From positions 62,001-126,000 of the forward strand of contig NZ_JACCAB010000001.1 in the NCBI RefSeq assembly GCF_013408925.1: a stretch of 64,000 nucleotides of DNA, given 5' to 3'. Origin of the DNA: Pedococcus badiiscoriae. GTDB taxonomy: Bacteria > Actinomycetota > Actinomycetes > Actinomycetales > Dermatophilaceae. The notes below the pieces were generated by a model. The model saw nothing but the letters and a program-made list of their open reading frames with translations, was not told where the DNA came from and ran no database searches. This document shows positions 1 through 64,000 of the stretch, in pieces (within the stretch, counting starts at the first letter, position 1; each line of letters opens with the position of its first letter). The translations under genes were made by a program, and so were the position numbers.

Positions 1-688
1 TGCGCCAGATCCGCGCCTGCGCCATGAGGTCGCGCGAGCCCGCGAGGACCGAGCCGACCGGGGCGCCGAGGCCCTTGGACAGGCACACGCTCACGGTGTC
101 GAACAACGCACCGTAGGTGGCGAGCGGGACACCTGTGGCGACGTGGGCGTTCCACAGCCGGGCACCGTCGAGGTGCATCGCCACGCCACGCGGCTGCGTG
201 CCGGCGCGCAGTGCCTCGATCTGTTCGAGCGGCTGGACCGTGCCGCCGCCGAAGTTGTGCGTGTTCTCGACAACGACCAGACGGGTGTTGACCTGGTAGG
301 TGCCGCCGTCGGGGATCATCAGCGCCAGCGGCTGGGCCGCGTCGAGCAAACCGTGGTCGGCGACCCAGGACCGCGACGAGATCCCCGACAGCACCGCGGC
401 GGCACCCATCTCGGCTCGCAGCACGTGGGCGAGGGAGTCCGCGACGAGCTCCTCACCGTGGGCGACGTGCAGCCGCAGGCACAGCTGGTTGGCCATCGAG
501 CCGGTGGGCGCGAACAACGCGTCCTCGTGACCGAGCAGCTCGGCCACCCGCTCCTCGAGCCGTCGGACCGTCGGGTCCTCGCCGAACACGTCGTCGCCGA
601 CCGGGGCGTCGGCCATCGCGCGCCGCATGGCCTCGGTGGGCTGGGTGAGGGTGTCGGAGAGCAGGTCGACCACGGGCGCGTCAGGCAT
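1..688 (-). CDS. Threonine aldolase family protein, 3' end outside the window
   Basis: PLP enzyme of the beta-eliminating lyase family that cleaves threonine or allo-threonine to glycine and acetaldehyde. The visible 229 residues begin MPDAPVVDLLSDTLTQPTEA, a typical family N-terminus. They include the HLDGAR segment (PLP-contacting Asp) and VCLSKGLGAPVGS, which carries the Schiff-base lysine. The gene continues past the left edge, so its C-terminal third is unseen. The ATG start at 688 has no Shine-Dalgarno, but a TAGGCT -10 box lies six bases upstream, so the mRNA is probably leaderless. It lies just downstream of the DAHP synthase gene on the same strand but appears to have its own promoter. 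Confidence 0.88.
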   Translation of the reverse strand, partial: MPDAPVVDLLSDTLTQPTEAMRRAMADAPVGDDVFGEDPTVRRLEERVAELLGHEDALFAPTGSMANQLCLRLHVAHGEELVADSLAHVLRAEMGAAAVLSGISSRSWVADHGLLDAAQPLALMIPDGGTYQVNTRLVVVENTHNFGGGTVQPLEQIEALRAGTQPRGVAMHLDGARLWNAHVATGVPLATYGALFDTVSVCLSKGLGAPVGSVLAGSRDLMAQARIWR

Positions 689-694
689 GCCTGA

Positions 695-700
695 AGCCTA
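695..700 (-). promoter_or_regulatory. -10 box for the threonine aldolase gene
   Basis: TAGGCT read on the minus strand, six bases before the ATG at 688. This spacing puts the transcript start at or next to the start codon. No clear -35 was identified. Confidence 0.5.
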
Positions 701-733
701 GGAGGTGACCCCGCGCCGCGGCCGCCCGGGAGG

Positions 734-2086
734 TCAGTCCTTGGCCAGCATCTCGGCGACGAGGAAGGCCAGCTCGAGGCTCTGCTGGTGGTTCAGCCGC
801 GGGTCGCAGACCGTCTCGTAGCGCTTGTTCAGGTCGGCGTCGAGGATCTTCTCGGCGCCACCGATGCACTCGGTGACGTCGTTGCCGGTCAGCTCGACGT
901 GGATGCCGCCGGGGACGGTGCCCAGGCCCTGGTGGACCTCGAAGAAGCCGCGCACCTCCTCCACGACGTCGTCGAAGTCCCTGGTCTTGTAGCCACTGGC
1001 CGACTCGAACGTGTTGCCGTGCATGGGGTCGCAGATCCAGGTGACCTGCGCGCCCGAACCGGTGATCTTCTCGACGAGCGTCGGCAGCGCGTCGCGCACG
1101 GTCCTGGCACCCATCCGCGTGATGAACGTCAGGCGCCCCGGCTCGCGGTCGGGGTCGACCTTGTCGATGAGCCGCAGGACGTCGTCGATCTCGGCCTTCG
1201 CCGACAGCTTGATGCCGATCGGGTTGAGCACCTTGGAGACGAAGTCGATGTGGGCGCCGTCGATGTCGCGGGTGCGCTCGCCGACCCAGATGAAGTGGCC
1301 GCTGGTGTCGTAGAGCTCGCCGGTGCGGCTGTCGACGCGGGTCAGCGGACGCTCGTAGTCGAGCAGCAGCGCCTCGTGCGCGGAGAAGAACTCGGTGGTG
1401 CGCATGGCGTCGAAGTCGGCGCCGCAGGCCTGCATGAACTTCATCGCCTTGTCGATGTCCTTGGCGAGTCGCTCGTAGCGGCTGTTGGCGGCGTTGGCGA
1501 CGAAGCCCCGGTTCCAGTCGTGGACGTGGCGCAGGTCGGCGAAGCCGCCCTGGGTGAAGGCGCGCACGAGGTTCAGCGTGGCCGTGCTGGCGTGGTAGGC
1601 CTGCACGAGCCGCTGCGGGTCGGGGGTGCGCGACTCGAGCGTGAAGTCGAAGTCGTTGACCATGTCGCCGCGGTATGCCGGGAGCGTCACTCCTTCGCGC
1701 GTCTCAGCTCCGCTGCTGCGGGGCTTGGCGTACTGGCCGGCCATCCGACCGACCTTGACGACCGGGACGGACGCGCCGTAGGTCAGGACCGCGGCCATCT
1801 GGAGGATGGTCTTGACCCGGTCTCGGATGTTGTCGGCGGTCGCGGAGGCGAACGTCTCGGCGCAGTCCCCGCCCTGCAGGACGAAGGCCTCGCCGCGGGC
1901 TGCGGCGGCCATCCGGGACTTCAGGACGTCACACTCTCCGGCAAACACCAGGGGTGGATACGACGCGAGCTCGGCGACAGCGCTGGAGAGGCGCGCGGCG
2001 TCGGGCCACTCCGGCTGCTGGGCAGCGGGAAGGAGTGCCCCGGCCGCGAGGCTGGCGAGGACGTCGTGGTGCTGGGCGGTGCTCAC
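734..2086 (-). CDS. aroG: Class II 3-deoxy-7-phosphoheptulonate synthase
   Basis: First enzyme of the shikimate pathway: it condenses phosphoenolpyruvate and erythrose 4-phosphate to DAHP in the cytoplasm. At 450 aa it has the length of plant-like class II enzymes (M. tuberculosis AroG type). Visible family segments include FVLQGGDCAETF near residue 90, KVGRMAGQYAKPRS, WICDPMHGN and GGIHVELTGNDVTECIGG. The Cys in GGDC and the His/Glu in the later segments are the expected metal and substrate ligands. The GTG start at 2086 follows a TATCCT -10 box by six bases, so it is probably leaderless. It is divergent from the GH31 gene. No ACT-type regulatory domain is fused. Confidence 0.96.
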   Translation of the reverse strand: MSTAQHHDVLASLAAGALLPAAQQPEWPDAARLSSAVAELASYPPLVFAGECDVLKSRMAAAARGEAFVLQGGDCAETFASATADNIRDRVKTILQMAAVLTYGASVPVVKVGRMAGQYAKPRSSGAETREGVTLPAYRGDMVNDFDFTLESRTPDPQRLVQAYHASTATLNLVRAFTQGGFADLRHVHDWNRGFVANAANSRYERLAKDIDKAMKFMQACGADFDAMRTTEFFSAHEALLLDYERPLTRVDSRTGELYDTSGHFIWVGERTRDIDGAHIDFVSKVLNPIGIKLSAKAEIDDVLRLIDKVDPDREPGRLTFITRMGARTVRDALPTLVEKITGSGAQVTWICDPMHGNTFESASGYKTRDFDDVVEEVRGFFEVHQGLGTVPGGIHVELTGNDVTECIGGAEKILDADLNKRYETVCDPRLNHQQSLELAFLVAEMLAKD

Positions 2087-2092
2087 TGCTCA

Positions 2093-2098
2093 AGGATA
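2093..2098 (-). promoter_or_regulatory. -10 box for aroG
   Basis: TATCCT on the minus strand, six bases upstream of the GTG start at 2086, consistent with a leaderless transcript. Confidence 0.5.
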
Positions 2099-2139
2099 GG
2101 CGGCACGACGCCCACCCCGTCCTGTGGCCCAGATCCCGA

Positions 2140-2161
2140 TACCCTGCGTCGGGAAGGAGGG
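2140..2161 (+). promoter_or_regulatory. -10 box and ribosome binding site for the GH31 gene
   Basis: TACCCT at 2140-2145 is a plausible -10 box. GGAGGG at 2156-2161 is followed after four bases by GTG at 2166. This decides the start over the in-frame ATG at 2124, which lies upstream of this promoter. Confidence 0.45.
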
Positions 2162-2165
2162 ACCC

Positions 2166-4526
2166 GTGGACTCGCGACTGACCGTCCCAGGCAACCCCGT
2201 GGCCCACCCCGATGCGGTGGTCTCCGGCGATCGCTGGCGGATCACCGTCCTCACGCCCGGCCTCCTTCGGCTGGAGTGGTCGGAGTCGGGCGACTTCGAG
2301 GACCGGGCCAGCACGTTCGCGGTCAACCGGGCGCTCCCGGTGCCCGACGTCGAGGTGCACCGCTCGGGCCGACGCATCGAGCTCTCGACGGACTGCCTGC
2401 ACCTCGACTACGACGGCGAGCCGTTCAGCCCCAGTGGTCTGGTCGTCACGGCCACCTCGGCCATGCCCGACGCGCACACCAGCGAGTGGCGCTACGGCCA
2501 GCCGGCCGACGGACTCGGCGGCACCGCACGCACGCTCGACGACGTCGACGGGGCCGTCCCGCTCGGCCCGGGGGTGGTCTCCCGCAGCGGCATCGCGGTC
2601 ATCGACGACTCCGAGTCGTTCCTCATCGCGGACGGGCGTGCGACTGCGCGGCGCCTGGGCACGCAGGACCTCTACCTGTTCGTCCGCGGCCACGACTACC
2701 GGGCCGCGGTCGCCGACCTCTACGCCGTGTCCGGGGCGGTGCCGCTGCTCCCCCGCTGGGCACTCGGCAACTGGTGGAGCCGCTACCACCCCTACTCCGC
2801 CGACGAGTACCTCGAGCTGCTCGACAGGTTCGACGCGGAGCATGTGCCACTGTCGGTCGCGGTGCTCGACATGGACTGGCACTGGGTCGACATCGACCCG
2901 CGGTTCGGCGTGGGGTGGACCGGCTACTCGTGGAACCGCGACCTCTTCCCCGACCCGCCCGCCTTCCTCGACGAGCTGCACCGTCGCGGCCTCGCCGTGA
3001 CGCTGAACGTCCACCCCGCCGACGGCGTCCGCGCGTTCGAGGACGCCTACCCGCAGGTCGCCCGGGACATGGGGGTCGACCCCGCCAGCGAGCGCGCGGT
3101 CGCCTTCGACCCGACGGACCCGCGCTTCATGGACTCCTACTTCCGACGGCTCCACCACCCGCTCGAGGACGAGGGCGTCGACTTCTGGTGGCTCGACTGG
3201 CAGCAGGGCTCGTTCAGCCGCACCCCTGGCGTGGATCCCTTGTGGCTGTTGAACATCGAGCACTTCAACGACTCCGCCCGGCGCGGTCAGCTGCCCCTCA
3301 CCTTCTCCCGGTATGCCGGTCCGGGCAGCCACCGCTACCCGGTGGGCTTCTCCGGCGACACCCACATCACCTGGGACTCCCTGGCCTTCCAGCCCTACTT
3401 CACCGCCAGCTCCTCCAACATCGGCTACGGCTGGTGGAGCCACGACATCGGCGGGCACTGGTACGGCAGCCGCGACGACGACCTGACCGTCCGGTGGGTG
3501 CAGCTCGGCGTCTTCTCACCGATCATGCGACTGCACTCGACGCTGCACCCCTTCATCCGCAAGGAGCCCTGGACCTTTCCCGCCCAGGCCCGCGCGACCA
3601 TCGACGTGTTCCTGCGGCTGCGGCACCGGCTCGTCCCCTACCTGCACACCATGAACGCCCGCGCGGCGCGCGAGGGAGTCCCGCTCGTGGAGCCGATGTA
3701 CTGGGCGGACCCCGCAGCGACCGAGGCGTATGCCGTGCCGACCCAGTTCCGGTTCGGCACCGAGCTGGTGGTGGCCCCGATCACCAGCCCGCAGCAGGAG
3801 GTCCTCGGGCTCGGCAGCGTGCAGGCCTGGCTGCCCGAGGGAGTCTGGACCGACCTGTTCACGGGCACGCGCTACCGCGGCGGGAGGCAGGTGCGACTGC
3901 ACCGGCCGCTGGAGACCCTGCCGGTGCTGGCGCGTGCGGGAGCGTTGCTGCCCCTGGCGGGCCAGGGTGACGAGCCCGTCGGAACGACGCTGCCCGAGCA
4001 CCTCGAGCTCGTGCTGGCGGTCGGGGCGGACGGCCGGTTCGACCTCGTCGAGGACGACGGCAGCACTGCGGCACGCACCGCGGTCACGTCGATCACCTGG
4101 GACGAGGCCACCGCCACCGTGGTCATCGCACCGCCCACCGGCGCGGTCGACGTCCTCCCGCCCTCGCGCACCTGGTCGCTGGTCGTCCTCGGCGTCGAGG
4201 CCGGCACGGCACGCTCCACCGGGAAGACGGACGTCACGGCCTCCCCCGAGACCTGCGGCACGCGGTTCGCCCTCGGCGAGGTCGCCACCGCCGACGGCCT
4301 GCGGGTCACCCTCGACGACCTCCGTCCGTTCGGCTGGGCCCGGACCCTCGAGCAGGCACGCCAGGTGCTCGACCGGGCGCGGATCGACTACAACCTGAAG
4401 CGCACGGCATACGCCCTGGTCGAGTCGGCGGACGGCCCGACCGATGCGGCCGCCCGCCTGCGCGGCCTCGAGCTCGACCGCGAGGTCGAGGCGGCGCTGC
4501 TCGAGCTCCTGCTCGCCGAGTACTGA
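2166..4526 (+). CDS. Glycoside hydrolase family 31 protein
   Basis: Retaining alpha-glycosidase (alpha-glucosidase or alpha-xylosidase type), 786 aa from GTG at 2166. The N-terminal beta-sandwich precedes a TIM barrel. DMDWHWVDIDPRFGVGWTGY (about residue 235) is the usual GH31 substrate-binding strand. WWLDWQQG (about 341-348) holds the nucleophile Asp, YPVGFSGDTH (about 391-400) the acid/base Asp, and WWSHDIGGH follows. No signal peptide is visible, so it is probably cytoplasmic and acts on imported oligosaccharides. The exact substrate cannot be set from sequence. No sugar transporter lies beside it. Confidence 0.92.
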   Translation: MDSRLTVPGNPVAHPDAVVSGDRWRITVLTPGLLRLEWSESGDFEDRASTFAVNRALPVPDVEVHRSGRRIELSTDCLHLDYDGEPFSPSGLVVTATSAMPDAHTSEWRYGQPADGLGGTARTLDDVDGAVPLGPGVVSRSGIAVIDDSESFLIADGRATARRLGTQDLYLFVRGHDYRAAVADLYAVSGAVPLLPRWALGNWWSRYHPYSADEYLELLDRFDAEHVPLSVAVLDMDWHWVDIDPRFGVGWTGYSWNRDLFPDPPAFLDELHRRGLAVTLNVHPADGVRAFEDAYPQVARDMGVDPASERAVAFDPTDPRFMDSYFRRLHHPLEDEGVDFWWLDWQQGSFSRTPGVDPLWLLNIEHFNDSARRGQLPLTFSRYAGPGSHRYPVGFSGDTHITWDSLAFQPYFTASSSNIGYGWWSHDIGGHWYGSRDDDLTVRWVQLGVFSPIMRLHSTLHPFIRKEPWTFPAQARATIDVFLRLRHRLVPYLHTMNARAAREGVPLVEPMYWADPAATEAYAVPTQFRFGTELVVAPITSPQQEVLGLGSVQAWLPEGVWTDLFTGTRYRGGRQVRLHRPLETLPVLARAGALLPLAGQGDEPVGTTLPEHLELVLAVGADGRFDLVEDDGSTAARTAVTSITWDEATATVVIAPPTGAVDVLPPSRTWSLVVLGVEAGTARSTGKTDVTASPETCGTRFALGEVATADGLRVTLDDLRPFGWARTLEQARQVLDRARIDYNLKRTAYALVESADGPTDAAARLRGLELDREVEAALLELLLAEY

Positions 4527-4550
4527 GGGACCCGGCCAGCAGGGGTGCGG

Positions 4551-5306
4551 CTACGGGCCGGTGCGGGACTGACGCGGGGTGGGGAAGCGAGAGGGCTGCC
4601 GCAGGGAGCCGAAGGTGCGCTGCCCGACCAGGATCTCGCCTGCGACGAAGCCGAGGCCGACGAGGCTGCCGACGACGGCGATCACGGCGGGTTGGGCCCC
4701 GGCTGCGCCCGAGACGAGAGCGCCCAGTGCCCCGGCCACGATGGCGTTGAAGACGGTCATGAACATGGTGGTGCTCGCCAGCACGTGGCTGAAGGTCGAG
4801 CGGGGCCACCCCATCAGGTAGGTGTCCATGAGCCCCTGCTGGTCGTCGTGCGAGGAGGTGACGAAATAGGGCGCCAAACTGGGGTCGATCTCGAGATATG
4901 CCGCCCGCAGCCGGTTCATCCCGAGGATGGCGGACCCGTCGTCGACGCTGGCGTTGATCACGCGGGCCTGCGTGAGGATGCCCATGACCAGCACGGCAGC
5001 AGCCAGCCCTATCGCCATCACCCGGAAGGCGCCGCCGAAGCCCGAGTGCTGGGCGAACAGCGCCAGCACGACCAGCGATGCCGACGCCACCGTGAGGTGG
5101 ATGGCAATCCGGCTCATGACCTCCGACCACGTCATGCTTCGGGTTGCCAGCAGGCTCCAGTGCTCGGTTGCCAGGATCTGCGCCCTGACACCAGCAGACA
5201 CCGCCTCGGCCGGACTGCCGTGACCTGGTCCGTCGTCGGCTTCCTGGGCTGATGGCACGGTGGGGTGCACTGCCTCCGGAGGCAGCGGCGACGCTGACAA
5301 CGACAT
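4551..5306 (-). CDS. Four-helix integral membrane protein of unknown function
   Basis: 251 aa. A Pro/Ser-rich cytoplasmic N-terminus of about 65 residues precedes a pair of hydrophobic helices (about 66-86 and 95-115). A soluble loop of about 70 residues rich in charged and aromatic residues follows, then a second helix pair near the C-terminus. ATG at 5306 is preceded by AAGGAG at good spacing, so it is preferred over the upstream in-frame start at 5414. The family was not recognised. It is divergent from the secreted phospholipase gene and convergent with GH31. Confidence 0.75.
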   Translation of the reverse strand: MSLSASPLPPEAVHPTVPSAQEADDGPGHGSPAEAVSAGVRAQILATEHWSLLATRSMTWSEVMSRIAIHLTVASASLVVLALFAQHSGFGGAFRVMAIGLAAAVLVMGILTQARVINASVDDGSAILGMNRLRAAYLEIDPSLAPYFVTSSHDDQQGLMDTYLMGWPRSTFSHVLASTTMFMTVFNAIVAGALGALVSGAAGAQPAVIAVVGSLVGLGFVAGEILVGQRTFGSLRQPSRFPTPRQSRTGP

Positions 5307-5518
5307 GGCTGCTCCTTCGCGACGGTCTGCCGCACAGTGTCCTCCACAGGGCGCAGTCGGGTCGACCGATGGAACGTGACGGCGCGATGGTCGCGTCCCC
5401 TCTCCTTGGGGCACTGTTCACCTCCCGGACACGTACTCACCGCCGATAGCTTCACCTGGGGAATAGCGTGGCCTCGACCGCATCGCAGTGGTCGCCTGGC
5501 AACCCAAGGAGCTCGTCG

Positions 5519-7081
5519 ATGACTTCCTCACCCACCTTCCGCCGCGGGCGGATCCCGCTGATCACCGCAGCCGCGGCCCTCCTGGTCGCGGGCGTCCCGG
5601 CAGTCGCGGCTACCGCCTCCGGTCACGCTGCCGCGTCGCACCACGGAGAGCGTGCTGCCGCGACCACGACGCCGATCAAGCACCTCGTCGTGATCTACCA
5701 GGAGAACGTCTCCTTCGACCACTACTTCGCGACCTACCCGCACGCGGCCAACCCCGCCGGTGAGCCGCGCTTCGTCGCCAAGCCCGGCACGCCCGGCGTC
5801 AACGGGCTCGGGCCGTCCCTGCAGGCCCCGAACAACCCGAACTCGGTGCAGCCGTTCCGCCTCGGCCGGAACCAGGCGCAGACGTGCGACCAGGACCACA
5901 ACTACACCGACGAGCAGAAGGCGTTCGACGCCGGCGCGATGGACAAGTTCGTCGAGACCGTCGGCCGCGGCGCCGGCACCTGTGCGGACTACGGCACCGG
6001 CAAGGGCCTGGTCATGGGCTACTACGACGGCAACACCGTCACCGGTCTGTGGAACTACGCCCAGCACTTCGCGATGAGCGACAACTCCTACTCGAGCACC
6101 TTCGGGCCGTCCACGCCGGGAGCGCTCAACCTCATCTCGGGCCAGACCCATGGCTTCACCACCGATGGCACCGCGGTGCCTGCCACCAGCAGCACGGTCA
6201 TCGGCGACCCGCAGCCCACCGGCGACAAGTGCGACACCCGCGACACCAGCAGCACGGTGCCGGGGTCCACCAACAAGAACGTCGGTGACCTGCTCAACGC
6301 CAAGGGCGTCAGCTGGGGCTGGTTCCAGGGCGGCTTCGCCGACTGCGCGGCCACCCACACCGACATCGGCGGGGTCACGAGCAAGGACTACATCCCCCAC
6401 CACGAGCCGTTCCAGTACTACCCCAGCACGGCCAACCCCCAGCACACCCCGCCCGCGTCGGTGGCCGAGATCGGCCACGCCGGCCCGGCCAACCACCAGT
6501 ACGACCTGAGCAACTTCTGGTCCGCGGTGAACGCGGGCACCATGCCGGCGGTCAGCTACCTCAAGGCGGCCGCATACCAGGACGGGCACGCGGGCTACTC
6601 CACGCCGCTCGACGAGCAGCGTTTCCTCGTCGACACGGTCAACCGCTTGCAGAAGACGCCTGACTGGAAGAACACCGCCGTCGTGGTCGCCTACGACGAC
6701 AGCGACGGCTGGTACGACCACCAGATGTCACCGATCGTCAACCAGTCACAGGACCCCACCGACGCCCTGACCGCTCCCGGGCAGTGTGGCGCCAACCCCG
6801 CGCGCGTGTCCGGTGGGTACCAGGACCGCTGCGGCTACGGCCCGCGCCAGCCGCTGCTGGTCATCTCGCCCTACGCGAAGTCCAACTTCGTCGACCACAC
6901 CATCACCGACCAGACCTCGATCCTGAAGTTCGTCGAGGACAACTGGAACACCGGACGCGTCGGCGACAGCTCGTTCGACGCCAAGGCCGGCAGCCTGGAC
7001 AACCTGTTCGCCTTCAGCGGCGGACAGCGCACCACCGAGCGCCTGCTGCTCGACCCGAGCACCGGTCAGCCCAAGGACTGA
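5519..7081 (+). CDS. Secreted phospholipase C / acid phosphatase family phosphoesterase
   Basis: Alkaline-phosphatase-superfamily phosphoesterase (PF04185 type) that hydrolyses phospholipids or phosphomonoesters outside the cell; 520 aa. The start has FRRGR followed by a hydrophobic Ala/Leu stretch, a signal peptide with Tat-like twin arginines. HLVVIYQENVSFDHYF (about residues 55-70) is the family N-terminal motif with metal and nucleophile-side residues. DDSDGWYDHQM and CGYGPRQPLLVISPYAK are the conserved C-terminal blocks. ATG at 5519 has AAGGAG seven bases upstream; the in-frame ATG at 5468 has none. A strong hairpin follows the stop. Tat export is inferred from the arginine pair only. 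Confidence 0.9.
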   Translation: MTSSPTFRRGRIPLITAAAALLVAGVPAVAATASGHAAASHHGERAAATTTPIKHLVVIYQENVSFDHYFATYPHAANPAGEPRFVAKPGTPGVNGLGPSLQAPNNPNSVQPFRLGRNQAQTCDQDHNYTDEQKAFDAGAMDKFVETVGRGAGTCADYGTGKGLVMGYYDGNTVTGLWNYAQHFAMSDNSYSSTFGPSTPGALNLISGQTHGFTTDGTAVPATSSTVIGDPQPTGDKCDTRDTSSTVPGSTNKNVGDLLNAKGVSWGWFQGGFADCAATHTDIGGVTSKDYIPHHEPFQYYPSTANPQHTPPASVAEIGHAGPANHQYDLSNFWSAVNAGTMPAVSYLKAAAYQDGHAGYSTPLDEQRFLVDTVNRLQKTPDWKNTAVVVAYDDSDGWYDHQMSPIVNQSQDPTDALTAPGQCGANPARVSGGYQDRCGYGPRQPLLVISPYAKSNFVDHTITDQTSILKFVEDNWNTGRVGDSSFDAKAGSLDNLFAFSGGQRTTERLLLDPSTGQPKD

Positions 7082-7088
7082 TACCCAG

Positions 7089-7134
7089 GGTGCGTGGCCG
7101 GGATACCGTCGACTCGGGCTCCCGGCCACGCACC
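7089..7134 (+). terminator. Hairpin terminator after the phospholipase gene
   Basis: Perfect 15-bp inverted repeat: arms 7089-7103 (GGTGCGTGGCCGGGA) and 7120-7134, with a 16-base loop. It begins eight bases after the stop codon. There is no U tract, as is common in GC-rich actinobacteria. Confidence 0.8.
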
Positions 7135-7178
7135 TGGTCCGGCCGGCGAGCGAACTGACCACCGCAGAAGAGGCGCCG

Positions 7179-7814
7179 ATGTCGCTCAGCCGGATCCACA
7201 ACTTCTCCATCTCCCTCGACGGCTTCGCCACGGGCGAGCCGCAGTCCCTCGAGGCACCGTTCGGTCATGCCGGCCATCGCCTCCATGACTGGATGTTCGC
7301 CACCCGGTTCTGGGGCGCGGGAGGGTCCGAAGGGCTCGACAACGCCTTCGCCGAGCGCCACAGCCACAGCATCGGCGCCGAGATCATGGGCGCCAACAAA
7401 TTCGGGCCGCCCGGCTGGCAGGACGACCCTGACTGGACGGGCTGGTGGGGCCCGAACCCGCCGTTCCACACCCCGACCTTCGTCCTGACCCACCGTCCCC
7501 GGTCCTCGATGGAGATGGAGGGCGGGACCACCTTCCACTTCCTCGACGCCACCCCGGCCGAGGCGCTCGCGACTGCCCGCGAAGCGGCCGGCGGTCAGGA
7601 CGTCCGGATCGGCGGTGGCCCCACCGTGGTCCGCGACTTCCTCGCCGCCGGGCTCGTCGACCACATGCACCTGGTCCAGGTCCCGATCCTGCTCGGTCGT
7701 GGGGTCCGGGTCTGGGACGGCCTGGACTCGCTCGAGCAGACCTACGACATCGAGTCGGTCTCCTCCCCCAGCGGCGTCACGCACCTCACGTTCACCCGCA
7801 AGCTCGGCTCCTGA
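7179..7814 (+). CDS. Dihydrofolate reductase / RibD C-terminal domain family protein
   Basis: 211-aa NADPH-binding reductase of the DHFR/RibD-C superfamily. The N-terminus (SRIHNFSISLDGFATG) is the usual first strand with the SLDG turn. IGAEIMGANKF and FVLTHRPR are the conserved central strands. VRIGGGPTVVRDFLAAGLVD matches the nucleotide-binding GG and helix. LVQVPILLGRGVRVWDGL is the typical C-terminal strand. Members of this single-domain group rarely have an assigned substrate, and true folate or riboflavin function is unlikely. ATG at 7179 has only weak ribosome-binding sequence (AGAAGAGG) before it. It is convergent with a small hypothetical gene. Confidence 0.88.
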   Translation: MSLSRIHNFSISLDGFATGEPQSLEAPFGHAGHRLHDWMFATRFWGAGGSEGLDNAFAERHSHSIGAEIMGANKFGPPGWQDDPDWTGWWGPNPPFHTPTFVLTHRPRSSMEMEGGTTFHFLDATPAEALATAREAAGGQDVRIGGGPTVVRDFLAAGLVDHMHLVQVPILLGRGVRVWDGLDSLEQTYDIESVSSPSGVTHLTFTRKLGS

Positions 7815-7863
7815 CCGTCGGCAGTCAGCACCGCCCCGCGCTCAGCTGCTGCCCTGGGACGAG

Positions 7864-8202
7864 TCAGCTGCTCTGCTTGGCCGCCAGTGCCTCGAAGTTC
7901 TCGTACAGCTCCGGGACACCCTGCTTGTCGCGCAGGGCACGAGCGGCCGGCCCGACGCGTGCCCAGACACCCGCGACCCACCACCAGTCGAGCACGAGGT
8001 CGGTGTCGATCAGCCCGTTCTTGGTGAGCGTCCCGATGGTCTCTCCCCAGTTGAGCACCCGGGACACGAGCAGGTCCTGCGCGGAAGCGGTCTCGGGGTC
8101 GAAGTCGTCCGCCCACACGGCCTGCATCGCCTCTTCGAGCCCCATCGCCGAGCCCCATTGCGCCAGCTGCACGAGAAGTGAGCCGTCCTGTCGATCTGCC
8201 AT
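7864..8202 (-). CDS. Conserved hypothetical protein, 112 aa
   Basis: Small soluble acidic, Trp-rich protein (SRVLNWGETIG, VLDWWWVAGVWARVG) with predicted helices and no signal peptide or membrane segment. ATG at 8202 has a strong GGAGGGTGGGAG region just upstream. The family was not recognised. The pattern of helices suggests a DUF4760-like or regulatory four-helix domain, but this is a guess. The nitroreductase gene diverges from it. Confidence 0.7.
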   Translation of the reverse strand: MADRQDGSLLVQLAQWGSAMGLEEAMQAVWADDFDPETASAQDLLVSRVLNWGETIGTLTKNGLIDTDLVLDWWWVAGVWARVGPAARALRDKQGVPELYENFEALAAKQSS

Positions 8203-8321
8203 CTCCCACCCTCCAGAGTCGAGCCCGTCCGGACTGGCACGCTACGCCGAGCACCCTGACCACGCCATACGTCGTTCGCACGAGACTTCCGTATGCCGTA
8301 TCGCAGGCGCACGATGGGACG

Positions 8322-8837
8322 GTGGAGACCTGGGACGCCTTGCGGGCGCGACGAAACGTCCGGCAGTTCACCGAGCAGCCCGTCCCTGACGAGGCGCTCG
8401 ACCGCATCCTCGAGGCTGGCCGCCGGGCGCCGTCGGCAGGCAACTGGCAGCCGTGGGACTTCGTCCTCGTGACGGACCGGGCCCAGCTGGTCGAGCTGGC
8501 GAAGGTCTGGCAGGGCGCCCGACATGTCGCCGGGGCGGCGGCCGCGATCGCGATCGTCGCACCCGAACCGCAGGATGACCGCCAGTCGGCCCTTCTCCAG
8601 TACGACCTCGGCCAGGCCACGTATGCGATGACCGTCGCCGCAGCGGACCTGGGCATCGGCACGGGCCATGCGGCAGCCGCCGACCAGGACCAGGCCAGAT
8701 CCGTCCTGGGGTTCCCCGAGGGGCGGTTCCTGGCCTACGTCCTGTCCGTCGGCTATCCATCGGACAAGCCGTTGGCCGTCCTCGAACGCCTGAACCGGCG
8801 CCCCTTCGACGAGGTCGTGCATCGCGGAGGGTGGTAA
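8322..8837 (+). CDS. Nitroreductase family protein
   Basis: 171-aa FMN-dependent NAD(P)H oxidoreductase. It opens with TWDALRARRNVRQFTEQPVP, the family signature in which the RR/SxRxF arginines bind FMN phosphate, followed by APSAGNWQPWDFVLV. Later, GIGTGHAAA and the PEGRFLAYVLSVGYP block match the C-terminal FMN-binding region. The GTG at 8322 starts exactly at this block; the longer in-frame reading from 8178 would add 48 residues without family likeness and overlap the divergent gene. The physiological substrate is unknown. Confidence 0.87.
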   Translation: METWDALRARRNVRQFTEQPVPDEALDRILEAGRRAPSAGNWQPWDFVLVTDRAQLVELAKVWQGARHVAGAAAAIAIVAPEPQDDRQSALLQYDLGQATYAMTVAAADLGIGTGHAAAADQDQARSVLGFPEGRFLAYVLSVGYPSDKPLAVLERLNRRPFDEVVHRGGW

Positions 8838-8864
8838 CCGTCCGCCTCGACGGCCGGCACTGGC

Positions 8865-8870
8865 TACCAT
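8865..8870 (+). promoter_or_regulatory. -10 box for the phospholipase D family gene
   Basis: TACCAT, six bases before the GTG at 8877, which has no Shine-Dalgarno. Leaderless transcript inferred. Confidence 0.5.
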
Positions 8871-8876
8871 CCGAGC

Positions 8877-10421
8877 GTGGATCTCGCGGAGTGGTTTCTC
8901 AGCCCGTCGGAGCGGGGCAACCCTGCGACCCGGCTGGACAGCCGGCACACCCCGACCTCGGCCTGGAGTCACGGCAACCTCGTGCGCCCTCTCGTGCACG
9001 GGGCCACCTACTTCGCCGAGCTCGCCGAGCGGGTGAACCAGACCCGACGAGGGGACCTGCTGCTCTTCGTCGACTGGCGCGGCGACCCGGACGAGCGGCT
9101 GACGGGCGAGGCTGGCAGCGAGGTGGCGACGATCTTCGCGGCGGCAGCACGTCGCGGGGTGGACGTCCGAGGTCTGATCTGGCGGTCACACTGGGACCGG
9201 CTCGCCTTCTCCAACACCGAGAACCGCACCCTCCAGGAGGGGGTCAACGCCGCCGGCGGGCAGTGCCTGCTCGACATGCGGGTCCGCACCGGCGGCTCGC
9301 ACCACCAGAAGTTCGTGGTGCTGCGCCATCCCGGACGCCCGGAGAACGACGTGGCGTTCGTGGGCGGGATCGACCTGTGCCACAGCCGCAGGGACGACGC
9401 GGCACACCACGGCGACCCCCAGCGGCAGTCGATGGCGGCCGCCTACGGCCCGCGTCCCGCCTGGCACGACGTCCAGCTCTGCCTGACGGGCCCGGTGGTC
9501 GGTGACATCGAGACGGTGTTCCGCGAACGGTGGGAAGACCCCCAGCGGATGAGCCGCTCACCGCTGCGGCGCACGGCCGACGCCCTGCGCCACGACCCGG
9601 AACGTCCCACGCCGCTGCCGCCTCAGCTGCCCGACCCGCAGCCCACGGGTCCGCACCCGGTCCAGGTGCTGCGCACCTATCCGCGGCGCCTGGGCGGCTA
9701 TCCCTTCGCCCCCCAGGGCGAGCGCAGTGTCGCTCGCGGCTGCCGCAAGGCGCTGCGCGGCGCGCGGGAGCTGATCTACGTCGAGGACCAGTACCTGTGG
9801 TCGGTCGAGGTGGCCAGCGCGTTCGCCGACGCCCTGCGCCGACGTCCGGAGCTGCGCATGGTCGCCGTGCTGCCGCTGCGCCCCGACCAGGACGGGCGGT
9901 TCTCCATGCCGCCCAACCTGGCAGGTCGGGACACGGTGATCAGGACCCTGCGCGAGGCCGCCCCGGGGCGGGTGGCCTTCTACGGGATCGAGAATGCCGA
10001 GGGTAGGCCGATCTACGTCCACGCTAAGGTGAGCATCGTGGACGACTCGTGGGCCAGCGTCGGCTCCGACAACTTCAACCGGCGCTCGTGGACCCACGAC
10101 TCCGAGATCTCGGCGGCGGTCGCCCACGAGGACTACGCGCGGGGGCTGCGGGACGAGCTGGTCCGCGAGCACCTCGGCCTGGAGGCCGCGGCGCCGGCCC
10201 CGGCCCGCGCCGAGGTCTTCGACGCTTTCGCGGACGCCGCCGCGGCCCTGGAGCAGTGGCACCGGACGGGCCGCCGGGGACCGAGGCCACCCGGGCAGCT
10301 CCGTCCTCTCGTGGACCCCCCGCTGGGCCGGGTCACCCGGGCCTGGGCAGAACTTCTCTACCGCACCGTCTACGATCCCGACGGCCGGCCGCTGCCCCTG
10401 CGCGTCATGCGACGACTGTGA
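8877..10421 (+). CDS. Phospholipase D family protein
   Basis: 514 aa with two HKD half-sites: HHQKFVVL (about residue 141) followed by FVGGIDL, and VHAKVSIVDDSWASVGSDN (about 381), the canonical HxKx4D with GSxN. The pair forms one active site that makes a phosphohistidine intermediate, used for phosphatidyl hydrolysis, transphosphatidylation or cardiolipin synthesis. No signal peptide or N-terminal membrane helices are seen, so it differs from classical cardiolipin synthases. A region of about 45 residues rich in Pro and Arg (around 230-265) links the halves. Its substrate is unassigned. Confidence 0.9.
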   Translation: MDLAEWFLSPSERGNPATRLDSRHTPTSAWSHGNLVRPLVHGATYFAELAERVNQTRRGDLLLFVDWRGDPDERLTGEAGSEVATIFAAAARRGVDVRGLIWRSHWDRLAFSNTENRTLQEGVNAAGGQCLLDMRVRTGGSHHQKFVVLRHPGRPENDVAFVGGIDLCHSRRDDAAHHGDPQRQSMAAAYGPRPAWHDVQLCLTGPVVGDIETVFRERWEDPQRMSRSPLRRTADALRHDPERPTPLPPQLPDPQPTGPHPVQVLRTYPRRLGGYPFAPQGERSVARGCRKALRGARELIYVEDQYLWSVEVASAFADALRRRPELRMVAVLPLRPDQDGRFSMPPNLAGRDTVIRTLREAAPGRVAFYGIENAEGRPIYVHAKVSIVDDSWASVGSDNFNRRSWTHDSEISAAVAHEDYARGLRDELVREHLGLEAAAPAPARAEVFDAFADAAAALEQWHRTGRRGPRPPGQLRPLVDPPLGRVTRAWAELLYRTVYDPDGRPLPLRVMRRL

Positions 10422-10449
10422 GTGCCGTCCGGTCGGACGTCGGCGGCGG

Positions 10450-10779
10450 TTACTTCCCGCGCAGCCCGATCGGGTTGCCGTCGGCGTCCGAGAGCACGCA
10501 GACGCGGGCGCCGGGTGCCACCTGACGCGGTGCGTCGCGCTCGGTGGCACCCGCCGCGAGGAGGGTCTCCCGGGTCGCGTCGAGGTCGTCGACGTCCGCG
10601 AAGGCCACCGGTCCCCCACCGGCTCCGGCAGGGTTGAGGGCGATCTCGAAGCCGTCGACGTTGTACCCGACGTAGTAGGACTCGTCGGTGTGCGGTGACC
10701 CGAACAACGCCGTGTAGACGGCCTTCGTGGCGTCCAGGTCGGACACCGGGATCACCAGACTGCGGATCGTGGGACTCAT
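10450..10779 (-). CDS. VOC (glyoxalase/bleomycin resistance) superfamily protein
   Basis: 109-aa single vicinal-oxygen-chelate domain. Paired beta-alpha-beta units begin SLVIPVSDLDATKAVYTALFG and later ADVDDLDATRETLLAAGA, ending VLSDADGNPIGLRG, the usual last strands. Metal ligands are not all evident, so catalysis is uncertain; many such small proteins act as isomerase-like enzymes or binding proteins. ATG at 10779 has GGAGG eight bases upstream and is preferred over the GTG at 10788, which overlaps that site. A tandem repeat lies upstream. Confidence 0.85.
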   Translation of the reverse strand: MSPTIRSLVIPVSDLDATKAVYTALFGSPHTDESYYVGYNVDGFEIALNPAGAGGGPVAFADVDDLDATRETLLAAGATERDAPRQVAPGARVCVLSDADGNPIGLRGK

Positions 10780-10876
10780 CTTCGTCACCTCCGGTTCAGG
10801 ACGGTCAGGTCGTCGACCGTCATGTCGATGAGGACGAGGCTATGAGCCGTCCCGGGACCGACGCTTCTCGAATCCT

Positions 10877-10936
10877 GATCGATGCGCCGATCGATCCGCC
10901 GATCGATCCGCCGATCGATCCGGCGACGGATCCGCC
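10877..10936. repeat. 12-bp tandem repeat, five copies
   Basis: Five consecutive 12-base units of consensus GATCGATCCGCC (10877-10888, 10889-10900, 10901-10912, 10913-10924, 10925-10936), the outer ones imperfect. Each full unit contains the palindrome GATCGATC. It lies in the gap between the YCII and VOC genes. Confidence 0.95.
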
Positions 10937-10940
10937 GACC

Positions 10941-11303
10941 TCAGGCGATGCCCTCGAACGGTCGCACCTCGACCTTGCCCCCACAGGCCTTGGATCCCTC
11001 GGCAGCGAGCCTGAGCGCCACGTCGAGGTCCGGCGCGTCCACGACCCAGAAGCCCCCGAGGACCTCCTTGGACTCCAGGTACGGACCGTCGGTCAGGACC
11101 GGCGTGTCACCCTGCCCGTCGACGACCGTGGCCGTCGAGGCCGGCTGCAGCCCCCCGGCGAAGACCCAGTAGCCGTCGGCGCGCAGCTTGTCGTTGAAGA
11201 CACCGGTCGCGGCGAACGACGCCTCCATCTCCTCCTTGGAGCCGTAGTTGCCGAACTCGTTCATCTCGGCGGGCCCGTGCACGGCCAGCAGGTAGTGCGA
11301 CAT
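10941..11303 (-). CDS. YCII-related (DGPF-type) family protein
   Basis: 120-aa dimeric alpha/beta-barrel protein. The start MSHYLLAVHGP and the central LTDGPYLESKEVLGGFWVVD match the family; actinobacterial members carry DGPFAETKE at this place. The C-terminal ALRLAAEGSKACGGKVEVRP completes the barrel. These proteins often sit with ECF sigma factors, but none is present here. Enzymatic activity is not established. ATG at 11303 has GGAGGAGA upstream and is preferred over the in-frame start at 11384. A 12-bp tandem repeat begins just after the stop. Confidence 0.88.
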   Translation of the reverse strand: MSHYLLAVHGPAEMNEFGNYGSKEEMEASFAATGVFNDKLRADGYWVFAGGLQPASTATVVDGQGDTPVLTDGPYLESKEVLGGFWVVDAPDLDVALRLAAEGSKACGGKVEVRPFEGIA

Positions 11304-11515
11304 GACTGTTCTCCTCCAGTTCCGGGGCGGTCCCCATGACCGCCTCTCACCCACTCCACGAACGACGTCGCGCGGATACGACACCCTGCCACCGATACGT
11401 TCCGCGGGCGACGCCCGCCCTCCAGCGCGACGGTATGCCGTGGTCAGCGTTCAATGGGAGTCGTCCGCATCGACGGACCCCGCGGACGCGACGCAGAAGA
11501 CCCTGAGGGAGTGGC

Positions 11516-12388
11516 ATGAAGCTAGGACTGCACATCTCGGACTTCACCTGGGACGGCGGGCCGGTGGCCCTGCGCGGGACGCTCGGCGACATCGCCGTGC
11601 GTGCCGAGCACGCTGGATACGACCGCGTCAGCGTGATGGACCACCTGTGGCAGATCGCGCACCTGGGGCCGCCGGAGCACGAGATGCTCGAGGCCTACAC
11701 GACGCTCGGGTTCCTCGCGGCGAAGACCGAACGGGTCAAGCTGCTCACCGTGGTCACGGCCGTGGTGTACCGGGACCCCGGCCTGCTGGCCAAGGCCGTC
11801 ACCACGCTGGACATCCTGTCCGGGGGGCGCGCCATGCTCGGCATCGGCGCCGCCTGGAACGAGGAGGAGTCGCGCGGGCTGGGGCTCTTCTTTCCCTCGA
11901 CGGCGGAGCGGTTCGAGCGGCTCGAGGAGGCCCTGCAGATCTGCCTGCAGATGTGGAGTGACGACGAGGGGCCCTTCGAAGGCACCCACTACCGCCTCGC
12001 GCGGACGCTGAACTCCCCGCAGTCCCTCAGCCGTCCGCACCCGCCCATCCTCATCGGCGGCGCGGGTGAGCGGAAGACGCTGCGGATGGTGGCCCAGTAT
12101 GCCGATGCGTGCAACATCTTCGACACGCCTGAGCTCGCGCACAAGCTCGAGGTGCTGCGCGAGCACTGCGAGCGCCTGGGCCGGGACTACGACCAGATCG
12201 AGAAGACCGCCCAGCTGCGGTTCGACCTGGGTCCGAACGGCGAACGAGTCGACCAGACGATCGAGCACCTGCACGAGCTTGCGGGTCTGGGCATCGAGGT
12301 GGCGCACGGAGGTCTGGCCGACGTGAGCAAGCCCGGCACGCTGGAGCTGATGGGCGAGCGCGTGATCCCCGCGGTGGCGGACCTCTAG
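11516..12388 (+). CDS. LLM class F420/flavin-dependent oxidoreductase
   Basis: 290-aa luciferase-like monooxygenase, probably F420-dependent (actinobacterial TIGR-type group). MKLGLHISDFTW opens the barrel, AGYDRVSVMDHLWQI is the second strand, and SGGRAMLGIGAAWNEEESRGLG is the conserved cofactor-phosphate region. HPPILIGGAGERKTLRMVAQYAD then follows, a block seen in F420 enzymes. ATG at 11516 has GAGGGAGTG upstream. It is probably co-transcribed with the patatin-like gene that starts four bases after its stop. The substrate is unknown. Confidence 0.9.
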   Translation: MKLGLHISDFTWDGGPVALRGTLGDIAVRAEHAGYDRVSVMDHLWQIAHLGPPEHEMLEAYTTLGFLAAKTERVKLLTVVTAVVYRDPGLLAKAVTTLDILSGGRAMLGIGAAWNEEESRGLGLFFPSTAERFERLEEALQICLQMWSDDEGPFEGTHYRLARTLNSPQSLSRPHPPILIGGAGERKTLRMVAQYADACNIFDTPELAHKLEVLREHCERLGRDYDQIEKTAQLRFDLGPNGERVDQTIEHLHELAGLGIEVAHGGLADVSKPGTLELMGERVIPAVADL

Positions 12389-12392
12389 CAGG

Positions 12393-13292
12393 ATGGTCAG
12401 CGTGAAGGTCGCAGGCGAGCGGGCACTGGTGCTCGGTGGTGGAGGGTCGGCGGGCAATGCCTGGCTGATCGGGGTGGTCGCGGGCCTCGCCGATGCCGGC
12501 CCGGACGTCACCCAGGCCGACCTGGTCATCGGGACGTCGGCCGGATCGACCGCCGCGGCCCAGCTCACCAGCGCGAGCCCGGCCGAGCTGTATGCCGCCA
12601 TCCTGGGCGCGGTACCGCAGCCACGGCCTGCACCGGGAAGACCCCCGGACGGTCGTGCTGCCGCGCCGCCGGCGGTGGACCACCTGGAGAGGACGGGCCG
12701 GATCATCGCCGCCGCCAGCGACCCCGCCGACATGCGCCGCCGGATGGGGGCAGCCGCCCTCGAGCTGGAGGCGGCGGCGGACGGCTCCGGGCAGGAGCGA
12801 TGGCGGGCGGTCGTCGCCGCGCGGCTACCGAGCGAGCACTGGCCGCAGCGACCAGTGCTCGTCACGGCGGTCGATGCCCGCACAGGGGAACCAGTCGTCT
12901 TCGACCGCCACAGTGGAGTCGACCTGGTGGACGCCATCGCGGCCAGCACGTCCAGCGGCGCGCCCTATGGCATCGGCGACAACAGGTACATCGACGGTGG
13001 CTACCGACGCAACGAGAATGCCGACCTGGCCGCAGGCTTCCGGCGGGTGCTGGTGCTGTCCCCGCTCGGTGGCAGGTCGCGCCACCCGGCGGAGTGGGGC
13101 ATGCAGCTCGCCGCCCAGGTCGACGAGCTGCGCGCCGGCGGCAGCGTCGTCGAGACAATCCTGCCTGACGGCGACTCCCTCGAGGCCTTCGGCACCAACC
13201 TGATGGATCCGTCGACACGTCTCCCGGCCGCTCGGGCGGGCCATCACCAGGGCGTGGTCCTGGCGGAGCGGCTGAGTGAGTTCTGGGACTGA
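12393..13292 (+). CDS. Patatin-like phospholipase family protein
   Basis: 299-aa serine lipid acyl hydrolase. The oxyanion loop GGGGSAG is at residues 15-21. The nucleophile elbow GTSAG is at 47-51 (Ser49). The catalytic Asp is in YIDGGYRRN (Asp201). All three elements are intact, so it should be active as a lipase or phospholipase. It follows the LLM oxidoreductase by four bases, so they are probably co-transcribed. GTG at 12402 is an alternative start. The last codons and the stop lie inside a 17-bp tandem repeat, which may have changed the C-terminus (AERLSEFWD). Confidence 0.9.
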   Translation: MVSVKVAGERALVLGGGGSAGNAWLIGVVAGLADAGPDVTQADLVIGTSAGSTAAAQLTSASPAELYAAILGAVPQPRPAPGRPPDGRAAAPPAVDHLERTGRIIAAASDPADMRRRMGAAALELEAAADGSGQERWRAVVAARLPSEHWPQRPVLVTAVDARTGEPVVFDRHSGVDLVDAIAASTSSGAPYGIGDNRYIDGGYRRNENADLAAGFRRVLVLSPLGGRSRHPAEWGMQLAAQVDELRAGGSVVETILPDGDSLEAFGTNLMDPSTRLPAARAGHHQGVVLAERLSEFWD

Positions 13293-13337
13293 GTGGGTTC
13301 TGGGACTGAGTGGGTTCTGGGACTGAGTGAGTGCTGG
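13271..13337. repeat. 17-bp tandem repeat across the patatin-like gene's stop codon
   Basis: About four units of consensus ACTGAGTGGGTTCTGGG starting at 13271, 13288, 13305 and 13322; the middle two are identical, the outer ones imperfect. The first unit and the start of the second encode the last residues and stop codon of the upstream gene. Confidence 0.92.
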
Positions 13338-13354
13338 TGCTGAGCCGGGGCGCC

Positions 13355-13401
13355 GAGCGGACAATGGCGCCATGAGCGGACAATGGCGCCATGAGCGGAC
13401 A
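13355..13401. repeat. 19-bp tandem repeat, two and a half copies
   Basis: GAGCGGACAATGGCGCCAT at 13355-13373 and again at 13374-13392, plus nine more bases of a third copy. Each copy contains ACAAT followed closely by ATG, so a potential -10 box and start codon are duplicated. Confidence 0.93.
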
Positions 13402-13998
13402 CGCAAGCCCATGAACGCGCAGGGCCACCCCGCCGACCGAGCCGACCTCGAGGACCTCGTCCGTCGGGCTCGCGCCGGGCTGAGGGACTGGACGGACACG
13501 ACCGACAGCGACCCCGGCGTCGCCCTGCTGGAGCTGTTCGCCTTCCTGGCTGAGCTGCTCAGCTTCCAGTCCGACCGGATCGTCGTCCGGCGCGGTGACG
13601 ACGGTGCGACGGTCATCGAGTTCGGGGACGGCGTGCACGGTCGGCAACCGCCCTCGGGCAGCTCGATCGGCGTGGGCTACAGGCATGGCGGCGGGTACAT
13701 CTCGGTGCTGCTGCAGCAGGGGCGCGTCATCATCGATGCCGACCAGAGCGAGGCACCGTCGAGTCCGGGCTGCGGGGTCTACCGGGCGGTCGTGCTCGAC
13801 GCCACGGACCCGCTCAGGCAGCACCGCCTGCTCGTGCGGATTCCCGATCTCAGCGGCGACGACGCGGTGTGGGCCGCGGCATGCCTGCCCGGACCGGCGG
13901 CCTCGGCAGTCCCCGCAGTCGGTTCAGGGGTGTGGGTCGCCCTCGAGTCGGGCGACCCCTCGCGACCGGTCTGGCTGGGCCAGCGCGTCACCGCGTGA
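13372..13998 (+). CDS. Mosaic of contractile-injection/phage baseplate fragments
   Basis: 208 aa that read as joined pieces of different contractile-injection proteins. Residues 47-70 (DPGVALLELFAFLAELLSF) match the N-terminal part of baseplate J-like proteins. Residues 84-105 (FGDGVHGRQPPSG, YRHGGG) match a later part of the same family, with several hundred residues absent. Residues 108-128 (VLLQQGRVIIDAD) resemble the start of DUF6519 proteins. Residues 134-205 (LVRIPDLSG, PAVGSGVWVALESGDPSRPVWLG) resemble the gp5/baseplate V OB-fold. The frame is open throughout. The start is uncertain: ATG 13372 inside a repeat, GTG 13327 or ATG 13411. No other baseplate gene is nearby, so it may be a remnant or a domesticated fusion. 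Assignments are from memory of these families. Confidence 0.6.
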   Translation: MSGQWRHERTRKPMNAQGHPADRADLEDLVRRARAGLRDWTDTTDSDPGVALLELFAFLAELLSFQSDRIVVRRGDDGATVIEFGDGVHGRQPPSGSSIGVGYRHGGGYISVLLQQGRVIIDADQSEAPSSPGCGVYRAVVLDATDPLRQHRLLVRIPDLSGDDAVWAAACLPGPAASAVPAVGSGVWVALESGDPSRPVWLGQRVTA

Positions 13999-14022
13999 GC
14001 CACGCCGCCACCTGCGCCGCGC

Positions 14023-14709
14023 TCAGGCCTCGGGGGTGTCCAGTCCCTTCGCGATGGCGAACCGGACCAGCGCGATCCTGTTGTGCAGCTGCAGCTTGCC
14101 CAGAGTGTTCTGCACGTGGTTCTGCACCGTGCGGTGCGAGATGAAGAGCTCGGCCGCGATCTCCTTGTAGGACATGCCGGTCGCGACCAGCTTGAGCACC
14201 TCGGTCTCACGCTGGGTCAGCTCAGGGATGGGCCGGGAGGGGTCGGTCTGCGGCTCGGTCGACATCCTGCGGAACTCCCCCAGCACCAGGCCGGCCAGCC
14301 CGGGGGTGAACACCGCCTCGCCTCGGGCGGTCGCCTCGACGGCAGCCACGATCTGCTCGCGAGAAGCGGACTTCACCAGGTAGCCGGTCGCGCCCGCCTT
14401 GACCGCCTCCAGGACGTCCTGCTGCTCCCCCGAGGCCGACAGCACCAGCACCCGGGTGGCGAGGGACCCCAGCGCCGCGCACACCTCGTGGCCGCGCATG
14501 CCGGGCAGGTTGAGGTCGAGGACCAGGACGTCCGGGCGGGTGGCCCTGGTCCGGTTCACCGCGGCTGGCCCGTCGTCCGCCGTGGCCAGCACCGTCATCC
14601 CCGCCTCGGCGAGGTCGCGGGCAACGGCGTCGCGCCACAGCGGGTGGTCGTCCGCCACGACGACGCGGACCGGCGCAGGGTCGGCGGGCTCTGGATGCTG
14701 GTCGTTCAT
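14023..14709 (-). CDS. NarL/LuxR-type response regulator (MacR-like)
   Basis: 228 aa. The receiver domain begins VRVVVADDHPLWRDAV with its acidic pair. The phosphoacceptor is Asp65 in VLVLDLNLPGM, with the conserved Lys in GYLVKSASRE. The C-terminal LuxR helix-turn-helix carries LTQRETEVLKLVATGMSYKE and HRTVQNHVQNTLGKL. The ATG overlaps the stop of the upstream kinase gene by four bases (ATGA), which fixes the start and shows translational coupling. It should be phosphorylated by the adjacent kinase. By its partner it resembles the MacRS system of Streptomyces. Confidence 0.93.
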   Translation of the reverse strand: MNDQHPEPADPAPVRVVVADDHPLWRDAVARDLAEAGMTVLATADDGPAAVNRTRATRPDVLVLDLNLPGMRGHEVCAALGSLATRVLVLSASGEQQDVLEAVKAGATGYLVKSASREQIVAAVEATARGEAVFTPGLAGLVLGEFRRMSTEPQTDPSRPIPELTQRETEVLKLVATGMSYKEIAAELFISHRTVQNHVQNTLGKLQLHNRIALVRFAIAKGLDTPEA

Positions 14710-15917
14710 CGCGCTCCTTCGTCGTCGCGGCCGCCGTCCTTCGGCGCCCGCATCCGCACGGTCACCCCGGCACCCTCTCGCACCGAGTACTCGGCCGTTC
14801 CGCCCAGGTCGCTCAGCCGCCCACGGATGCTCGACGAGGCGCCCATCCGCCCGGCGGCCGCTGCTTCGTCGAGGCGACCCGCCGGCATACCCACGCCGTT
14901 GTCCCGCACGGTCAGGGCGACCTCGCTGCCGTCGTCCTCGACGAGCACCCACGCCTGGGCGTCGTCACCGGCGTGCAGGCGCACGTTGTCCAGGGCTGCT
15001 CCGACGGCCGCCACCAGCTCGCCGGCCACCCGAGGGGGCACGAGCACGGGGTCGGCGGGGGCCACGAGGTGGATGCGACCGCCGGCGAACCTGCCGAGCT
15101 GCTGGCGCAGGTCGAGGTCGCCGGTCACGGCGGCTTCGGTGTCGGCTGCCGACGTGCCGCTCACCAGCGCGCGCAGCAGGCGTTCCTGGTCGGCGGCCAT
15201 CCCACCGAGGTGTGCGGCCTCGCCGCCGAGCTGGGTGCCGCGACGGTTGATGAAGGCCAGGGTCTGCAGCACCCCGTCGTGCACGGTGCGGGCCAGCCGC
15301 TCGCGCTCGCGCACCTGGGCCTCGAGGGCGATCGCCTCGCGCAGCCTGGCGTGCCCCTCCCGCGCGAGGTCACAGGCATAGCCGATGAGGGCGCCGATCA
15401 GGAGCAGCAGCACGATGTTGTTGATGGTGTTCGGCGTGGCCTTCCCGACCTCGACCACGTCGACGATGCCGATGAAGACCGCCGCCGGTATGCCGCCCTT
15501 GCGGCCCAGCAGCACGGCCGCCGACACCACGCCGGCCGCCGGCCAGAACGTCGGCAGGGTGCGCGAGCCCTCCGCGATCGCCTGGGGCGTGTCGACCAGC
15601 AGGGTAGCCAGGATCGCCGCCGCGCCGAGGAGCAGCTCGACGACCACCAGCCGCAGGCGGCGACTGCGGTAGATGACCAGGAACGCGGTCCACAGGCCGA
15701 GCACGCCCAGGACCGCCCAGCCGAGGGCGGGCCGCATGAGGTCGTGCGGGCGGTCGGCCAGGGAGTACGCGGCATACCCCAGGGCGAGGGGCCGGAAGAC
15801 GTCGATCCCCTTCCAGAACGCCGACACGACCTCGGGCTGGGAGTCAGGTGCCGGGACGGCCCGGCCAACGGCCGGGCGCACGACTCGGCGCGTCGACAGG
15901 CCACCGTGCCGTGCCAC
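14706..15917 (-). CDS. MacS-family sensor histidine kinase
   Basis: 403 aa. An N-terminal half with about five to six membrane helices lacks a large sensory domain. It is followed by a HisKA_3 dimerisation helix with the phosphoacceptor His213 (LARTVHDGVLQ) and a HATPase domain with the N box (ALDNVRLHAG) and G1 box (VRDNGVGM). The form matches the MacS group that pairs with a NarL-type regulator. The GTG start at 15917 lies 13 bases after the acyltransferase stop and has no clear ribosome-binding site, so an internal start is possible. The three genes are probably one operon, which links the signal to membrane lipid metabolism only by position. Confidence 0.88.
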   Translation of the reverse strand: MARHGGLSTRRVVRPAVGRAVPAPDSQPEVVSAFWKGIDVFRPLALGYAAYSLADRPHDLMRPALGWAVLGVLGLWTAFLVIYRSRRLRLVVVELLLGAAAILATLLVDTPQAIAEGSRTLPTFWPAAGVVSAAVLLGRKGGIPAAVFIGIVDVVEVGKATPNTINNIVLLLLIGALIGYACDLAREGHARLREAIALEAQVRERERLARTVHDGVLQTLAFINRRGTQLGGEAAHLGGMAADQERLLRALVSGTSAADTEAAVTGDLDLRQQLGRFAGGRIHLVAPADPVLVPPRVAGELVAAVGAALDNVRLHAGDDAQAWVLVEDDGSEVALTVRDNGVGMPAGRLDEAAAAGRMGASSSIRGRLSDLGGTAEYSVREGAGVTVRMRAPKDGGRDDEGAR

Positions 15918-15930
15918 GGCGAGGAGGGAC

Positions 15931-16878
15931 CTAGCTCGCCGCGCGGGCGCCGGGCGGCACCTCGTCCGACACCGGCTCGACGTCCCGCGCGACGTCGTCG
16001 CGGTCGGCGGCGGCCTCGCTCTCGGTGCGGACGTCGTCAGGGCCGGTCAGCTCGTCGATGTCCGCCGCGGCGTCGTCGACACTCGAGCGCCTCCTGCGCG
16101 AGCTCTCGTCGTCGCCGGCATCGAGGGCCTCCTCGAGCTCCTTGGCCGCCGACCCCGGCAGGGCCGCCTCCTGGAGCTCGCGGGCCTTGGTCTTGGCCGC
16201 GGCGAGGATGCGGTCCTTCATCGACGTGGCGTACATGTCCACGTACTCCTGGCCGGACAGCAGCATGAGCTCGTACATGATCTCGTCGGTGATCGACCGC
16301 AGGACGAACCGGTCGTCCTCCATGCCCTCGTAGCGCGAGAAGTCCAGCGGCTTGCCGATCTTGATGCCGATGCGGATCAGCTTGGGGATCTTGGCGCCGG
16401 TCGGCTGGGCCTTGTCGGTGCCGATCATCGCGACGGGCAGCACCTTGACGCCGCCCTCGAGCGCCATCCGGGCGACGCCGGTGCGACCCCGGTACAGGCG
16501 GCCGTCAGGGCTGCGCGTGCCCTCGGGATAGATGCCCAGCAGCTCGCCGCGGCGCAGCACCTTCAGGCCCGAGCGCAGGGCCGCCTCGCCCGCGCGTCCC
16601 CCGGAACGGTCCACCGGCAGCTGCCCCACGCCACGGAAGAACGCGGCGGTGAGCCGTCCCTTGATGCCGCGACCGGTGAAGTAGTCGGCCTTCGCCAGGA
16701 AGGTCATCCGGCGCGGGACGACGAGCGGCAGGAAGATGGAGTCCGAGAACGACAGGTGGTTGCTGGCGAAGATGGCAGGACCGTCGTCGGGAATGTTCTC
16801 CTCGCCCTCGACCCACGGACGAAAGAGCAGTTTGAGGATCGGGCCAAGAACGACCGTCTTGAGAACCCAGTAGAACAC
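15931..16878 (-). CDS. plsC: 1-acyl-sn-glycerol-3-phosphate acyltransferase (PlsC family)
   Basis: Transfers an acyl chain to lysophosphatidic acid in phospholipid synthesis at the inner membrane face. Of 315 aa, motif I NHLSFSD is at residues 40-46 (the NHx4D catalytic pair), and IYPEGTRSPDG is motif III at about 113. The C-terminal 90 residues are an acidic, probably disordered tail not needed by the core fold. GTG at 16878 gives MFYWVLK and lies seven bases from GGGAGG; GTG at 16884 is too close to that site. A TAACGT/TAGAGT region further upstream may be the promoter. First gene of the operon with the MacRS-like pair. Confidence 0.9.
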   Translation of the reverse strand: MFYWVLKTVVLGPILKLLFRPWVEGEENIPDDGPAIFASNHLSFSDSIFLPLVVPRRMTFLAKADYFTGRGIKGRLTAAFFRGVGQLPVDRSGGRAGEAALRSGLKVLRRGELLGIYPEGTRSPDGRLYRGRTGVARMALEGGVKVLPVAMIGTDKAQPTGAKIPKLIRIGIKIGKPLDFSRYEGMEDDRFVLRSITDEIMYELMLLSGQEYVDMYATSMKDRILAAAKTKARELQEAALPGSAAKELEEALDAGDDESSRRRRSSVDDAAADIDELTGPDDVRTESEAAADRDDVARDVEPVSDEVPPGARAAS

Positions 16879-17049
16879 CAGCACACCTCCCGAAGTGACG
16901 CCGTGAACTCTACGTTACTCACGCCGTCGTCGCGGCCCCGTGCGAGAATGCGCAGGAGGAGTCGGTGCAGCCATCGAGCGGCTGGGCCGGTTCGTCGGAG
17001 TTGGTCACGACGGCCGACCACCCGCCTCGATCCAGAGCAAGGGGCATCC

Positions 17050-17601
17050 ATGAGCGACCGCGACGTCGACGCCGAGTTCGCGGACATCATCGCGCGCTGG
17101 GACGAGGTCGAGTCCCTTCCCGACCCGCCCGCCTCGCCCGACGCTCCTGACTCCCTCGGCGGCGACACCCCTGATCCCTCCGCCGACCCCGCCTCGGACC
17201 AGCGGGCGACCGGGGTCAACCCGCCGCTCCAGCCGAACGTGAACCCGCCACCGACGCGACCGTTCGTCGTCTGGCGCGGCGCCGAGCAGCCGGAACCGAC
17301 CGAGGACGCGCCCGACCCCGTCGAGCTGCGCGAGCCGCACGACCTCGACGACGACGACCACTTCGAGCCCGGGCCCACGGCCCCCCTGCCGCCCCAGGAG
17401 GACCTGCAGTTCTGGGGGATCATCGTCGGCCTGGTGGCCGGCCCGCTGCTCCTGCTGTGGCTGGTGCTGTTCCGGCCCGACGTCAGCGACTGGTGGACCA
17501 TCGGGGCGCTGGGGCTGACGGTCATGGGGTTCGTCCTGCTGGTGATGCGCCAGCCTCAGGCCCGCGACGAGGACGACCCCGACAACGGCGCCCGCGTCTG
17601 A
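17050..17601 (+). CDS. Hypothetical acidic protein with two C-terminal membrane helices
   Basis: 183 aa. The first 115 residues are Asp/Glu/Pro-rich and likely disordered, starting DRDVDAEFADIIARWDEVE. Two helices follow (about 125-143 and 152-168), then a short acidic tail. ATG at 17050 has AAGGGG a few bases upstream; the long upstream extension of the same frame is antisense to plsC and not credible. Function unknown. Its 3' end overlaps the convergent EEP-family gene by 46 bases, which is unusual and makes antisense interference of the two mRNAs possible. Confidence 0.75.
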   Translation: MSDRDVDAEFADIIARWDEVESLPDPPASPDAPDSLGGDTPDPSADPASDQRATGVNPPLQPNVNPPPTRPFVVWRGAEQPEPTEDAPDPVELREPHDLDDDDHFEPGPTAPLPPQEDLQFWGIIVGLVAGPLLLLWLVLFRPDVSDWWTIGALGLTVMGFVLLVMRQPQARDEDDPDNGARV

Positions 17602-18269
17602 CCCACCTCCACGTCGACCCAGGTGGGGCGGTGGTCGCTGGCGGCGACCAGGTCCTCGGCCGACAGCTCGACCTCCCGGTGTGGCAGCACCCTGAGCTCC
17701 GGAGAGGCGAAGATGCCGTCGAGCAGCGCCCGAGGGGCCACCGCCGGATAGGTCGCAGCCGTCGGTGAGACCAACCGCAGCGATGCGGCGAACAGCTGCC
17801 AGGCCCGTCCGCTCTGCCCCTCGTTGAGGTCCCCGGCCAGCATCAGCGGGCCGCCTCCGGCGAGCGACTGGAGGATCTGGCCGGCGTGCCGCACGCGCTC
17901 GTCGGCGTCCAGGCTCAGGTGTACGGACGCCACCACGAGCGGCTGGTGACCGGCGGGACCGACCCGGATCACGGCATACCCGCGCCTGCGCTCCAGCCCG
18001 GCCACGGGGAGCCGCTGGTGCCGTGTCTCGGACACGTGGACACGCAGCGACGTGAAGATCGTCGTGCCGCCGCTGCCCCGGTGCCGGCCAGACCAGAACA
18101 TGCCGCACTCGGCCGCAAACTGCGACACCCGCCAGGTCGAGAACAGCCGGCGCGGCACCTCCTGCAGGCACAGCACATCGGGGTCGATCGCACGGATGAC
18201 GCGGGCTGCCGCCCGACGGTCCAGGGTGAGGTCCTTGACGTTGTAGGACGCCACCCGCACCGCGGTCAT
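17556..18269 (-). CDS. Endonuclease/exonuclease/phosphatase family protein
   Basis: 237-aa EEP-superfamily metal-dependent phosphodiesterase. VRVASYNVKDLTLD supplies the metal-binding Asn, DVLCLQEVPR the catalytic Glu, VASVHLSLD the first His, LAGDLNEG the Asp/Asn pair, and ASDHRPTWVDVEV the terminal Asp-His. All signature positions are present. The substrate could be DNA, phosphoinositide-like or sugar phosphate and is not determined. The ATG overlaps the stop of the upstream ROK gene by four bases, making it the last gene of the six-gene operon. Its tail overlaps the convergent gene. Confidence 0.88.
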   Translation of the reverse strand: MTAVRVASYNVKDLTLDRRAAARVIRAIDPDVLCLQEVPRRLFSTWRVSQFAAECGMFWSGRHRGSGGTTIFTSLRVHVSETRHQRLPVAGLERRRGYAVIRVGPAGHQPLVVASVHLSLDADERVRHAGQILQSLAGGGPLMLAGDLNEGQSGRAWQLFAASLRLVSPTAATYPAVAPRALLDGIFASPELRVLPHREVELSAEDLVAASDHRPTWVDVEVGQTRAPLSGSSSSRA

Positions 18270-19258
18270 GCGCCCTCGGCGCCCGCGCGTCCCAGAGCGT
18301 CACGACGGGCGAGGTCGGCGGCTCCGATCAGTCCGGCCTCGTTGCCCAGCGCGGCCGCCACGATCCGCGCCTCGGGGCGGTAGCCGCGGCCGGTCAGGTG
18401 GCGCCGGAAGGTGCTCCGAGCCGGCTCCAGCAGCAGGTCGCCGGCGGCGCTCACGCCACCCCCGACGACGAAGACGCCCGGGTCGAAGGCGGCCGCGAGG
18501 TTGGCGATGCCCACGCCGAGCCACTGTCCGATCTCGCCGAGCAGCTCGGTCGCGGTCGGGTCGCCGTCGCGCGCCGCCTCGGTGATCATCGGGCCGGTCA
18601 GGGCGGACGGGTCACCGCCGGCCCGGGCGAGCAGGTCGGTGGCCATCGGGCTGTTCGCGGTCACCATGGAGCGGGCCTCGCGGACCAGGGCGTTGCCCGA
18701 GGCGTACTGCTCCCAGCAACCCTTGTTGCCGCACTCGCAGCGCTGACCGCCGGGCACCACCTGCATGTGCCCGAACTCCCCCGCGATGCCGAACCTGCCT
18801 CGCATGATCTGGCCGTCGAGGATGAGCGCGCCGCCGATGCCGGTGCCGAGGTTCACCATGACGACGTGCGAGTCCCCTTGTGCCGCACCGAATCGCCACT
18901 CCGCCCAGACGGCGGCGTTGGCGTCGTTGTCGACCGAGATCGGCACCGGCACGCGACGCTGGAGGTTTGCTTCGAGGGGTTCGTCGCGCCACGACAGGTG
19001 CGGGGCGAAGACGACGGTGGCCCGGTCCGCGGCCACGAAGCCCGCCGCTCCGATGCCGACCGCGACGACGTCGTCCCCGACGCCGTCGATGAGCTCGGCG
19101 ACCACCTCGACGATCGTGTCCTCCACCACGGCCGGGCTGGTGGACCGGTGGGGGGTGTCACGGCGTGCTCTTGCCACGACCGTGCCCTCGGTGTCGACGA
19201 CTCCCCCCGCCACCTTGGTGCCGCCGATGTCGATGCCGACCGCCAGGCCGGCGCTCAC
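18266..19258 (-). CDS. ROK family glucokinase-like sugar kinase, copy 1
   Basis: 330 aa. AVGIDIGGTKVAGGVVD is the ATP phosphate-binding start. DNDANAA contains the catalytic Asp. GTGIGGALI, GEFGHM (substrate His/Glu) and CECGNKGCWE, the ROK zinc site, follow. The intact set predicts ATP-dependent phosphorylation of glucose or a related hexose. It overlaps both neighbours by four bases (ATGA), so translation is coupled. It has about the same domain order and strong similarity to the next gene, which suggests tandem duplication with divergence rather than repair. Confidence 0.92.
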   Translation of the reverse strand: MSAGLAVGIDIGGTKVAGGVVDTEGTVVARARRDTPHRSTSPAVVEDTIVEVVAELIDGVGDDVVAVGIGAAGFVAADRATVVFAPHLSWRDEPLEANLQRRVPVPISVDNDANAAVWAEWRFGAAQGDSHVVMVNLGTGIGGALILDGQIMRGRFGIAGEFGHMQVVPGGQRCECGNKGCWEQYASGNALVREARSMVTANSPMATDLLARAGGDPSALTGPMITEAARDGDPTATELLGEIGQWLGVGIANLAAAFDPGVFVVGGGVSAAGDLLLEPARSTFRRHLTGRGYRPEARIVAAALGNEAGLIGAADLARRDALGRAGAEGA

Positions 19259-20211
19259 GACCCGACGCCCTCGGCGGCCAGCGCAGCCGCGCCGATCAGG
19301 CCGGCGTCGTTGCCGAGGCGGGCGGCCACCATCTCGGCGACCGGCCGGTGGCCTCGCCCCGTCAGGCTGCGTGCGTATGCCGCGTGCGCGGGCCCGATCA
19401 GCAGGTCACCGGCCGCGACGACCCCACCACCGATGACGATGAGCTCGGGGTCGAGGATCGCGGAGACCGACGCCGCGCCCTCACCCACCCACCGGCCCAC
19501 GTCGGCCAGCAGCTCGACGGAGGCCGAGTCCCCGGCCTGCGCGGCACTGGTGACGTGGTCGCCCCTCAGCGCGGTGGGGTCGCCGCCACAGGCCTGCGCG
19601 AGCGCCGCTCCGCTCAGTGCGGCGGACGTCACGAGCTCACGGGCCTCGCGGACCAGGGCGTTGCCCGACGCGTAGACCTCCCAGCAGCCCCGGTTGCCGC
19701 AGCCGCACCGGATCCCGTCGGGCACGACCCTCATGTGTCCGAGCTCGCCCGCGATGCCGAAGGCGCCGCGCAACAACCTCGAGTCGGCCACGACGCCGCC
19801 GCCGATACCCGTACCGACGGTGATCAGCACCATGTCGTCGGCCTCGGTGGCGGCCCCGAACCGGAACTCGCCCCAGGCCGCGGCGTTGGCGTCGTTCTCG
19901 ATGATGACGGGCTGGTCGATGAGCGCCTCGAGCCGCATCTTGAGCGGCTCGTTCCGCCACGCGAGGTTCGGGGCGAACAGGACGGTGGAGCCGGTGCGGT
20001 CGATGAAGCCGGCACACGCCACCCCCACGCCCCGGATGTCCGTGCGGCCGGCAGCGAGCTCCGCGACGACGGCGGCGACGTCGTGGGCGATCTGGTCCGG
20101 GTCGTGGGCGGGGGTGTCCCTGCGGGCTCGCGCCAGGATCTCCCCGGTCGCGCTGACCACGCCGGCAGCGATCTTGGTGCCACCGATGTCCACGCCGATG
20201 GTGACGCTCAT
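19255..20211 (-). CDS. ROK family glucokinase-like sugar kinase, copy 2
   Basis: 318 aa. TIGVDIGGTKIAAGVVS, ENDANAA with the catalytic Asp, VGTGIGGGVV, GELGHM and the zinc site CGCGNRGCWE are all intact. One of the tandem pair is likely the main glucokinase; which one cannot be told from sequence. Start fixed by the four-base overlap with the zinc-ribbon gene. Differences from copy 1 (DN versus EN before the Asp loop, different middle third) suggest different sugar or phosphate-donor preference. Confidence 0.92.
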   Translation of the reverse strand: MSVTIGVDIGGTKIAAGVVSATGEILARARRDTPAHDPDQIAHDVAAVVAELAAGRTDIRGVGVACAGFIDRTGSTVLFAPNLAWRNEPLKMRLEALIDQPVIIENDANAAAWGEFRFGAATEADDMVLITVGTGIGGGVVADSRLLRGAFGIAGELGHMRVVPDGIRCGCGNRGCWEVYASGNALVREARELVTSAALSGAALAQACGGDPTALRGDHVTSAAQAGDSASVELLADVGRWVGEGAASVSAILDPELIVIGGGVVAAGDLLIGPAHAAYARSLTGRGHRPVAEMVAARLGNDAGLIGAAALAAEGVGS

Positions 20212-20801
20212 GAGGTCGCGCTCCCCGGCTGCGCCGTAGGCTCGTTCTCGTCGTCCACCACGATGTCGTGAACGCGACCCCGCGCGGTACCCGACGCCCC
20301 GCCAGACGCCGTCGCCCCCTTGTCGGCCCGCGATTCGGACCTGGAGTCGGACCTGCCGTCAGACCCGGAGTCGGCGCGACGCTGACCGGCGATGTCGCGC
20401 AAGGTGGCGGCGAGCGCGCCGGCGAGGTCGGCCAGCCGGTCCACCGTCTCGGGCCGGACCGAGCGCAGCAGTCCAATGCCTTGGCAGACCGGGCACAGCT
20501 GACAGGTGACCGCCTGCCCCGCACCGTTCTCGGCGCCACAGGACTCGCACCGCGGCCCGGGTCCGCCCGAGCCGAGGCCGTGGCCATGGCCGTGGCCGTG
20601 GCCGTGGCTGTCCTGCGGCCCGGCGAGGGGGTCGCCGACGGTCTCGCTGTCCGGGTCACCGGCGGTCGGCGCGGTCCACCGGCCCCCCGCCGCCGCGGCA
20701 TACCCGGCCTGGGTGGTGCTCGCCCACCCGCCGAGGGCGTCGAGCAGTCGGGCGGCCTCCTGGGCCACCGTGCCCACGGCAGGGCGTTCGTCGTCAGCCA
20801 C
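20208..20801 (-). CDS. His-rich zinc-ribbon protein encoded in the ArsA operon
   Basis: 197 aa, family not recognised; possibly the counterpart of Rv2183c by position. An N-terminal helical stretch (TVAQEAARLLDALGGW) precedes a (His-Gly)5-type tract at about residues 65-75, then CESCGAEN and CQLCPVCQG, four to five cysteines spaced like a zinc ribbon. A helix (ETVDRLADLAGALAATLRDI) follows, and the tail is Ser/Arg/Asp-rich. The GTG at 20801 overlaps the ArsA stop by eight bases; the ATG of the ROK gene overlaps its own stop. A metal-binding or adaptor role is inference. Confidence 0.7.
   Translation of the reverse strand: MADDERPAVGTVAQEAARLLDALGGWASTTQAGYAAAAGGRWTAPTAGDPDSETVGDPLAGPQDSHGHGHGHGHGLGSGGPGPRCESCGAENGAGQAVTCQLCPVCQGIGLLRSVRPETVDRLADLAGALAATLRDIAGQRRADSGSDGRSDSRSESRADKGATASGGASGTARGRVHDIVVDDENEPTAQPGSATS
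20578..20613. repeat. 6-bp tandem repeat encoding the His-Gly tract
   Basis: Six units of CCGTGG (the second is CCATGG), read on the minus strand as alternating His and Gly codons of the zinc-ribbon gene. The length is a multiple of three, so copy changes keep the frame. Confidence 0.93.
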
Positions 20802-22026
20802 GCGGCCAGACCTCCTCGTCGGGGACGAAGCGCACCCGCAGCCGGCCGTCGCGCACCGAGGCACCTTCGACCACACATCGTTGCAGAGCGGCGGGCAGGG
20901 TGAGCACCCGGCGGTGCTCGCCCACCGTCACGACCAGCTCGTCGTCCCGGCGCTGGAGACCGAGGTCGGAGGCGTGTGCCAGGGGCAGCGGCAGGGTCAA
21001 CAGGAAACCCTCGGGCGTCTGCTCCACGACCAGGCCCCGATGCGCGACCGGGGTGAGGACGTCGGCAGCCCCCTGCTGCGCCTGCGCGAGGGCGGCCAGG
21101 GCGTCGGCCCCGATCGGCTCCGACGGCAGGTAGGGAGTCACCACGACGGGCAGACCGGCGAACGACTCGCGGACCTCCACCAGACCCTCCTGCTGGGCGG
21201 CGTTCCACGAGGCGCGCCAGGCGTCCGGAGTGCGGCGACCCGCCTCGGCGGCAGCGTCCGGGAACACGCGGTTGACGACGACGGCGTCCACGACGAACCC
21301 GTAGAGCGACAACGAGGTCCAGGTGCGCCGGGACTCGGCGATGACCACGCGTTCGGGGGTGAGCACCAGCCGGACGGAGGTCTGGTCGCCGGTCAGGATG
21401 CGGTGCACCTGGCGCATCTGGCGATGCCACCCGGTCACCGCCTCGACCACCGCGACGTCGGGCAGCGGGATGCCGGCAGCAGCCGCGGCCGCCGGGCGCA
21501 GGGTCCGGATCAGCCCGCGCTGCGCGGGCAGCAGGCGCTCGAGGTGCCAGGCGAGGGCTTCGGGCAGCGCCAGCAGCCGCAAGGTCTCCGCGGTCGGGGC
21601 GCAGTCGACGACGACGAGGTCCCAGGGACCCGACTCGACCTGCGCACGCAGCTCGAGCAGCGCGGCGACCTCTTCGGCGCCGGGCAGCCGGGTGAGCTCC
21701 TCGGCCACGACGGGGTCGATCCCGACCGTGTCCAGGACCGAGAGCAGGTAGGTCTGCACCGCGCGCCAGGACTCGCCCAGCAGGTGCGGTGGGGAGATCT
21801 GCAGCGCGGACAGCCCGGGCTCGACGTCCACCGGGGTCGCGGCACGTTCGTGGCCGGCGCGTGCGTCAGCCCCGAGGTCGACTCCCAGGGCGTCGCCGAG
21901 GGAGTGCGCCGCGTCCGTCGACATGACCAGCGTCTTGACCCCGGCCCGCGCGGCGTGGACGGCGGTGGCGGCAGCGGTGGTGGTCTTGCCGACGCCACCC
22001 TTGCCGGTGAAGAGAATGACCCGCAT
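20794..22026 (-). CDS. ArsA/Get3-like ATPase
   Basis: 410-aa P-loop ATPase of the SIMIBI class. It begins with the deviant Walker A FTGKGGVGKTTTAAATA (residues 6-22), followed by the switch I segment STDAAHSLGDALG. DLVVVDCAPTAETLRLLALPEA is the Walker B/switch II region with the DxAPTxxTLR pattern of the family. The C-terminal part ends in a small beta domain resembling an alpha-crystallin-like unit. Cys ligands for arsenite are not obvious, and no arsenic genes are near, so an arsenic role is unlikely. It lies 31 bases after an SRPBCC gene, as in other actinobacteria (Rv2184c-Rv2185c from memory). The client is unknown. Confidence 0.87.
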   Translation of the reverse strand: MRVILFTGKGGVGKTTTAAATAVHAARAGVKTLVMSTDAAHSLGDALGVDLGADARAGHERAATPVDVEPGLSALQISPPHLLGESWRAVQTYLLSVLDTVGIDPVVAEELTRLPGAEEVAALLELRAQVESGPWDLVVVDCAPTAETLRLLALPEALAWHLERLLPAQRGLIRTLRPAAAAAAGIPLPDVAVVEAVTGWHRQMRQVHRILTGDQTSVRLVLTPERVVIAESRRTWTSLSLYGFVVDAVVVNRVFPDAAAEAGRRTPDAWRASWNAAQQEGLVEVRESFAGLPVVVTPYLPSEPIGADALAALAQAQQGAADVLTPVAHRGLVVEQTPEGFLLTLPLPLAHASDLGLQRRDDELVVTVGEHRRVLTLPAALQRCVVEGASVRDGRLRVRFVPDEEVWPRG

Positions 22027-22057
22027 GGCTAACGGCGCCCCGGGGAGACGCCCTGCC

Positions 22058-22504
22058 TCAAGCCTCCACCCGCTTCTTCAGCGACTTCAGTGCCGTGTCG
22101 ATGATGACCTTCTCGGCCTTGCGCTTGAGCATGCCCAGCATCGGGATCTTGACGTCGACGGCGAGCCGGTAGGTCACCGTGGTGGCGTCCTTTCCCTTGG
22201 CTGCCAACGTGTACGAGCCGTTCATGGCCTTGAGGACGGTCGCCTCGACCAGGCTCCACGACACGACGCCTGTGCCGTTCCTGGCCACGTCCCACTCGTA
22301 GTCGAGGGTGTAGGTGTCCTTGATGGCCCCCGCATCGAGGGTGAACTGGACCTGGTCCGCCCAGCCGTCGCCCTCCTCGGTGAGAACGGTGACGTTCTTG
22401 ACCTCCGTCGCCCACTGCGGATAGCTCTCGAAATCGGCGATGACGTCGAGGACCTCACCGGGCTTGGCGTCGATGTCGATGCTGGATTCGGTGCGGTCGG
22501 CCAT
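22058..22504 (-). CDS. SRPBCC (polyketide cyclase/dehydrase) family protein
   Basis: 148-aa START-like lipid- or ligand-binding fold, MADRTESSIDIDAKPGEVLD opening, then DFESYPQWATEVKNVTVL, the standard family block. Strands alternate to the C-terminal helix (MLKRKAEKVIIDTALKSLKKR), which packs over the ligand cavity. Likely counterpart of M. tuberculosis TB16.3 (Rv2185c) by position; that is from memory. No catalytic residues are predicted. ATG at 22504 follows TAGCCT by seven bases, so it is probably leaderless and opens the operon that continues through ArsA to the EEP gene. Confidence 0.88.
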   Translation of the reverse strand: MADRTESSIDIDAKPGEVLDVIADFESYPQWATEVKNVTVLTEEGDGWADQVQFTLDAGAIKDTYTLDYEWDVARNGTGVVSWSLVEATVLKAMNGSYTLAAKGKDATTVTYRLAVDVKIPMLGMLKRKAEKVIIDTALKSLKKRVEA

Positions 22505-22511
22505 GCGCGGA

Positions 22512-22517
22512 AGGCTA
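22512..22517 (-). promoter_or_regulatory. -10 box of the SRPBCC-ArsA-ROK operon
   Basis: TAGCCT on the minus strand, seven bases before the ATG at 22504. Confidence 0.45.
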
Positions 22518-22559
22518 CAGCGCCAGACCTTTCGCCGACGAGCGGCGCGTCGACGTGGG

Positions 22560-22910
22560 TCACCCGGGGGTGGCCTCGAGGCGGTCCTTGAGCTCGTGCA
22601 CCGCGCGCTTCCACCGCAGGGTATGCCGGGTGGCCACGTCGCGCGGGGCCCGCGGCCCGCGGGTGCCACGGACGTAGTGGTGCACCACGACGCCGTCGCG
22701 GAACGGTTCGAGCCAGACCTCCATCTCGCCCACGACCTGCCCGGTGACGCTCCACCGCATCCCCTTGACCCCGCGGTCCCGGGTGACGGACCGGGTCAGG
22801 TGCGGCCAGATCTGGGCGGTCCAGGCCTCCTCGTCGAGACTCGCCCGGACCACCTGCGGCGCAGCGCGGATGAAGGTCTCGTCGATGATGTCGATCCTGC
22901 GGTCCCGCAC
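22560..22910 (-). CDS. Second SRPBCC-like protein
   Basis: 116 aa from GTG at 22910 (122 aa from GTG at 22928). RRIDIIDETFIRAAPQVVRA is the first strand-helix unit, WPHLTRSVTRDRGVKGMRWSV the second, and GEMEVWLEPFRDGVVVHHYV a strand pair; DVATRHTLRWKRAVHELKDRLE is the C-terminal helix. Same fold as the following gene but with a weaker match. It is shorter than most of the family. An AACACT box six bases before the GTG at 22910 supports that start. It precedes the SRPBCC-ArsA operon by 55 bases but that operon has its own promoter. Confidence 0.75.
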   Translation of the reverse strand: MRDRRIDIIDETFIRAAPQVVRASLDEEAWTAQIWPHLTRSVTRDRGVKGMRWSVTGQVVGEMEVWLEPFRDGVVVHHYVRGTRGPRAPRDVATRHTLRWKRAVHELKDRLEATPG

Positions 22911-23046
22911 CCGTCCAGTGTTTCGCACCTCACACCGTCATGTGGATGGGCCCTCCCCCAGGGCCCCTACCCGCGGGTAGTCTGTGCGGCACCGGGGGCA
23001 GACATGCCGTCGTCGAGGCCGTGATGCCATCGTCAAAGGAGACTCT

Positions 23047-24846
23047 GTGCAGGAACACGTCGCACCCCCGCTCGTGCCCCCCACCACCGAGGGGAGTCTT
23101 GCCGACCTGCCCGCACGCAACGCCGCCTCGAACCCGTCGCGGGTCGCGTTCTCGCGCAAGGAGGGCACCCGCTGGATCGACGTCACAGCTGCCGAGTTCG
23201 ACCGGGACGTCCGGGCTGTCGCCAAGGGCCTGATCGCCTCGGGAATCGCACCCGGTGACCGGGTCGCGATCATGTGCAAGACCCGCTACGAGTGGACCCT
23301 CACGGACTTCGCGATCTGGACCGCCGGCGCGGTGACAGTCCCGATCTACGAGACCTCCTCCGCCGAGCAGGTCAGCTGGATCCTCACCGACTCCGGCGCC
23401 AAGGGCATCATGCTCGAGACGCCCGCCCACGCGGCCACCCTCGAGGAGGTCCGCGCGCAGGTGCCCGGCCTGGCCCACGTCTGGCAGGTCGACGCGGGGG
23501 CGATCGCCGACCTCGAGACCGCCGGCGCCGGGGTCAGCGACGCCGACCTCGAGGCGGCCAAGGCGAGCCTCGACCGCGCCAGCATCGCGACGATCATCTA
23601 CACCTCGGGCACCACCGGGCGTCCCAAGGGCGTCCAGCTGACCCACGACAACTTCCTGGCGCTCTCCGAGAACGCCATCACCAAGCTGGGCTCGGTCGTC
23701 AAGGCCGACGGCGCCTCCACGTTGCTCTTCCTGCCACTGGCCCACGTCTTCGCACGGTTCATCCAGGTCCTGTGCGTGGCGGGCGAGGCCAAGATGGGCC
23801 ACAGCGCCGACATCAAGAACCTCCTGCCCGACTTCGCGGAGTTCAAGCCGACCTTCATCCTGTCGGTCCCCCGGGTCTTCGAGAAGATCTACAACTCCGC
23901 CGAGGCCAAGGCCACCGCCGAGGGCAAGGGCAAGATCTTCGCCAACGCCGCGGAGACCGCCATCGCCTGGTCCACCGCCCAGGATGCCGGCGGGCCTGGT
24001 CTCGGCCTGAAGGTGCGCCACGGCATCTTCGACAAGCTCGTCTATGCCAAGCTCCGGGCCGCCATGGGCGGCCAGGTCCTGTATGCCGTGTCCGGCGGGG
24101 CCCCGCTCGGCACCCGGCTGGGGCACTTCTTCCGGGGCATCGGCGTCACCGTCCTCGAGGGCTACGGCCTGACCGAGACCACGGCGCCGGCCACGGTCAA
24201 CGTGCCCGACCGGGTCAAGATCGGCACCGTCGGTGCTCCGCTGCCCGGGGTCGGCATCCGGATCGCCGACGACGGCGAGATCCTGATCCGGGGCAACAAC
24301 GTCTTCGCGGCCTACAACAACAACGCCGAGGCGACGGCTGGCGCGATGCAGGACGGCTGGTTCCACACCGGCGACCTCGGCGAGCTCGACGAGGACGGTT
24401 ACCTCAAGATCACCGGGCGCAAGAAGGAGCTGCTCGTCACCGCCGGTGGCAAGAACGTCGCCCCGGCGGCCCTCGAGGACCGGCTGCGCGCCCACCCGCT
24501 GATCTCCCAGTGCATCGTGGTCGGTGACCAGAAGCCGTTCATCGGAGCCCTGCTGACCCTCGACGAGGAGATGTACCCCGGCTGGGCCAAGAACAACGGC
24601 CTCAGCGGCGTGACGTTCGAGCAGGCTCGCACCGACCCGACCGTGCTCGCCGAGCTCCAGAGGGCGGTCGACGACGCCAACAAGTCGGTCTCCAAGGCCG
24701 AGTCGATCCGCAAGTTCGCCGTGCTGCCCGGTGACTTCACCGAGGAGAACGGCTACCTGACGCCCAGCCTGAAGCTCAAGCGCAACATCGTCCTGAAGGA
24801 CTTCCACGACGAGGTGGAGTCGCTCTACGCCGGGGCCAAGGAGTGA
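23047..24846 (+). CDS. Long-chain fatty acid-CoA ligase (FadD15-like)
   Basis: 599-aa AMP-forming acyl-CoA synthetase. ATP-binding P-loop IIYTSGTTGRPKGVQLTHDN is at about residue 183, GYGLTETTAPATVN is the A5 motif, and DGWFHTGDLGELDEDGYLKI plus GRKKELLVTAGGKNVAPAAL are the A7-A10 blocks with the catalytic lysines. It has the length and gene position of M. tuberculosis FadD15 next to the ArsA/SRPBCC genes. Activates fatty acids to acyl-CoA for lipid metabolism. GTG at 23047 is five bases after AAAGGAGA; the reading from 22984 is an unlikely extension. Confidence 0.92.
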   Translation: MQEHVAPPLVPPTTEGSLADLPARNAASNPSRVAFSRKEGTRWIDVTAAEFDRDVRAVAKGLIASGIAPGDRVAIMCKTRYEWTLTDFAIWTAGAVTVPIYETSSAEQVSWILTDSGAKGIMLETPAHAATLEEVRAQVPGLAHVWQVDAGAIADLETAGAGVSDADLEAAKASLDRASIATIIYTSGTTGRPKGVQLTHDNFLALSENAITKLGSVVKADGASTLLFLPLAHVFARFIQVLCVAGEAKMGHSADIKNLLPDFAEFKPTFILSVPRVFEKIYNSAEAKATAEGKGKIFANAAETAIAWSTAQDAGGPGLGLKVRHGIFDKLVYAKLRAAMGGQVLYAVSGGAPLGTRLGHFFRGIGVTVLEGYGLTETTAPATVNVPDRVKIGTVGAPLPGVGIRIADDGEILIRGNNVFAAYNNNAEATAGAMQDGWFHTGDLGELDEDGYLKITGRKKELLVTAGGKNVAPAALEDRLRAHPLISQCIVVGDQKPFIGALLTLDEEMYPGWAKNNGLSGVTFEQARTDPTVLAELQRAVDDANKSVSKAESIRKFAVLPGDFTEENGYLTPSLKLKRNIVLKDFHDEVESLYAGAKE

Positions 24847-24858
24847 CCCGCTGACCCT

Positions 24859-24864
24859 TAGGGT
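24859..24864 (+). promoter_or_regulatory. -10 box for the GT87-like membrane protein gene
   Basis: TAGGGT six bases before the ATG at 24871; leaderless transcript inferred. Confidence 0.5.
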
Positions 24865-24870
24865 CTAGGC

Positions 24871-26283
24871 ATGCGCCGTCCTGCCAGCGGGCCGTCCACG
24901 CGGTCCGTGGCGGTGTCCTCGTCCGTCTTCGCCCTGGCCTGGCTGGTGTTCTTCACGGCCTTGCAGTGGAGCGTCGTGCGCTACCGCATCCCCATCGTCG
25001 CAGCCCTGACCGCGGCGACGATCGCGCTCGCGTGGTGGCAGTGGTCCGGGTGGCGTGTGCGGCTGACCCGTCCGGCGGCTGCCCTCGTGCTGGCCGGGTC
25101 GGCGTTGGCGACCCTCGCGGTGCCGTTGTTCAGCTATCTCGCCCCCACGGGCCTCGCGGTGGCCACCACCGTGCTCGTCGTGGCGCCGCTGCTGGCTGCC
25201 GTCCTGCTGGGCGCCCGCGGATCCCGCGCTGCGTGGGCGGCCGGCCTCGTCGCCGTCGTCGGGTATGCCGCGTGCGCGGCCATCGCCGTCATCTCCTCAC
25301 CCCGGCCGCGCATCGACGTGTGGGTCTCGCTGCAGCAAGCCTCCGACGGCCTCGCGCGCGGGGAGAACTTCTACGCCATGACCTGGACGGGCTCCCCGGG
25401 CGTCAAGGACGCCTTCACCTACCTGCCGTGGACGGCCGTCCTGCTCGCGCCGGGGCGCTGGCTGTTCGGTGACATCCGCTGGGCCCTGGCCTTCTGGACC
25501 CTCGTGGCCGTCGCCGGCATCTGGGCCCTCGCGCGCGGGGCGGGCTCGCGGCCTGCGGGATCCAGCGCTGGGCGCGACTGGGTCTGGACCGCCGCCACGG
25601 TGACCGCGCTGCTCGTGTTCGCCCCCGGGACGCTCACGCAGCTCGACCAGGCGTGGACCGAGCCACTGCTGCTTGCCGGACTGGTCTGGTGGGCCGTCCT
25701 CGTGCAGCGCGACCGGGCCTGGTGGGCCGTCATCCCGCTGGCACTGGCGTGCGCCAGCAAGCAGCACCTCGCGCTGCTGCTGCCCGTCCTGCTGGTGTGG
25801 CGTCCCTTCGGGTGGCGCCGGGCCGTGGCGACGGGTGCCCTGACCGGCGCGCTGATCGCCCCCTGGTTCCTCGCGAGCCCACCGGACTTCGTCCACGACA
25901 CGATCAGCCTGCTCGTGGGGTTCCACCCCATCAAGTTCGCCAACACGCTCTACCTGTTGGCGCTCAACACCTTCGGCGTGACCCTGCCGTTCGCCGTGAC
26001 CGGGGTGGTCGTGCTCGGCACCCTCGCCGCCGTCTGCTGGACGGTCTGGCGACGGCAGCCTGCCCTGGCCGAGGTCCTGCGCTGGCTGGCGCTGGTGCTG
26101 CTCGTGGCCAACCTCGTCAACAAACAGGCCTTCTACAACCAGTTCTGGCTCGTGGGCGCCCTGGTCGTCGCCTCCCTGGACCTGTCAGCCGACCCGAGAC
26201 CGGGGCCCGAGTCGACGGACCAGGCAGACCCGGGCACACCACTCGCCGCCGGCGATCAGCCGGCCGCGAGAGACCTCAGGTAG
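24871..26283 (+). CDS. Polytopic membrane protein, GT87-like glycosyltransferase
   Basis: 470 aa with about ten to twelve hydrophobic helices and no signal peptide. After the third or fourth helix a loop reads PRIDVWVSLQQASDGLARGENFYAMTW, then AFTYLPWTAVLLAPG. This resembles the GT-C/GT87 pattern of an Asp near the end of the first luminal loop, a GxNxY element and an FxYxP turn. In M. tuberculosis the related locus holds the GT87 mannosyltransferase Rv2181. It probably transfers a sugar from a polyprenyl-phosphate donor to a cell-envelope glycolipid; the exact sugar is unknown. The end overlaps the convergent lipoprotein gene by 28 bases. Confidence 0.72.
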   Translation: MRRPASGPSTRSVAVSSSVFALAWLVFFTALQWSVVRYRIPIVAALTAATIALAWWQWSGWRVRLTRPAAALVLAGSALATLAVPLFSYLAPTGLAVATTVLVVAPLLAAVLLGARGSRAAWAAGLVAVVGYAACAAIAVISSPRPRIDVWVSLQQASDGLARGENFYAMTWTGSPGVKDAFTYLPWTAVLLAPGRWLFGDIRWALAFWTLVAVAGIWALARGAGSRPAGSSAGRDWVWTAATVTALLVFAPGTLTQLDQAWTEPLLLAGLVWWAVLVQRDRAWWAVIPLALACASKQHLALLLPVLLVWRPFGWRRAVATGALTGALIAPWFLASPPDFVHDTISLLVGFHPIKFANTLYLLALNTFGVTLPFAVTGVVVLGTLAAVCWTVWRRQPALAEVLRWLALVLLVANLVNKQAFYNQFWLVGALVVASLDLSADPRPGPESTDQADPGTPLAAGDQPAARDLR

Positions 26284-27596
26284 ACCAGCCACTGCGTGGT
26301 GAAGGCAGCCTGCGTGGTGTGCAGCACCGTCATGAAGGCCTTGGCGACGTTCGCATCCGGGTCGCTGCCGGCGGCGGACGAGGGGTCGCGCGTCGTGGCC
26401 ACCGCGAGGTAGAAGCGCACCAGCGCGGCCAGGCCATAGCGGTCGACGATGCGGTTGACCGCCAGCCACGCCGCGTTGTAGCTCGGCGCGATGGTGGTGC
26501 GTGACGGGTCGAAGTCGGCGGCGGACGGCAGGGCTGTGGGCCCCGTGCCGGAACGGACCTTGGCGAGCAGGGCCGCGGCCACCTGGGTGCGCGTCGCGCC
26601 GACGTCGCGGTAGCCGACGAAGTCCGCCATGCCCTCGGACAACCAGAGCGGCACCGGCCTGTTGGTCGAGGAGCGGATGGCGACGTGGGTCGTCTCGTGG
26701 GTGATGACGACCTGTCTGCCGCGCGTCACGAGACTGGCGAAGGCGCTGGGATTGACCACCACCCGGTCGGCACCGGCCCGACCCTGGACGTCGAACGGGC
26801 CGTCGGTGACGGCCGCGACCTGTGACACCTGACCCTTGTCCTGACCGACCTGCTCCGCCATCTGGGCGGCGGTCCCGGGGACCACGAGAACCACCCGGTG
26901 GTTCCAGTGCGGCGTCCACACCGCGTCGACCCGCGGCACGGCGAGGTTGCCGAGGGCCAGGTAGGGCAGCAGCCGACTCCGCGGCCCCGACCCCACGACG
27001 AGGGTGGTCGCGCTGCGGATGACCGCGAAGTGGGGCAGGTCCCACAGCTGCACCTGGGTGCCCCCGTCGGTGTCGTCGGCGAGGCGCCAGGCGGTGCCAC
27101 GTCGCACCACCGTGAAGTACGACTCGAACTCCCTGGTCGCCGTGTCGAACCCGGCGAGGCTGTAGCGCCCAGCCACCCGCGACACCCAGGCATCCGGGCC
27201 GACCTGGGCCGCCCGCGCGGCGCCCAGCGCGGGAGCCGGCTCGGGGGTGCCATAGCTGAAGGTGCCCAGCGGGAGCTGCCTCAGGGCGTCAAACTGCGCG
27301 AGCTGGCGCAGCCCGAAGCCCGACGACGGGTCGTCGAGCGTGGCGGCGAACGCACGACGGTCGTGGGCCCGCACCGCCGCGGCCCGCCTCGCCAGGAGTG
27401 CGGCCAGGGCGTCCTCCCGCGCCACCGAGGGCTGGGGTGCGTTCTGCTGGGAGGACAGGGACGTCGACGACGTCCCGCCGGTCGGTGGCTTGCTGGACGA
27501 GCAACCCGCCAGCACGCCGACGAGGAGCGCGACGGCTGCCCCCGCGGTGGCCACACGCCCGGGGCGACTGCCACGGAACGAGGCGGGTCGGCTCAT
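26256..27596 (-). CDS. Lipoprotein with an HExxH metalloprotease-like domain
   Basis: 446 aa. The signal peptide ends in the lipobox LVGVLAGC (Cys32), so it is anchored to the outer face of the membrane. The N-terminal 200 residues form a conserved but unnamed domain. Then VVITHETTHVAI (about residue 297) gives HExxH, and 17 residues after the second His comes SEGMADFVGY, giving the third, Glu, ligand. This is the gluzincin arrangement of the peptidase MA-like clan. The protease target is unknown. ATG at 27596 follows TACGAT by six bases; the 17 upstream in-frame residues from 27647 are unlikely. Confidence 0.82.
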   Translation of the reverse strand: MSRPASFRGSRPGRVATAGAAVALLVGVLAGCSSSKPPTGGTSSTSLSSQQNAPQPSVAREDALAALLARRAAAVRAHDRRAFAATLDDPSSGFGLRQLAQFDALRQLPLGTFSYGTPEPAPALGAARAAQVGPDAWVSRVAGRYSLAGFDTATREFESYFTVVRRGTAWRLADDTDGGTQVQLWDLPHFAVIRSATTLVVGSGPRSRLLPYLALGNLAVPRVDAVWTPHWNHRVVLVVPGTAAQMAEQVGQDKGQVSQVAAVTDGPFDVQGRAGADRVVVNPSAFASLVTRGRQVVITHETTHVAIRSSTNRPVPLWLSEGMADFVGYRDVGATRTQVAAALLAKVRSGTGPTALPSAADFDPSRTTIAPSYNAAWLAVNRIVDRYGLAALVRFYLAVATTRDPSSAAGSDPDANVAKAFMTVLHTTQAAFTTQWLVYLRSLAAG

Positions 27597-27602
27597 CCGG
27601 CC

Positions 27603-27608
27603 ATCGTA
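27603..27608 (-). promoter_or_regulatory. -10 box for the lipoprotein gene
   Basis: TACGAT on the minus strand, six bases before the ATG at 27596. It lies just upstream of the end of the Cys-rich protein gene. Confidence 0.45.
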
Positions 27609-27616
27609 GGGAGGGA

Positions 27617-27838
27617 TCAGCCGACGGCGCGGATGTGGGCAGCCCACGGCTCACGGCGGGCGGCGGCCGAGGCGGCCTCGGGCGCGCTGACCAGCCCGGC
27701 CGCGGCGAACCTAGCGACGGCCGCCCGCTCGGCGGCGTCCAGGGGCAGCTGCGCGCCCTGCGGCACCAGCATGGCCGTCACCATGCAGTCGGCGCAGTGC
27801 AGGTCGCGCACCGGGCAGCTCTGGCATTCGATGATCAT
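27617..27838 (-). CDS. Small conserved Cys-rich protein
   Basis: 73 aa. MIIECQSCPVRDLHCADC has C-x2-C-x6-C-x2-C (Cys5, 8, 15, 18), a likely zinc or iron-sulfur knuckle; the rest is a short alpha-helical domain (LPLDAAERAAVARFAAAGLV). Similar small proteins occur widely in actinobacteria, but I know of no function. It is not a WhiB protein: the cysteine spacing and the missing G[VI]WGG signature rule that out. ATG at 27838 has GAGGTGG upstream; the in-frame extension to 28039 runs through a repetitive region and is not credible. Confidence 0.75.
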   Translation of the reverse strand: MIIECQSCPVRDLHCADCMVTAMLVPQGAQLPLDAAERAAVARFAAAGLVSAPEAASAAARREPWAAHIRAVG

Positions 27839-27869
27839 CGCGACCACCTCGCTCTCTGTCTGGGACTGT

Positions 27870-27940
27870 GTCCGTCTCGGAACCGCTGTCTCGGGTCCGT
27901 CTCGGGACCGCTGTCGTGTCCTGCGTCGTGTCTTCTGTCG
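27870..27940. repeat. Imperfect short repeats upstream of the Cys-rich gene
   Basis: A 21-base unit starting GTCCGTCTCGG occurs at 27870-27890 and 27895-27915 with one mismatch, followed by about three copies of GTCGTGTC spaced irregularly. It lies within the divergent intergenic region and holds no gene that I can support. Confidence 0.8.
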
Positions 27941-28059
27941 TGTCCCGGTCGGGTCACCTGTCCACGACGCTAGGTGAAGGCACTGACAGCGCCGGCGACA
28001 CGGCATACGGGAGGTCCCGACGAAGGGCGCGCCTGCCACCGGCTGTCACACCACCGATC

Positions 28060-28065
28060 TACCGT
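28060..28065 (+). promoter_or_regulatory. -10 box for the exonuclease/GIY-YIG gene
   Basis: TACCGT seven bases before the ATG at 28073; leaderless transcript inferred. Confidence 0.5.
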
Positions 28066-28072
28066 CGGTCCC

Positions 28073-29806
28073 ATGCAGACGGCCGGCGACCAGATGGTGC
28101 AAGGCACCTTCGACGACCTGGGCACGGCACTGGCCGATGTCACGTTCGTCGTCGTCGACCTCGAGACCACCGGCGGCAGCCCGGCCGACTCGGCGATCAC
28201 CGAGATCGGGGCGGTCAAGGTGCGGGGCGGCGAGGTGATGGGCGAGTTCCAGACGCTGGTCAACCCGCACGTGCCGATCCCGCCGTTCATCCAGTCCCTC
28301 ACCGGCATCACCACCTCGATGGTGGCCGACGCACCACGTATCGAGTCCGCGCTGCCCGCGTTCCTGGAGTTCGCCCAGGGTGCGGTGCTCGTCGCCCACA
28401 ACGCCGGGTTCGACGTCGGCTTCCTCAAGATGGCCGCCCGCGACCAGGGCATCGAGTGGCCGCGGCACGCGGTCCTCGACACGGTCCACCTCGCCCGCCA
28501 GCTGGTGACACGCGACGAGGCGCGCAACCACAAGCTGTCCACGCTGGCCGCCCTGTTCGGCGCGACGACCACGCCCGACCACCGTGCCCTGCACGACGCC
28601 CAGGCCACCGTCGACGTCCTGCACGCCCTGATCGGCCGCGTGGGCAGTCTCGGCGTGCACACCCTCGAGGAGCTCGCGAGCTACACCTCGCGGGTGAGCC
28701 CGGCCCAACGCCGCAAGCGGTGGCTGGCCGACGGCCTGCCCAACGAGCCCGGGGTCTACCTGTTCAAGGACAGCGACGGCCGGGTCCTCTACGTCGGCAC
28801 CTCGATCAACATCCGCACGCGCGTGCGAAGCTACTTCACCGCGTCCGAGCAGCGCACCCGGATGGCCGAGATGGTGCGGCTCGCCGAGTCGGTGACCCCG
28901 ATCGTCTGCGCCACCACGCTCGAGGCCGAGGTCCGCGAGCTGCGCCTCATCGCCGCTCACAAGCCGCGCTACAACCGCCGCTCCAAGACCCCTGAGCGAG
29001 CCACCTGGGTCAAGCTCACCGTCGAGGCCTTTCCACGGCTGTCGATCGTGCGCGAAGTCCGCGGTGACGGCGCGCGGTACATCGGCCCGTTCGGCAGCCG
29101 CGGCGCGGCCGAGGACGCCATTGCGGCGGTGCACGAGGTGATCCCGCTGCGCCAGTGCGTGCAACGGCTCTCGCCCACCCGCCTCGTCGGATCGTGTGCC
29201 CTCGCCGACATGGGTCGGTGCGGCGCCCCCTGCACCGGTGCCCAGAGCGTCCAGGAGTATGCCGCGGTGGTGCAGGACGCGGTGCACGCCCTGGCCGGAG
29301 ACTCCCGCGGGGTGGTGACGGCGCTCCGCTCGAGGATGGGCTCGCTCGCCGACCAGGAGCGGTTCGAGGACGCGGGCACGCTGCGTGACCGCATGCTGGC
29401 GCTGGTGCGCGGGATCGCCAGGGCCCAGCGGATCGCCCCCCTCGCCGCGAGCCCCCAGATCATCGCCGCCCGCCCCGCCACCACCGGCGGGTGGGAGATC
29501 GTCGTCGTCCGGCACGGTCGCCTCGCGGCCAGCACGATCTCGCCACGGGGCGCTGACCCGATGCCCTATGTCGACGCCCTGCGAGACAGTGCCGAGGTCG
29601 TGCTCCCCGCCCCCTGGCCGGCCCCCGCGGCCACGCCCGAGGAGACCGAGAAGATCCTGCGCTGGCTGGAGTCGCCGGGCGTGCGCATCGTCGACCTCGA
29701 CGGGGAGTGGACCTGCCCGGTCGGCGGCGCGGGTGGCGCCCGCGCGGAGCTCGAGCCGCAGCTCGTCGCCCAGCACGCCGTCCCGGGTTTCGTCGCGGCG
29801 TCCTGA
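28073..29806 (+). CDS. DEDD exonuclease / GIY-YIG nuclease fusion (UvrC-like N-terminus)
   Basis: 577 aa. An N-terminal DnaQ-like 3'-5' exonuclease carries FVVVDLETTGG (motif I DxE), VAHNAGFDVGFL (motif II) and HRALHDAQAT (motif III HxAxxD). A UvrC/Cho-like GIY-YIG endonuclease starts at about residue 225 with EPGVYLFKDSDGRVLYVGTS and has the catalytic Arg/Glu-rich region after it. DQERFEDAGTLRDRM resembles the UvrB-binding helix of UvrC. The UvrC C-terminal RNase H-like domain and helix-hairpin-helix tail are absent. Matches M. tuberculosis Rv2191 by architecture and position. Likely a DNA repair nuclease that makes one incision and trims; this is inference. Confidence 0.9.
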   Translation: MQTAGDQMVQGTFDDLGTALADVTFVVVDLETTGGSPADSAITEIGAVKVRGGEVMGEFQTLVNPHVPIPPFIQSLTGITTSMVADAPRIESALPAFLEFAQGAVLVAHNAGFDVGFLKMAARDQGIEWPRHAVLDTVHLARQLVTRDEARNHKLSTLAALFGATTTPDHRALHDAQATVDVLHALIGRVGSLGVHTLEELASYTSRVSPAQRRKRWLADGLPNEPGVYLFKDSDGRVLYVGTSINIRTRVRSYFTASEQRTRMAEMVRLAESVTPIVCATTLEAEVRELRLIAAHKPRYNRRSKTPERATWVKLTVEAFPRLSIVREVRGDGARYIGPFGSRGAAEDAIAAVHEVIPLRQCVQRLSPTRLVGSCALADMGRCGAPCTGAQSVQEYAAVVQDAVHALAGDSRGVVTALRSRMGSLADQERFEDAGTLRDRMLALVRGIARAQRIAPLAASPQIIAARPATTGGWEIVVVRHGRLAASTISPRGADPMPYVDALRDSAEVVLPAPWPAPAATPEETEKILRWLESPGVRIVDLDGEWTCPVGGAGGARAELEPQLVAQHAVPGFVAAS

Positions 29807-29880
29807 CGCGCATCCGTGCGCGGGCCGGGTCTGCGGTCACTTCGCCGACGCGGCGTACGGCGGCGCCGATACGGCGCCGA

Positions 29881-29886
29881 TACAGT
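29881..29886 (+). promoter_or_regulatory. -10 box for the Lrp/AsnC-type domain gene
   Basis: TACAGT six bases before the GTG at 29893, which has no ribosome-binding site. Confidence 0.5.
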
Positions 29887-29892
29887 GGGCCT

Positions 29893-30177
29893 GTGATCTC
29901 CGCCATCGTGCTCATCAACGCCGAAGTCGACCGCATCCCCGAGGTGGCCCAGGCCATCGCCGAGCTCGAGGGTGTCTCCGAGGTCTACTCGGTCGCCGGT
30001 GACGCCGACCTCATCGCGATGATCCGGGTCAGGGAGCACGAGCAGCTCAACGACGTGATCGCCGACCGGCTCAACAAGGTGCAGGGCGTCATCGGGACCA
30101 ACACCCACATCGCCTTCCGCACCTATTCCAAGCACGACCTCGAGGCTGCCTTCAGCCTCGGCCTCGACGGCGACTGA
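29893..30177 (+). CDS. Stand-alone Lrp/AsnC ligand-binding (RAM) domain protein
   Basis: 94 aa. VISAIVLINAEVDRIPEVAQ begins the beta-alpha-beta sandwich, GVSEVYSVAGDADLIAMIRV is the next pair, and IGTNTHIAFRTYS closes it. There is no DNA-binding helix-turn-helix, so it is a RAM-only protein that binds an amino acid or modulates a full-length Lrp protein. GTG at 29893 follows TACAGT by six bases and is preferred over the long upstream reading, which overlaps the nuclease gene. No Lrp-family regulator lies nearby. Confidence 0.9.
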   Translation: MISAIVLINAEVDRIPEVAQAIAELEGVSEVYSVAGDADLIAMIRVREHEQLNDVIADRLNKVQGVIGTNTHIAFRTYSKHDLEAAFSLGLDGD

Positions 30178-30300
30178 GCCCCTCGGGCGTCGGCCTCGGC
30201 CACACGGCCGATCTGAGTAGCAACGCCCATCCTCCGGGTCCGGCGGTTCTCCACACTGGGACCACAGCGCGCCACCGCGCCGTCATCCCCCGGAGGACCG

Positions 30301-32757
30301 ATGTCGACGATCCCCTGCCCCGCCTGTGGCCGCCCCCTGCCCGAGGCTCCGACTGCGTGCCCCGACTGCCACCTCCCGCTGACCGGCCCGGACGCCGCCC
30401 GCCTGTGGCAGGTCGACCAGACCCTTGCCACCCTCCAGCGCGAGCGCGCGTCCCTCATCGCCTCGCTGCGCGCCACGACCGCCACCACTCCCCCGGCCAC
30501 CCAGTCCACCGAGCCCGCCGGCTCTACCGTCACCGCCACCGACCTCCGCCGGACCTGGACGACCCAGCAGACCCTCCTCGCGGTCGGCGTCCTGCTGGTG
30601 CTGGTCGCGGGGTCGATCGCCCTGGCCATCGCCTGGTTCATCATCGGCCGCGTGGGTCAGATGCTGGTGATGGGTGGCTTCACCGCCGCCGCCACCCTGG
30701 CGTCCCTGAGGCTCTCGCGGCGCCACCTGCCCAGCAGCGCGGAAGCCCTGGCGCTGGTCGCCGGAGGCCTGCTGATCCTGGACATCGCGGCTGCCCGCCG
30801 GTTCGGGCTGGCCCACCTCGACGTCGTCGACGGACGCGCCTACACCGCCGTGAGCGGCATCCTCGCCGCTGTCGCCCTCGCCGCCGTGCACCGCCGCGAC
30901 CAGCGCATCGCCGGCTTCGCCCTGCTGTCGCTCACCGCGGCCTCGATCGGGTGGGCGGGTGTCGTCGGGTATGCCTCGACCGCCGCCGGGGGCGCGGCCC
31001 TCGCCCTGCTCGGCGCGGTGGTCTTCGGGGTCCTGCACCTGGTCGTGCCTTCCTCCTACGGACTGACCCGCCGGGCCGCGACAGGGCCTGCCGCCGGGTG
31101 GACCGCGCTGTCCTTCGCCGTGGCGGGATATGGCGCGCTGAGCGCGTCCGTGGACGCGCTGAACCACCCCTCCGGCGCTGGGATCGGTGAGCTCACCCTC
31201 GATGGTTCCGCCTGCCTCCTGGTGCTGGCCACCCTGGCCACGGCAGGGGCCCTCACCGTCAGGCAGGTCGTCGCGGCGCGGGCGACGCGGCTCGGCGGCC
31301 GACGCGCGGTCCGGGCCGACTGGCGGGGACGTCCACTCTCCGGCGACTGGCGCGCCGTGGGGGTCGTCGCCCTCGTCGCCTCCGCGGCGGTCCCGACGAC
31401 CGTCCTGTGCTTGGCCCTCCAGGTCGGTGCGTTCTGGACCGCCGGGCTGTCCCTGCTCGCCGCCGTCGTCGCCACGGTCCTGGCTGCCTCCCGGACCCGG
31501 ACGACCTCGCTGGGCGCGGCATGGTGCGAGGCCCAGACAGGGCTGGCCATGGCGATCCTGGTCGTGGTCACCCTCATCCAGGACTCGCGTCCTGCGACCA
31601 TCGTCGCCCTCGCCGGGGCCGCCCTGGCAGCCGCCACGGCAGCCGTGCAGCGACCCGGCTGGCGCGTGCCCGCGACGGGGGTGGCGGCCCTCGCTGCGGT
31701 CTTCGCCCTGGCCCTCACCGGGTCCCTCGTCTCCCCGGACGTCGAGGTGCTGGTCGCCGCGGTCGGCGGCGCGGCCCTCGTGGTGGCGGCCCTGACCCGG
31801 CGCCTGGAGCCGGAGGAGGTGCCACTGGCCGCGGTCGGCCACCTCACCCTGGTCAGCGCGCTGCTGGGCGCCGTGGGCGGCGGACTCGCTGACGCGGTGA
31901 CGATCAGCGTGCTCGGCGGCATCGCCGGGACCACGGCGGCGACCGCGCTGCTGCGTCCGCTGCTGCGCCCGGTCGGCGTGGGGGTGAGCGCCGCGACAGC
32001 GACCTGGGCCCTGTGGCTGGCCGGTGGGCTCGTCGGCAGCCGCACCCAGTGGGCCGTGCTCGTCCTCACCGCCCTGGCCCTGGTGGCCCTCACCCTGTGG
32101 CGGCGCCGCCGCCCGGAGGAGCTCGTGCTCGGCACCATCGCCTCCCTCCTGGCCGTCACCACCGTCGCGGTCGCCGTCGACCGCTCCTGGCCGCACGCGG
32201 CGGCAGCCGTCGCCGCGGCATACGGACTGCTCGCCGTCGGGTATGCCGCCCTGCCGCAGCGCCGCGCGGTCGTCACCCTCGCGGTGGTGGCGCTGACGTC
32301 GGCGACCTGGCTCCAGCTCGGCCACGCCGACGTGACGACCCTCGAGGCCTGGAGCCTGCCGCCGGCCGCGCTGCTGCTGGCAGCCGGCCTGTGGTCGCAC
32401 CGCGAGCTCGGCGACCGCACCTGGCTGACCGCCGGACCGGGACTGGCCGTGGGGCTGCTCCCGTCCGCTCTGTTCACCACGGTCGACGACGGGGTGCTGC
32501 GCCCGCTGGTCACGGTCAGTGCCGCGGTGCTGGTCCTCATCGTCGGGGCGCTGCGCCGCTGGCAGGCGCCGGTCGTCCTGGGGGCGGCGGCCGCCGTCGT
32601 CGTCGCGGTGACCGAGCTCGGGCCCTACGCGGTCCAGCTGCCGCGCTACCTCACGCTGGGCACGTTGGGCGTGGCCCTGCTGGCCGTGGGCGCACGGTAC
32701 GAGCAACGTCGCGCCGACGCCCGTCAGGCCGTGAGCTGGCTCGCCTCGCTCTCGTAG
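30301..32757 (+). CDS. SCO7613-like large polytopic membrane protein with a zinc ribbon
   Basis: 818 aa. The N-terminal CPACGRPLPEAPTACPDC is a two-CxxC zinc ribbon at residues 6-23. A Pro/Thr-rich linker precedes more than twenty predicted hydrophobic helices that span the rest, with Leu/Ala/Val richness and few charged loops. Similar to actinobacterial proteins named for the SCO7613 C-terminal domain; no role is known. The ATG at 30301 has GGAGG eight bases upstream. Secretion signals and catalytic motifs are not seen. The low-complexity makeup makes long antisense reading frames here, which I did not accept. Confidence 0.8.
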   Translation: MSTIPCPACGRPLPEAPTACPDCHLPLTGPDAARLWQVDQTLATLQRERASLIASLRATTATTPPATQSTEPAGSTVTATDLRRTWTTQQTLLAVGVLLVLVAGSIALAIAWFIIGRVGQMLVMGGFTAAATLASLRLSRRHLPSSAEALALVAGGLLILDIAAARRFGLAHLDVVDGRAYTAVSGILAAVALAAVHRRDQRIAGFALLSLTAASIGWAGVVGYASTAAGGAALALLGAVVFGVLHLVVPSSYGLTRRAATGPAAGWTALSFAVAGYGALSASVDALNHPSGAGIGELTLDGSACLLVLATLATAGALTVRQVVAARATRLGGRRAVRADWRGRPLSGDWRAVGVVALVASAAVPTTVLCLALQVGAFWTAGLSLLAAVVATVLAASRTRTTSLGAAWCEAQTGLAMAILVVVTLIQDSRPATIVALAGAALAAATAAVQRPGWRVPATGVAALAAVFALALTGSLVSPDVEVLVAAVGGAALVVAALTRRLEPEEVPLAAVGHLTLVSALLGAVGGGLADAVTISVLGGIAGTTAATALLRPLLRPVGVGVSAATATWALWLAGGLVGSRTQWAVLVLTALALVALTLWRRRRPEELVLGTIASLLAVTTVAVAVDRSWPHAAAAVAAAYGLLAVGYAALPQRRAVVTLAVVALTSATWLQLGHADVTTLEAWSLPPAALLLAAGLWSHRELGDRTWLTAGPGLAVGLLPSALFTTVDDGVLRPLVTVSAAVLVLIVGALRRWQAPVVLGAAAAVVVAVTELGPYAVQLPRYLTLGTLGVALLAVGARYEQRRADARQAVSWLASLS

Positions 32758-32807
32758 CACCGAGGTGCTCACCCCGACGGTGGAGGCTGCCGCGGCACGA
32801 GGCGGCG

Positions 32808-32813
32808 TACCTT
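32808..32813 (+). promoter_or_regulatory. -10 box for the PLP decarboxylase gene
   Basis: TACCTT seven bases before the ATG at 32821; leaderless transcript inferred. Confidence 0.5.
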
Positions 32814-32820
32814 CGCCGAC

Positions 32821-34203
32821 ATGGACGATCTGACGCTCCTGTTCCAGCGGGCCGCCGACGTCGCCGCGCGCCACCGGTCCGGACTGCCCGTGACCCCGGT
32901 GCGTCCCGAGGCCGATGCCGCGACCCTGCGGCTCGCGGTGGACACGGTCCTGCGCGAGGCACCCACCCCGGCGAGCGAGGTCCTCGAGGAGCTCGTCACG
33001 GCCTTCGCGCCAGGCCTGGTCGCCACCCCGGGACCGCGGTTCTTCGGCTTCGTCATCGGGGGCGCCATGCCCGCGGCGAGCGCAGCCGACATGGTGGCTG
33101 TCGGGTGGGACCAGTGCGCCTTCAACGGCGCCCTGTCCCCCGCGGCAGCGGTGGCCGAGGAGGTCGCCGGTGGATGGCTGAAGACGCTGCTGGGGCTTCC
33201 TCCCGGCGCGTCCGTCGGCTTCGTCACGGGGGCCCAGGGGGCGAACACGGTCTGCCTGGCCACCGCGCGCCAGCACGTCCTCGCCGAGGCGGGCTGGGAC
33301 GTGGGGCGGGACGGGCTGCGTGGCGCCCCGATGGTCCGGGTGGTCGCCGGGGCCGAGCGGCACGCGACGATCGACCGGGCGCTGCGGCTGCTCGGGTTCG
33401 GCACCGCCGTCGTCGAGGAGGTCGCGGCCGACGCCAACGGCGCGCTCGACGTCGCCGACCTCGCCGAGGTGCTGGACCGGGGCGAGCAGGGACCGACCAT
33501 CGTCTGCCTCCAGGCGGGCAACGTGAACACCGGCGCGTGCGACGACCTACGCAGGGCCTGCGCGCTGGCCCGGCAGCACGGCGCGTGGGTGCACGTCGAC
33601 GGCGCCTTCGGGCTCTGGGCGGCGGCCTCCCCCACCCGGGCGCACCTCGTCGACGGGATCGACCTCGCCGACTCGTGGTCCTGCGACGGCCACAAGTGGC
33701 TCAACGTGCCCTACGACTGTGGTTTCGCCATCTGCGCGCACCCGCAGGTGCACGCCGCGGCCCTGTCCTACACCGCGGCCTACCTCACCGGACAGGGCGG
33801 CCCGACTCCCGCCATGGGTGACCTCGTGCCCGAATCCTCTCGCAGGGCAAGGGGATTCGCCGTCTGGGCGGCCCTGCGTGAGCTGGGCCGAGACGGTGTC
33901 GCAGACCTCGTCGACCGCTGTTGCGGTCTGGCGCAGCGGTTCGCCGAAGGCCTCGAGGTGGGCGGAGCGACGGTCGTCAACGACGTCGTCCTCAACCAGG
34001 TCCTGGTCAGCTTCGGCAGCGACGCCCGGACCGACCAGGTCATCGACGGCGTGCAGCGTGACGGCACCTGCTGGCTGGGTGGCACCACCTGGCGCGGCCG
34101 CCGGCTGATGCGCGTCTCGGTCTCCAACTGGTCCACGACCGAAGCCGACGTGGACCGGTCAGTGGCAGCGATCCTGCGGGTCGCCGCGGCCTCGCAGTCC
34201 TAG
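32821..34203 (+). CDS. Group II PLP-dependent decarboxylase family protein
   Basis: 460 aa. [60 protein letters not shown] (PLP-contacting Asp) and [15 protein letters not shown] (Schiff-base Lys) appear in order as in aromatic amino acid and glutamate decarboxylases. The C-terminal [17 protein letters not shown] completes the fold. The substrate is unknown; the nearness of trpD is only suggestive of an aromatic one. Its stop shares CTAG with the convergent trpD stop. ATG at 32821 follows TACCTT by seven bases. Confidence 0.88.
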
Positions 34204-35336
34204 TCCGACGAGGCGCGCTGGGTCGCGGCCGCCCACCGGTCCAGCTGGGCCGCGGCCTCGCCGGAGTCCAAGGTGGCCTCGGCCCGGTCCATGCCGGCCC
34301 GCACGGCAGCCGCGAAGGCCGCGTCGGAGTCCGCGTGCCCGACCCTGCCGCCAGCCCCGCCCGCCGTGCCGTCCGTGCCCACGAGGTCGGGTCGCGCCAG
34401 CGCCAGCGCCATCCCGGCGTTGAGCACCACGGCGTCGCGCACGGCTCCTCGCTGCCCGGCGAACAGGTCTCGCGCCACCTGGGCGTTGTGCGCCGCGTCG
34501 GCGCCGCGCAGGGCCTCCACCGGCTGGCGCTGGAGGCCGACGTCGAGCGGGTCGAGGACCCGCTGCGTGACTTCCCCACCGCTGACCCACCACACCGTCG
34601 ACGTGGTGCTCAGGGTGAGCTCGTCGAGTCCGTCGTCACCCCGGAAGACCACGGCGTCCTTGCCGCGCCCGGCGAAGACTCCCGCCATCAGCGGGGCCAC
34701 CCGCGGGTCGGCGACACCGACCACGGCATACGTCGGCTGGGCGGGGTTGGTGAGCGGCCCCAGGACGTTGAACGCGGTCCCGACACCCAGGCCGCTGCGC
34801 GCGACGGCGGCGTGCCGCATGGCGGGGTGGAAGGCCTGGGCGAAGCAGAAGGTGATGCCCGCCTCTGCCGCCACCTCGGCGACACGCTGCGGGCTCAGGG
34901 TGAGGTTGACGCCGAGCGCCTCGAGCACGTCCGCCGAGCCGGACGCGGACGACGCGGCCCGGTTCCCGTGCTTGACGACCCGGATGCCGCTGGCCGCGAT
35001 GATGACCGAGGCCATCGTCGAGATGTTGACCGTGTTGGAGCGGTCGGCCCCCGTGCCGACGATGTCCAGGCTCGGCCCGGGCACCTCGATGCGGTTGGCG
35101 TGCGCCAGCATGACGTCGGCCAGGCCGCGAAGCTCCTCGACGGTCTCGCCCTTGGCGCGCAGCGCAACGAGGAACCCGGCCACCTGGACGGGCGACGCCT
35201 CACCCCGCATGACCTGGTCCATCGCCCAGGCTGCCTGCTCGGTCGAGAGGTGGTGCCCGGCGATCAGCAGGGTGAGCAGGTCCGGCCAGGTGGGGGCAGC
35301 AGACTCGGTGGGGCCAGCAGACTCGGTGGCGCCCAT
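34200..35336 (-). CDS. trpD: Anthranilate phosphoribosyltransferase
   Basis: 378 aa. Transfers ribose 5-phosphate from PRPP to anthranilate, step two of tryptophan synthesis. [20 protein letters not shown] is the PRPP-binding signature, [20 protein letters not shown] the anthranilate pocket, and [12 protein letters not shown] and [11 protein letters not shown] are conserved. ATG at 35336 begins five bases after the stop of the receiver-like gene, so they are co-transcribed. The first residues include a duplicated TESA segment from an 18-base repeat at 35297-35329. The rest of the trp genes are not in the window. Confidence 0.95.
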
Positions 35337-35341
35337 CCCGG

Positions 35342-35806
35342 TCAGGAGGCGCTGGGGCGAGCGAGGCGACCCAGCTCGGCCACGGCGGCAGCCAGCGCGA
35401 TCGGGTCGAGCGGGTGCGGAACCGCCAGGTCGGCGAGGGACCACGTCGCGAGCCAGCCGTCCTGCGGTCGGCCGGTGAGGACCAGGACCGGCGGGCAGTC
35501 GAAGATCTCACTCTTCAGCTGGCGGCACAGGCCCAGGCCACCCAGGGGCGCGGCCTCGCCGTCGAGGATGAGGACGTCGAAACGGGAGTTCTCCACGGCT
35601 TCGACCACGGCAGCAGCCGTGGCGCACTCACGCCACGACACGACCTCCACGTCCCGTGCCGGACGACGTCCCACGTTGACCCGCACGGCGTCGCGCGTGG
35701 TCTTGTCGTCGCTGTACAGCAGCACCGAGATCTGGTGGGGCGTGGACCTCGACGTCGACCCGGACGAGGTCGGGGCGGCGGCGGCGGTCGCGTGCGAAGC
35801 GGTCAT
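35342..35806 (-). CDS. Receiver-domain-like protein (pseudo-receiver)
   Basis: 154 aa. After about 25 Ala/Ser/Thr-rich residues a single domain of response-regulator fold is seen: [14 protein letters not shown] (acidic pair), [16 protein letters not shown] (phosphorylation-like Asp), [11 protein letters not shown] (conserved Thr). The strand-5 lysine (usual KPLD) reads VPHPLDP, so His replaces Lys and phospho-signalling is doubtful. No output domain and no kinase gene adjacent. ATG at 35806 follows TAGCAT by seven bases. It precedes trpD in one transcript and is divergent from ctaE. Confidence 0.78.
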
Positions 35807-35813
35807 GTCGCAG

Positions 35814-35819
35814 ATGCTA
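35814..35819 (-). promoter_or_regulatory. -10 box for the receiver-like gene and trpD
   Basis: TAGCAT on the minus strand, seven bases before the ATG at 35806. Confidence 0.5.
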
Positions 35820-35889
35820 CCGGTGCGCCGTTTCGGGACGCCCACGCACCCGTCGGGGGGGCGACGGTGTGCCGCGCTTCGAATGTGGC

Positions 35890-35895
35890 TAATCT
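35890..35895 (+). promoter_or_regulatory. -10 box for ctaE-qcrCAB
   Basis: TAATCT seven bases before the GTG at 35903; the leaderless start decides the N-terminus of ctaE. Confidence 0.55.
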
Positions 35896-35902
35896 GGCGC
35901 CT

Positions 35903-36568
35903 GTGGCGACAGCATCCCCAGTGACCTCAGAACCCGCTCGCTCGGCCGGCACCATTCCCGGCCACGGCCCGGTGTCCCGACCGAACATGGTCTCGGTGGG
36001 CACCATCGTCTGGCTCGCCAGCGAGCTGATGTTCTTCGCGGGCCTGTTCGCGATGTACTTCACGATCCGCTCGGTCGAGTCGGAGCTGTGGAAGACGTCC
36101 ACCGAGAAGCTCAACGTGCCGTTCGCCTCGATCAACACCCTGGTGCTGGTCACCTCGTCGGTGTGGTGCCAGCTCGGCGTCCACGCTGCCGAGCACGGCA
36201 AGCCGCACCGGGCCGGCGCGAGCCTGCTGTCCGTCGCCAGCTGGGGCATGCGCGAGTGGTACGTCCTGACCTACATCTTCGGCGCGGTCTTCGTGTCCGG
36301 CCAGGTGCTGGAGTACTCCCAGCTCGTCCACGAGGGCATCACCCTGTCCTCCACCCCCTACGGCTCGGTCTTCTACCTGACGACCGGCTTCCACGCGCTG
36401 CACGTCACCGGCGGCCTGCTGGCCTTCCTGCTGATCATCGGCCGCACCTTCACGACCCGTCACTACAGCCACGCCCAGGCGGCTGGCGCCGTGGTGACGT
36501 CCTACTACTGGCACTTCGTCGACGTCGTGTGGATCGCGCTGTTCGCGACGATCTACCTGCTCAAGTGA
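35903..36568 (+). CDS. ctaE: Cytochrome c oxidase subunit III
   Basis: 221 aa. Subunit of the aa3 oxidase that forms a supercomplex with bcc in actinobacteria. About five helices; [18 protein letters not shown] is the first, then [19 protein letters not shown] with the conserved His, and [20 protein letters not shown] as the last, a strong signature of subunit III. GTG at 35903 is preferred because of the -10 box; the upstream reading to 35414 is antisense to the receiver-like gene. It leads the ctaE-qcrC-qcrA-qcrB operon. Confidence 0.95.
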
Positions 36569-36623
36569 GCAGCACGATGTCCGCCCAGCCCGCCCTGCCC
36601 ACCACCATCGACAGGACCGCACT

Positions 36624-37406
36624 GTGAACGCCTTGGCCGCCCGCCGCCGACACCCGGCCGCGATCGCCCTGCTGTTGCTCCTCGGGCTGATCCTCACCGG
36701 AGTCGCCTACGCCGCCTTCGCGCCCAAGCAGGCCGACGCCGCCAGCACCGCGGCCAGCTCTGCCCAGGAGGGCAGGAAGCTCTTCCTCGCCAACTGCGCG
36801 ACCTGCCACGGCCTGCAGGCCCAGGGCACCAAGGCGGGGCCTGCGCTTCCGGGCGTGGGCGCGGCTGCCGTGGACTTCCAGATGGGCACGGGCCGTATGC
36901 CGCTGGCTGCCCCCAACGTCCAGGCTCCCCGTGGGCCGGTCCGGTTCTCGCAGGACCAGATCTCCTCCGTCGCCGCATACATCGCATCGCTGGCACCCGG
37001 CCCGGCCGTCCCCGACGCCCAGTACTCCAGTGGTGAGGGCGGCAACGTCGCCCTGGGCGCCGAGCTGTTCCGCGTCAACTGCGCCATGTGCCACAACTTC
37101 GCCGGCTCCGGCGGCGCCCTGACCAGGGGCAAGTACGCCCCGAGCCTGCGCAACATCAAGGGCAAGCACATCTACGAGGCCATGGCCACCGGGCCCGAGT
37201 CGATGCCCGTCTTCAGCGACGACAACATCTCCCCCTCGGCGAAGAACGACATCGTCGCCTACCTCCACGCGGTCGACAAGCAGAAGAACGTCGGCGGCTT
37301 GGCCCTGGGCAACCTCGGCCCGGTGTCCGAGGGGCTGTTCGTCTGGATCTTCGGCCTGGGCATCATGGTCGCCTTCGCCGTCTGGCTCGGCAGGAAGGCC
37401 GCCTGA
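36624..37406 (+). CDS. qcrC: Diheme cytochrome c of the bcc complex
   Basis: 260 aa. N-terminal membrane anchor (AIALLLLLGLILTGVAYAAF) faces two cytochrome c domains outside: heme motifs CATCH at residues 58-62 and CAMCH at about 153-157, with axial Met in later loops (GRMPL, SMPVF). A C-terminal helix (VWIFGLGIMVAFAVWLG) anchors the other end. Passes electrons from the Rieske protein to the aa3 CuA site without a soluble cytochrome. Uses GTG at 36624; the spacing of 55 bases from ctaE fits co-transcription. Confidence 0.96.
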   Translation: MNALAARRRHPAAIALLLLLGLILTGVAYAAFAPKQADAASTAASSAQEGRKLFLANCATCHGLQAQGTKAGPALPGVGAAAVDFQMGTGRMPLAAPNVQAPRGPVRFSQDQISSVAAYIASLAPGPAVPDAQYSSGEGGNVALGAELFRVNCAMCHNFAGSGGALTRGKYAPSLRNIKGKHIYEAMATGPESMPVFSDDNISPSAKNDIVAYLHAVDKQKNVGGLALGNLGPVSEGLFVWIFGLGIMVAFAVWLGRKAA

Positions 37407-37491
37407 TGGGTCGGTCACACCCGCTGGTCCAGACCGGCCTGCGGAGAGACACTGGAACTGACCACCGCGACTCGACAGGATCGACGACACG

Positions 37492-38613
37492 ATGAGCGAA
37501 TACGACACGCCGCACGGCGCGGTCGTCGGCACGAGCGACACCCACGGTGCCTCGCAGGGCGATGGACACGGCTACGGCTCCACCGCCGTCCGGCTGGACC
37601 AGGGCCACATCGAGGGCACGGGCGGCCTTCCGGCGCGCTTCCAGAACCCCGGCCTGCCGCCGCACGTCCCGCGGATGGCCGACCTCGACGAACGGGCGGC
37701 CAAGCGGGCCGAGAAGCAGGTCGCGGCCCTCTTCGGTCTCTCGAGCCTGGGGACGGTGCTGTTCATCGTCGCCTACTTCGCGATCGACCCCGAGCAGTCG
37801 GGGTTCATCCCCGGCATCGGCAACGCCAGCATCTACAACGTCGTCCTCGGCATCTGCATGGCGTTGGCACTGCTCGGCTGTGGCGTCGGCGCAGTGCACT
37901 GGGCCAAGACCCTGATGCCCGACACCGAGTCGGTCGAGGAGCGCCACCCCCAGCGGGCCAAGGACGAGGACCGTCAGCGAGTCGTCGCCGGGCTCATGGA
38001 GGGCGGCGAGAAGGCCCAGCTCGGCCGTCGCCCGCTCATCAAGTTCTCGCTGCTCGGCGCCCTCGCACTGCCGCCGCTGGCGATCATCCTGCCCCTCATC
38101 GGTGGCCTCGGGCCGCTGCCCAAGGACCAGCTCTCCACCACGATGTGGAAGAAGGGCGACCGCCTGGTCCGCGACCCGGAGCGCACCCCGATCCGGGCCG
38201 ACCAGGTGACGATCGGCTCGGTCTTCCACGTGCTGCCCGAGTCGATCAAGGACTCCCAGCACGTGCTCGAGGACAAGGCGAAGGCTGCCGTGCTGCTGAT
38301 GCGCCTCAACCCCGAGGACATCAAGCCCCAGAAGGAGCGCGACTGGGGTCACGACGGCATCGTCGCCTACTCCAAGATCTGCACGCACGTCGGTTGCCCC
38401 GTGGGCCTGTACGAGCAGCAGACGCACCACCTGCTCTGTCCCTGCCACCAGTCGACGTTCGACGTCACGCAGGACTGCAAGGTCATCTTCGGGCCGGCCC
38501 ACCGTCCGTTGCCCCAGCTGAAGATCACCGTTGACTCGCAGGGTTACCTGATCGCCGACGCCCCGTTCCGTGAGGCCGTCGGTCCGAGCTTCTGGGAGCG
38601 TGGTTCCGCATGA
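37492..38613 (+). CDS. qcrA: Rieske iron-sulfur subunit of the bcc complex
   Basis: 373 aa. The actinobacterial type with a long hydrophilic start (residues 1-80), three predicted helices (about 82, 118 and 178) and a C-terminal [2Fe-2S] domain. CTHVGC at 297-302 and CPCHQS at 316-321 supply the two Cys and two His ligands and the disulphide. DVTQDCKVIFGPAHRPLPQL follows as in the family. Accepts electrons from menaquinol. The stop overlaps the qcrB start by four bases (ATGA). Confidence 0.96.
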   Translation: MSEYDTPHGAVVGTSDTHGASQGDGHGYGSTAVRLDQGHIEGTGGLPARFQNPGLPPHVPRMADLDERAAKRAEKQVAALFGLSSLGTVLFIVAYFAIDPEQSGFIPGIGNASIYNVVLGICMALALLGCGVGAVHWAKTLMPDTESVEERHPQRAKDEDRQRVVAGLMEGGEKAQLGRRPLIKFSLLGALALPPLAIILPLIGGLGPLPKDQLSTTMWKKGDRLVRDPERTPIRADQVTIGSVFHVLPESIKDSQHVLEDKAKAAVLLMRLNPEDIKPQKERDWGHDGIVAYSKICTHVGCPVGLYEQQTHHLLCPCHQSTFDVTQDCKVIFGPAHRPLPQLKITVDSQGYLIADAPFREAVGPSFWERGSA

Positions 38614-40388
38614 GCACCGAGCAGCGCACCGCCAACGGCGACCCGATCGGTCGCCTGCGCAGGGACGACGTCCAGCCCGAGCCGCCCACCAGCCCCGCCC
38701 TGAAGGCCGTCGGCGGCGTGGCCGGCTGGCTCGACGACCGCACCGGAGCGGCCAAGCCGGTCGGCTACCTCATGAAGAAGGTCTTCCCCGACCACTGGTC
38801 CTTCATGCTCGGCGAAGTCGCCATGTACTCCATGATCATCTGCCTGCTCTCGGGCACCTTCCTCACCTTCTGGTTCGTCCCCAGCGCGGGTCAGGTCGTC
38901 TACGACGGCTCCTACCTGCCGCTGCGTGGCATCACCATGTCCGAGGCGTTCCGCTCGACGGTCGACATCTCGTTCGACATCCGCGGTGGCCTGCTGATCC
39001 GGCAGATCCACCACTGGGCCGCGCTGATGTTCATCGTCGCGCTGTCGGTGCACATGCTCCGGGTGTTCTTCACCGGCGCCTTCCGCAAGCCCCGTGAGAT
39101 CAACTGGGTGATCGGCTGCATCCTGTCGATGCTGGCCCTGGTCGAGGGCTTCGCCGGCTACTCCCTGCCCGACGACCTGCTCTCCGGCACCGGCCTGCGC
39201 GCGGCCGAGGGCTTCATGCGCTCGGTCCCGGTGCTCGGGTCCTACCTGTCCTTCGCGTTGTTCGACGGGCCGTTCCCGGGCGAGGCGATCATCCCCCGCC
39301 TGTTCTCGATCCACGTGCTGCTCCTGCCCGCCATCCTGGTCGGGCTGTTCACGGCCCACATCGGGCTGGTGTTCGTGCACAAGCACACCCAGTTCCCCGG
39401 ACCGGGCCGCACCAACGACAACGTGGTCGGCTTCCCGGTCATGCCGGTGTATGCCGCAAAGGCCGGTGGCTTCTTCTTCATCGTCTTCGGCGTCATCGCG
39501 CTGATCTCCGGCCTGGTCACGATCAACCCGATCTGGGCCTACGGTCCCTACGACCCGTCCCCGGTCACCGCCGGTTCCCAGCCCGACTGGTACATGGGCT
39601 TCGCTGACGGCGCGCTGCGCCTGCTGCCCGGCTGGCTGGAGTTCACGGCGTTCGGGTTCACCTTCTCGTTCAACGTCATGATCGGCGCCATCCTGCTGAT
39701 CCCCGTGATGTACGGGTTGATGGCCGTCTACCCGTTCCTCGAGAAGTGGGCGACCGGCGACGACCGCGAGCACCACCTGCTCGACCGGCCGCGCAACAAC
39801 CCGACCCGCACGGGCCTGGGCATGGCCGGCCTGACGGCATACGGCGTGCTCATGTTCGCCGCGGGCAACGACCTGATGGCGATCAAGCTGCACCTGTCGA
39901 TCAACGACATCACGCACATCCTGCGGGCGGCCTTCTTCATCGCGCCGCCGATCGCCTTCTGGGTCACCAAGCGGATCTGCCTGTCGCTGCAGCGCAAGGA
40001 CCGCGACCTGGTCCTGCACGGCCGCGAGACGGGACGCATCGTGCGCACGGCGGACGGCAGGTTCTTCGAACAGCACGAGCCGCTCGACGAGTACACCCTC
40101 TGGAACCTCGTCCAGCACGACGACCACGAGGTCCTGCAGATCGAGGCGGCCACCGATGCCCATGGTGTCGCGTCCCCGACCGCGCGCAAGGACAAGATCC
40201 GGGCGGCGCTGTCCCGGTTCTACTTCTCCGACACCATCAACCCGGTGACCCCGGCCGAGCTGGCCGCGGCGCACCACGACGGTCACGGCCACGAGGCGAT
40301 CGAGGCCGCCCCGCAGGGCGAGCTGAGTGCCGATGGGTCCCGTCCGGCTCTCGAGAGCGCCCGCAGGGAGCCCCCGAAGCGTCCCTGA
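38610..40388 (+). CDS. qcrB: Cytochrome b subunit of the bcc complex
   Basis: 592 aa. About eight to nine helices. The heme-ligand His pairs lie in IHHWAALMFIVALSVHMLRV and FSIHVLLLPAILVGLFTAHI. PDDLLSGTGLR and GPYDPSPVTAGSQPDWYMG are the quinol-site regions. The C-terminal soluble extension of about 160 residues has His/Glu-rich stretches, typical of actinobacteria. Oxidises menaquinol and moves charge across the membrane. It is the known target class of Q203-like inhibitors in mycobacteria. Start fixed by ATGA overlap with qcrA. Confidence 0.97.
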   Translation: MSTEQRTANGDPIGRLRRDDVQPEPPTSPALKAVGGVAGWLDDRTGAAKPVGYLMKKVFPDHWSFMLGEVAMYSMIICLLSGTFLTFWFVPSAGQVVYDGSYLPLRGITMSEAFRSTVDISFDIRGGLLIRQIHHWAALMFIVALSVHMLRVFFTGAFRKPREINWVIGCILSMLALVEGFAGYSLPDDLLSGTGLRAAEGFMRSVPVLGSYLSFALFDGPFPGEAIIPRLFSIHVLLLPAILVGLFTAHIGLVFVHKHTQFPGPGRTNDNVVGFPVMPVYAAKAGGFFFIVFGVIALISGLVTINPIWAYGPYDPSPVTAGSQPDWYMGFADGALRLLPGWLEFTAFGFTFSFNVMIGAILLIPVMYGLMAVYPFLEKWATGDDREHHLLDRPRNNPTRTGLGMAGLTAYGVLMFAAGNDLMAIKLHLSINDITHILRAAFFIAPPIAFWVTKRICLSLQRKDRDLVLHGRETGRIVRTADGRFFEQHEPLDEYTLWNLVQHDDHEVLQIEAATDAHGVASPTARKDKIRAALSRFYFSDTINPVTPAELAAAHHDGHGHEAIEAAPQGELSADGSRPALESARREPPKRP

Positions 40389-40412
40389 GTCCTCCAGTGG
40401 CAGGCTGGCCCC

Positions 40413-40763
40413 GTGGTCGAGATGGGGTCAGCCGAGTTCGAGGAGGCTGTCGGTGACGCCCTGGACGCGGTGCCCCCGGAGCTGATGCGGCTGCTCGACA
40501 ACGTCGTCTTCTTCGTCGAGGACGAGCCGCCGGAGGGCGACCCCGACCTCCTGGGTGTCTACGAGGGCACCCCGATCACGGACCGGGGCGACGGCTGGGC
40601 AGGCGCCTTGCCGGACCGGATCACGATCTTCCGGGGGCCGTTGACCCGCCTGTGCGACGACCGCGGCGACCTCCTCGAGGAGATCGCCGTGACCGTGGTG
40701 CATGAGATCGCCCACCACTTCGGGATCGACGACTCGAGGTTGCACGACCTCGGCTGGGGCTGA
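40413..40763 (+). CDS. Minimal metallopeptidase family protein
   Basis: 116-aa zincin-like protein. VVHEIAHHFGIDDSRLHDLG ends it: HExxH with a third ligand Asp in HFGIDD, the signature of the small actinobacterial metallopeptidase (DUF1025) group. The N-terminal FEEAVGDALDAVPPELMRLL is the usual first helix. No signal peptide. Proteolytic activity for this group is not well established. GTG at 40413 has a CAGGCT box six bases before; ATG at 40422 is an alternative. It follows qcrB by 24 bases, so read-through is also possible. Confidence 0.85.
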   Translation: MVEMGSAEFEEAVGDALDAVPPELMRLLDNVVFFVEDEPPEGDPDLLGVYEGTPITDRGDGWAGALPDRITIFRGPLTRLCDDRGDLLEEIAVTVVHEIAHHFGIDDSRLHDLGWG

Positions 40764-40777
40764 GCGGGAAATGCGAG

Positions 40778-40826
40778 CCAGTGGGTCCCGGTCCCGGTGG
40801 GCCGGGGTTGCCCGGTGGTCCACTGG
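40778..40826. terminator. Inverted repeat between convergent genes
   Basis: CCAGTGG at 40778-40784 pairs with CCACTGG at 40820-40826, enclosing a GC-rich interior that can fold further. It lies between the metallopeptidase and L,D-transpeptidase genes, which end here from opposite sides; a bidirectional terminator is likely but not certain. Confidence 0.4.
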
Positions 40827-40840
40827 GGGGCTCCAGCCGG

Positions 40841-42073
40841 TCAGGCGAGGGCGCTCTGCGCCTTCCAGGCGGCGAACGAGTACTGCCAGACGCCGATGCC
40901 CTCGGCGGGCTGGAACTGCCTGGACGAGCCCGTGAACTTCACGACGTCGCCGGCCTTGGAGTTGGCGTACATCCAGGCCGCGTTGGCGGGCGACATGTTC
41001 ACGCAGCCATGGCTGACGTTGGCGTTGCCCTGAGATCCGACCGACCACGGCGCCGAGTGGAGGTACTCCCCCGTCCACGTCACCCGCATGGCCGACTGGG
41101 TGGTGATCTTGTAGTAGCCGGGCTGGCCCTTCTTGATGCCGATGGTCGTGGAGTCCATCACGACGGTGCCCTCCTTGCGGATGATCACCTTGATGCCCGA
41201 GCGCGTCTCTGTCTTGGGACCGGGGCGTCCGGCGCTGATCGGGATGGTGTTGATGACCACGCCGCCACGCGTCACGGTCATCATGTGGCGCTGGATGTCG
41301 ACGGTGGAGATCATCGAGGAGCCGATGGTGAAGCTGGCGGAGTCGTCGTTGGCGACCCACTTGCCGTCGCCGGTCTGCACACCCGTCAGCGGAGCACTGA
41401 CGGACACCTTCGTGCCGGGCAGCCAGTAGTTCATGGGGCGCCACATCAGCTGCCGGTTGTCCAGCCAGCCCCAGGCGCCGACCTGCTTGGGTGAGGTGGT
41501 GACCTTGACGAGCTTCTCGATCTGACCGCGCAGGGCCTTGGTGGCGACGGGCGAGTCGAACTGGATGCTCACCGGCATACCGACACCGACGGTCGCGCCG
41601 GCGTTGAGGATCCCGTAGGTGGCGATGACCTTGGGCTTGAGCGTGGTGAACGTGGAGGTCGTCGTCGACGGCGAGCCATCGGGACCGGTCGCCTGCGCCG
41701 TGACGGTGTATGCCGCGCTGGGCGCCAGACGCGCGCTGGAGGTCCAGGAGCCGTCACTGCCCAGGGCACCGGGGACCTGGTGCCCCGCGGTGTCGGTCAC
41801 GGAGACCTGACGCAGGGTGCCCGTGGTGGCCTTGACCACGACGGGCTCGGTCGGCAGGACGTTGCTGGCGTCCCGGGCGGGGCTGATGCTCAGCGAGGCG
41901 GGAGTGGCCGTCGCCGACGGGGAGGACGAGCTGCTGCTCGAGTGGGCCGCGACGTTGCCGGTCGACGGGCTGTGCACGGCGCCCGAGCACCCCGCCAGCA
42001 CGGTCACCGCTGCCACTGCGGCCGCGGCTACGGCCGTGCCCAGTCGTCGTGACCCTTGCGTCCTACCCACCAC
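40841..42073 (-). CDS. L,D-transpeptidase lipoprotein (YkuD family)
   Basis: 410 aa. Signal peptide with lipobox VTVLAGC (Cys29), a Ser-rich linker (about 45-52), one or two Ig-like domains (residues 57-260) and a C-terminal YkuD domain. NVSHGCVNMSPANAAWMY carries the catalytic SHGC Cys and His. It makes 3-3 crosslinks in peptidoglycan outside the membrane, in the same group as mycobacterial LdtMt enzymes. GTG at 42073 is a few bases after AGGAGC. It is convergent with the qcr block and is followed upstream by a 322-base gap. Confidence 0.93.
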   Translation of the reverse strand: MVGRTQGSRRLGTAVAAAAVAAVTVLAGCSGAVHSPSTGNVAAHSSSSSSSPSATATPASLSISPARDASNVLPTEPVVVKATTGTLRQVSVTDTAGHQVPGALGSDGSWTSSARLAPSAAYTVTAQATGPDGSPSTTTSTFTTLKPKVIATYGILNAGATVGVGMPVSIQFDSPVATKALRGQIEKLVKVTTSPKQVGAWGWLDNRQLMWRPMNYWLPGTKVSVSAPLTGVQTGDGKWVANDDSASFTIGSSMISTVDIQRHMMTVTRGGVVINTIPISAGRPGPKTETRSGIKVIIRKEGTVVMDSTTIGIKKGQPGYYKITTQSAMRVTWTGEYLHSAPWSVGSQGNANVSHGCVNMSPANAAWMYANSKAGDVVKFTGSSRQFQPAEGIGVWQYSFAAWKAQSALA

Positions 42074-42395
42074 GTGTGTGCTCCTGTGCTCCGCGCCACC
42101 GTGGCGCCCTGTGCGTGACTTGTGTCGTGTGCGGCTGGACCCGCCGGACGGCGTCCGACGGTGCCCTCACCCGAGCAGACGCCGGGCAGCCCTCATTGGT
42201 TGGCTATGCAACTGTGTGGCCGGGCGATCACGATTCGGCGCCAAGCCCCCTGGAGCCGAGCCCCCTGGAAACGGCCCGCCCCTGCGCGGACCTGATGGCA
42301 GTCTACCTGCTCCATCAGGGTGCCCTTGCACGGCGAAGCGCCGGGCGCGCCACCGCAGAGGGTGAGCACGCCCGGACGACCTGTCGCGGGGGCTG
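42074..42395. other. 322-base intergenic region without a gene
   Basis: Between the L,D-transpeptidase start and the ctaF stop. It holds a hairpin CCTGATGG...CCATCAGG (about 42291-42319, 13-base loop) that may end the cta transcript, and a short direct repeat GAGCCCCCTGGA-like (about 42243-42270). It must also hold the promoter of the transpeptidase gene. I see no RNA gene, no c-di-AMP riboswitch core and no credible ORF. Confidence 0.5.
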
Positions 42396-42797
42396 TCAGA
42401 TGGCGTGCGGGCCCTTGAAGTACTCGAAGGTCCAGCCCACCAGGGCGACGACCCCGAAGGCCGCACCGATGATGAACAGCCACCAGCCGATCGCGAGCCC
42501 GAGGAAGCACACGGCGGCGGCGCCGGCGAGCGGCAGCGGCCACCAGGAGTGCGGGCTGAAGAAGCCGTACTCGCCCTCCTGCTCGGCGATCTCACCGCTC
42601 GGGTTGTCCTCGGGACGCTCCGGCAGGCGTCGCGCCGTCGCCCAGAGGTAGAAGGCGATCATGGCGCCCAGGCCGGCGGACAGGAACAGCCCGGCCGGGC
42701 CGACCGGCTCGCGCCAGTGCGTGAAGATGCCGTAGATGAGCCCGACGGGGGCGAAGAAGGCAGCCAGGATGACGAACAGCTTGTACTCGATCTTCAC
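42396..42797 (-). CDS. ctaF: Cytochrome c oxidase subunit 4 (actinobacterial)
   Basis: 133 aa. A small actinobacterial-type subunit IV with four hydrophobic helices: one at residues 6-25, one at 35-54 and a pair between 88 and 125. The start MKIEYKLFVILAAFFAPVGL and the WWPLPLAGAAA segment are typical. It supports assembly of the aa3 oxidase. ATG at 42797 lies three bases after the ctaD stop, so the genes ctaC-ctaD-ctaF form one transcript. Confidence 0.92.
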   Translation of the reverse strand: MKIEYKLFVILAAFFAPVGLIYGIFTHWREPVGPAGLFLSAGLGAMIAFYLWATARRLPERPEDNPSGEIAEQEGEYGFFSPHSWWPLPLAGAAAVCFLGLAIGWWLFIIGAAFGVVALVGWTFEYFKGPHAI

Positions 42798-42800
42798 GGG

Positions 42801-44597
42801 TCAGTCACGCTCCTCGTGGAACCGGGGGTGCTTGTGCTCGTCGAACTCGCCCGTCGCGTGGTGCTCGGACGAGCGGGTCTCAGCCATGATCCGGGTCAGC
42901 GTGTCCGGGTCGGCGTAGACCCCACCCAGCGGCGCGGCCTCGGGGTGGTGCAGGTCGAAGGCCGGACGCTCGGAACGGATCCGCGGGAGCACGTCGAAGT
43001 TGTGGCGCGGCGGCGGGCAGGACGTCGCCCACTCCAGGGATGCGCCGTAGCCCCAGGGGTCGTCGGTCTCGACCAGGGGCGCGGTGCGCCAGGTCTTCCA
43101 GACGTTGTAGAGGAACGGCAGCGTCGAGGCGGCCAGCAGGAAGGCGCCGAAGGTGGACACCTGGTTCATCCAGGTGAAGCCGTCCTCGGGCAGGTAGTCG
43201 GCGTAGCGACGCGGCATACCGTCCACGCCCAGCACGTGCTGGATCAGGAAGGTCGTGTGGAAGCCGATGAACAGCATCCAGAAGTGGATCTTGCCGAGCG
43301 TCTCGTCGAGCATCCGTCCGGTGAACTTGGGCCACCAGAAGTAGAAGCCTGCGAACATCGCGAAGACCACGGTGCCGAAGACGACGTAGTGGAAGTGCGC
43401 GACCACGAAGTAGCTGTCCGAGAGGTGGAAGTCGAGCGCCGGGCTGGACAGGATGATGCCCGTCAGGCCGCCGAACAGGAACGTGACCAGGAAGCCGATC
43501 GCCCAGAGCATCGGCGTCTCGAAGGACAGCTTCCCGCCCCACATCGTGCCGATCCAGTTGAAGAACTTCACGCCGGTGGGCACCGCGATCAACATGGTCA
43601 TCACGGCGAAGAACGGCAGCAGGACCTGCCCGGTGGCGTACATGTGGTGGGCCCAGACCGTCACCGACAGGGCCGCGATGCCGATGGTGGCGAAGACCAG
43701 CGTCTTGTAGCCGAAGATCGGCTTGCGCGAGAACACCGGCAGGATCTCGGAGATGATGCCGAAGAACGGCAGGGCGATGATGTAGACCTCGGGGTGGCCG
43801 AAGAACCAGAACAGGTGTTGCCACAGCATGGGCCCACCGTTGCCGGCCTCGAAGATCTGGGCGCCGAACTTGCGGTCCGCACCGAGGGCGAGCAGCGCCG
43901 CCGCGAGCACCGGGAACGCCATCAGCACGAGCAGGCTGGTGATCAGGATCGTCCAGGTGAAGATCGGCATCCGGAACATCGTCATGCCCGGGGCGCGCAT
44001 GCAGATGATCGTGGTGATGAAGTTGACCGCACCGAGGATCGTGCCGAAACCACCGAGCGCGAGGCCGAAGACCCACAGGTCACCACCGAGGCCAGGGGTG
44101 TTCGAGGCGTCCGACAGCGGCGAGTAGGCGAACCACCCGAACGACGCCGCACCCGAGGGGGTGAGGAAGCCGGCCGAGGCGATCAGGCCACCGAACAGGT
44201 AGAGCCAGTAGGCGAACATGTTCAGCCGCGGGAAGGCGACGTCAGGGGCGCCGATCTGGATCGGCATGAGCGCGTTGGCGAAACCGGCGAACAGGGGTGT
44301 CGCGAACAGCAGCAGCATGATCGTGCCGTGCATCGTGAACAGCTGGTTGAACTGGTCGGGGTTGTCCACGACCTGCAGACCGGGCTGGAACAGCTCGGCT
44401 CGGATCAGCAGGGCGAGCACGCCACCGAAGATGAAGAAGATGAAGGAGGTGATGAAGTAGAGGTTGCCGATGACCTTGTGGTCGGTGGTCGACGCCCACT
44501 TCACGATCGTCTGGCCCTTGGTGAGCCTGCGGGTCGCGGTGGCCTCGGTGGAGCGGTAGTACGTCCCGGCCGAGGTGGACTCGGTTGCCGCTGCCAT
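42801..44597 (-). CDS. ctaD: Cytochrome c oxidase subunit I
   Basis: 598 aa, twelve membrane helices. [16 protein letters not shown] contains the CuB His and the cross-linked Tyr, WAHHMYATG the CuB His pair, and AHFHYVVFG the heme a and a3 His ligands. It carries the proton channel and oxygen-reducing site of the aa3 oxidase. ATG at 44597 has GGGAGC upstream and overlaps the ctaC stop by one base (TGATG). The reading to 44789 is not supported by family alignment. A hydrophilic C-terminal tail of about 40 residues is His-rich. Confidence 0.97.
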
Positions 44598-45526
44598 CAG
44601 TTGCTCCCTGCGCTCGGGATGAGGTGTTGGTCCTGGCCCATGACCTTGGCCAGGTTCAGGCTGTTGTCGAGCTGACCGTTGTTGCCCTGGCCCTTCAGCT
44701 CGGCGATGTGCTGGTCGTAGGTGGCCTGGTCGACGACCTTGACGTTGAACAGCATCTGCGAGTGGTAGGCGCCACAGAGCTCGGCACACTTGCCCTTGAA
44801 GTCACCGGTCTGCGTCGGGAAGACCTGGAACCTGTTGACCCGGCCCGGGATCATGTCGAGCTTCTGCAGGAACGCCGGCACCCAGAACGAGTGGATGACG
44901 TCACGCGAGGTGAGCACGAACTCGGTGCGCTTGTTGACCGGCAGGTAGAGGGTCGGCAGGTTCTTCTCCGCGCCCGGCTTCCCGGTGAGCTCGGCCTGGG
45001 TGCCGCTCTCGTAGGTCTGCTCGTTGACGTAGTTGAAGTCCCAGCTCCACTTCTTGCCCACCACGTTGACGACGACGTCGGGGTGCTTGGAGGTGTCGAG
45101 CAGGGCTGCCTCGTCACGAGCGGTGTAGTAGAAGAGCACCGCGATCATGAAGACAGGGACGATCGTGTAGAGGATCTCCATCGGCACGTTGTAACGAAGC
45201 TGCACCGGCAGGGCGGTGTCGTCCTTCGCGCGGCGATAGGCCACGACACACCATCCGATCAGGCCCCAGACGATGGCCCCGACGATGAGCGCGGCGATCC
45301 AGGCGCCGTTCCACAGCGAGGTCACCCGCTCCCCGCCCTGGGTCACCGCACGCGGGAGGAAACCGTCCTGCACGCGCCCCGCACACCCCGAGAGGGTGAG
45401 GGCGACGAGCGACAGCCCGAGAGCCGTGATCGATCTCCTGCTTGCAGTCCGCCGCCGGGGTGGGCGCGGCGCAGAGACGTCCTGCTGACGCAACGGTGCA
45501 CCTTCTTCGAGACAGTGATGGGCCAT
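44597..45526 (-). CDS. ctaC: Cytochrome c oxidase subunit II
   Basis: 309 aa from ATG at 45526 (298 from TTG at 45493). A lipoprotein-type signal ([10 protein letters not shown]) is followed by two helices and a periplasm-facing cupredoxin domain. [12 protein letters not shown] gives the CuA ligands (CxxxC, His, Met) with the first His in [10 protein letters not shown]. It receives electrons from QcrC and passes them to subunit I. A TAGGGT box is eight bases before the ATG; the TTG has AGAAGG before it. Choice of start is uncertain. It leads the ctaC-ctaD-ctaF operon and is divergent from the cysteine-desulfurase-like gene. Confidence 0.93.
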
Positions 45527-45534
45527 CGCGCCAA

Positions 45535-45540
45535 ACCCTA
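45535..45540 (-). promoter_or_regulatory. -10 box for ctaC-ctaD-ctaF
   Basis: TAGGGT on the minus strand, eight bases before the ATG at 45526. Confidence 0.45.
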
Positions 45541-45576
45541 CTCCAGCCGCTGCGGGTCGTCCGGTCAGGGTGGGAC

Positions 45577-45582
45577 TAACGT
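45577..45582 (+). promoter_or_regulatory. -10 box for the cysteine-desulfurase-like gene
   Basis: TAACGT six bases before the GTG at 45589; leaderless transcript inferred. It lies 37 bases from the divergent ctaC box. Confidence 0.5.
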
Positions 45583-45588
45583 CGGGGT

Positions 45589-46782
45589 GTGGCCAACCCC
45601 TCCCCGGACGACGGTTCGGTCCGCGCGATCCTCGATGCCGCGCCCGGCCCCATGCACCCTCGCGCGAGCCAGACCCTCCTCGCGGCGATCGAGGCCGGCT
45701 GGGCCGATCCGCGGCGCCTGCACCGCGAGGCGAGGACCGCCAGGCGGCTGCTCGACCAGGCCCGCGAGGTGCTCGCGGCGGGGCTCGCGGTGCGACCCCC
45801 GGAGGTCGCCTTCGCGCCCGACGGCCCGACCGCCGTGCGCTGGATGCTCGACGGCTTCCGGTATGCCGGCCGCCGCCGCGGGACGCGCGTCGTCGCCTCC
45901 GCCGTCGAGCACTCGGCGGTCCTGGTCCCCGGGCGCCACGCCGCCGACTCGCTCGGTGACCCGCCCGCGTTCGCGACGGTCGCGGTGGACGGGACGGGGC
46001 GGGTCGACCTCGCGGCGTGGGCCGGGGCCGTCGAGGTCCCCGGCACCGTGGCCGCCGCCCTCCAGCACGCCAACGGCGAGGTCGGCACCGTGCAGCCGCT
46101 CGCGGCTGCCTGGGCGCTGTGCCAGCGCGCCGGGGTGCCACTCGCGGTCGACGCCCAGGCGTCCCTGGGCCGGGCACCCTCCCCCACGACCTACGACGCG
46201 CTCGCCGGCGACGCCCAGTCGTGGGGTGGTCCTGGCGGTCTCGGGCTGGTCGTGCTGCCCGAGCGGTCACGCTGGCTGCTGCCGGGGGCCCCCGACCCGG
46301 ACGCCGCGCTCAGCGGCGCCACGCGACACACCCCGTGGGTGCCGCTGGCCCTGGCTGCTGCCGAGGCCTGGCAGCAGACGGCGGCAGCCCGCGACTCCGA
46401 CGCCGCCGAGGCCGCCCTCCTCGTGGACCGGGTGCGCGCCGCCGCTGCCGCGGTCCCGGACGTCGAGGTCGTCGGCGACCCGGTCGACCGGCTCCCCCAC
46501 GTCGTGACCTTCTCGGCCCTGTACGCCGACGGTGAGGCCCTCGTGCGCGAGTTCGACCGTCGGGGCTTCGGGGTGGGGTCGGGGTCGGCGTGCACCGCCA
46601 GCACCCTGGAACCCAGCCACGTCCTGGCGGCCATGGGCGCCCTGACGCACGGCAACGTCCGCGTCACGCTGCCCCTTGCGGCTGTGGCTCCCGACCGGGC
46701 CGCCCAGGTGGACGCCTTCTGCGCCGTCATCGGCGACGTGGTCGCCTCGGTCCGCGCCGAGCTCGGAGCACACCGCCTGTGA
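45589..46782 (+). CDS. Cysteine desulfurase-like protein lacking the PLP lysine
   Basis: 397 aa of the class V aminotransferase (NifS/IscS) fold. Matching parts: ASAVEHSAVLVPG (PLP-stacking His), ALQHANGEVGTVQPL (family ANxEVGTxQP), and GSGSACTASTLEPSHVL, the desulfurase loop with the persulfide Cys. But where relatives read SAHKWGGPxGxG, this one reads AGDAQSWGGPGGLG: His-Lys is replaced by Gln-Ser, so no Schiff-base lysine is present. The usual DAAQSxG is DAQASLG, shifting the Gln. It overlaps a TusA-like gene by four bases. It may be a PLP-free sulfur-relay or scaffold protein; enzyme activity is doubtful. Confidence 0.85.
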   Translation: MANPSPDDGSVRAILDAAPGPMHPRASQTLLAAIEAGWADPRRLHREARTARRLLDQAREVLAAGLAVRPPEVAFAPDGPTAVRWMLDGFRYAGRRRGTRVVASAVEHSAVLVPGRHAADSLGDPPAFATVAVDGTGRVDLAAWAGAVEVPGTVAAALQHANGEVGTVQPLAAAWALCQRAGVPLAVDAQASLGRAPSPTTYDALAGDAQSWGGPGGLGLVVLPERSRWLLPGAPDPDAALSGATRHTPWVPLALAAAEAWQQTAAARDSDAAEAALLVDRVRAAAAAVPDVEVVGDPVDRLPHVVTFSALYADGEALVREFDRRGFGVGSGSACTASTLEPSHVLAAMGALTHGNVRVTLPLAAVAPDRAAQVDAFCAVIGDVVASVRAELGAHRL

Positions 46783-47105
46783 GCCACGCCCCCGCCGACG
46801 GCCCCCACGACGCCCGCCCCGGCCGCCACGACGCCCGCCCCGGCCGCCACGACGTCCCCGAGGACCCGGTCGCGTCCGCGCCGGTCGTCGTCGACGCCCG
46901 CGGCCTGCGATGCCCGCTGCCCGTCATCCGGCTGGCACAGGTCGCGGCCGACGCTCCCCGGGGAGCCGTGATCGAGGTGTGGGCCACGGACCCGGCAGCC
47001 AGGGCGGACATCCCGGCGTGGTGTCGCCTGCGCGGTCAGACCTACCTCGGCGAGGTGCCAGCGGAAGGCGGCGCCGCGGCATACCGGGTGCGGCTGGCGT
47101 CCTGA
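46779..47105 (+). CDS. TusA-family sulfurtransferase-like protein
   Basis: 108 aa. VVVDARGLRCPLPVIRLAQV has the CPxP motif with the sulfur-carrying Cys. The rest, VIEVWATDPAARADIPAWCRLRG, matches the two-layer alpha/beta fold of TusA/YeeD. An N-terminal extension of about 38 residues has two HDARPGR copies from a 21-base repeat and is likely disordered. GTG at 46779 overlaps the stop of the upstream gene (GTGA), so translation is coupled. It probably accepts sulfur from the partner protein; in other actinobacteria the two are sometimes one fused protein (from memory). Confidence 0.88.
   Translation: MSHAPADGPHDARPGRHDARPGRHDVPEDPVASAPVVVDARGLRCPLPVIRLAQVAADAPRGAVIEVWATDPAARADIPAWCRLRGQTYLGEVPAEGGAAAYRVRLAS
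46806..46853. repeat. 21-bp tandem repeat in the TusA-like gene
   Basis: Units starting CACGACGCCCGCC at 46806-46826 and 46827-46847, plus six bases of a third. Encodes repeated HDARPGR near the N-terminus; the unit is a multiple of three. Confidence 0.92.
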
Positions 47106-47110
47106 CGCGG

Positions 47111-47194
47111 GCTCAGGAAGCGCCGACTCAAGAAGCGCCGACTCAGCAAGCGCCGACTCAGGAAGCGCCGACTCAGGAAGCGCCGACTCAGGTA
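47111..47194. repeat. 15-bp tandem repeat, about 5.5 copies, at the aat stop codon
   Basis: Consensus GACTCAGGAAGCGCC; copies begin about 47110, 47125, 47140, 47155 and 47170, with a partial copy to 47194. Read on the minus strand, every unit contains TGA in the same frame as the aat stop codon (47188-47190), giving a run of in-frame stops. Confidence 0.95.
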
Positions 47195-47877
47195 ACGGCG
47201 CCGAAGGTGGGCGGTGGCAGGTCCACCGCGTCCGCGAGCCGGCGCAGGTACTCGCGGCGGGACATCGTGACCACCCCGAGGCTGCGCAGGTGGTCGGTGG
47301 CCCACTGCACGTCGATGAGCCGTCGGGGGTCGCCGTCCGCGAAGACGTACCCCGCGGTGGCGACCACGGCCGCCTTCGAGGCATCGGTCACGCGGTGGAA
47401 CATCGACTCCCCGGCGAACAGCCCCCCGACGTTGATGCCGTAGAGGCCCCCGACCAGCTCGCCGTCGAGCCAGGTCTCGACGCTGTGGGCCCAGCCGAGG
47501 GCGTGCAGCTCGGTGTAGGCGTCGGCGATCTCGTCCGTGATCCACCGCCCCTCGCGGCTCGGGTCCGCACAGGCGGCGACCACCTCGCGGAAGGCGGTGT
47601 CGACCCGCATCTCGAAACGCCGCAGCGACTTGCGCAGGGAACGGCTGGCGTGCACGCCGCCCGGCAGCAGGACGCCCCGAGGATCCGGGGACCACCACCC
47701 CAGCGGCCTGGCACCGTGTTCGCCCAGGCCCATCGGGAAGACACCGCTGCGGTAGGCCTCGATGATGGTGCCGGCGCGCAGGTCGCCCCCGACGGCGACC
47801 ATGTCCTCGCCGTCGTCCACCTCGTCGAGGTCGAACGCCCACGAGGTCGGCAGGGGCTCGACCGGGTCGGTCTCCAC
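47188..47877 (-). CDS. aat: Leucyl/phenylalanyl-tRNA--protein transferase
   Basis: 229 aa. Adds Leu or Phe from tRNA to N-terminal Arg or Lys of proteins to mark them for ClpS/ClpAP-type decay. EDMVAVGGDLRAGTIIEAYR, GVFPMG, WWSPDPRGVL, SLRKSLRRFEMRVD, WITDEIADAYTELHALGWAHSVETW and GLFAGESMFHRVTDASK are the conserved segments in order. GTG at 47877 lies 13 bases after the kinase stop, and the genes are likely co-transcribed. A 15-bp tandem repeat with extra stops follows immediately. Confidence 0.93.
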   Translation of the reverse strand: METDPVEPLPTSWAFDLDEVDDGEDMVAVGGDLRAGTIIEAYRSGVFPMGLGEHGARPLGWWSPDPRGVLLPGGVHASRSLRKSLRRFEMRVDTAFREVVAACADPSREGRWITDEIADAYTELHALGWAHSVETWLDGELVGGLYGINVGGLFAGESMFHRVTDASKAAVVATAGYVFADGDPRRLIDVQWATDHLRSLGVVTMSRREYLRRLADAVDLPPPTFGAVT

Positions 47878-47890
47878 GTGCGGCCGAGTC

Positions 47891-48877
47891 CTACGGGGCG
47901 ACGCAGGAGATGTGGGGTTCGATGGCGTCGGCGGAGTCCTGGCCGTACGCCTCGGACAGACGACGCAGGAAGCTGGCCTTGCCGAGGGTGTACTCCTGCG
48001 TCCCGACCGTCTCGATGACGTAGGTCGCCAGCATCGACCCGAGCTCGGCGGAGTGCCGCAGCCCCAGGTCTGCCGCCAGGCCGGTGAGGAAGCCGGCGCG
48101 GAACGCGTCGCCCACCCCCGTCGGGTCGGCCCGCCGGACCTCACGGGCCACCGACACCTCGATGGGGTCCTCGCCCTTGCGCTCGACGGTGACGCCGTCC
48201 TTGCCCCGGGTGATGACGCGGGTGTTGACGCGGTCGGCGATCTCCTCGGCGCTCCAGCCCGTCTTCTGCTTGGTGAGCGCGGCTTCGTACTCGTTGGTGA
48301 GCAGGAAGTCGGCGCCGTCGATGAGCTGGCGGATCGTCTCGCCGTCGGCGAAGGCGAGCTGCTGGCTCGGGTCGGCGGCGAACGGTATGCCGCGCGAGCG
48401 GCACTCGCGGGTGTGCCGCAGCATGGCCTCGGGGTCGTTGGCCCCGATGAGCACCAGGTCGAGCCCACCCACCCGCTGGGCGATGGGACCCAGCTCGATG
48501 GCCCGAGCCTCGCTCATCGCCCCCGCGTAGAACGTCGCGATCTGGGCCATGTCGTCGTCGGTCGTGCAGACGAACCGGGCGGTGTGCTTGGACTCGGAGG
48601 TGTGCACCGAGACGCAGTCGACGCCGTGCCTCTCCAGCCAGCTGCGGTAGTCGCCGAAGTCCTCCCCCACCGCTCCCACGAGGATCGGCCGCTGCCCGAG
48701 GTTGGCCATGCCGAACGCGATGTTGGCGGCCACGCCCCCGCGGCGCACCTCGAGGTCGTCCGCGAGGAACGACAGCGAGACCTTGTCGAGCTGGTCGACG
48801 ACGAGGCTGTCGCGGAACCTGCCCTTGAAGGTCATCAGGTGGTCGGTGGCAATGGAACCGGTGATGGCTATCTGCAC
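47891..48877 (-). CDS. adoK: PfkB carbohydrate kinase, adenosine kinase-like
   Basis: 328 aa. Ribokinase-family kinase. ITGSIATDHLMTFKGRF opens, RRGGVAANIAFGMANLG is the substrate-binding GG loop, and RRADPTGVGDAFRAGFLTGL holds the catalytic Asp and anion hole. Length, N-terminus and position fit the mycobacterial AdoK/CbhK group (Rv2202c), which phosphorylates adenosine; this is from memory and the substrate here is unproved. GTG at 48877 follows TAGGTT by seven bases. First gene of the kinase-aat pair. Confidence 0.85.
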   Translation of the reverse strand: MQIAITGSIATDHLMTFKGRFRDSLVVDQLDKVSLSFLADDLEVRRGGVAANIAFGMANLGQRPILVGAVGEDFGDYRSWLERHGVDCVSVHTSESKHTARFVCTTDDDMAQIATFYAGAMSEARAIELGPIAQRVGGLDLVLIGANDPEAMLRHTRECRSRGIPFAADPSQQLAFADGETIRQLIDGADFLLTNEYEAALTKQKTGWSAEEIADRVNTRVITRGKDGVTVERKGEDPIEVSVAREVRRADPTGVGDAFRAGFLTGLAADLGLRHSAELGSMLATYVIETVGTQEYTLGKASFLRRLSEAYGQDSADAIEPHISCVAP

Positions 48878-48884
48878 GGTCGAA

Positions 48885-48890
48885 AACCTA
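48885..48890 (-). promoter_or_regulatory. -10 box for the adoK-aat pair
   Basis: TAGGTT on the minus strand, seven bases before the GTG at 48877. Confidence 0.5.
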
Positions 48891-48936
48891 TCGCGCTATC
48901 CGCCGAATGACTGTTGTCGGTGCTCCCGCGACCGTG

Positions 48937-48942
48937 CACAGT
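48937..48942 (+). promoter_or_regulatory. Probable -10 box for the flavodoxin-type reductase gene
   Basis: CACAGT seven bases before the ATG at 48950. It has C in place of the first T of the consensus, but the spacing agrees with other leaderless genes in the window. Confidence 0.35.
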
Positions 48943-48949
48943 CGAGTCC

Positions 48950-49675
48950 ATGAGCGAACCCGGGATCAGCGCCTTCGACTTCAGTGGCCTGCGTGCGACC
49001 TTCGTGAACTGCACGCTCAAACGCTCACCGGAGCGGAGCAACACCCAGGCGCTGGTCGACATCAGCGCCGCGATCATGCGCAAGCACGGGGTCGACGTCG
49101 AGCTGATCCGGGCCGTCGACCACGACATCGCCACCGGCGTCTACCTCGACATGACCGAGCACGGCTGGGAGCGCGACGAGTGGCCCACACTCTTCGCACG
49201 GATCATCGAGTCCGACATCCTCGTGCTGGCCGGACCCATCTGGCTCGGCGACAACTCCAGCATCACCAAGCAGGTCATCGAGCGCCTCTACGCGGGGTCG
49301 TCGATGACGAACGCCATGGGCCAGTACGTCTACTACGGCAAGGTCGGCGGCGCGATCATCACCGGCAACGAGGACGGCATCAAGCACTGCTCGTCCAACA
49401 TCCTCTACAGCCTGCAGCACATCGGCTACGCCATCCCGCCAGGCGCGGACGCCGGGTGGATCGGGGAAGCCGGCCCCGGCCCGTCCTACCTCGACCCCGG
49501 CAGCGGCGGGCCGGAGAACGAGTTCACCCAGCGGAACACCACGTTCATGACGTGGAACCTGATGCACCTGGCGGCCCTGCTCAAGGCCGCGGGCGGCTTC
49601 CCCGTGGGCGGGAACCAGCGCACCGAGTGGGACGCCGGCGCCCGCTTCGACTACGAGAACCCCGAGTACCGCTAG
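48950..49675 (+). CDS. Flavodoxin/NADPH-dependent FMN reductase-like protein
   Basis: 241 aa. RATFVNCTLKRSPERSNTQALVD is the phosphate-binding strand and loop (T/S-rich FMN loop), LVLAGPIWLGDNSSITKQVIERL is the second flavin loop, and YYGKVGGAIITGNEDGIKHC the third, as in the NAD(P)H-dependent oxidoreductase and multimeric flavodoxin WrbA group. The C-terminal 60 residues form a partly extended tail. No metal or heme sites. Likely a quinone or flavin reductase. ATG at 48950 is supported by the -10 box; the ATG at 48914 is upstream of it. Confidence 0.85.
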   Translation: MSEPGISAFDFSGLRATFVNCTLKRSPERSNTQALVDISAAIMRKHGVDVELIRAVDHDIATGVYLDMTEHGWERDEWPTLFARIIESDILVLAGPIWLGDNSSITKQVIERLYAGSSMTNAMGQYVYYGKVGGAIITGNEDGIKHCSSNILYSLQHIGYAIPPGADAGWIGEAGPGPSYLDPGSGGPENEFTQRNTTFMTWNLMHLAALLKAAGGFPVGGNQRTEWDAGARFDYENPEYR

Positions 49676-49678
49676 GGG

Positions 49679-50071
49679 TCAGCTGAAGGAGTCCCCGCAG
49701 GCGCAGGAGCTGCCCGCGTTGGGGTTGTCGATCGTGAAGCCCTGCTTCTCGATCGTGTCGGCGAAGTCGATGCTCGCGTCGACGAGGTAAGGGGCGCTCA
49801 TCCGGTCCACGACGACCTCGACACCATCGAAGTCGCGCACGAGGTCACCGTCGAGGGTGCGCTCGTCGAAGTAGAGCTGGTAGATGAGGCCGGAGCACCC
49901 ACCGGGCTGCACGCCGACGCGCAGACGCAGGTCGTCGCGGCCCTCCTGCTCGAGCAGGGACTTCACCTTGGCAGCAGCAACATCGGTGAGGAGCACGCCG
50001 TGCGTGGCCTCGGCAGGCGCCTGGGTCGCGTCGGCGGTCGTCGCTTCGGCGGTCTGGTCCTGAACACTCAT
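49679..50071 (-). CDS. erpA: HesB/IscA-family iron-sulfur insertion protein
   Basis: 130 aa. A-type Fe-S carrier. GVLLTDVAAAKVKSLLEQEG, LRLRVGVQPGGCSGLIYQLYFDE (first Cys), and the terminal SSCACGDSF (CxC) give the three conserved cysteines. The N-terminal 30 residues are Ala/Thr-rich and probably disordered. It receives a cluster and passes it to apo-enzymes such as those with [4Fe-4S]. ATG at 50071 has AAGGA nine bases upstream. Corresponds to Rv2204c by position (from memory). Confidence 0.92.
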   Translation of the reverse strand: MSVQDQTAEATTADATQAPAEATHGVLLTDVAAAKVKSLLEQEGRDDLRLRVGVQPGGCSGLIYQLYFDERTLDGDLVRDFDGVEVVVDRMSAPYLVDASIDFADTIEKQGFTIDNPNAGSSCACGDSFS

Positions 50072-50167
50072 GGTGATGAGTCCTTCATGTCGGTGGAGGT
50101 TGGCCACCAGTGCCAACCTGCGGTTCTCGCGAAATGTTCCCCGCGCACCTCCCACTGTACGTCGTGG

Positions 50168-51334
50168 TCAGGCCCGGGGGGACCAGGTGGCCGCCACCCG
50201 GGCAGCGCGTGCCGCGAGCGTCCCGACCGGGTCGGCCATGGCCGCCTCGACCTCCGCGGGGGTCTGGGCGACGGCATAGCTGCCGGACAGGCCCAAGGTC
50301 ATCGCCTCGCGGCGCCCCACGAGGGTCTGGCCGGCGATGACGACGCTCGGCGTCGCCGTCTCGAGGGCCATGGCGGCCACGCCGGCCACGACCTTGCCCT
50401 GCAGGCTCTGCCAGTCGAAGCAGCCCTCCCCCGTCACCACCAGGTCGGCGGCGCGCAGCAGGTCACGGAACCCGACGGCTTCGAGGACCTGAGCCACCCC
50501 GCTGACCCTGGTGCCACCGAGCAGGGACAGGCCGTAGCCCAGGCCACCCCCGGCGCCCGCTCCCGGCGCCTTGTCGAGGCGGCGGGCGGCACCGGTCAAC
50601 AGGTCGGTCTGCTCCGGCAGGGTACGACGGACCACCTCGACGAACCGTCCCAGCGCTCCTTCGAGGGCCTGCGCGGTCTCGGGCGACGCGCCCTTCTGGG
50701 GGCTGAAGACAGCACTGGCGCCCTGGAGTCCGAGCAGCGGCGACTCGACATCGGTCGCCAGGACGACCTCGACGTCCCGGAACCGCTCGCGGGTGGCCGC
50801 GAGCGCCGACAGCGCACCATCGGAGATGTCGGCCAGGGCCAGCCCACCTCGGGCCAGGTCATCCGGAGCGCCGGCGCCGAGTGCCGCGAGCAGGCCCGCG
50901 CCGGCGTCGTTGGTCGCACTGCCGCCCAGGCCCACGACGATCCGGGTCGCGCCCTCGCGAAGCGCAGCGTCGACGAGCTGGCCGACGCCCCACGTGCTCG
51001 TGACGGCCGGGTTCCGCTCGTCGGCGGCGAGCAGGTGCAGCCCCGCCGCCTGCGCCGACTCCAGGTATGCCGTGCGCTTGCCGTGGGTGTCGGTGATGAG
51101 GATCGCCGCGGGCACGTCCCGTCCGAGCGGGTCGGCGACGGTGACCGCCAGGGTCTGGGCCTCCGGGAGCGCGGAGGCGAGCACGTCGAGGAACCCGGGT
51201 CCGCCATCGGACAGCGGACGCAGGGTCAGCAGGTCGTGCGGCGCGCTGGCCTCCCACCCGTGGGCGATGGCACGGGCGGCCTGCTGGGCGGTGAGGGTGC
51301 CGGTGAAGCAGTCCGGGGCGATGACGACGTGCAC
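50168..51334 (-). CDS. Glycerate kinase
   Basis: 388 aa. GlxK-family glycerate 2-kinase. VHVVIAPDCFTGTLTAQQAARAI is the family start, PLSDGGPGFLDVL a substrate loop, VGLGGSATNDAGAGLLAALGA the central GGS(A/S)TND motif, and KAPGAGAGGGLGYGL the second glycine-rich region. It phosphorylates D-glycerate for entry into glycolysis. GTG at 51334 is seven bases after GAGGA. Located as Rv2205c is next to the Fe-S protein in M. tuberculosis (from memory). Confidence 0.93.
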   Translation of the reverse strand: MHVVIAPDCFTGTLTAQQAARAIAHGWEASAPHDLLTLRPLSDGGPGFLDVLASALPEAQTLAVTVADPLGRDVPAAILITDTHGKRTAYLESAQAAGLHLLAADERNPAVTSTWGVGQLVDAALREGATRIVVGLGGSATNDAGAGLLAALGAGAPDDLARGGLALADISDGALSALAATRERFRDVEVVLATDVESPLLGLQGASAVFSPQKGASPETAQALEGALGRFVEVVRRTLPEQTDLLTGAARRLDKAPGAGAGGGLGYGLSLLGGTRVSGVAQVLEAVGFRDLLRAADLVVTGEGCFDWQSLQGKVVAGVAAMALETATPSVVIAGQTLVGRREAMTLGLSGSYAVAQTPAEVEAAMADPVGTLAARAARVAATWSPRA

Positions 51335-51460
51335 GCAGACATCCTCGCAGTCCCGACGCCGAGCGCGACGGCGGGTTTCTCGGGCCCTGCTGAGCACGGG
51401 CACGCCCGAATCGGCTTCCCCGTGGAGGCCGCGAGGGCAAAACAGGTCCACAATGGATGG

Positions 51461-51682
51461 ATGCGCCCCCGCCAACCCGCCAAGAAGCCGCACCTTCCCA
51501 ACAGCCCCTTCCGGGCCGCGCCCGTCCCCGACATCCCTGACTTCGCCGTCAACGACCGGGTCACCCATGACCGGCACGGGCTCGGATCCGTCGTCAAGAT
51601 CACCGGCGACCGTATTCACGTCCGGTTCGGTGAGAACACCGTCAGCGTCGCGATGTCCAGCAGCAAGATCCACCCCCTCTGA
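51461..51682 (+). CDS. Small conserved KOW/SH3-like protein
   Basis: 73 aa. MRPRQPAKKPHLPNSPFRAA is a basic Pro-rich start, then FAVNDRVTHDRHGLGSVVKI and RIHVRFGENTVSVAMSSSKI. The second half resembles the small beta-barrel domain in CarD/UvrD-tail (DxVxHxxFGxGxV) proteins. Its length is right for a stand-alone barrel. A CACAAT box six bases before the ATG fits a leaderless start. Function unknown; an RNA polymerase or nucleic-acid adaptor is only a possibility. Confidence 0.75.
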   Translation: MRPRQPAKKPHLPNSPFRAAPVPDIPDFAVNDRVTHDRHGLGSVVKITGDRIHVRFGENTVSVAMSSSKIHPL

Positions 51683-51720
51683 GCCCTGCGCCTGCCCCGG
51701 CTCCCGCCCCTGTAGCCAGC

Positions 51721-51775
51721 GCTGCCGCTGTCGCAAGCACTAGCCGCTGCCCCTGTCGCAAGCGCTGCCGCTGCG
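51721..51775. repeat. Imperfect short repeats between convergent genes
   Basis: GCTGCCGCTGTCGCAAGC at 51721-51738 recurs at 51746-51763 with one mismatch, followed by a part copy. It lies just before the stop codon of the mycothiol-linked gene. Confidence 0.85.
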
Positions 51776-51776
51776 G

Positions 51777-52556
51777 CTAGGGCACCAGAGCAGCACCGAG
51801 GAGCCGCCGGGCGGCAGCCTCGTCGCCCTCGGTCCGCAGCAGCGACGAGTCGGCGCGGTGCCACAGCGAGAGGTACAGGTGCGATGCCGGCCCGCTGACC
51901 AGCGCGACCGCGTCCCGCACGGGCACGTCGTCGACTCGGACCATTGCGTCGACCACGCTCAGGGTCCACGAGGCCCCGGTGTCGCTGCATGCGAAGGCGA
52001 CGGGCCGCTCCGCCGGAATCACGTCCAGGGGTGGACGATCCGCATGGCGGACCAGGCTGCGTGGCGCCATCACCTCGAAGACCTCGGCGATCCCGTCAGC
52101 CGCCTGCCCGGGTGTCAGCACGGGGAGGTGGTCGACCAGACCGGTGGTCGGCAGCCGCCCGCACGCCTGCAGCGCGTCGACGTGGTGGATCGTCGTCTCG
52201 TGGACCTGCCGACGGCGCCAGAACCTCACGTCCTGGTGTCCCGGCACGGCTGAGAAGCTCCAGGCCGGATGGTCGGGTGGCAGCTCGCCGAGGGTGGTCA
52301 CGATGGTGTCGGCGCACGCGGCATACCAGTCCGGCAACGGCTGGTCGCGGCCGCGACGCGGGTAGGGATCCGGCGGCGAGCCGGTGCGCGCACAGTGGGC
52401 CGCCCACAGGTGCACCCGGCCCAGGTGGTCGACCAGGTCGGTGACGGTCCAGCCCGGGCAGGACGGGACGGTGGCCTGGGGGTCAGCCGCGCGGACCGTG
52501 TCGCCCATCGCGGTCGTGGCCGCGTGCAGGGTCGTCAGCTGCGTGGCGTCGTCCAT
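51777..52556 (-). CDS. Maleylpyruvate isomerase family mycothiol-dependent enzyme
   Basis: 259 aa. An N-terminal DinB-like four-helix domain (TVPSCPGWTVTDLVDHLGRVHLW) has the conserved metal-binding His set with VHETTIHHVDA. The C-terminal half has the SCP2-like sandwich (WTLSVVDAMVRV). The family uses mycothiol as cofactor for isomerase or conjugation reactions; the substrate is unknown. The ATG at 52556 is seven bases after TAGGGT. Divergent from nadA, with which it shares a 65-base promoter region. Confidence 0.88.
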   Translation of the reverse strand: MDDATQLTTLHAATTAMGDTVRAADPQATVPSCPGWTVTDLVDHLGRVHLWAAHCARTGSPPDPYPRRGRDQPLPDWYAACADTIVTTLGELPPDHPAWSFSAVPGHQDVRFWRRRQVHETTIHHVDALQACGRLPTTGLVDHLPVLTPGQAADGIAEVFEVMAPRSLVRHADRPPLDVIPAERPVAFACSDTGASWTLSVVDAMVRVDDVPVRDAVALVSGPASHLYLSLWHRADSSLLRTEGDEAAARRLLGAALVP

Positions 52557-52563
52557 GGCGGCG

Positions 52564-52569
52564 ACCCTA
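52564..52569 (-). promoter_or_regulatory. -10 box for the mycothiol-linked gene
   Basis: TAGGGT on the minus strand, seven bases before the ATG at 52556. Confidence 0.5.
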
Positions 52570-52608
52570 GAGCACGGACCGTTGGCCCGGGCCGGGCCGG
52601 CCACGGCA

Positions 52609-52614
52609 TACGAT
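52609..52614 (+). promoter_or_regulatory. -10 box for nadA
   Basis: TACGAT seven bases before the GTG at 52622; leaderless transcript inferred. Confidence 0.5.
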
Positions 52615-52621
52615 CGAGCAC

Positions 52622-53827
52622 GTGAGCACCTCTGTGACGCAGTCGGACTCCCGACCCACCACTCCCCTGCCGCTGCTCGTCCTCGGGCGCGGCACGGAGC
52701 TGCACACCGAGCGCGGGGTCGAGTGCCCCGGCGAGCTGCCCGCGCCGTCGGACCCGGGCCTCGTCGAGCGCGCCCGCGCGGCGAAGGCTGCCCTCGGTGA
52801 CCAGGTCTTCGTGCTCGGTCACCACTACCAGCGCGACGAGGTCATCGAGTTCGCCGACGTCACCGGTGACTCGTTCAAGCTGGCCAAGGACGCGGCCGCG
52901 CGGCCGCAGGCTCCCTACATCGTGTTCTGCGGCGTGCACTTCATGGCCGAGTCCGCGGACATCCTCACCGGCGACAGCCAGACCGTGATCCTGCCCGACC
53001 TCGCGGCGGGATGCTCGATGGCGGACATGGCGGCCATCCGCCAGGTCGAGGAGTGCTGGGACGACCTGGTCGAGGCCGGGGTCGCCGACCTGACCGTCCC
53101 CGTGACGTACATGAACTCCTCGGCAGCCATCAAGGCCTTCACGGGTCGTCACGGCGGCACGATCTGCACGTCCTCCAACGCCAAGACGGCACTGACGTGG
53201 GCCCTCGAACAGAAGGGCCCCGGCGGCAAGGTGCTGTTCCTGCCCGACCAGCACCTGGGGCGCAACACCTTCGTGCGCGACCTCGGCGGCTCGCTCGACG
53301 GCTGCGTCGTGTTCGACCCGCACAAGCCGATGGGCGGGCTGACCCGTCGGCAGCTCCAGGACGCCACGATGATCCTGTGGCGCGGGCACTGCTCGGTCCA
53401 CGGCCGGTTCAGCCTCGCGGCGCTCGAGCAGGCGCGCCGCGAGATCCCCGACGTCAGGGTGATCGTGCACCCCGAGTGCCAGTACGAGGTGGTGGAGGCC
53501 GCTGACGAGGTCGGCTCGACCGAGAAGATCATCCAGACCATCGCCGCCGCCCCGGACGGCACGAAGTGGGTGGTCGGCACCGAGCTCAACCTGGTGCGGC
53601 GGCTGGGCACGCTGTTCCCGCGGCAGCAGATCTCCTTCCTGGAGAAGAACGTCTGCTACTGCTCCACCATGAACCGCATCGACCTGCCGCACCTCGTCTG
53701 GACGCTCGAGTCCCTCGTGGCGGGTCGGGTGGTCAACGCGATCACGGTGGACGACGAGGTTGCCCGCTACGCCCGGGTGGCCCTCGACCAGATGCTGTCG
53801 CTACCCGGAGAGACCTCGAAGGACTAG
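52622..53827 (+). CDS. nadA: Quinolinate synthase
   Basis: 401 aa. Condenses iminoaspartate with dihydroxyacetone phosphate to quinolinate in NAD synthesis, with a [4Fe-4S] cluster. FVLGHHYQRDEVIEFAD starts the first domain, FCGVHFMAESADIL and LPDLAAGCSMAD the second, IVHPECQYEVVEAADEVGST the third, and KNVCYCSTMNRIDL the last Cys region. Key cysteines are present. The companion nadB and nadC are not in the window, unlike many actinobacteria where they follow nadA. Starts at GTG 52622 after a leaderless promoter. Confidence 0.95.
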   Translation: MSTSVTQSDSRPTTPLPLLVLGRGTELHTERGVECPGELPAPSDPGLVERARAAKAALGDQVFVLGHHYQRDEVIEFADVTGDSFKLAKDAAARPQAPYIVFCGVHFMAESADILTGDSQTVILPDLAAGCSMADMAAIRQVEECWDDLVEAGVADLTVPVTYMNSSAAIKAFTGRHGGTICTSSNAKTALTWALEQKGPGGKVLFLPDQHLGRNTFVRDLGGSLDGCVVFDPHKPMGGLTRRQLQDATMILWRGHCSVHGRFSLAALEQARREIPDVRVIVHPECQYEVVEAADEVGSTEKIIQTIAAAPDGTKWVVGTELNLVRRLGTLFPRQQISFLEKNVCYCSTMNRIDLPHLVWTLESLVAGRVVNAITVDDEVARYARVALDQMLSLPGETSKD

Positions 53828-53910
53828 GACACCTGGCGGAGGCCCACGGCGGCCATCCCGGAACAGACTGAATCGTCCGCAGCGCCGTGGACGGGCAGCC
53901 CGGCTTGATA

Positions 53911-55164
53911 TCAGGGGCGGTCGGACAGCTCGTCCACGGTCATCACGAAGTCGCGCGCTCGCAGCCGCTCGACGAGGGCGTCACCCATCGCCGTGGCCGG
54001 GGTGAGCACCCCTGCCGCCTGCGGGAGCCGGTCGCCGTCCAGGGCCAGGCAGAGGGCGGCCTCCCCCAGCATGACTGCCGTCGCGGCATACCCGGGATCG
54101 CCCTGGGCCGACACCGTCGCGAGGTAGCGACGTCCCGTCTCGGTGGTGGTGCGGATCTTCATCGAGAACCAGCCGGAGCGGCGGTTCTCTTCGCTCGGGC
54201 CCTCGCCGGGTGACGGCGCGAGCGCGTCGAAGAGGGGACGGGTCCGCGGGTTGGCGAGCCCGGCGAAGGCCAGACCCATCACGGCGGTGAAGAGGGTCGC
54301 GCGCCGGCGCCCGCGCAGCCCCCGGCCGTAGGAGCTGACCTCGCGGTACCTGAAGCGTCGGCCGTAGGCGTGGTCGCGAAGGGCGTTGCTGCGCCTGACG
54401 ATCCGCGTGTTGAAGCTGGCCATGATGAAGGGCCCGACCCACTCACCGGTCTCGGAGTCGGTGAAGACCGAGCTGGGGTCACGCTCCGAGCCCAGCTCGG
54501 GTTCGGCAGAGCGGTCCGGGCTCAGCGCGTAGGGGTCGAACAGCACCTTGCGCAGCGTCCGGTCCTCACCGACCGCCTCGAGCTGGGCTCGCGAGGAGTC
54601 GATCGTGCCGCCGCTGAGTCCACCCTTGGACCGGGCGTGCAGCGTGGTGTCGAGCAGGCCGCCTGCGGCATCCGCGACTGCGCGTTCGTGCAGGAGGAGC
54701 ACGCCCAGGTCGGACGGGATCGAGTCGTAGCCACAGGCCGTGACGATGCGCGCGCCGGTCTCCCGCGCCCGGGCATCGACGGCGTCGATCGCGGCGCGCA
54801 CGAACAGGACCTCGCCGGTGAGGTCCGCGTAGTGGGTGCCCGCGTCGGCGCACGCCTGGACGAGCGGGAGCCCGTAGCGCAGGTAGGGGCCGACCGTGGA
54901 GGCCACGGCGGTGGTGGACGCAGCGAGCTCGCGCAGGGAGGCCGGGTCCGCCACGTCGGCCGTGACCAGCGGCCAGTCGTGGGCCGCGGCCGGCAGTCCG
55001 GCCCTGACCTCCTCCAGTCGTTGCCTCGACCTGCCGGCGAGGGCGATCCTGACGTCGGCAGGGGCGTGCTCGGCCAGGTATGCCGCCACCAGCCGGCCGA
55101 CGAAGCCGGTGGCCCCGAAGACGACGACGTCGTAGGGGCGGGGCTCGTTCGCGGCGTCGCTCAT
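53911..55164 (-). CDS. Saccharopine dehydrogenase-like / trans-acting enoyl reductase family protein
   Basis: 417 aa. A Rossmann start VVVFGATGFVGRLVAAYLAEHAP (GxxGxxG) and AGRSRQRLEEV follow the family. LTGEVLFVRAAIDA and CGYDSIPSDLGVLLL are conserved blocks of the saccharopine reductase-like group, which in mycobacteria includes trans-acting enoyl reductases (Rv2449c, Rv2953 type). No polyketide genes are here, so the role is unlike that. ATG at 55164 has AAAGGGACC upstream. Substrate unknown; NAD(P)H-dependent reduction is likely. Confidence 0.85.
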   Translation of the reverse strand: MSDAANEPRPYDVVVFGATGFVGRLVAAYLAEHAPADVRIALAGRSRQRLEEVRAGLPAAAHDWPLVTADVADPASLRELAASTTAVASTVGPYLRYGLPLVQACADAGTHYADLTGEVLFVRAAIDAVDARARETGARIVTACGYDSIPSDLGVLLLHERAVADAAGGLLDTTLHARSKGGLSGGTIDSSRAQLEAVGEDRTLRKVLFDPYALSPDRSAEPELGSERDPSSVFTDSETGEWVGPFIMASFNTRIVRRSNALRDHAYGRRFRYREVSSYGRGLRGRRRATLFTAVMGLAFAGLANPRTRPLFDALAPSPGEGPSEENRRSGWFSMKIRTTTETGRRYLATVSAQGDPGYAATAVMLGEAALCLALDGDRLPQAAGVLTPATAMGDALVERLRARDFVMTVDELSDRP

Positions 55165-55240
55165 GAGAGGTCCCTTTCACTCGGTTCGACAGGTGCAGCG
55201 GGGCTTCGGCAGGTCCAGCCTGTCATCGACAGGTTCAGCG

Positions 55241-55272
55241 TCGACGGGTCGACGGGTCGACGGGTCGACGGG
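55241..55272. repeat. 8-bp tandem repeat, four copies
   Basis: TCGACGGG repeated at 55241, 55249, 55257 and 55265. It lies in the 122-base gap upstream of the saccharopine-type gene and just after the dipeptidase stop, among other short repeats of AGGTTCAGC type. Confidence 0.95.
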
Positions 55273-55286
55273 TCCAGCATGGATGT

Positions 55287-56651
55287 TCAGCGCGGCATCG
55301 CGCCGAGTCGCGCGAGGAGCACGGCCTCGGCGACGCAGACCTTCTCGAACTCGCCCAGGTGCAGCGACTCGTTCGCGCCGTGCGCGCGGGTGTCGGGGTC
55401 CTCGACACCGGTCACGAGGATCGCGGCATCGGGGAACTTCTCGGCGAAGGAGGCCACGAACGGGATCGAGCCGCCCACGCCGATGTCGACCGGTTCGACG
55501 CCCCAGGCGTCCGTGAAGGCCGCGCGCGCCTGGTCGTAGACGGGCCCGTTGGCGTCGGCGTCGAAACCCGCTCCCTGGTCGTCGAGGTGCACTTCGACCT
55601 TGGCACCCCAGGGGGTGTGGGCGGCGACGTGCCGCTGCACGGCGGCATACGCCTCCAGCGGCACCTCGTCGGGGGCCAGGCGGATCGACACCTTGGCGCT
55701 GGCGGTGGGCACCAGGGTGTTGGAGGACTTGGCGACCGAGGGTGCGTCGATGCCGATCACGGTCGCGGTCGGCTTGGCCCAGATGCGGTCGAGCAGGGTG
55801 CCGGTGCCGATCACCTCCACGCCATCGAGCAGGCCCGACTCCTCACGCAGGCGCGCCTCGTCGAACTCCAGGTCGCTGGCCGTGCCGGACTTGAGCCCGG
55901 CGATCGCGACGTCGCCGGCGTCGTCGTGCAGGGTCGCCAGGATGCGGATGAGCGGCGTGATGGCGTCAGGGACCGCCCCGCCGAACATGCCCGAGTGGAT
56001 GCCGTGGTCGAGGGTCGTCACCGTGATGACCACGCGGATCAGGCCACGCAGGGTGGTGGTGAGGGCCGGCTCGCCGATGGCCCAGTTGGTGGAGTCTGCC
56101 AGGACGATGGCGTCGGCACGCAGCTTCTCGCCGTGGACCTCCAGCAGGGTCGGGAGCGAGTCGGAGCCGATTTCCTCCTCCCCCTCGACGAAGACGGTGA
56201 CCCCGACGGGCAGGTTGCCGGCGTGCGCCCGCAGGGCTGCGAGGTGCGCCATGATCCCCGCCTTGTCGTCGGCCGCACCGCGTCCGTAGACGCGGCCGTC
56301 GCGTTCGGTCGGCTCGAACGGCGGGCTGTCCCAGTCCGCGTCGTCGCCGGGCGGCTGCACGTCGTGGTGCGCATAGAGCATGACGGTGGGGGCACCCTGC
56401 GGTCCGTCGATGTGCCCGATGACGGCCGGACGACCACCTTCGCGGACGATCTCGACCTCGAGTCCCTCGGCACGCAGCAGGGCCGCGGTGGCTTCGGCAC
56501 TGGCCTCGACGTGGGCCTGGTCGAACGCGTCCAGGCTCACGCTGGGGATGCGGGTGAGGTCCTCGAGGTCCTTGCGCAGGCCGGGCATCAGGCCCGCGAC
56601 CGTGGTCTTGAGGGCGGAGATCTGGTCGTTCGTCAGCACGTCGTCGGTCAC
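55287..56651 (-). CDS. M20 family dipeptidase
   Basis: 454 aa. Metal-dependent peptidase of the M20 family, CNDP-like group. VMLYAHHDVQPPGDDADWDS has the first metal His and Asp, GRGAADDKAGIMAHLAAL the bridging Asp, VEGEEEIGSDSL the catalytic Glu and metal Glu, and RAHGANESLHLGEF the last His. The lid domain lies in the middle (about 210-330). GTG at 56651 follows TAGGCT by seven bases, so it is preferred over 56687. Cytoplasmic, likely degrading dipeptides. Confidence 0.92.
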   Translation of the reverse strand: MTDDVLTNDQISALKTTVAGLMPGLRKDLEDLTRIPSVSLDAFDQAHVEASAEATAALLRAEGLEVEIVREGGRPAVIGHIDGPQGAPTVMLYAHHDVQPPGDDADWDSPPFEPTERDGRVYGRGAADDKAGIMAHLAALRAHAGNLPVGVTVFVEGEEEIGSDSLPTLLEVHGEKLRADAIVLADSTNWAIGEPALTTTLRGLIRVVITVTTLDHGIHSGMFGGAVPDAITPLIRILATLHDDAGDVAIAGLKSGTASDLEFDEARLREESGLLDGVEVIGTGTLLDRIWAKPTATVIGIDAPSVAKSSNTLVPTASAKVSIRLAPDEVPLEAYAAVQRHVAAHTPWGAKVEVHLDDQGAGFDADANGPVYDQARAAFTDAWGVEPVDIGVGGSIPFVASFAEKFPDAAILVTGVEDPDTRAHGANESLHLGEFEKVCVAEAVLLARLGAMPR

Positions 56652-56658
56652 GTCGGGG

Positions 56659-56664
56659 AGCCTA
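56659..56664 (-). promoter_or_regulatory. -10 box for the dipeptidase gene
   Basis: TAGGCT on the minus strand, seven bases before the GTG at 56651. Confidence 0.5.
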
Positions 56665-56744
56665 ACGGGTGACCTGGTCGAGCCCACCGCTGCCGGCGCC
56701 CGGGGACGCTGACGCGCGATTCAAGGGAAGGCAACCGCACGGCA

Positions 56745-56750
56745 TACAGT
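56745..56750 (+). promoter_or_regulatory. -10 box for the DUF3043 gene
   Basis: TACAGT six bases before the GTG at 56757; leaderless transcript inferred. Confidence 0.5.
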
Positions 56751-56756
56751 GAGCGG

Positions 56757-57338
56757 GTGTTCGGACGCAGCAAGACCCTCAACGACCAGCAGGCCTCCTC
56801 GGTCGCCCACGCTCCCCGCGAGGGTGCCAAGAACCGGCCCACCCCCAAGCGCAAGGACCAGGAGGCAGCCAACCGGCGCCCGCTTGTCGTCACCGACCGC
56901 AAGGCCGCTCGGGACACCGACAAGGCCAGGCGTCGCGAGGCCCAGCTCAAGCAGCGGGCCGCGATGACGACCGGCGACGACGCCCACCTGCCTGCCCGCG
57001 ACAAGGGCCCGGTCCGCCGCTACATCCGCGACTACATCGACGCCCGCTGGAACATCGGCGAGTTCATGCTGCCCGTGATGATCGTGGTGCTGGCGCTGTC
57101 GTTCATCCGCGTCCCAGCCCTGTTCGCCATCGTCTCGATCTGCGTCTACGGGCTGCTGCTGGTCGCCGCCGTCGACGGCTTCCTCATGTGGCGGCGGCTC
57201 AAGAAGCTGCTGGTCGCGAAGTTCGGGGCCGACAAGGTCGGCCGCGGGCTGGCCATGTATGCCGTGATGCGCGGCTTCCAGCTGCGCCGCTCGCGCATGC
57301 CCAGGGCCCTCGTCAAGCGCGGCGAGTACCCCGCCTGA
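56757..57338 (+). CDS. DUF3043 family membrane protein
   Basis: 193 aa. An actinobacterial family with a highly basic N-terminal half (RPTPKRKDQEAANRRPL, AARDTDKARRREAQLKQRAA), then two helices (about 103-119 and 122-140), then a basic C-terminus (RGFQLRRSRMPRALVKRGEY). Basic residues suggest the soluble parts lie in the cytoplasm against membrane or nucleic acid. Function unknown. Leaderless start by the TACAGT box. Confidence 0.88.
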   Translation: MFGRSKTLNDQQASSVAHAPREGAKNRPTPKRKDQEAANRRPLVVTDRKAARDTDKARRREAQLKQRAAMTTGDDAHLPARDKGPVRRYIRDYIDARWNIGEFMLPVMIVVLALSFIRVPALFAIVSICVYGLLLVAAVDGFLMWRRLKKLLVAKFGADKVGRGLAMYAVMRGFQLRRSRMPRALVKRGEYPA

Positions 57339-57371
57339 GCGCAAGCGCTCCCTGAGGCGGCTGCTCGGCTG

Positions 57372-57587
57372 CTACTCGGCGGCCCGCAGGCTCATCGGCC
57401 CGTAGACGAGCACCCCCTCGTGGAACAGGTTGACCGCGTCGACCCCGTGGTCCGTCAGCTCGTGCCACGACTCGCCGAACCAGTTCTCGGCGTCCGACTG
57501 CGAGGGAAAAGCGGTCGTCACGAGTCCGTCCCCGGACAGGGCGTTGCCCTCGGCATCGAGGTAGGTCCAGGTCCACGCGTCGCTCAT
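57372..57587 (-). CDS. Small conserved hypothetical protein
   Basis: 71 aa. DAWTWTYLDAEGNALSGDGL and FPSQSDAENWFGESWHELTD are alternating strand and helix, ending VDAVNLFHEGVLVYGPMSLR. Similar small proteins occur in many actinobacteria. No cysteines, no membrane segment. ATG at 57587 follows TAGAGT by six bases, in a promoter that overlaps that of the ABC ATPase gene on the other strand. Function unknown. Confidence 0.78.
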   Translation of the reverse strand: MSDAWTWTYLDAEGNALSGDGLVTTAFPSQSDAENWFGESWHELTDHGVDAVNLFHEGVLVYGPMSLRAAE

Positions 57588-57593
57588 GGTTCC

Positions 57594-57603
57594 ACTCTAG
57601 GGT
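57594..57603. promoter_or_regulatory. Overlapping divergent -10 boxes (bidirectional promoter)
   Basis: The sequence ACTCTAGGGT holds TAGGGT on the plus strand (57598-57603, seven bases before GTG 57611) and TAGAGT on the minus strand (57599-57594, six bases before ATG 57587). They share the TA step at 57598-57599, the key first two bases of both boxes. Confidence 0.6.
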
Positions 57604-57610
57604 TCGCTGC

Positions 57611-59287
57611 GTGATCGTGTTCGAGGCCGTGACCATCGCGTATGCCGGCGCGTCGGCGCTTCGCGACGCCTCCTTCGCGATCCCCGAGGGTGAGCTGGTG
57701 CTCGTGGTCGGGCCGACCGGATCGGGCAAGACGTCCCTGCTGCGCTGCCTGGGCGGCCCCGCGACGTCCGGTGACACCCCCTCGACCCGCGGCGTCGACC
57801 ACGCCCACGGCAAGGTCACCCGGACCGGCCGGGTGCTCGTGGACGGGGCCGACCTGTGGGGGGCCGGGACTGACGAGGAGAGGGCCGTCGTCGGGCTGGT
57901 CCGACAGGATCCCGCCGCCGACCTGGTCGACGGGACGGTCGAGTCCGTGATCGCGGCAGGCGTGCGACCCCGCGCGGACGACCCGCACCGCGGACAGCGA
58001 CAGGTCGAGGAGACCCTCGACCTGCTCGGTCTCGCGGGCCTGCGCAGCCGTCCGGTGGCAGAGCTGTCGGGTGGACAGGTGCAGCGCGTGGCCATCGGCG
58101 TCGCGCTCGCCGGTGGCCCTCGTGTCCTCGTGCTCGACGAGCCCACGTCCGCGCTCGATCCGGTGGCTGCCGAGGAGGTCCTCGCGATCCTGCACCGCCT
58201 CGTCCACGACGTCGGCGTCACGGTGGTCGTGGCCGAGCACCGGCTCGAAAGGGTCGTGCACCACGCTGACTCGGTCCTGCTCGTCGAGGCGGGGCGGGTG
58301 ATCGGGCCGCTCGATCCGGCGACCGCGATGACTCGCTCGCCCATCCGCCCTCCGGTGGTCGACCTGGGCCTGCGGCTCGGCTGGTCCCCCGTCCCGCTGT
58401 CGGTCCGGGCCGGTCGGCGCCAGGCCAAGGGCCTGCGGGCCGCACTGGATCACGACCGGTCTGGCGACGTGCCGGGCGACCGGCGGGACGACCGGCGGGA
58501 CGACCGGCGGGACGACCGGCGGGACGACCGGCGGGACGACCGGAGGGACGACCGGCGGGACGACGGGCCGGGCACCCGGGGCGAGGTGCGAGTCGACGTG
58601 CATCGGCTCAGCCTGCTGCGCGGACAGGTCGTGGCGCTGCGCACGGTGACGCTCCAGGTGCACGGGGGCGAGGTGGTCGTCCTGATGGGGCGCAACGGCG
58701 CCGGCAAGTCGAGCCTGCTCGGCGCGCTGCACGGGAGCCTCGGCCCGACCTCGGGACGCGTCCGGGTGTCGGGTCCGTCGGCCCTCGCGCCACAGGATCC
58801 GGCCGTCCTGCTCACAGACGCTGCAGTTGGGTCGCAGCTGACCGCCAACGACGCCGCCCACGCGCTCATCCCCGGGTCGAGCGCCACCCTCCTCGAGCGC
58901 CTGGTCCCAGGTCTGCCCAGCGCCCGTCACCCCACCGAGCTCTCAGAGGGCCAGAAGATGTGCGTGGCGCTGAGTCTCGTCCTGGCCCGCGGGAGCCAGG
59001 TGGTCCTGCTCGACGAACCCACCCGCGGACTCGACTACCAGGCCAAGGCCAGGCTCACCACCCTGCTGTCGCAGCTGGCCGCCGCCGGCCGCACGGTCAT
59101 CCTGGCCACCCACGACGTCGAGCTGGCGGCCGACGTCGCGACCCGGGCGATCATCCTCGCCGACGGGGAGGTCGTCGCCGACGGGCCTGCAAGGCGCATC
59201 CTGAGCGACTCGCCGGCCTTCGCACCGCAGGTGGCCAAGGTGATGCACCCCCTGCCGCTCCTTCGGGTGTCCGACGTCGTCAGCTAG
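57611..59287 (+). CDS. Fused two-domain ECF-type ABC transporter ATPase
   Basis: 558 aa with two ATPase cassettes in one chain. Cassette 1: Walker A GPTGSGKTSL (about residue 34), signature ELSGGQVQR, Walker B VLVLDEPTS, switch His in VAEHRLERV. Cassette 2: Walker A GRNGAGKSSL (about 360), signature ELSEGQKMC (SGG replaced by SEG), Walker B VVLLDEPTRG, His in ATHDVE. Both are complete enough for ATP hydrolysis. The linker has a DRRD-type repeat from a 12-bp tandem. It resembles EcfA-EcfA' of vitamin or cobalt importers, but no EcfT or substrate subunit is in the window. GTG at 57611 uses the shared promoter. Confidence 0.88.
   Translation: MIVFEAVTIAYAGASALRDASFAIPEGELVLVVGPTGSGKTSLLRCLGGPATSGDTPSTRGVDHAHGKVTRTGRVLVDGADLWGAGTDEERAVVGLVRQDPAADLVDGTVESVIAAGVRPRADDPHRGQRQVEETLDLLGLAGLRSRPVAELSGGQVQRVAIGVALAGGPRVLVLDEPTSALDPVAAEEVLAILHRLVHDVGVTVVVAEHRLERVVHHADSVLLVEAGRVIGPLDPATAMTRSPIRPPVVDLGLRLGWSPVPLSVRAGRRQAKGLRAALDHDRSGDVPGDRRDDRRDDRRDDRRDDRRDDRRDDRRDDGPGTRGEVRVDVHRLSLLRGQVVALRTVTLQVHGGEVVVLMGRNGAGKSSLLGALHGSLGPTSGRVRVSGPSALAPQDPAVLLTDAAVGSQLTANDAAHALIPGSSATLLERLVPGLPSARHPTELSEGQKMCVALSLVLARGSQVVLLDEPTRGLDYQAKARLTTLLSQLAAAGRTVILATHDVELAADVATRAIILADGEVVADGPARRILSDSPAFAPQVAKVMHPLPLLRVSDVVS
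58478..58564. repeat. 12-bp tandem repeat in the ATPase linker, about seven copies
   Basis: Unit GACGACCGGCGG repeated from about 58487 to 58558, with part copies at both ends and one AGG variant. It encodes repeated Asp-Asp-Arg-Arg between the two ATPase domains. The unit is a multiple of three, so the frame tolerates copy changes. Confidence 0.95.
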
Positions 59288-60150
59288 TCGGTCGGCGGAC
59301 CGGCCTCCACTCGTCGGCGGATCTCGGCCAGCCCGGCCGGGCCGGGCTCGACGCTCCACCAGCTCTCGATCCACCAGGTCGCCCCGATCGTGGCCCACTG
59401 CGCCGGGGTGCCCGCGGACCGGACGAACTCGCCCGTGCTGTCCCCCTCGATGACGACGTCGTAGCCCTCCCACGGGAGCCCGGCCTCCTCCCGCAGGTCG
59501 CGCACGACTGCCAGCGCCTCGGCCACGGACTCCAGGGTGAGGTGCGGGCTGCCCGGCTGGGCGTCGGGCACCGCGACGGTGGGCAGCACCCCCTGCCACC
59601 GCGCGGCCCGCTCCATCGAGGGCTGCCTGCGACGGCCGGGCAGGTAGGCGCCGACCACCCAGACCGGCGGGTGTGGTCGCTGGGTCGGTGGCGGCGGCAG
59701 GGGCGGCGCCCCCTCGCCCTCGGGACCGACCGGGTAGTGCACCCCGTCGTAGGTGAGCGGCGCACCCGACAGGAGGCCGCGATAGACGGCGAGTGACTCG
59801 TCGAGCTTGCGCGCCCGCTCGGCCCGGCCCTCGTCGCGCTCGAACCGGGTCCACCCGGGGTGCAGCGCGCCGAGCCCGACTGTCATGACGACCCGGCCTC
59901 CGCTGAGCCGGTCGACGGAGCTGACCATCGACGCGAGATCCCAGGGCCGGTGACGGCTGGCCGGGGTCAGCAGGGTGCCCAGCCGGATCGCCGACGTCGC
60001 GGTCGCCGCCGCGGCCAGGGTCACCCAGGCATGCTCGCCGTAGAGGCTCTCCCAGGTGAACACCGCGTCCCAGCCGTGCCGTTCACCCAGCGCCGCCACC
60101 TCGGCGAACGCGCAGGCGTCGGCATAGGGGACGACGAAGCCGTATCGCAT
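59284..60150 (-). CDS. LLM class flavin-dependent oxidoreductase
   Basis: 288 aa. MRYGFVVPYADACAFAEVAALGER is the first strand, WDAVFTWESLYGEHAWVTLAA a conserved barrel turn, and RLSGGRVVMTVGLGALHPGW the cofactor loop. HPPVWVVGAYLPGRR is the later block. It is unlike the first LLM gene (11516) in the C-terminal third, so they are paralogs from different subgroups. Its stop shares CTAG with the convergent ATPase gene. ATG at 60150 follows TAGCGT by six bases. Confidence 0.88.
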   Translation of the reverse strand: MRYGFVVPYADACAFAEVAALGERHGWDAVFTWESLYGEHAWVTLAAAATATSAIRLGTLLTPASRHRPWDLASMVSSVDRLSGGRVVMTVGLGALHPGWTRFERDEGRAERARKLDESLAVYRGLLSGAPLTYDGVHYPVGPEGEGAPPLPPPPTQRPHPPVWVVGAYLPGRRRQPSMERAARWQGVLPTVAVPDAQPGSPHLTLESVAEALAVVRDLREEAGLPWEGYDVVIEGDSTGEFVRSAGTPAQWATIGATWWIESWWSVEPGPAGLAEIRRRVEAGPPTD

Positions 60151-60156
60151 CCTGTG

Positions 60157-60162
60157 ACGCTA
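60157..60162 (-). promoter_or_regulatory. -10 box for the second LLM oxidoreductase gene
   Basis: TAGCGT on the minus strand, six bases before the ATG at 60150. Confidence 0.5.
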
Positions 60163-60189
60163 CGTCCGACCACCGACAGCCAGGCACCC

Positions 60190-60684
60190 TTAGGCGATGA
60201 CGACCTCGGGTTCCACGACGACCTGCGTGGTGAGCGAGTTGGAGATGTAGCACTCGTCGTGGGCCTCGTGGGTCATCCGCACGACGACGGCCGGGTCGGT
60301 CCCCGCCACCACGCTGATGACCGGCCTGAGGACGATCCGCGTGATCCGCTGTGGCACCGCGTCAGCCGGCATCTGCCCGAAGGCGTCGTCCGCGTAGGCC
60401 AGCACCTCCACGCCGCCTCGGGCAGCGACCGCGAGGAAGGACAGCAGCTGGCACGAGGACGCCGCCAGGACGAGCAGCTGCTCGGGGTTGGGCAGGTCCG
60501 GGTCGCCACGGAAGTGCGCGTCGGCACTGAGGTCGAAGCCCTCGGCCGCCGGTGGCGTCCAGGCCGTGTGGGCTCGCGGATAGGCGCGGTAGCCGCCGGC
60601 CGTCGACCCGCTCCACTCGACGCGCGCGGAGTACACGTGTCCGCGGACGTCGCCGCGGAACCCCTCGTCCGGCATACCCGTCAC
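60190..60684 (-). CDS. OsmC family peroxide-reductase-like protein
   Basis: 164 aa. LVLAASSCQLLSFLAVAARG carries the first redox Cys and AHDECYISNSLTTQVVVEP the second. The OsmC fold reduces organic hydroperoxides with a Cys pair. Its start is uncertain: GTG at 60684 (GGGGAGG just before) or ATG at 60675, which has a CACAGT box at leaderless spacing. It is next to gcvT but the 22-base gap and gene function make a shared role unlikely. Confidence 0.88.
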   Translation of the reverse strand: MTGMPDEGFRGDVRGHVYSARVEWSGSTAGGYRAYPRAHTAWTPPAAEGFDLSADAHFRGDPDLPNPEQLLVLAASSCQLLSFLAVAARGGVEVLAYADDAFGQMPADAVPQRITRIVLRPVISVVAGTDPAVVVRMTHEAHDECYISNSLTTQVVVEPEVVIA

Positions 60685-60706
60685 TGTGCCTCCCCGGTGC
60701 TCCGGC

Positions 60707-61813
60707 TCAGTCCTCGCGGACGTCGACCTGCACGAACGGCGGCTTCACGACGGTCGCGGGCACCTCGCGTCCGCGCACGTCGATGACGACCTCGTCGCCC
60801 GCGGCGACGGTCGGCGCGAGCAGCGCGAGGGCGATGCCGTTGCGCAGGGTCGGGCTGAACGTCCCGGACGTCACCTCTCCCACGACCTCGCCGTCCACCT
60901 TCACCTCACAGTGCGCCCGCGGGATGCCTCGTCCTGTCGCGAGCAGGCCCCAGGCCACCCGGGAAGGGCCGGCCGCCTTCTCCGCGACGAGCGCGTCCTT
61001 GCCCCAGAACGCCTCCTTCTTCCAGCCGACCGCCCAGCCGACCCGTGCCTGGACGGGCGTGATCGACGGGGACAGCTCGTTGCCGTGCAGGGCGTACCCC
61101 ATCTCGGTGCGCAAGGTGTCCCGCGCACCGAGGCCGCACGGCAGTCCGTCGTACGGCGCCGCGGCCTCGAGGAGGGCGTCCCAGAGCTCGGCCGAGACCT
61201 CCCACGCCGGCACCAGCTCGTAGCCGCGCTCCCCGGTGTAGCCGGTGCGGCAGACGATGACGGGGTGGCCCTTCCAGTCGGTCTCGACGAAGGACATGTA
61301 CTCGTGCCCGGTGGGCAGCCCCAGGGCCTCGAGCACCTCGTCGCTGTTGGTGCCCTGGACGGCGATGACGCCGTAGCCCTCGTGGAGGTTCTCGACCTTC
61401 AGACCCTGCGGGGCGGCCGCGGCGAGGAGCTCGACCACGGCACCGGTGTTGGCGGCGTTCGGGATGAGGAAGACGTCGTCGTCACTGCGCAGGTAGGCGA
61501 TCAGGTCGTCGACGACCCCGCCGGAGTCGTTGCAGCACAAGGTGTACTGCGCCTTGCCCTCGTGGATGCGGTCGAGGTCGTTGGCCAGGCAGGAGTTCAC
61601 GAAGTCCTTGGCCCCGGGTCCGGACACCCGCGCCTTGCCGAGATGCGAGACGTCGAAGATGCCGACGGAGGTGCGCACGGCGGAGTGCTCGCGGACGACG
61701 CCGCCACCGGGGTACTCGATCGGCATCTCCCAGCCGCCGAAGTCGGCCATCTTGGCCCCCAGGGCCACGTGCCGGTCGTGCAGGGGTGAGGTCTTCAGGG
61801 CTCCGTCGCTCAT
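60707..61813 (-). CDS. gcvT: Glycine cleavage system aminomethyltransferase (T protein)
   Basis: 368 aa. Transfers the aminomethyl group from lipoyl-H protein to tetrahydrofolate, releasing ammonia. [24 protein letters not shown] is the family start, [15 protein letters not shown] the next block, [15 protein letters not shown] the folate region, and [21 protein letters not shown] the second domain with the catalytic Asp. ATG at 61813 follows TAGCGT by seven bases. gcvP and gcvH are not in the window, as in M. tuberculosis where gcvT is also separate (Rv2211c). No glycine riboswitch is upstream. Confidence 0.95.
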
Positions 61814-61820
61814 GCTCCGA

Positions 61821-61826
61821 ACGCTA
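61821..61826 (-). promoter_or_regulatory. -10 box for gcvT
   Basis: TAGCGT on the minus strand, seven bases before the ATG at 61813. Confidence 0.5.
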
Positions 61827-61858
61827 CCGCCCCGCACCTGCCCCCCACGCGGCACGGC

Positions 61859-61864
61859 TATCCT
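61859..61864 (+). promoter_or_regulatory. -10 box for pepA
   Basis: TATCCT about 45 bases before the GTG at 61909. Unlike most promoters here, it would give a leader of about 38 bases with an AAGGA site, so this is a leadered transcript. Confidence 0.45.
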
Positions 61865-61908
61865 GCGCACAAGCAGGTGCCACCAGCCCCCACATGAAGG
61901 ATGAGTAC

Positions 61909-63411
61909 GTGACTACCGTCAGCGTCTCCGACCGCCCCGCCCACGACCTCAAGGCGGACGCCCTCGTCCTCGCCACCGTCGACGCCGACGGCAAGGCCGC
62001 CCTGGCCGCCGGCCACGGCCTCCCCCGGCCGGCCGCCTCCCACGTCGCCGCGCAGCTCGCGGCGCTGCACGCCACGGGTGCCGCCGACGAGGTGCTGACC
62101 ATCGCGGCCGTCCCCGGAGTCGCTGCCCCGCGCGTCGTCCTCACTGGCCTCGGCAAGGGGACTGCCCGCACGACCTCCTTCGACCACGAGGTGCTGCGAC
62201 GCGCTGCCGGCGCCGCCTCGAGGTCCCTCAAGAACGCGAACAAGGTCGTCGTGGCCCTGCCGACCGCCGGCGAGGAGTCCGTCGCCGCCGTCGCCGAGGG
62301 CGCCGCGTTCGGCGCCTACCGGTATGCCGGGGTGCGCGGCCCCGCGGCCAAGCCCGCCAAGGCCATTACCGCGATCACCGTCGCCACCCCGGACGCGCGC
62401 GTCAAGGCGGTCAAGGCAGCCGCGACCCGGGCGGCCATCCTGGCGGACGCCAAGGCCTACGCCCGCGACCTGGTCAACACTCCCCCGAACCAGCTCTTCC
62501 CGCAGTCGTTCGCGGACTCCGTCAAGGCCCGCAACACCACGGCGACCGCCAAGGTGACGATCAAGGTGCTCGACGAGAAGGCGCTCGAGAAGGGCGGCTT
62601 CGGCGGCATCGTCGGCGTCGGCCAGGGCTCGGTCAACCCGCCGCGGATGGTGACCCTGACGTGGAACCCGCCCCGCGCAACGGCCTCGGTGGCGCTCGTC
62701 GGCAAGGGCATCACGTTCGACTCCGGCGGACTCAACCTGAAGCCCGCCACCGGGATGACCACGATGAAGTCCGACATGGCCGGCGCCGCCGCGGTCGCCG
62801 CGACGGTGTTCGCCGCCGCCCAGCTCGGCCTGCCGGTCAAGGTCACCGGTTACCTCTGCCTCGCCGAGAACATGCCCAGCGGCACGGCCCAGCGCCCCAG
62901 CGACGTCGTGACGATGCGCAACGGCACCACCGTCGAGATCCTCGACACCGACGCCGAGGGGCGCATGGTCCTCGGTGACGGCATCTGCCTGGCCGGTGAG
63001 GCCAAGCCCGACGTGATCGTCGACATCGCGACCCTCACCGGAGCGCAGATGGTCGCCCTCGGGGGCCGCGTCGCCGGCATCATGGCCAACGACGACACCT
63101 TCCGCGACCGGGTCGTCGCCGCGGCGGCCGCGGCCGGCGAGGCGGCCTGGGCGATGCCACTGCCGGCCGACCTGCGCAAGCAGCTCGACTCGACGGTGGC
63201 GGACCTGGCCCACAAGGGCGAACGGTGGGGCGGGATGCTCACCGCCGGCCTGTTCCTGAAGGAGTTCGTCACCGAGGGCACGCCCTGGGCGCACGTCGAC
63301 ATCGCCGGTCCCTCGTTCAATGAGGGCTCCGGGTGGGGCTACACCCCGAAGGGCGCCACCGGCTACGGCGTGGGCACGCTCCTGCGCCTGGTCGAGGACT
63401 ACGCCGGCTGA
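61909..63411 (+). CDS. pepA: Leucyl aminopeptidase (M17 family)
   Basis: 500 aa. [19 protein letters not shown] has the metal-binding Lys and Asp, [11 protein letters not shown] the next metal Asp, and [13 protein letters not shown] the signature near residue 345 (usually NTDAEGR; Asn is replaced by Asp). The N-terminal domain (1-170) is the variable part. Removes N-terminal residues in the cytoplasm. GTG at 61909 has AAGGA seven bases before; ATG at 61894 is possible. Corresponds to PepB (Rv2213). A strong hairpin follows the stop. Confidence 0.95.
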
Positions 63412-63439
63412 CGCCCGCTGCCCGCCGGCGCGCGCAAAC

Positions 63440-63476
63440 ACAGTGGGGCCCGTCCGCGGTGGACGGGCCCCACTGT
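63440..63476. terminator. Strong bidirectional hairpin terminator
   Basis: A perfect 16-bp stem: ACAGTGGGGCCCGTCC (63440-63455) pairs with 63461-63476 over a five-base loop GCGGT. It lies between the convergent pepA and DUF5302 genes. No U tract on either side. Confidence 0.88.
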
Positions 63477-63494
63477 CGTCACCTGACTACTCGG

Positions 63495-63701
63495 TCATCC
63501 GCCGCTCTTGCGACGGAACATCTGCTGAGTCGCCGTCGTCGCCGCCGCCTGGGCGTGGTCGACCTTGCCGTGCTCAGTGTCGTCCGACACGTCGCGACCT
63601 GCGTGCGACTGCTTCTTGTCGAGGGCCTCGCGGAACTTGCGCTTCATCTCCTCGCTGGGCCCCTGTCCTGCTGGCTTCTTTGCGTCACCGGACTTGGCCA
63701 T
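63495..63701 (-). CDS. DUF5302 family small protein
   Basis: 68 aa. The charged peptide begins MAKSGDAKKPAGQGPSEEMK, then KRKFREALDKKQ and a Ser/His/Asp-rich tail ending QMFRRKSGG. This is the DUF5302 pattern, short actinobacterial proteins with a central amphipathic helix. Function unknown. ATG at 63701 has AGGAGG six bases upstream. The in-frame upstream reading to 63932 belongs to no family I recognise. Confidence 0.85.
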   Translation of the reverse strand: MAKSGDAKKPAGQGPSEEMKRKFREALDKKQSHAGRDVSDDTEHGKVDHAQAAATTATQQMFRRKSGG

Positions 63702-63786
63702 GGTGCCTCCTACTTCTCGGAGCGGAGCGGAGCCGGTTCCCGGCCCGCAGGTCTGTGCCCACTCTGCCAGCCACGCGGCATACGGG

Positions 63787-64000
63787 TCACTGCTTCTTGC
63801 GCTGGCGCGAGTTCCACTCGCGCATGCGGTTGGGGTAACCGGTCTGGAGCACGTCGTACACCGGCACCTCGAGACTACGAGCGAGCGCGAACGCGGCATC
63901 GCGCGACCCCGCGGCCCGCCGGGTCCACTCACCGTCGTAGGCGATGAGGATGACGGTCGTCGCGGTGACGTTCGTCGGCGGCTCGACGTAGGCCTCGACC
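63787..64000 (-). CDS. Hypothetical protein, C-terminal part only
   Basis: The last 70 or so codons of a leftward gene that starts beyond the right edge. VEPPTNVTATTVILIAYDGE, WTRRAAGSRDAAFALARSLE and VPVYDVLQTGYPNRMREWNS are visible, ending RQRKKQ and TGA at 63787-63789. It seems a compact alpha/beta C-terminus with strong conservation-like makeup. Family not recognised. It lies 85 bases upstream of the DUF5302 gene. Confidence 0.65.
   Translation of the reverse strand, partial: VEAYVEPPTNVTATTVILIAYDGEWTRRAAGSRDAAFALARSLEVPVYDVLQTGYPNRMREWNSRQRKKQ

Follow-up and report, generated by a model that had tools for sequence, protein, structure and literature searches.

Here we describe a class-V (IscS-like) protein that is probably a pseudo-desulfurase, maintained by selection and independent of PLP, encoded in a 64,000-nucleotide stretch of the Pedococcus badiiscoriae genome that we call the window. 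The PLP lysine is what normally defines a cysteine desulfurase; the lineage described here has dropped this catalytic residue throughout yet keeps the sulfur-handling cysteine, and usually TusA, at a locus where orthologues retain the lysine. Our preferred explanation, held tentatively at a probability of roughly 45%, is that the gene is an orthologue of an ordinary TusA-coupled, PLP-dependent desulfurase that would have lost PLP catalysis and may now work without PLP, as an acceptor of persulfide or a platform for it that is loaded in trans. Such matched pairs of enzyme and pseudoenzyme make it possible to ask which roles TusA and the cysteine loop have beyond desulfuration, and whether persulfide can be loaded in trans. 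Many Micrococcales proteins that are annotated as "cysteine desulfurase" are probably not desulfurases.

Results

The locus

The gene, the TusA-like gene that follows it and the respiratory and Fe-S neighbours referred to below are these:

45589..46782, + strand: class-V (IscS-like) protein without the PLP lysine, 397 aa, zero lysines (from the translation)
46779..47105, + strand: TusA-like sulfur carrier, with the CPxP Cys45 at 46911-46913 (from Pfam and the translation)
44597..45526, - strand: ctaC, cytochrome c oxidase subunit II, standing divergent to the gene in most family members; the start is our choice
49679..50155, - strand: A-type Fe-S carrier, HesB/ErpA-like, PF01521
37492..38613, + strand: qcrA, the Rieske protein of the neighbouring ctaE-qcrCAB cluster

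An earlier, sequence-only reading of this DNA had claimed a clean reading frame that overlaps a TusA gene with an intact CPxP cysteine, the pair standing divergent from ctaC, and this layout holds. The frame at 45589-46782 (+) encodes 397 amino acids with no internal stop and no frameshift, and the GTG start codon of tusA at 46779 overlaps the preceding stop codon by 4 bases. The tusA product carries CPLP, with the cysteine at position 45, and matches PF01206 at 63.4 bits against a cut-off of 28.6; it misses the NCBIfam equivalog cut-off for E. coli-type TusA (40.9 of 78 bits) and is the sole PF01206 match in the genome. On the other side, 62 bases separate the start of the lysine-less gene from the chosen ctaC start (45526). 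Beyond ctaC lie ctaD and ctaF and then ctaE-qcrC-qcrA(Rieske)-qcrB, where ctaC and ctaD of the window are presumably what we have named them from their sequence. The opposite flank holds aat, a PfkB-family kinase, an FMN-reductase-like gene, the ErpA/HesB-like A-type Fe-S carrier and a glycerate kinase.

No promoter or terminator consensus was found between ctaC and the lysine-less gene, no RNA element reached the gathering threshold in or near the window, and the plasmid collection gave no match at E 1e-40. Tandem repeats occur at 47112-47192 (15-base unit, 5.4 copies, lying after the stop codon of tusA and before the convergent aat), at 46783-46854 (21-base unit within the tusA start, encoding a repeated HDARPGR in the N-terminal extension), at 58473-58568 (12-base unit, 8.1 copies) and at 13272-13337 (17-base unit, 3.9 copies). 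A weak Aminotran_5 match (31 bits) in a + frame at 33340-33606 is perhaps another PLP-type gene in the window.

Residues of the window protein

The positions that matter for cofactor binding and sulfur handling are as follows:

46219..46221, + strand: Ser211, codon TCG, at the position of the PLP lysine (K206 of E. coli IscS)
46210..46212, + strand: Asp208, codon GAC, at the position of the PLP-phosphate serine (S203 of E. coli IscS)
46150..46161, + strand: D188-A191 (VDAQASLG), the PLP N1 Asp position kept and the Gln183 position occupied by Ala
46579..46629, + strand: conserved cysteine loop SGSACTASTLEPSHVLA, with Cys335 at 46591-46593

Read again, the codons at 46210-46224 are GAC GCC CAG TCG TGG, or DAQSW, and the earlier reading was correct that DAQSWGGP, with Ser211, stands where relatives have SAHKWGGP, a motif that it had named and that most lysine-containing orthologues do carry. 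It was also correct about the neighbouring motif, DAQASLG in place of DAAQSxG, and about the persulfide loop, since GSGSACTASTLEPSHVL is intact and bears C335. Binding of PLP through another lysine, which had been named as a possible objection, is excluded for the window protein, which contains none. Three further positions, T76, S203 and H205, which we take to be the PLP-phosphate-site residues, have become Pro80, Asp208 and Gln210, and none matches the desulfurase residue; the Asp for the PLP ring nitrogen (D188) and the stacking His (H108) are kept.

The protein belongs to the class-V aminotransferase family, scoring 74 bits with PF00266 against a cut-off of 21.5, and its family profile matches solved desulfurases at E of about 1e-74. 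It misses every NCBIfam equivalog cut-off tried (NifS, IscS, SufS and others), the best being NifS at 141.6 of 530.75 bits, and four relatives taken from a second protein search likewise fall below these cut-offs.

The lysine is absent throughout the lineage

At the lysine column the query and its 120 best listed matches, out of 6,584 database matches, all have Ser (121/121), and C335 is kept in all of them (121/121). We then searched 198 genomes of the order, taking 197 bits or more as the family level; the next matches, which resemble ordinary IscS, score 129 bits or less. This gave 48 family-level places in 47 genomes, all of which were read, and the lysine is missing from every one (30/30 and 18/18). 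Some genera of the same family had no family-level match. A sequencing error that restores HK, another objection raised in advance, is thus ruled out. The loop could be read in 47 of the 48 places and has its cysteine in all 47; among them is L223, whose loop is degenerate. This locus and L224 are two diverged copies in one genome (G159), neither of them near ctaC in the stretch read, and one has the loop GCGCTC. In 45 of the 48 places (30/30 and 15/18) ctaC was seen; it was not seen for either G159 copy or for a fragment at a contig edge. TusA adjoins in 35 of the 48, and in 28 of the first 30, once as a fusion.

We looked for the ordinary IscS orthologue in 30 of these genomes and located it in 29, with its lysine in 29/29 and its cysteine in 29/29; the remaining genome is 73% complete. 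Of 30 lysine-less members, 23 contain no lysine at all; we rejected lysine depletion as a special trait, for the ordinary IscS of the same genomes holds only 1-5 lysines, and a count of zero is therefore not remarkable beyond the missing PLP lysine.

For the lysine-less gene dN/dS is about 0.17-0.30 in 7 close pairs (0.19-0.55 for TusA in the same pairs), and the gene is under purifying selection. The alignment and scoring of the homologs beside ctaC that the sequence-only reading had proposed ends with a loss that is real and conserved. These values bear on the idea that we are looking at a decaying relic without a function of its own. The drift of residues in the PLP pocket, the genera of the same family without a family-level match and the degenerate loop of L223 would all suit such a relic; the dN/dS, the window gene free of stop and frameshift, a C335 kept throughout the alignment, an Asp203 fixed in 43/43 and several positions less variable than in the lysine-containing group speak against it, and we regard decay as decidedly improbable.

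Orthologues that retain the lysine at this locus

A class-wide search of 394 genomes and a scan of named genomes, in which we took the best 80 of 583 confirmed places, found orthologues beside ctaC, mostly with SAHKWGGP, in Streptomyces, Kitasatospora, Nonomuraea, Microbispora, Micromonospora, Nocardioides, Kribbella and Jiangella. TusA adjoins these lysine-containing orthologues and is fused to them in 10 of 11 Streptomycetaceae rows. Among the best 80 named loci, 75 gave a full row and 5 gave none; ctaC is present in 74 of the 75 and TusA in 72, and the sole locus without ctaC, L165, sits 134 bases from the contig start. In the 62 loci for which both 8-kb flanks were available, ctaF occurs in all 62 and an ErpA/HesB gene in 60, the latter divided as 51/53 lysine-containing or unscored loci and 9/9 lysine-less loci. 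Because both forms share these ctaC, TusA, ctaF and ErpA/HesB surroundings, we treat them as the same gene and not as unrelated paralogues. Neither of the first two links is universal, since 30 further genomes of the class lack ctaC in the stretch read in 4 cases (L238, L241, L244 and L245, all lysine-containing) and TusA in 6.

Of 149 genomes sampled from the phylum, 12 that lie outside the class match strongly, at E 1e-95 or better. Each of these 12 has the lysine; in the stretch read, TusA is present in six and ctaC in none. With the lysine in 12/12 and TusA in six, lysine plus TusA is likely to be the ancestral state.

The last alignment contains 196 rows from 212 loci considered; 14 loci under 340 aa (including the fusion L031 and five named loci) and L223 and L225 were left out. 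The lysine is present in 103 of the 196 members and absent from 93, where it is replaced by Asp (48), Ser (25), Ala (7), Thr (5), Gly (5) or Met (3); close species occur together in the sample, and these loci are therefore not independent samples. The C335 column has Cys in 195 of 196 rows, and the cysteine of the remaining row, L054, which is shortened in the alignment, was seen in a separate reading of the locus, which makes 196/196. At L242 (genome G424) the motif is SAHMWGGP, one base from Lys; the protein contains no lysine but is unchanged at the Ser203 and His205 positions, and this looks like a recent loss.

How often the lysine was lost

Several losses of the lysine are likely, not proven. 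A first quick tree of 94 rows needed 4 changes, 2 of them forced by well-supported branches, and did not reject a single lysine-less clade (AU p 0.168). A second quick tree of 89 rows needed 6 changes, 3 of them forced, and again did not reject the single clade (p 0.504), its search being incomplete in that two forced groupings outscored the free tree. The careful tree of 45 rows needed 7 changes, and none of its 200 bootstrap trees had one change, while its well-supported branches force only 1; it rejects a single lysine-less clade (AU p 0.024) on rows that were chosen by hand after the other trees had been seen, namely 18 of 57 lysine-less and 27 of 31 lysine-containing members, the longest branches being excluded. 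One family, f54, contains both lysine states. A broader version of our preferred reading builds on repeated loss: on several independent occasions a TusA-coupled desulfurase would have become a PLP-free protein whose cysteine loop is kept to relay sulfur or to ligate a cluster and which serves the oxidase and Fe-S neighbourhood, and the conserved function would never have been desulfuration itself. We consider this version rather unlikely.

A remodelled PLP pocket

We compared the pocket of 43 lysine-less members of the window's lineage with that of 88 lysine-containing members. At the S203 position 39 of the 43 have Asp and all 88 have Ser; among the query and its 120 best listed matches the phosphate-site serine has become D or E in 120 of 121. 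The stacking His is kept in 88/88 lysine-containing members and in only 16/43 lysine-less ones (the window protein included), where Arg takes its place in 26/43; in the query and its 120 best listed matches it is present in 120 of 121, and the remaining sequence is truncated. Gln183 is kept in 0/43 against 69/88. The Asp to the PLP ring (D180), Arg358 and the loop Cys are each kept in 43/43 and in 88/88. With the phosphate Ser, the His and Gln183 changed and the Cys kept, the pocket has been remodelled around an unchanged loop. Some positions have even become stricter: Asp203 of the window protein is fixed in 43/43 where 73/88 have Ser, Ala334 is found in 43/43 where the lysine-containing members have Ser (65/88) or Ala (23/88), and several positions vary less among the 43 than among the 88.

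In E. coli IscS the K206A, H104Q and Q183E variants are described as having no desulfurase activity, and K206A as still binding some PLP (PMC9978102). In view of that residual binding, we call the window protein probably, and not certainly, PLP-free. The same residual binding would suit a protein that is still a PLP enzyme, with the cofactor held non-covalently and a slow reaction or another substrate, and the N1 Asp and Arg358, kept in every lysine-less member, and the stacking His of the listed close relatives point the same way. Against it stand the acidic residue at the phosphate-site serine of nearly all the listed close relatives, the Arg that replaces the stacking His in 26/43 and the inactivity of K206A itself, and we judge a surviving PLP enzyme very improbable.

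TusA and the respiratory neighbours

In the TusA proteins beside either type of gene, three residues by E. coli numbering, Cys19 of CPxP, D45 and D51, are invariant (163/163 sequences). The coupling to TusA that the sequence-only reading had put forward is borne out in that TusA adjoins the gene in most cases, but TusA is not an obligatory partner. In thirteen of the 48 places of the order, no TusA lies within 400 bp; 8 of these are in family f10 (the second G159 copy apart) and one is a contig edge. The cysteine is retained in 12/12 readable loops of these places, and TusA thus cannot be the only partner. Beside some members of other families, too, no TusA was found. In f10, at L213-L220, the lysine-less gene stays beside ctaC with its Cys intact and tusA gone from the locus, and at L220 the ErpA/HesB gene is its direct, tail-to-tail neighbour.

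The contacts between E. coli IscS and TusA are described as involving IscS W45 and E49 (needed for TusA binding), D52 and R55, and TusA R27 (PMC2854127). In the window pair the W45 and E49 positions are Arg and the R27 position is Ala, and these contacts are not conserved in the lysine-containing members either. Position D52 is Asp or Glu in 41/43 and R55 is Arg in 43/43 of the lysine-less lineage, values that are not diagnostic for a TusA contact because ordinary IscS has Glu and Arg there as well.

In our preferred reading, C335 would take sulfur produced elsewhere, the ordinary IscS of that genome being one possible producer, or would draw it from a small persulfide. The receiver would be TusA, through its CPxP cysteine, or a different acceptor in members that have lost TusA. 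What we infer here is that the lysine-containing orthologues are active, that PLP is absent, that C335 carries a persulfide obtained from such a source, and that TusA receives it.

The constancy of ctaC could also be read as a role outside sulfur chemistry altogether, for example as a regulator or assembly protein tied to ctaC expression whose cysteine loop senses redox state. It is true that ctaC is a more constant neighbour than TusA, both in the order and among the best 80 named loci, and that it persists where TusA was lost. Yet the orthologues that have the lysine at this position of the genome resemble working enzymes, with TusA fused to them in Streptomycetaceae, and both G159 copies and 4 of the 30 further loci are without ctaC in the stretch read; a non-sulfur role seems improbable to us.

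A special role in CuA- or heme-related thiolation of the oxidase, also suggested in the sequence-only reading, is unsupported, the link to the oxidase being genomic, a conserved adjacency of genes. Copper insertion through SCO1/SenC (PF02630) was rejected as a target, since SCO1/SenC does not track the gene. Formate-dehydrogenase sulfuration (FdhD, PF02634) was rejected as well, FdhD being absent from the gene-bearing genomes G008, G009, G027, G028, G044 and G045 among others. The window genome (G000) encodes ctaC and has no SCO1/SenC match, and copper insertion may use another factor there.

Discussion

Natural loss of the PLP lysine in this fold has precedent. A. fulgidus IscS is described as inactive through a Lys-to-Asp change and as contributing a Cys that ligates the IscU-bound cluster, and M. 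acetivorans IscS1 as also being without the PLP lysine (PMC7585200). Archaeal IscS proteins without the lysine are already known; for bacteria, the open-licence literature searched yielded no TusA-coupled, orthologous series that spans a class and shows both states at a single locus. By titles and the starts of abstracts, no description of this locus or of a lysine-less TusA-coupled desulfurase was recognised in the literature searched.

The archaeal case suggests a scaffold of the Archaeoglobus type, which would carry no sulfur and in which C335 would ligate an Fe-S cluster or a metal on a partner such as the nearby ErpA/HesB-like carrier, perhaps for the Rieske and oxidase branch. The lysine is replaced and the cysteine kept in the window protein as in the A. 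fulgidus type, and the best PDB matches by the family profile are 4r5f and 4eb5, entries that, with 4eb7 and 4hvk, we take to be A. fulgidus IscS. Of these two, 4eb5 has SSNDIYGP, with Asp at the lysine position, and DATAS without the Gln, while 4r5f has Lys there. The HesB/ErpA gene in nearly all the loci with both flanks, and its tail-to-tail position at the TusA-less L220, fit as well. Other observations weigh the other way: the single window sequence matches PDB 4isy best and not 4r5f or 4eb5; the usual neighbour is TusA and not IscU; HesB adjoins lysine-containing and lysine-less forms alike and is thus not specific; and the only NifU_N match of the genome, at C1:3083648, comes right after a class-V gene (3082434-3083588) far from the locus. 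We hold the scaffold to be unlikely and keep to the persulfide acceptor or platform as the preferred reading.

Among characterised systems, the SspA and DndA desulfurases of phosphorothioation resemble the window protein in sequence, with PADLOC scores of 145 and 137 bits in a run that covered the window protein, its TusA and P0164 only. A defence role was set aside as unlikely, the similarity being at family level only. The Pfam-identified neighbours are cta, qcr, aat, the PfkB kinase and the Fe-S carrier, not Dnd or Ssp proteins. A. fulgidus IscS is similar in that, as seen in 4eb5, the PLP lysine has been lost naturally and the Cys retained; it differs in being archaeal, in having been studied with IscU and not TusA, and in that 4eb5 keeps the S203 serine, which is Asp in the window protein. 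E. coli IscS with TusA shares the fold family, the Cys328 loop and the TusA partner, but is an active PLP enzyme whose W45/E49 and TusA R27 contacts are not conserved in the window pair. The lysine-containing TusA-coupled desulfurases of actinomycetes ("cysteine desulfurase/sulfurtransferase TusA family protein") resemble the window protein in the ctaC-divergent locus, in a TusA next door or fused, in the Cys loop and in about 50% identity; they mostly keep SAHKWGGP, DAAQS, EHS and SGT, whereas the window protein has lost the Lys, Gln183, the phosphate Ser/Thr and His205.
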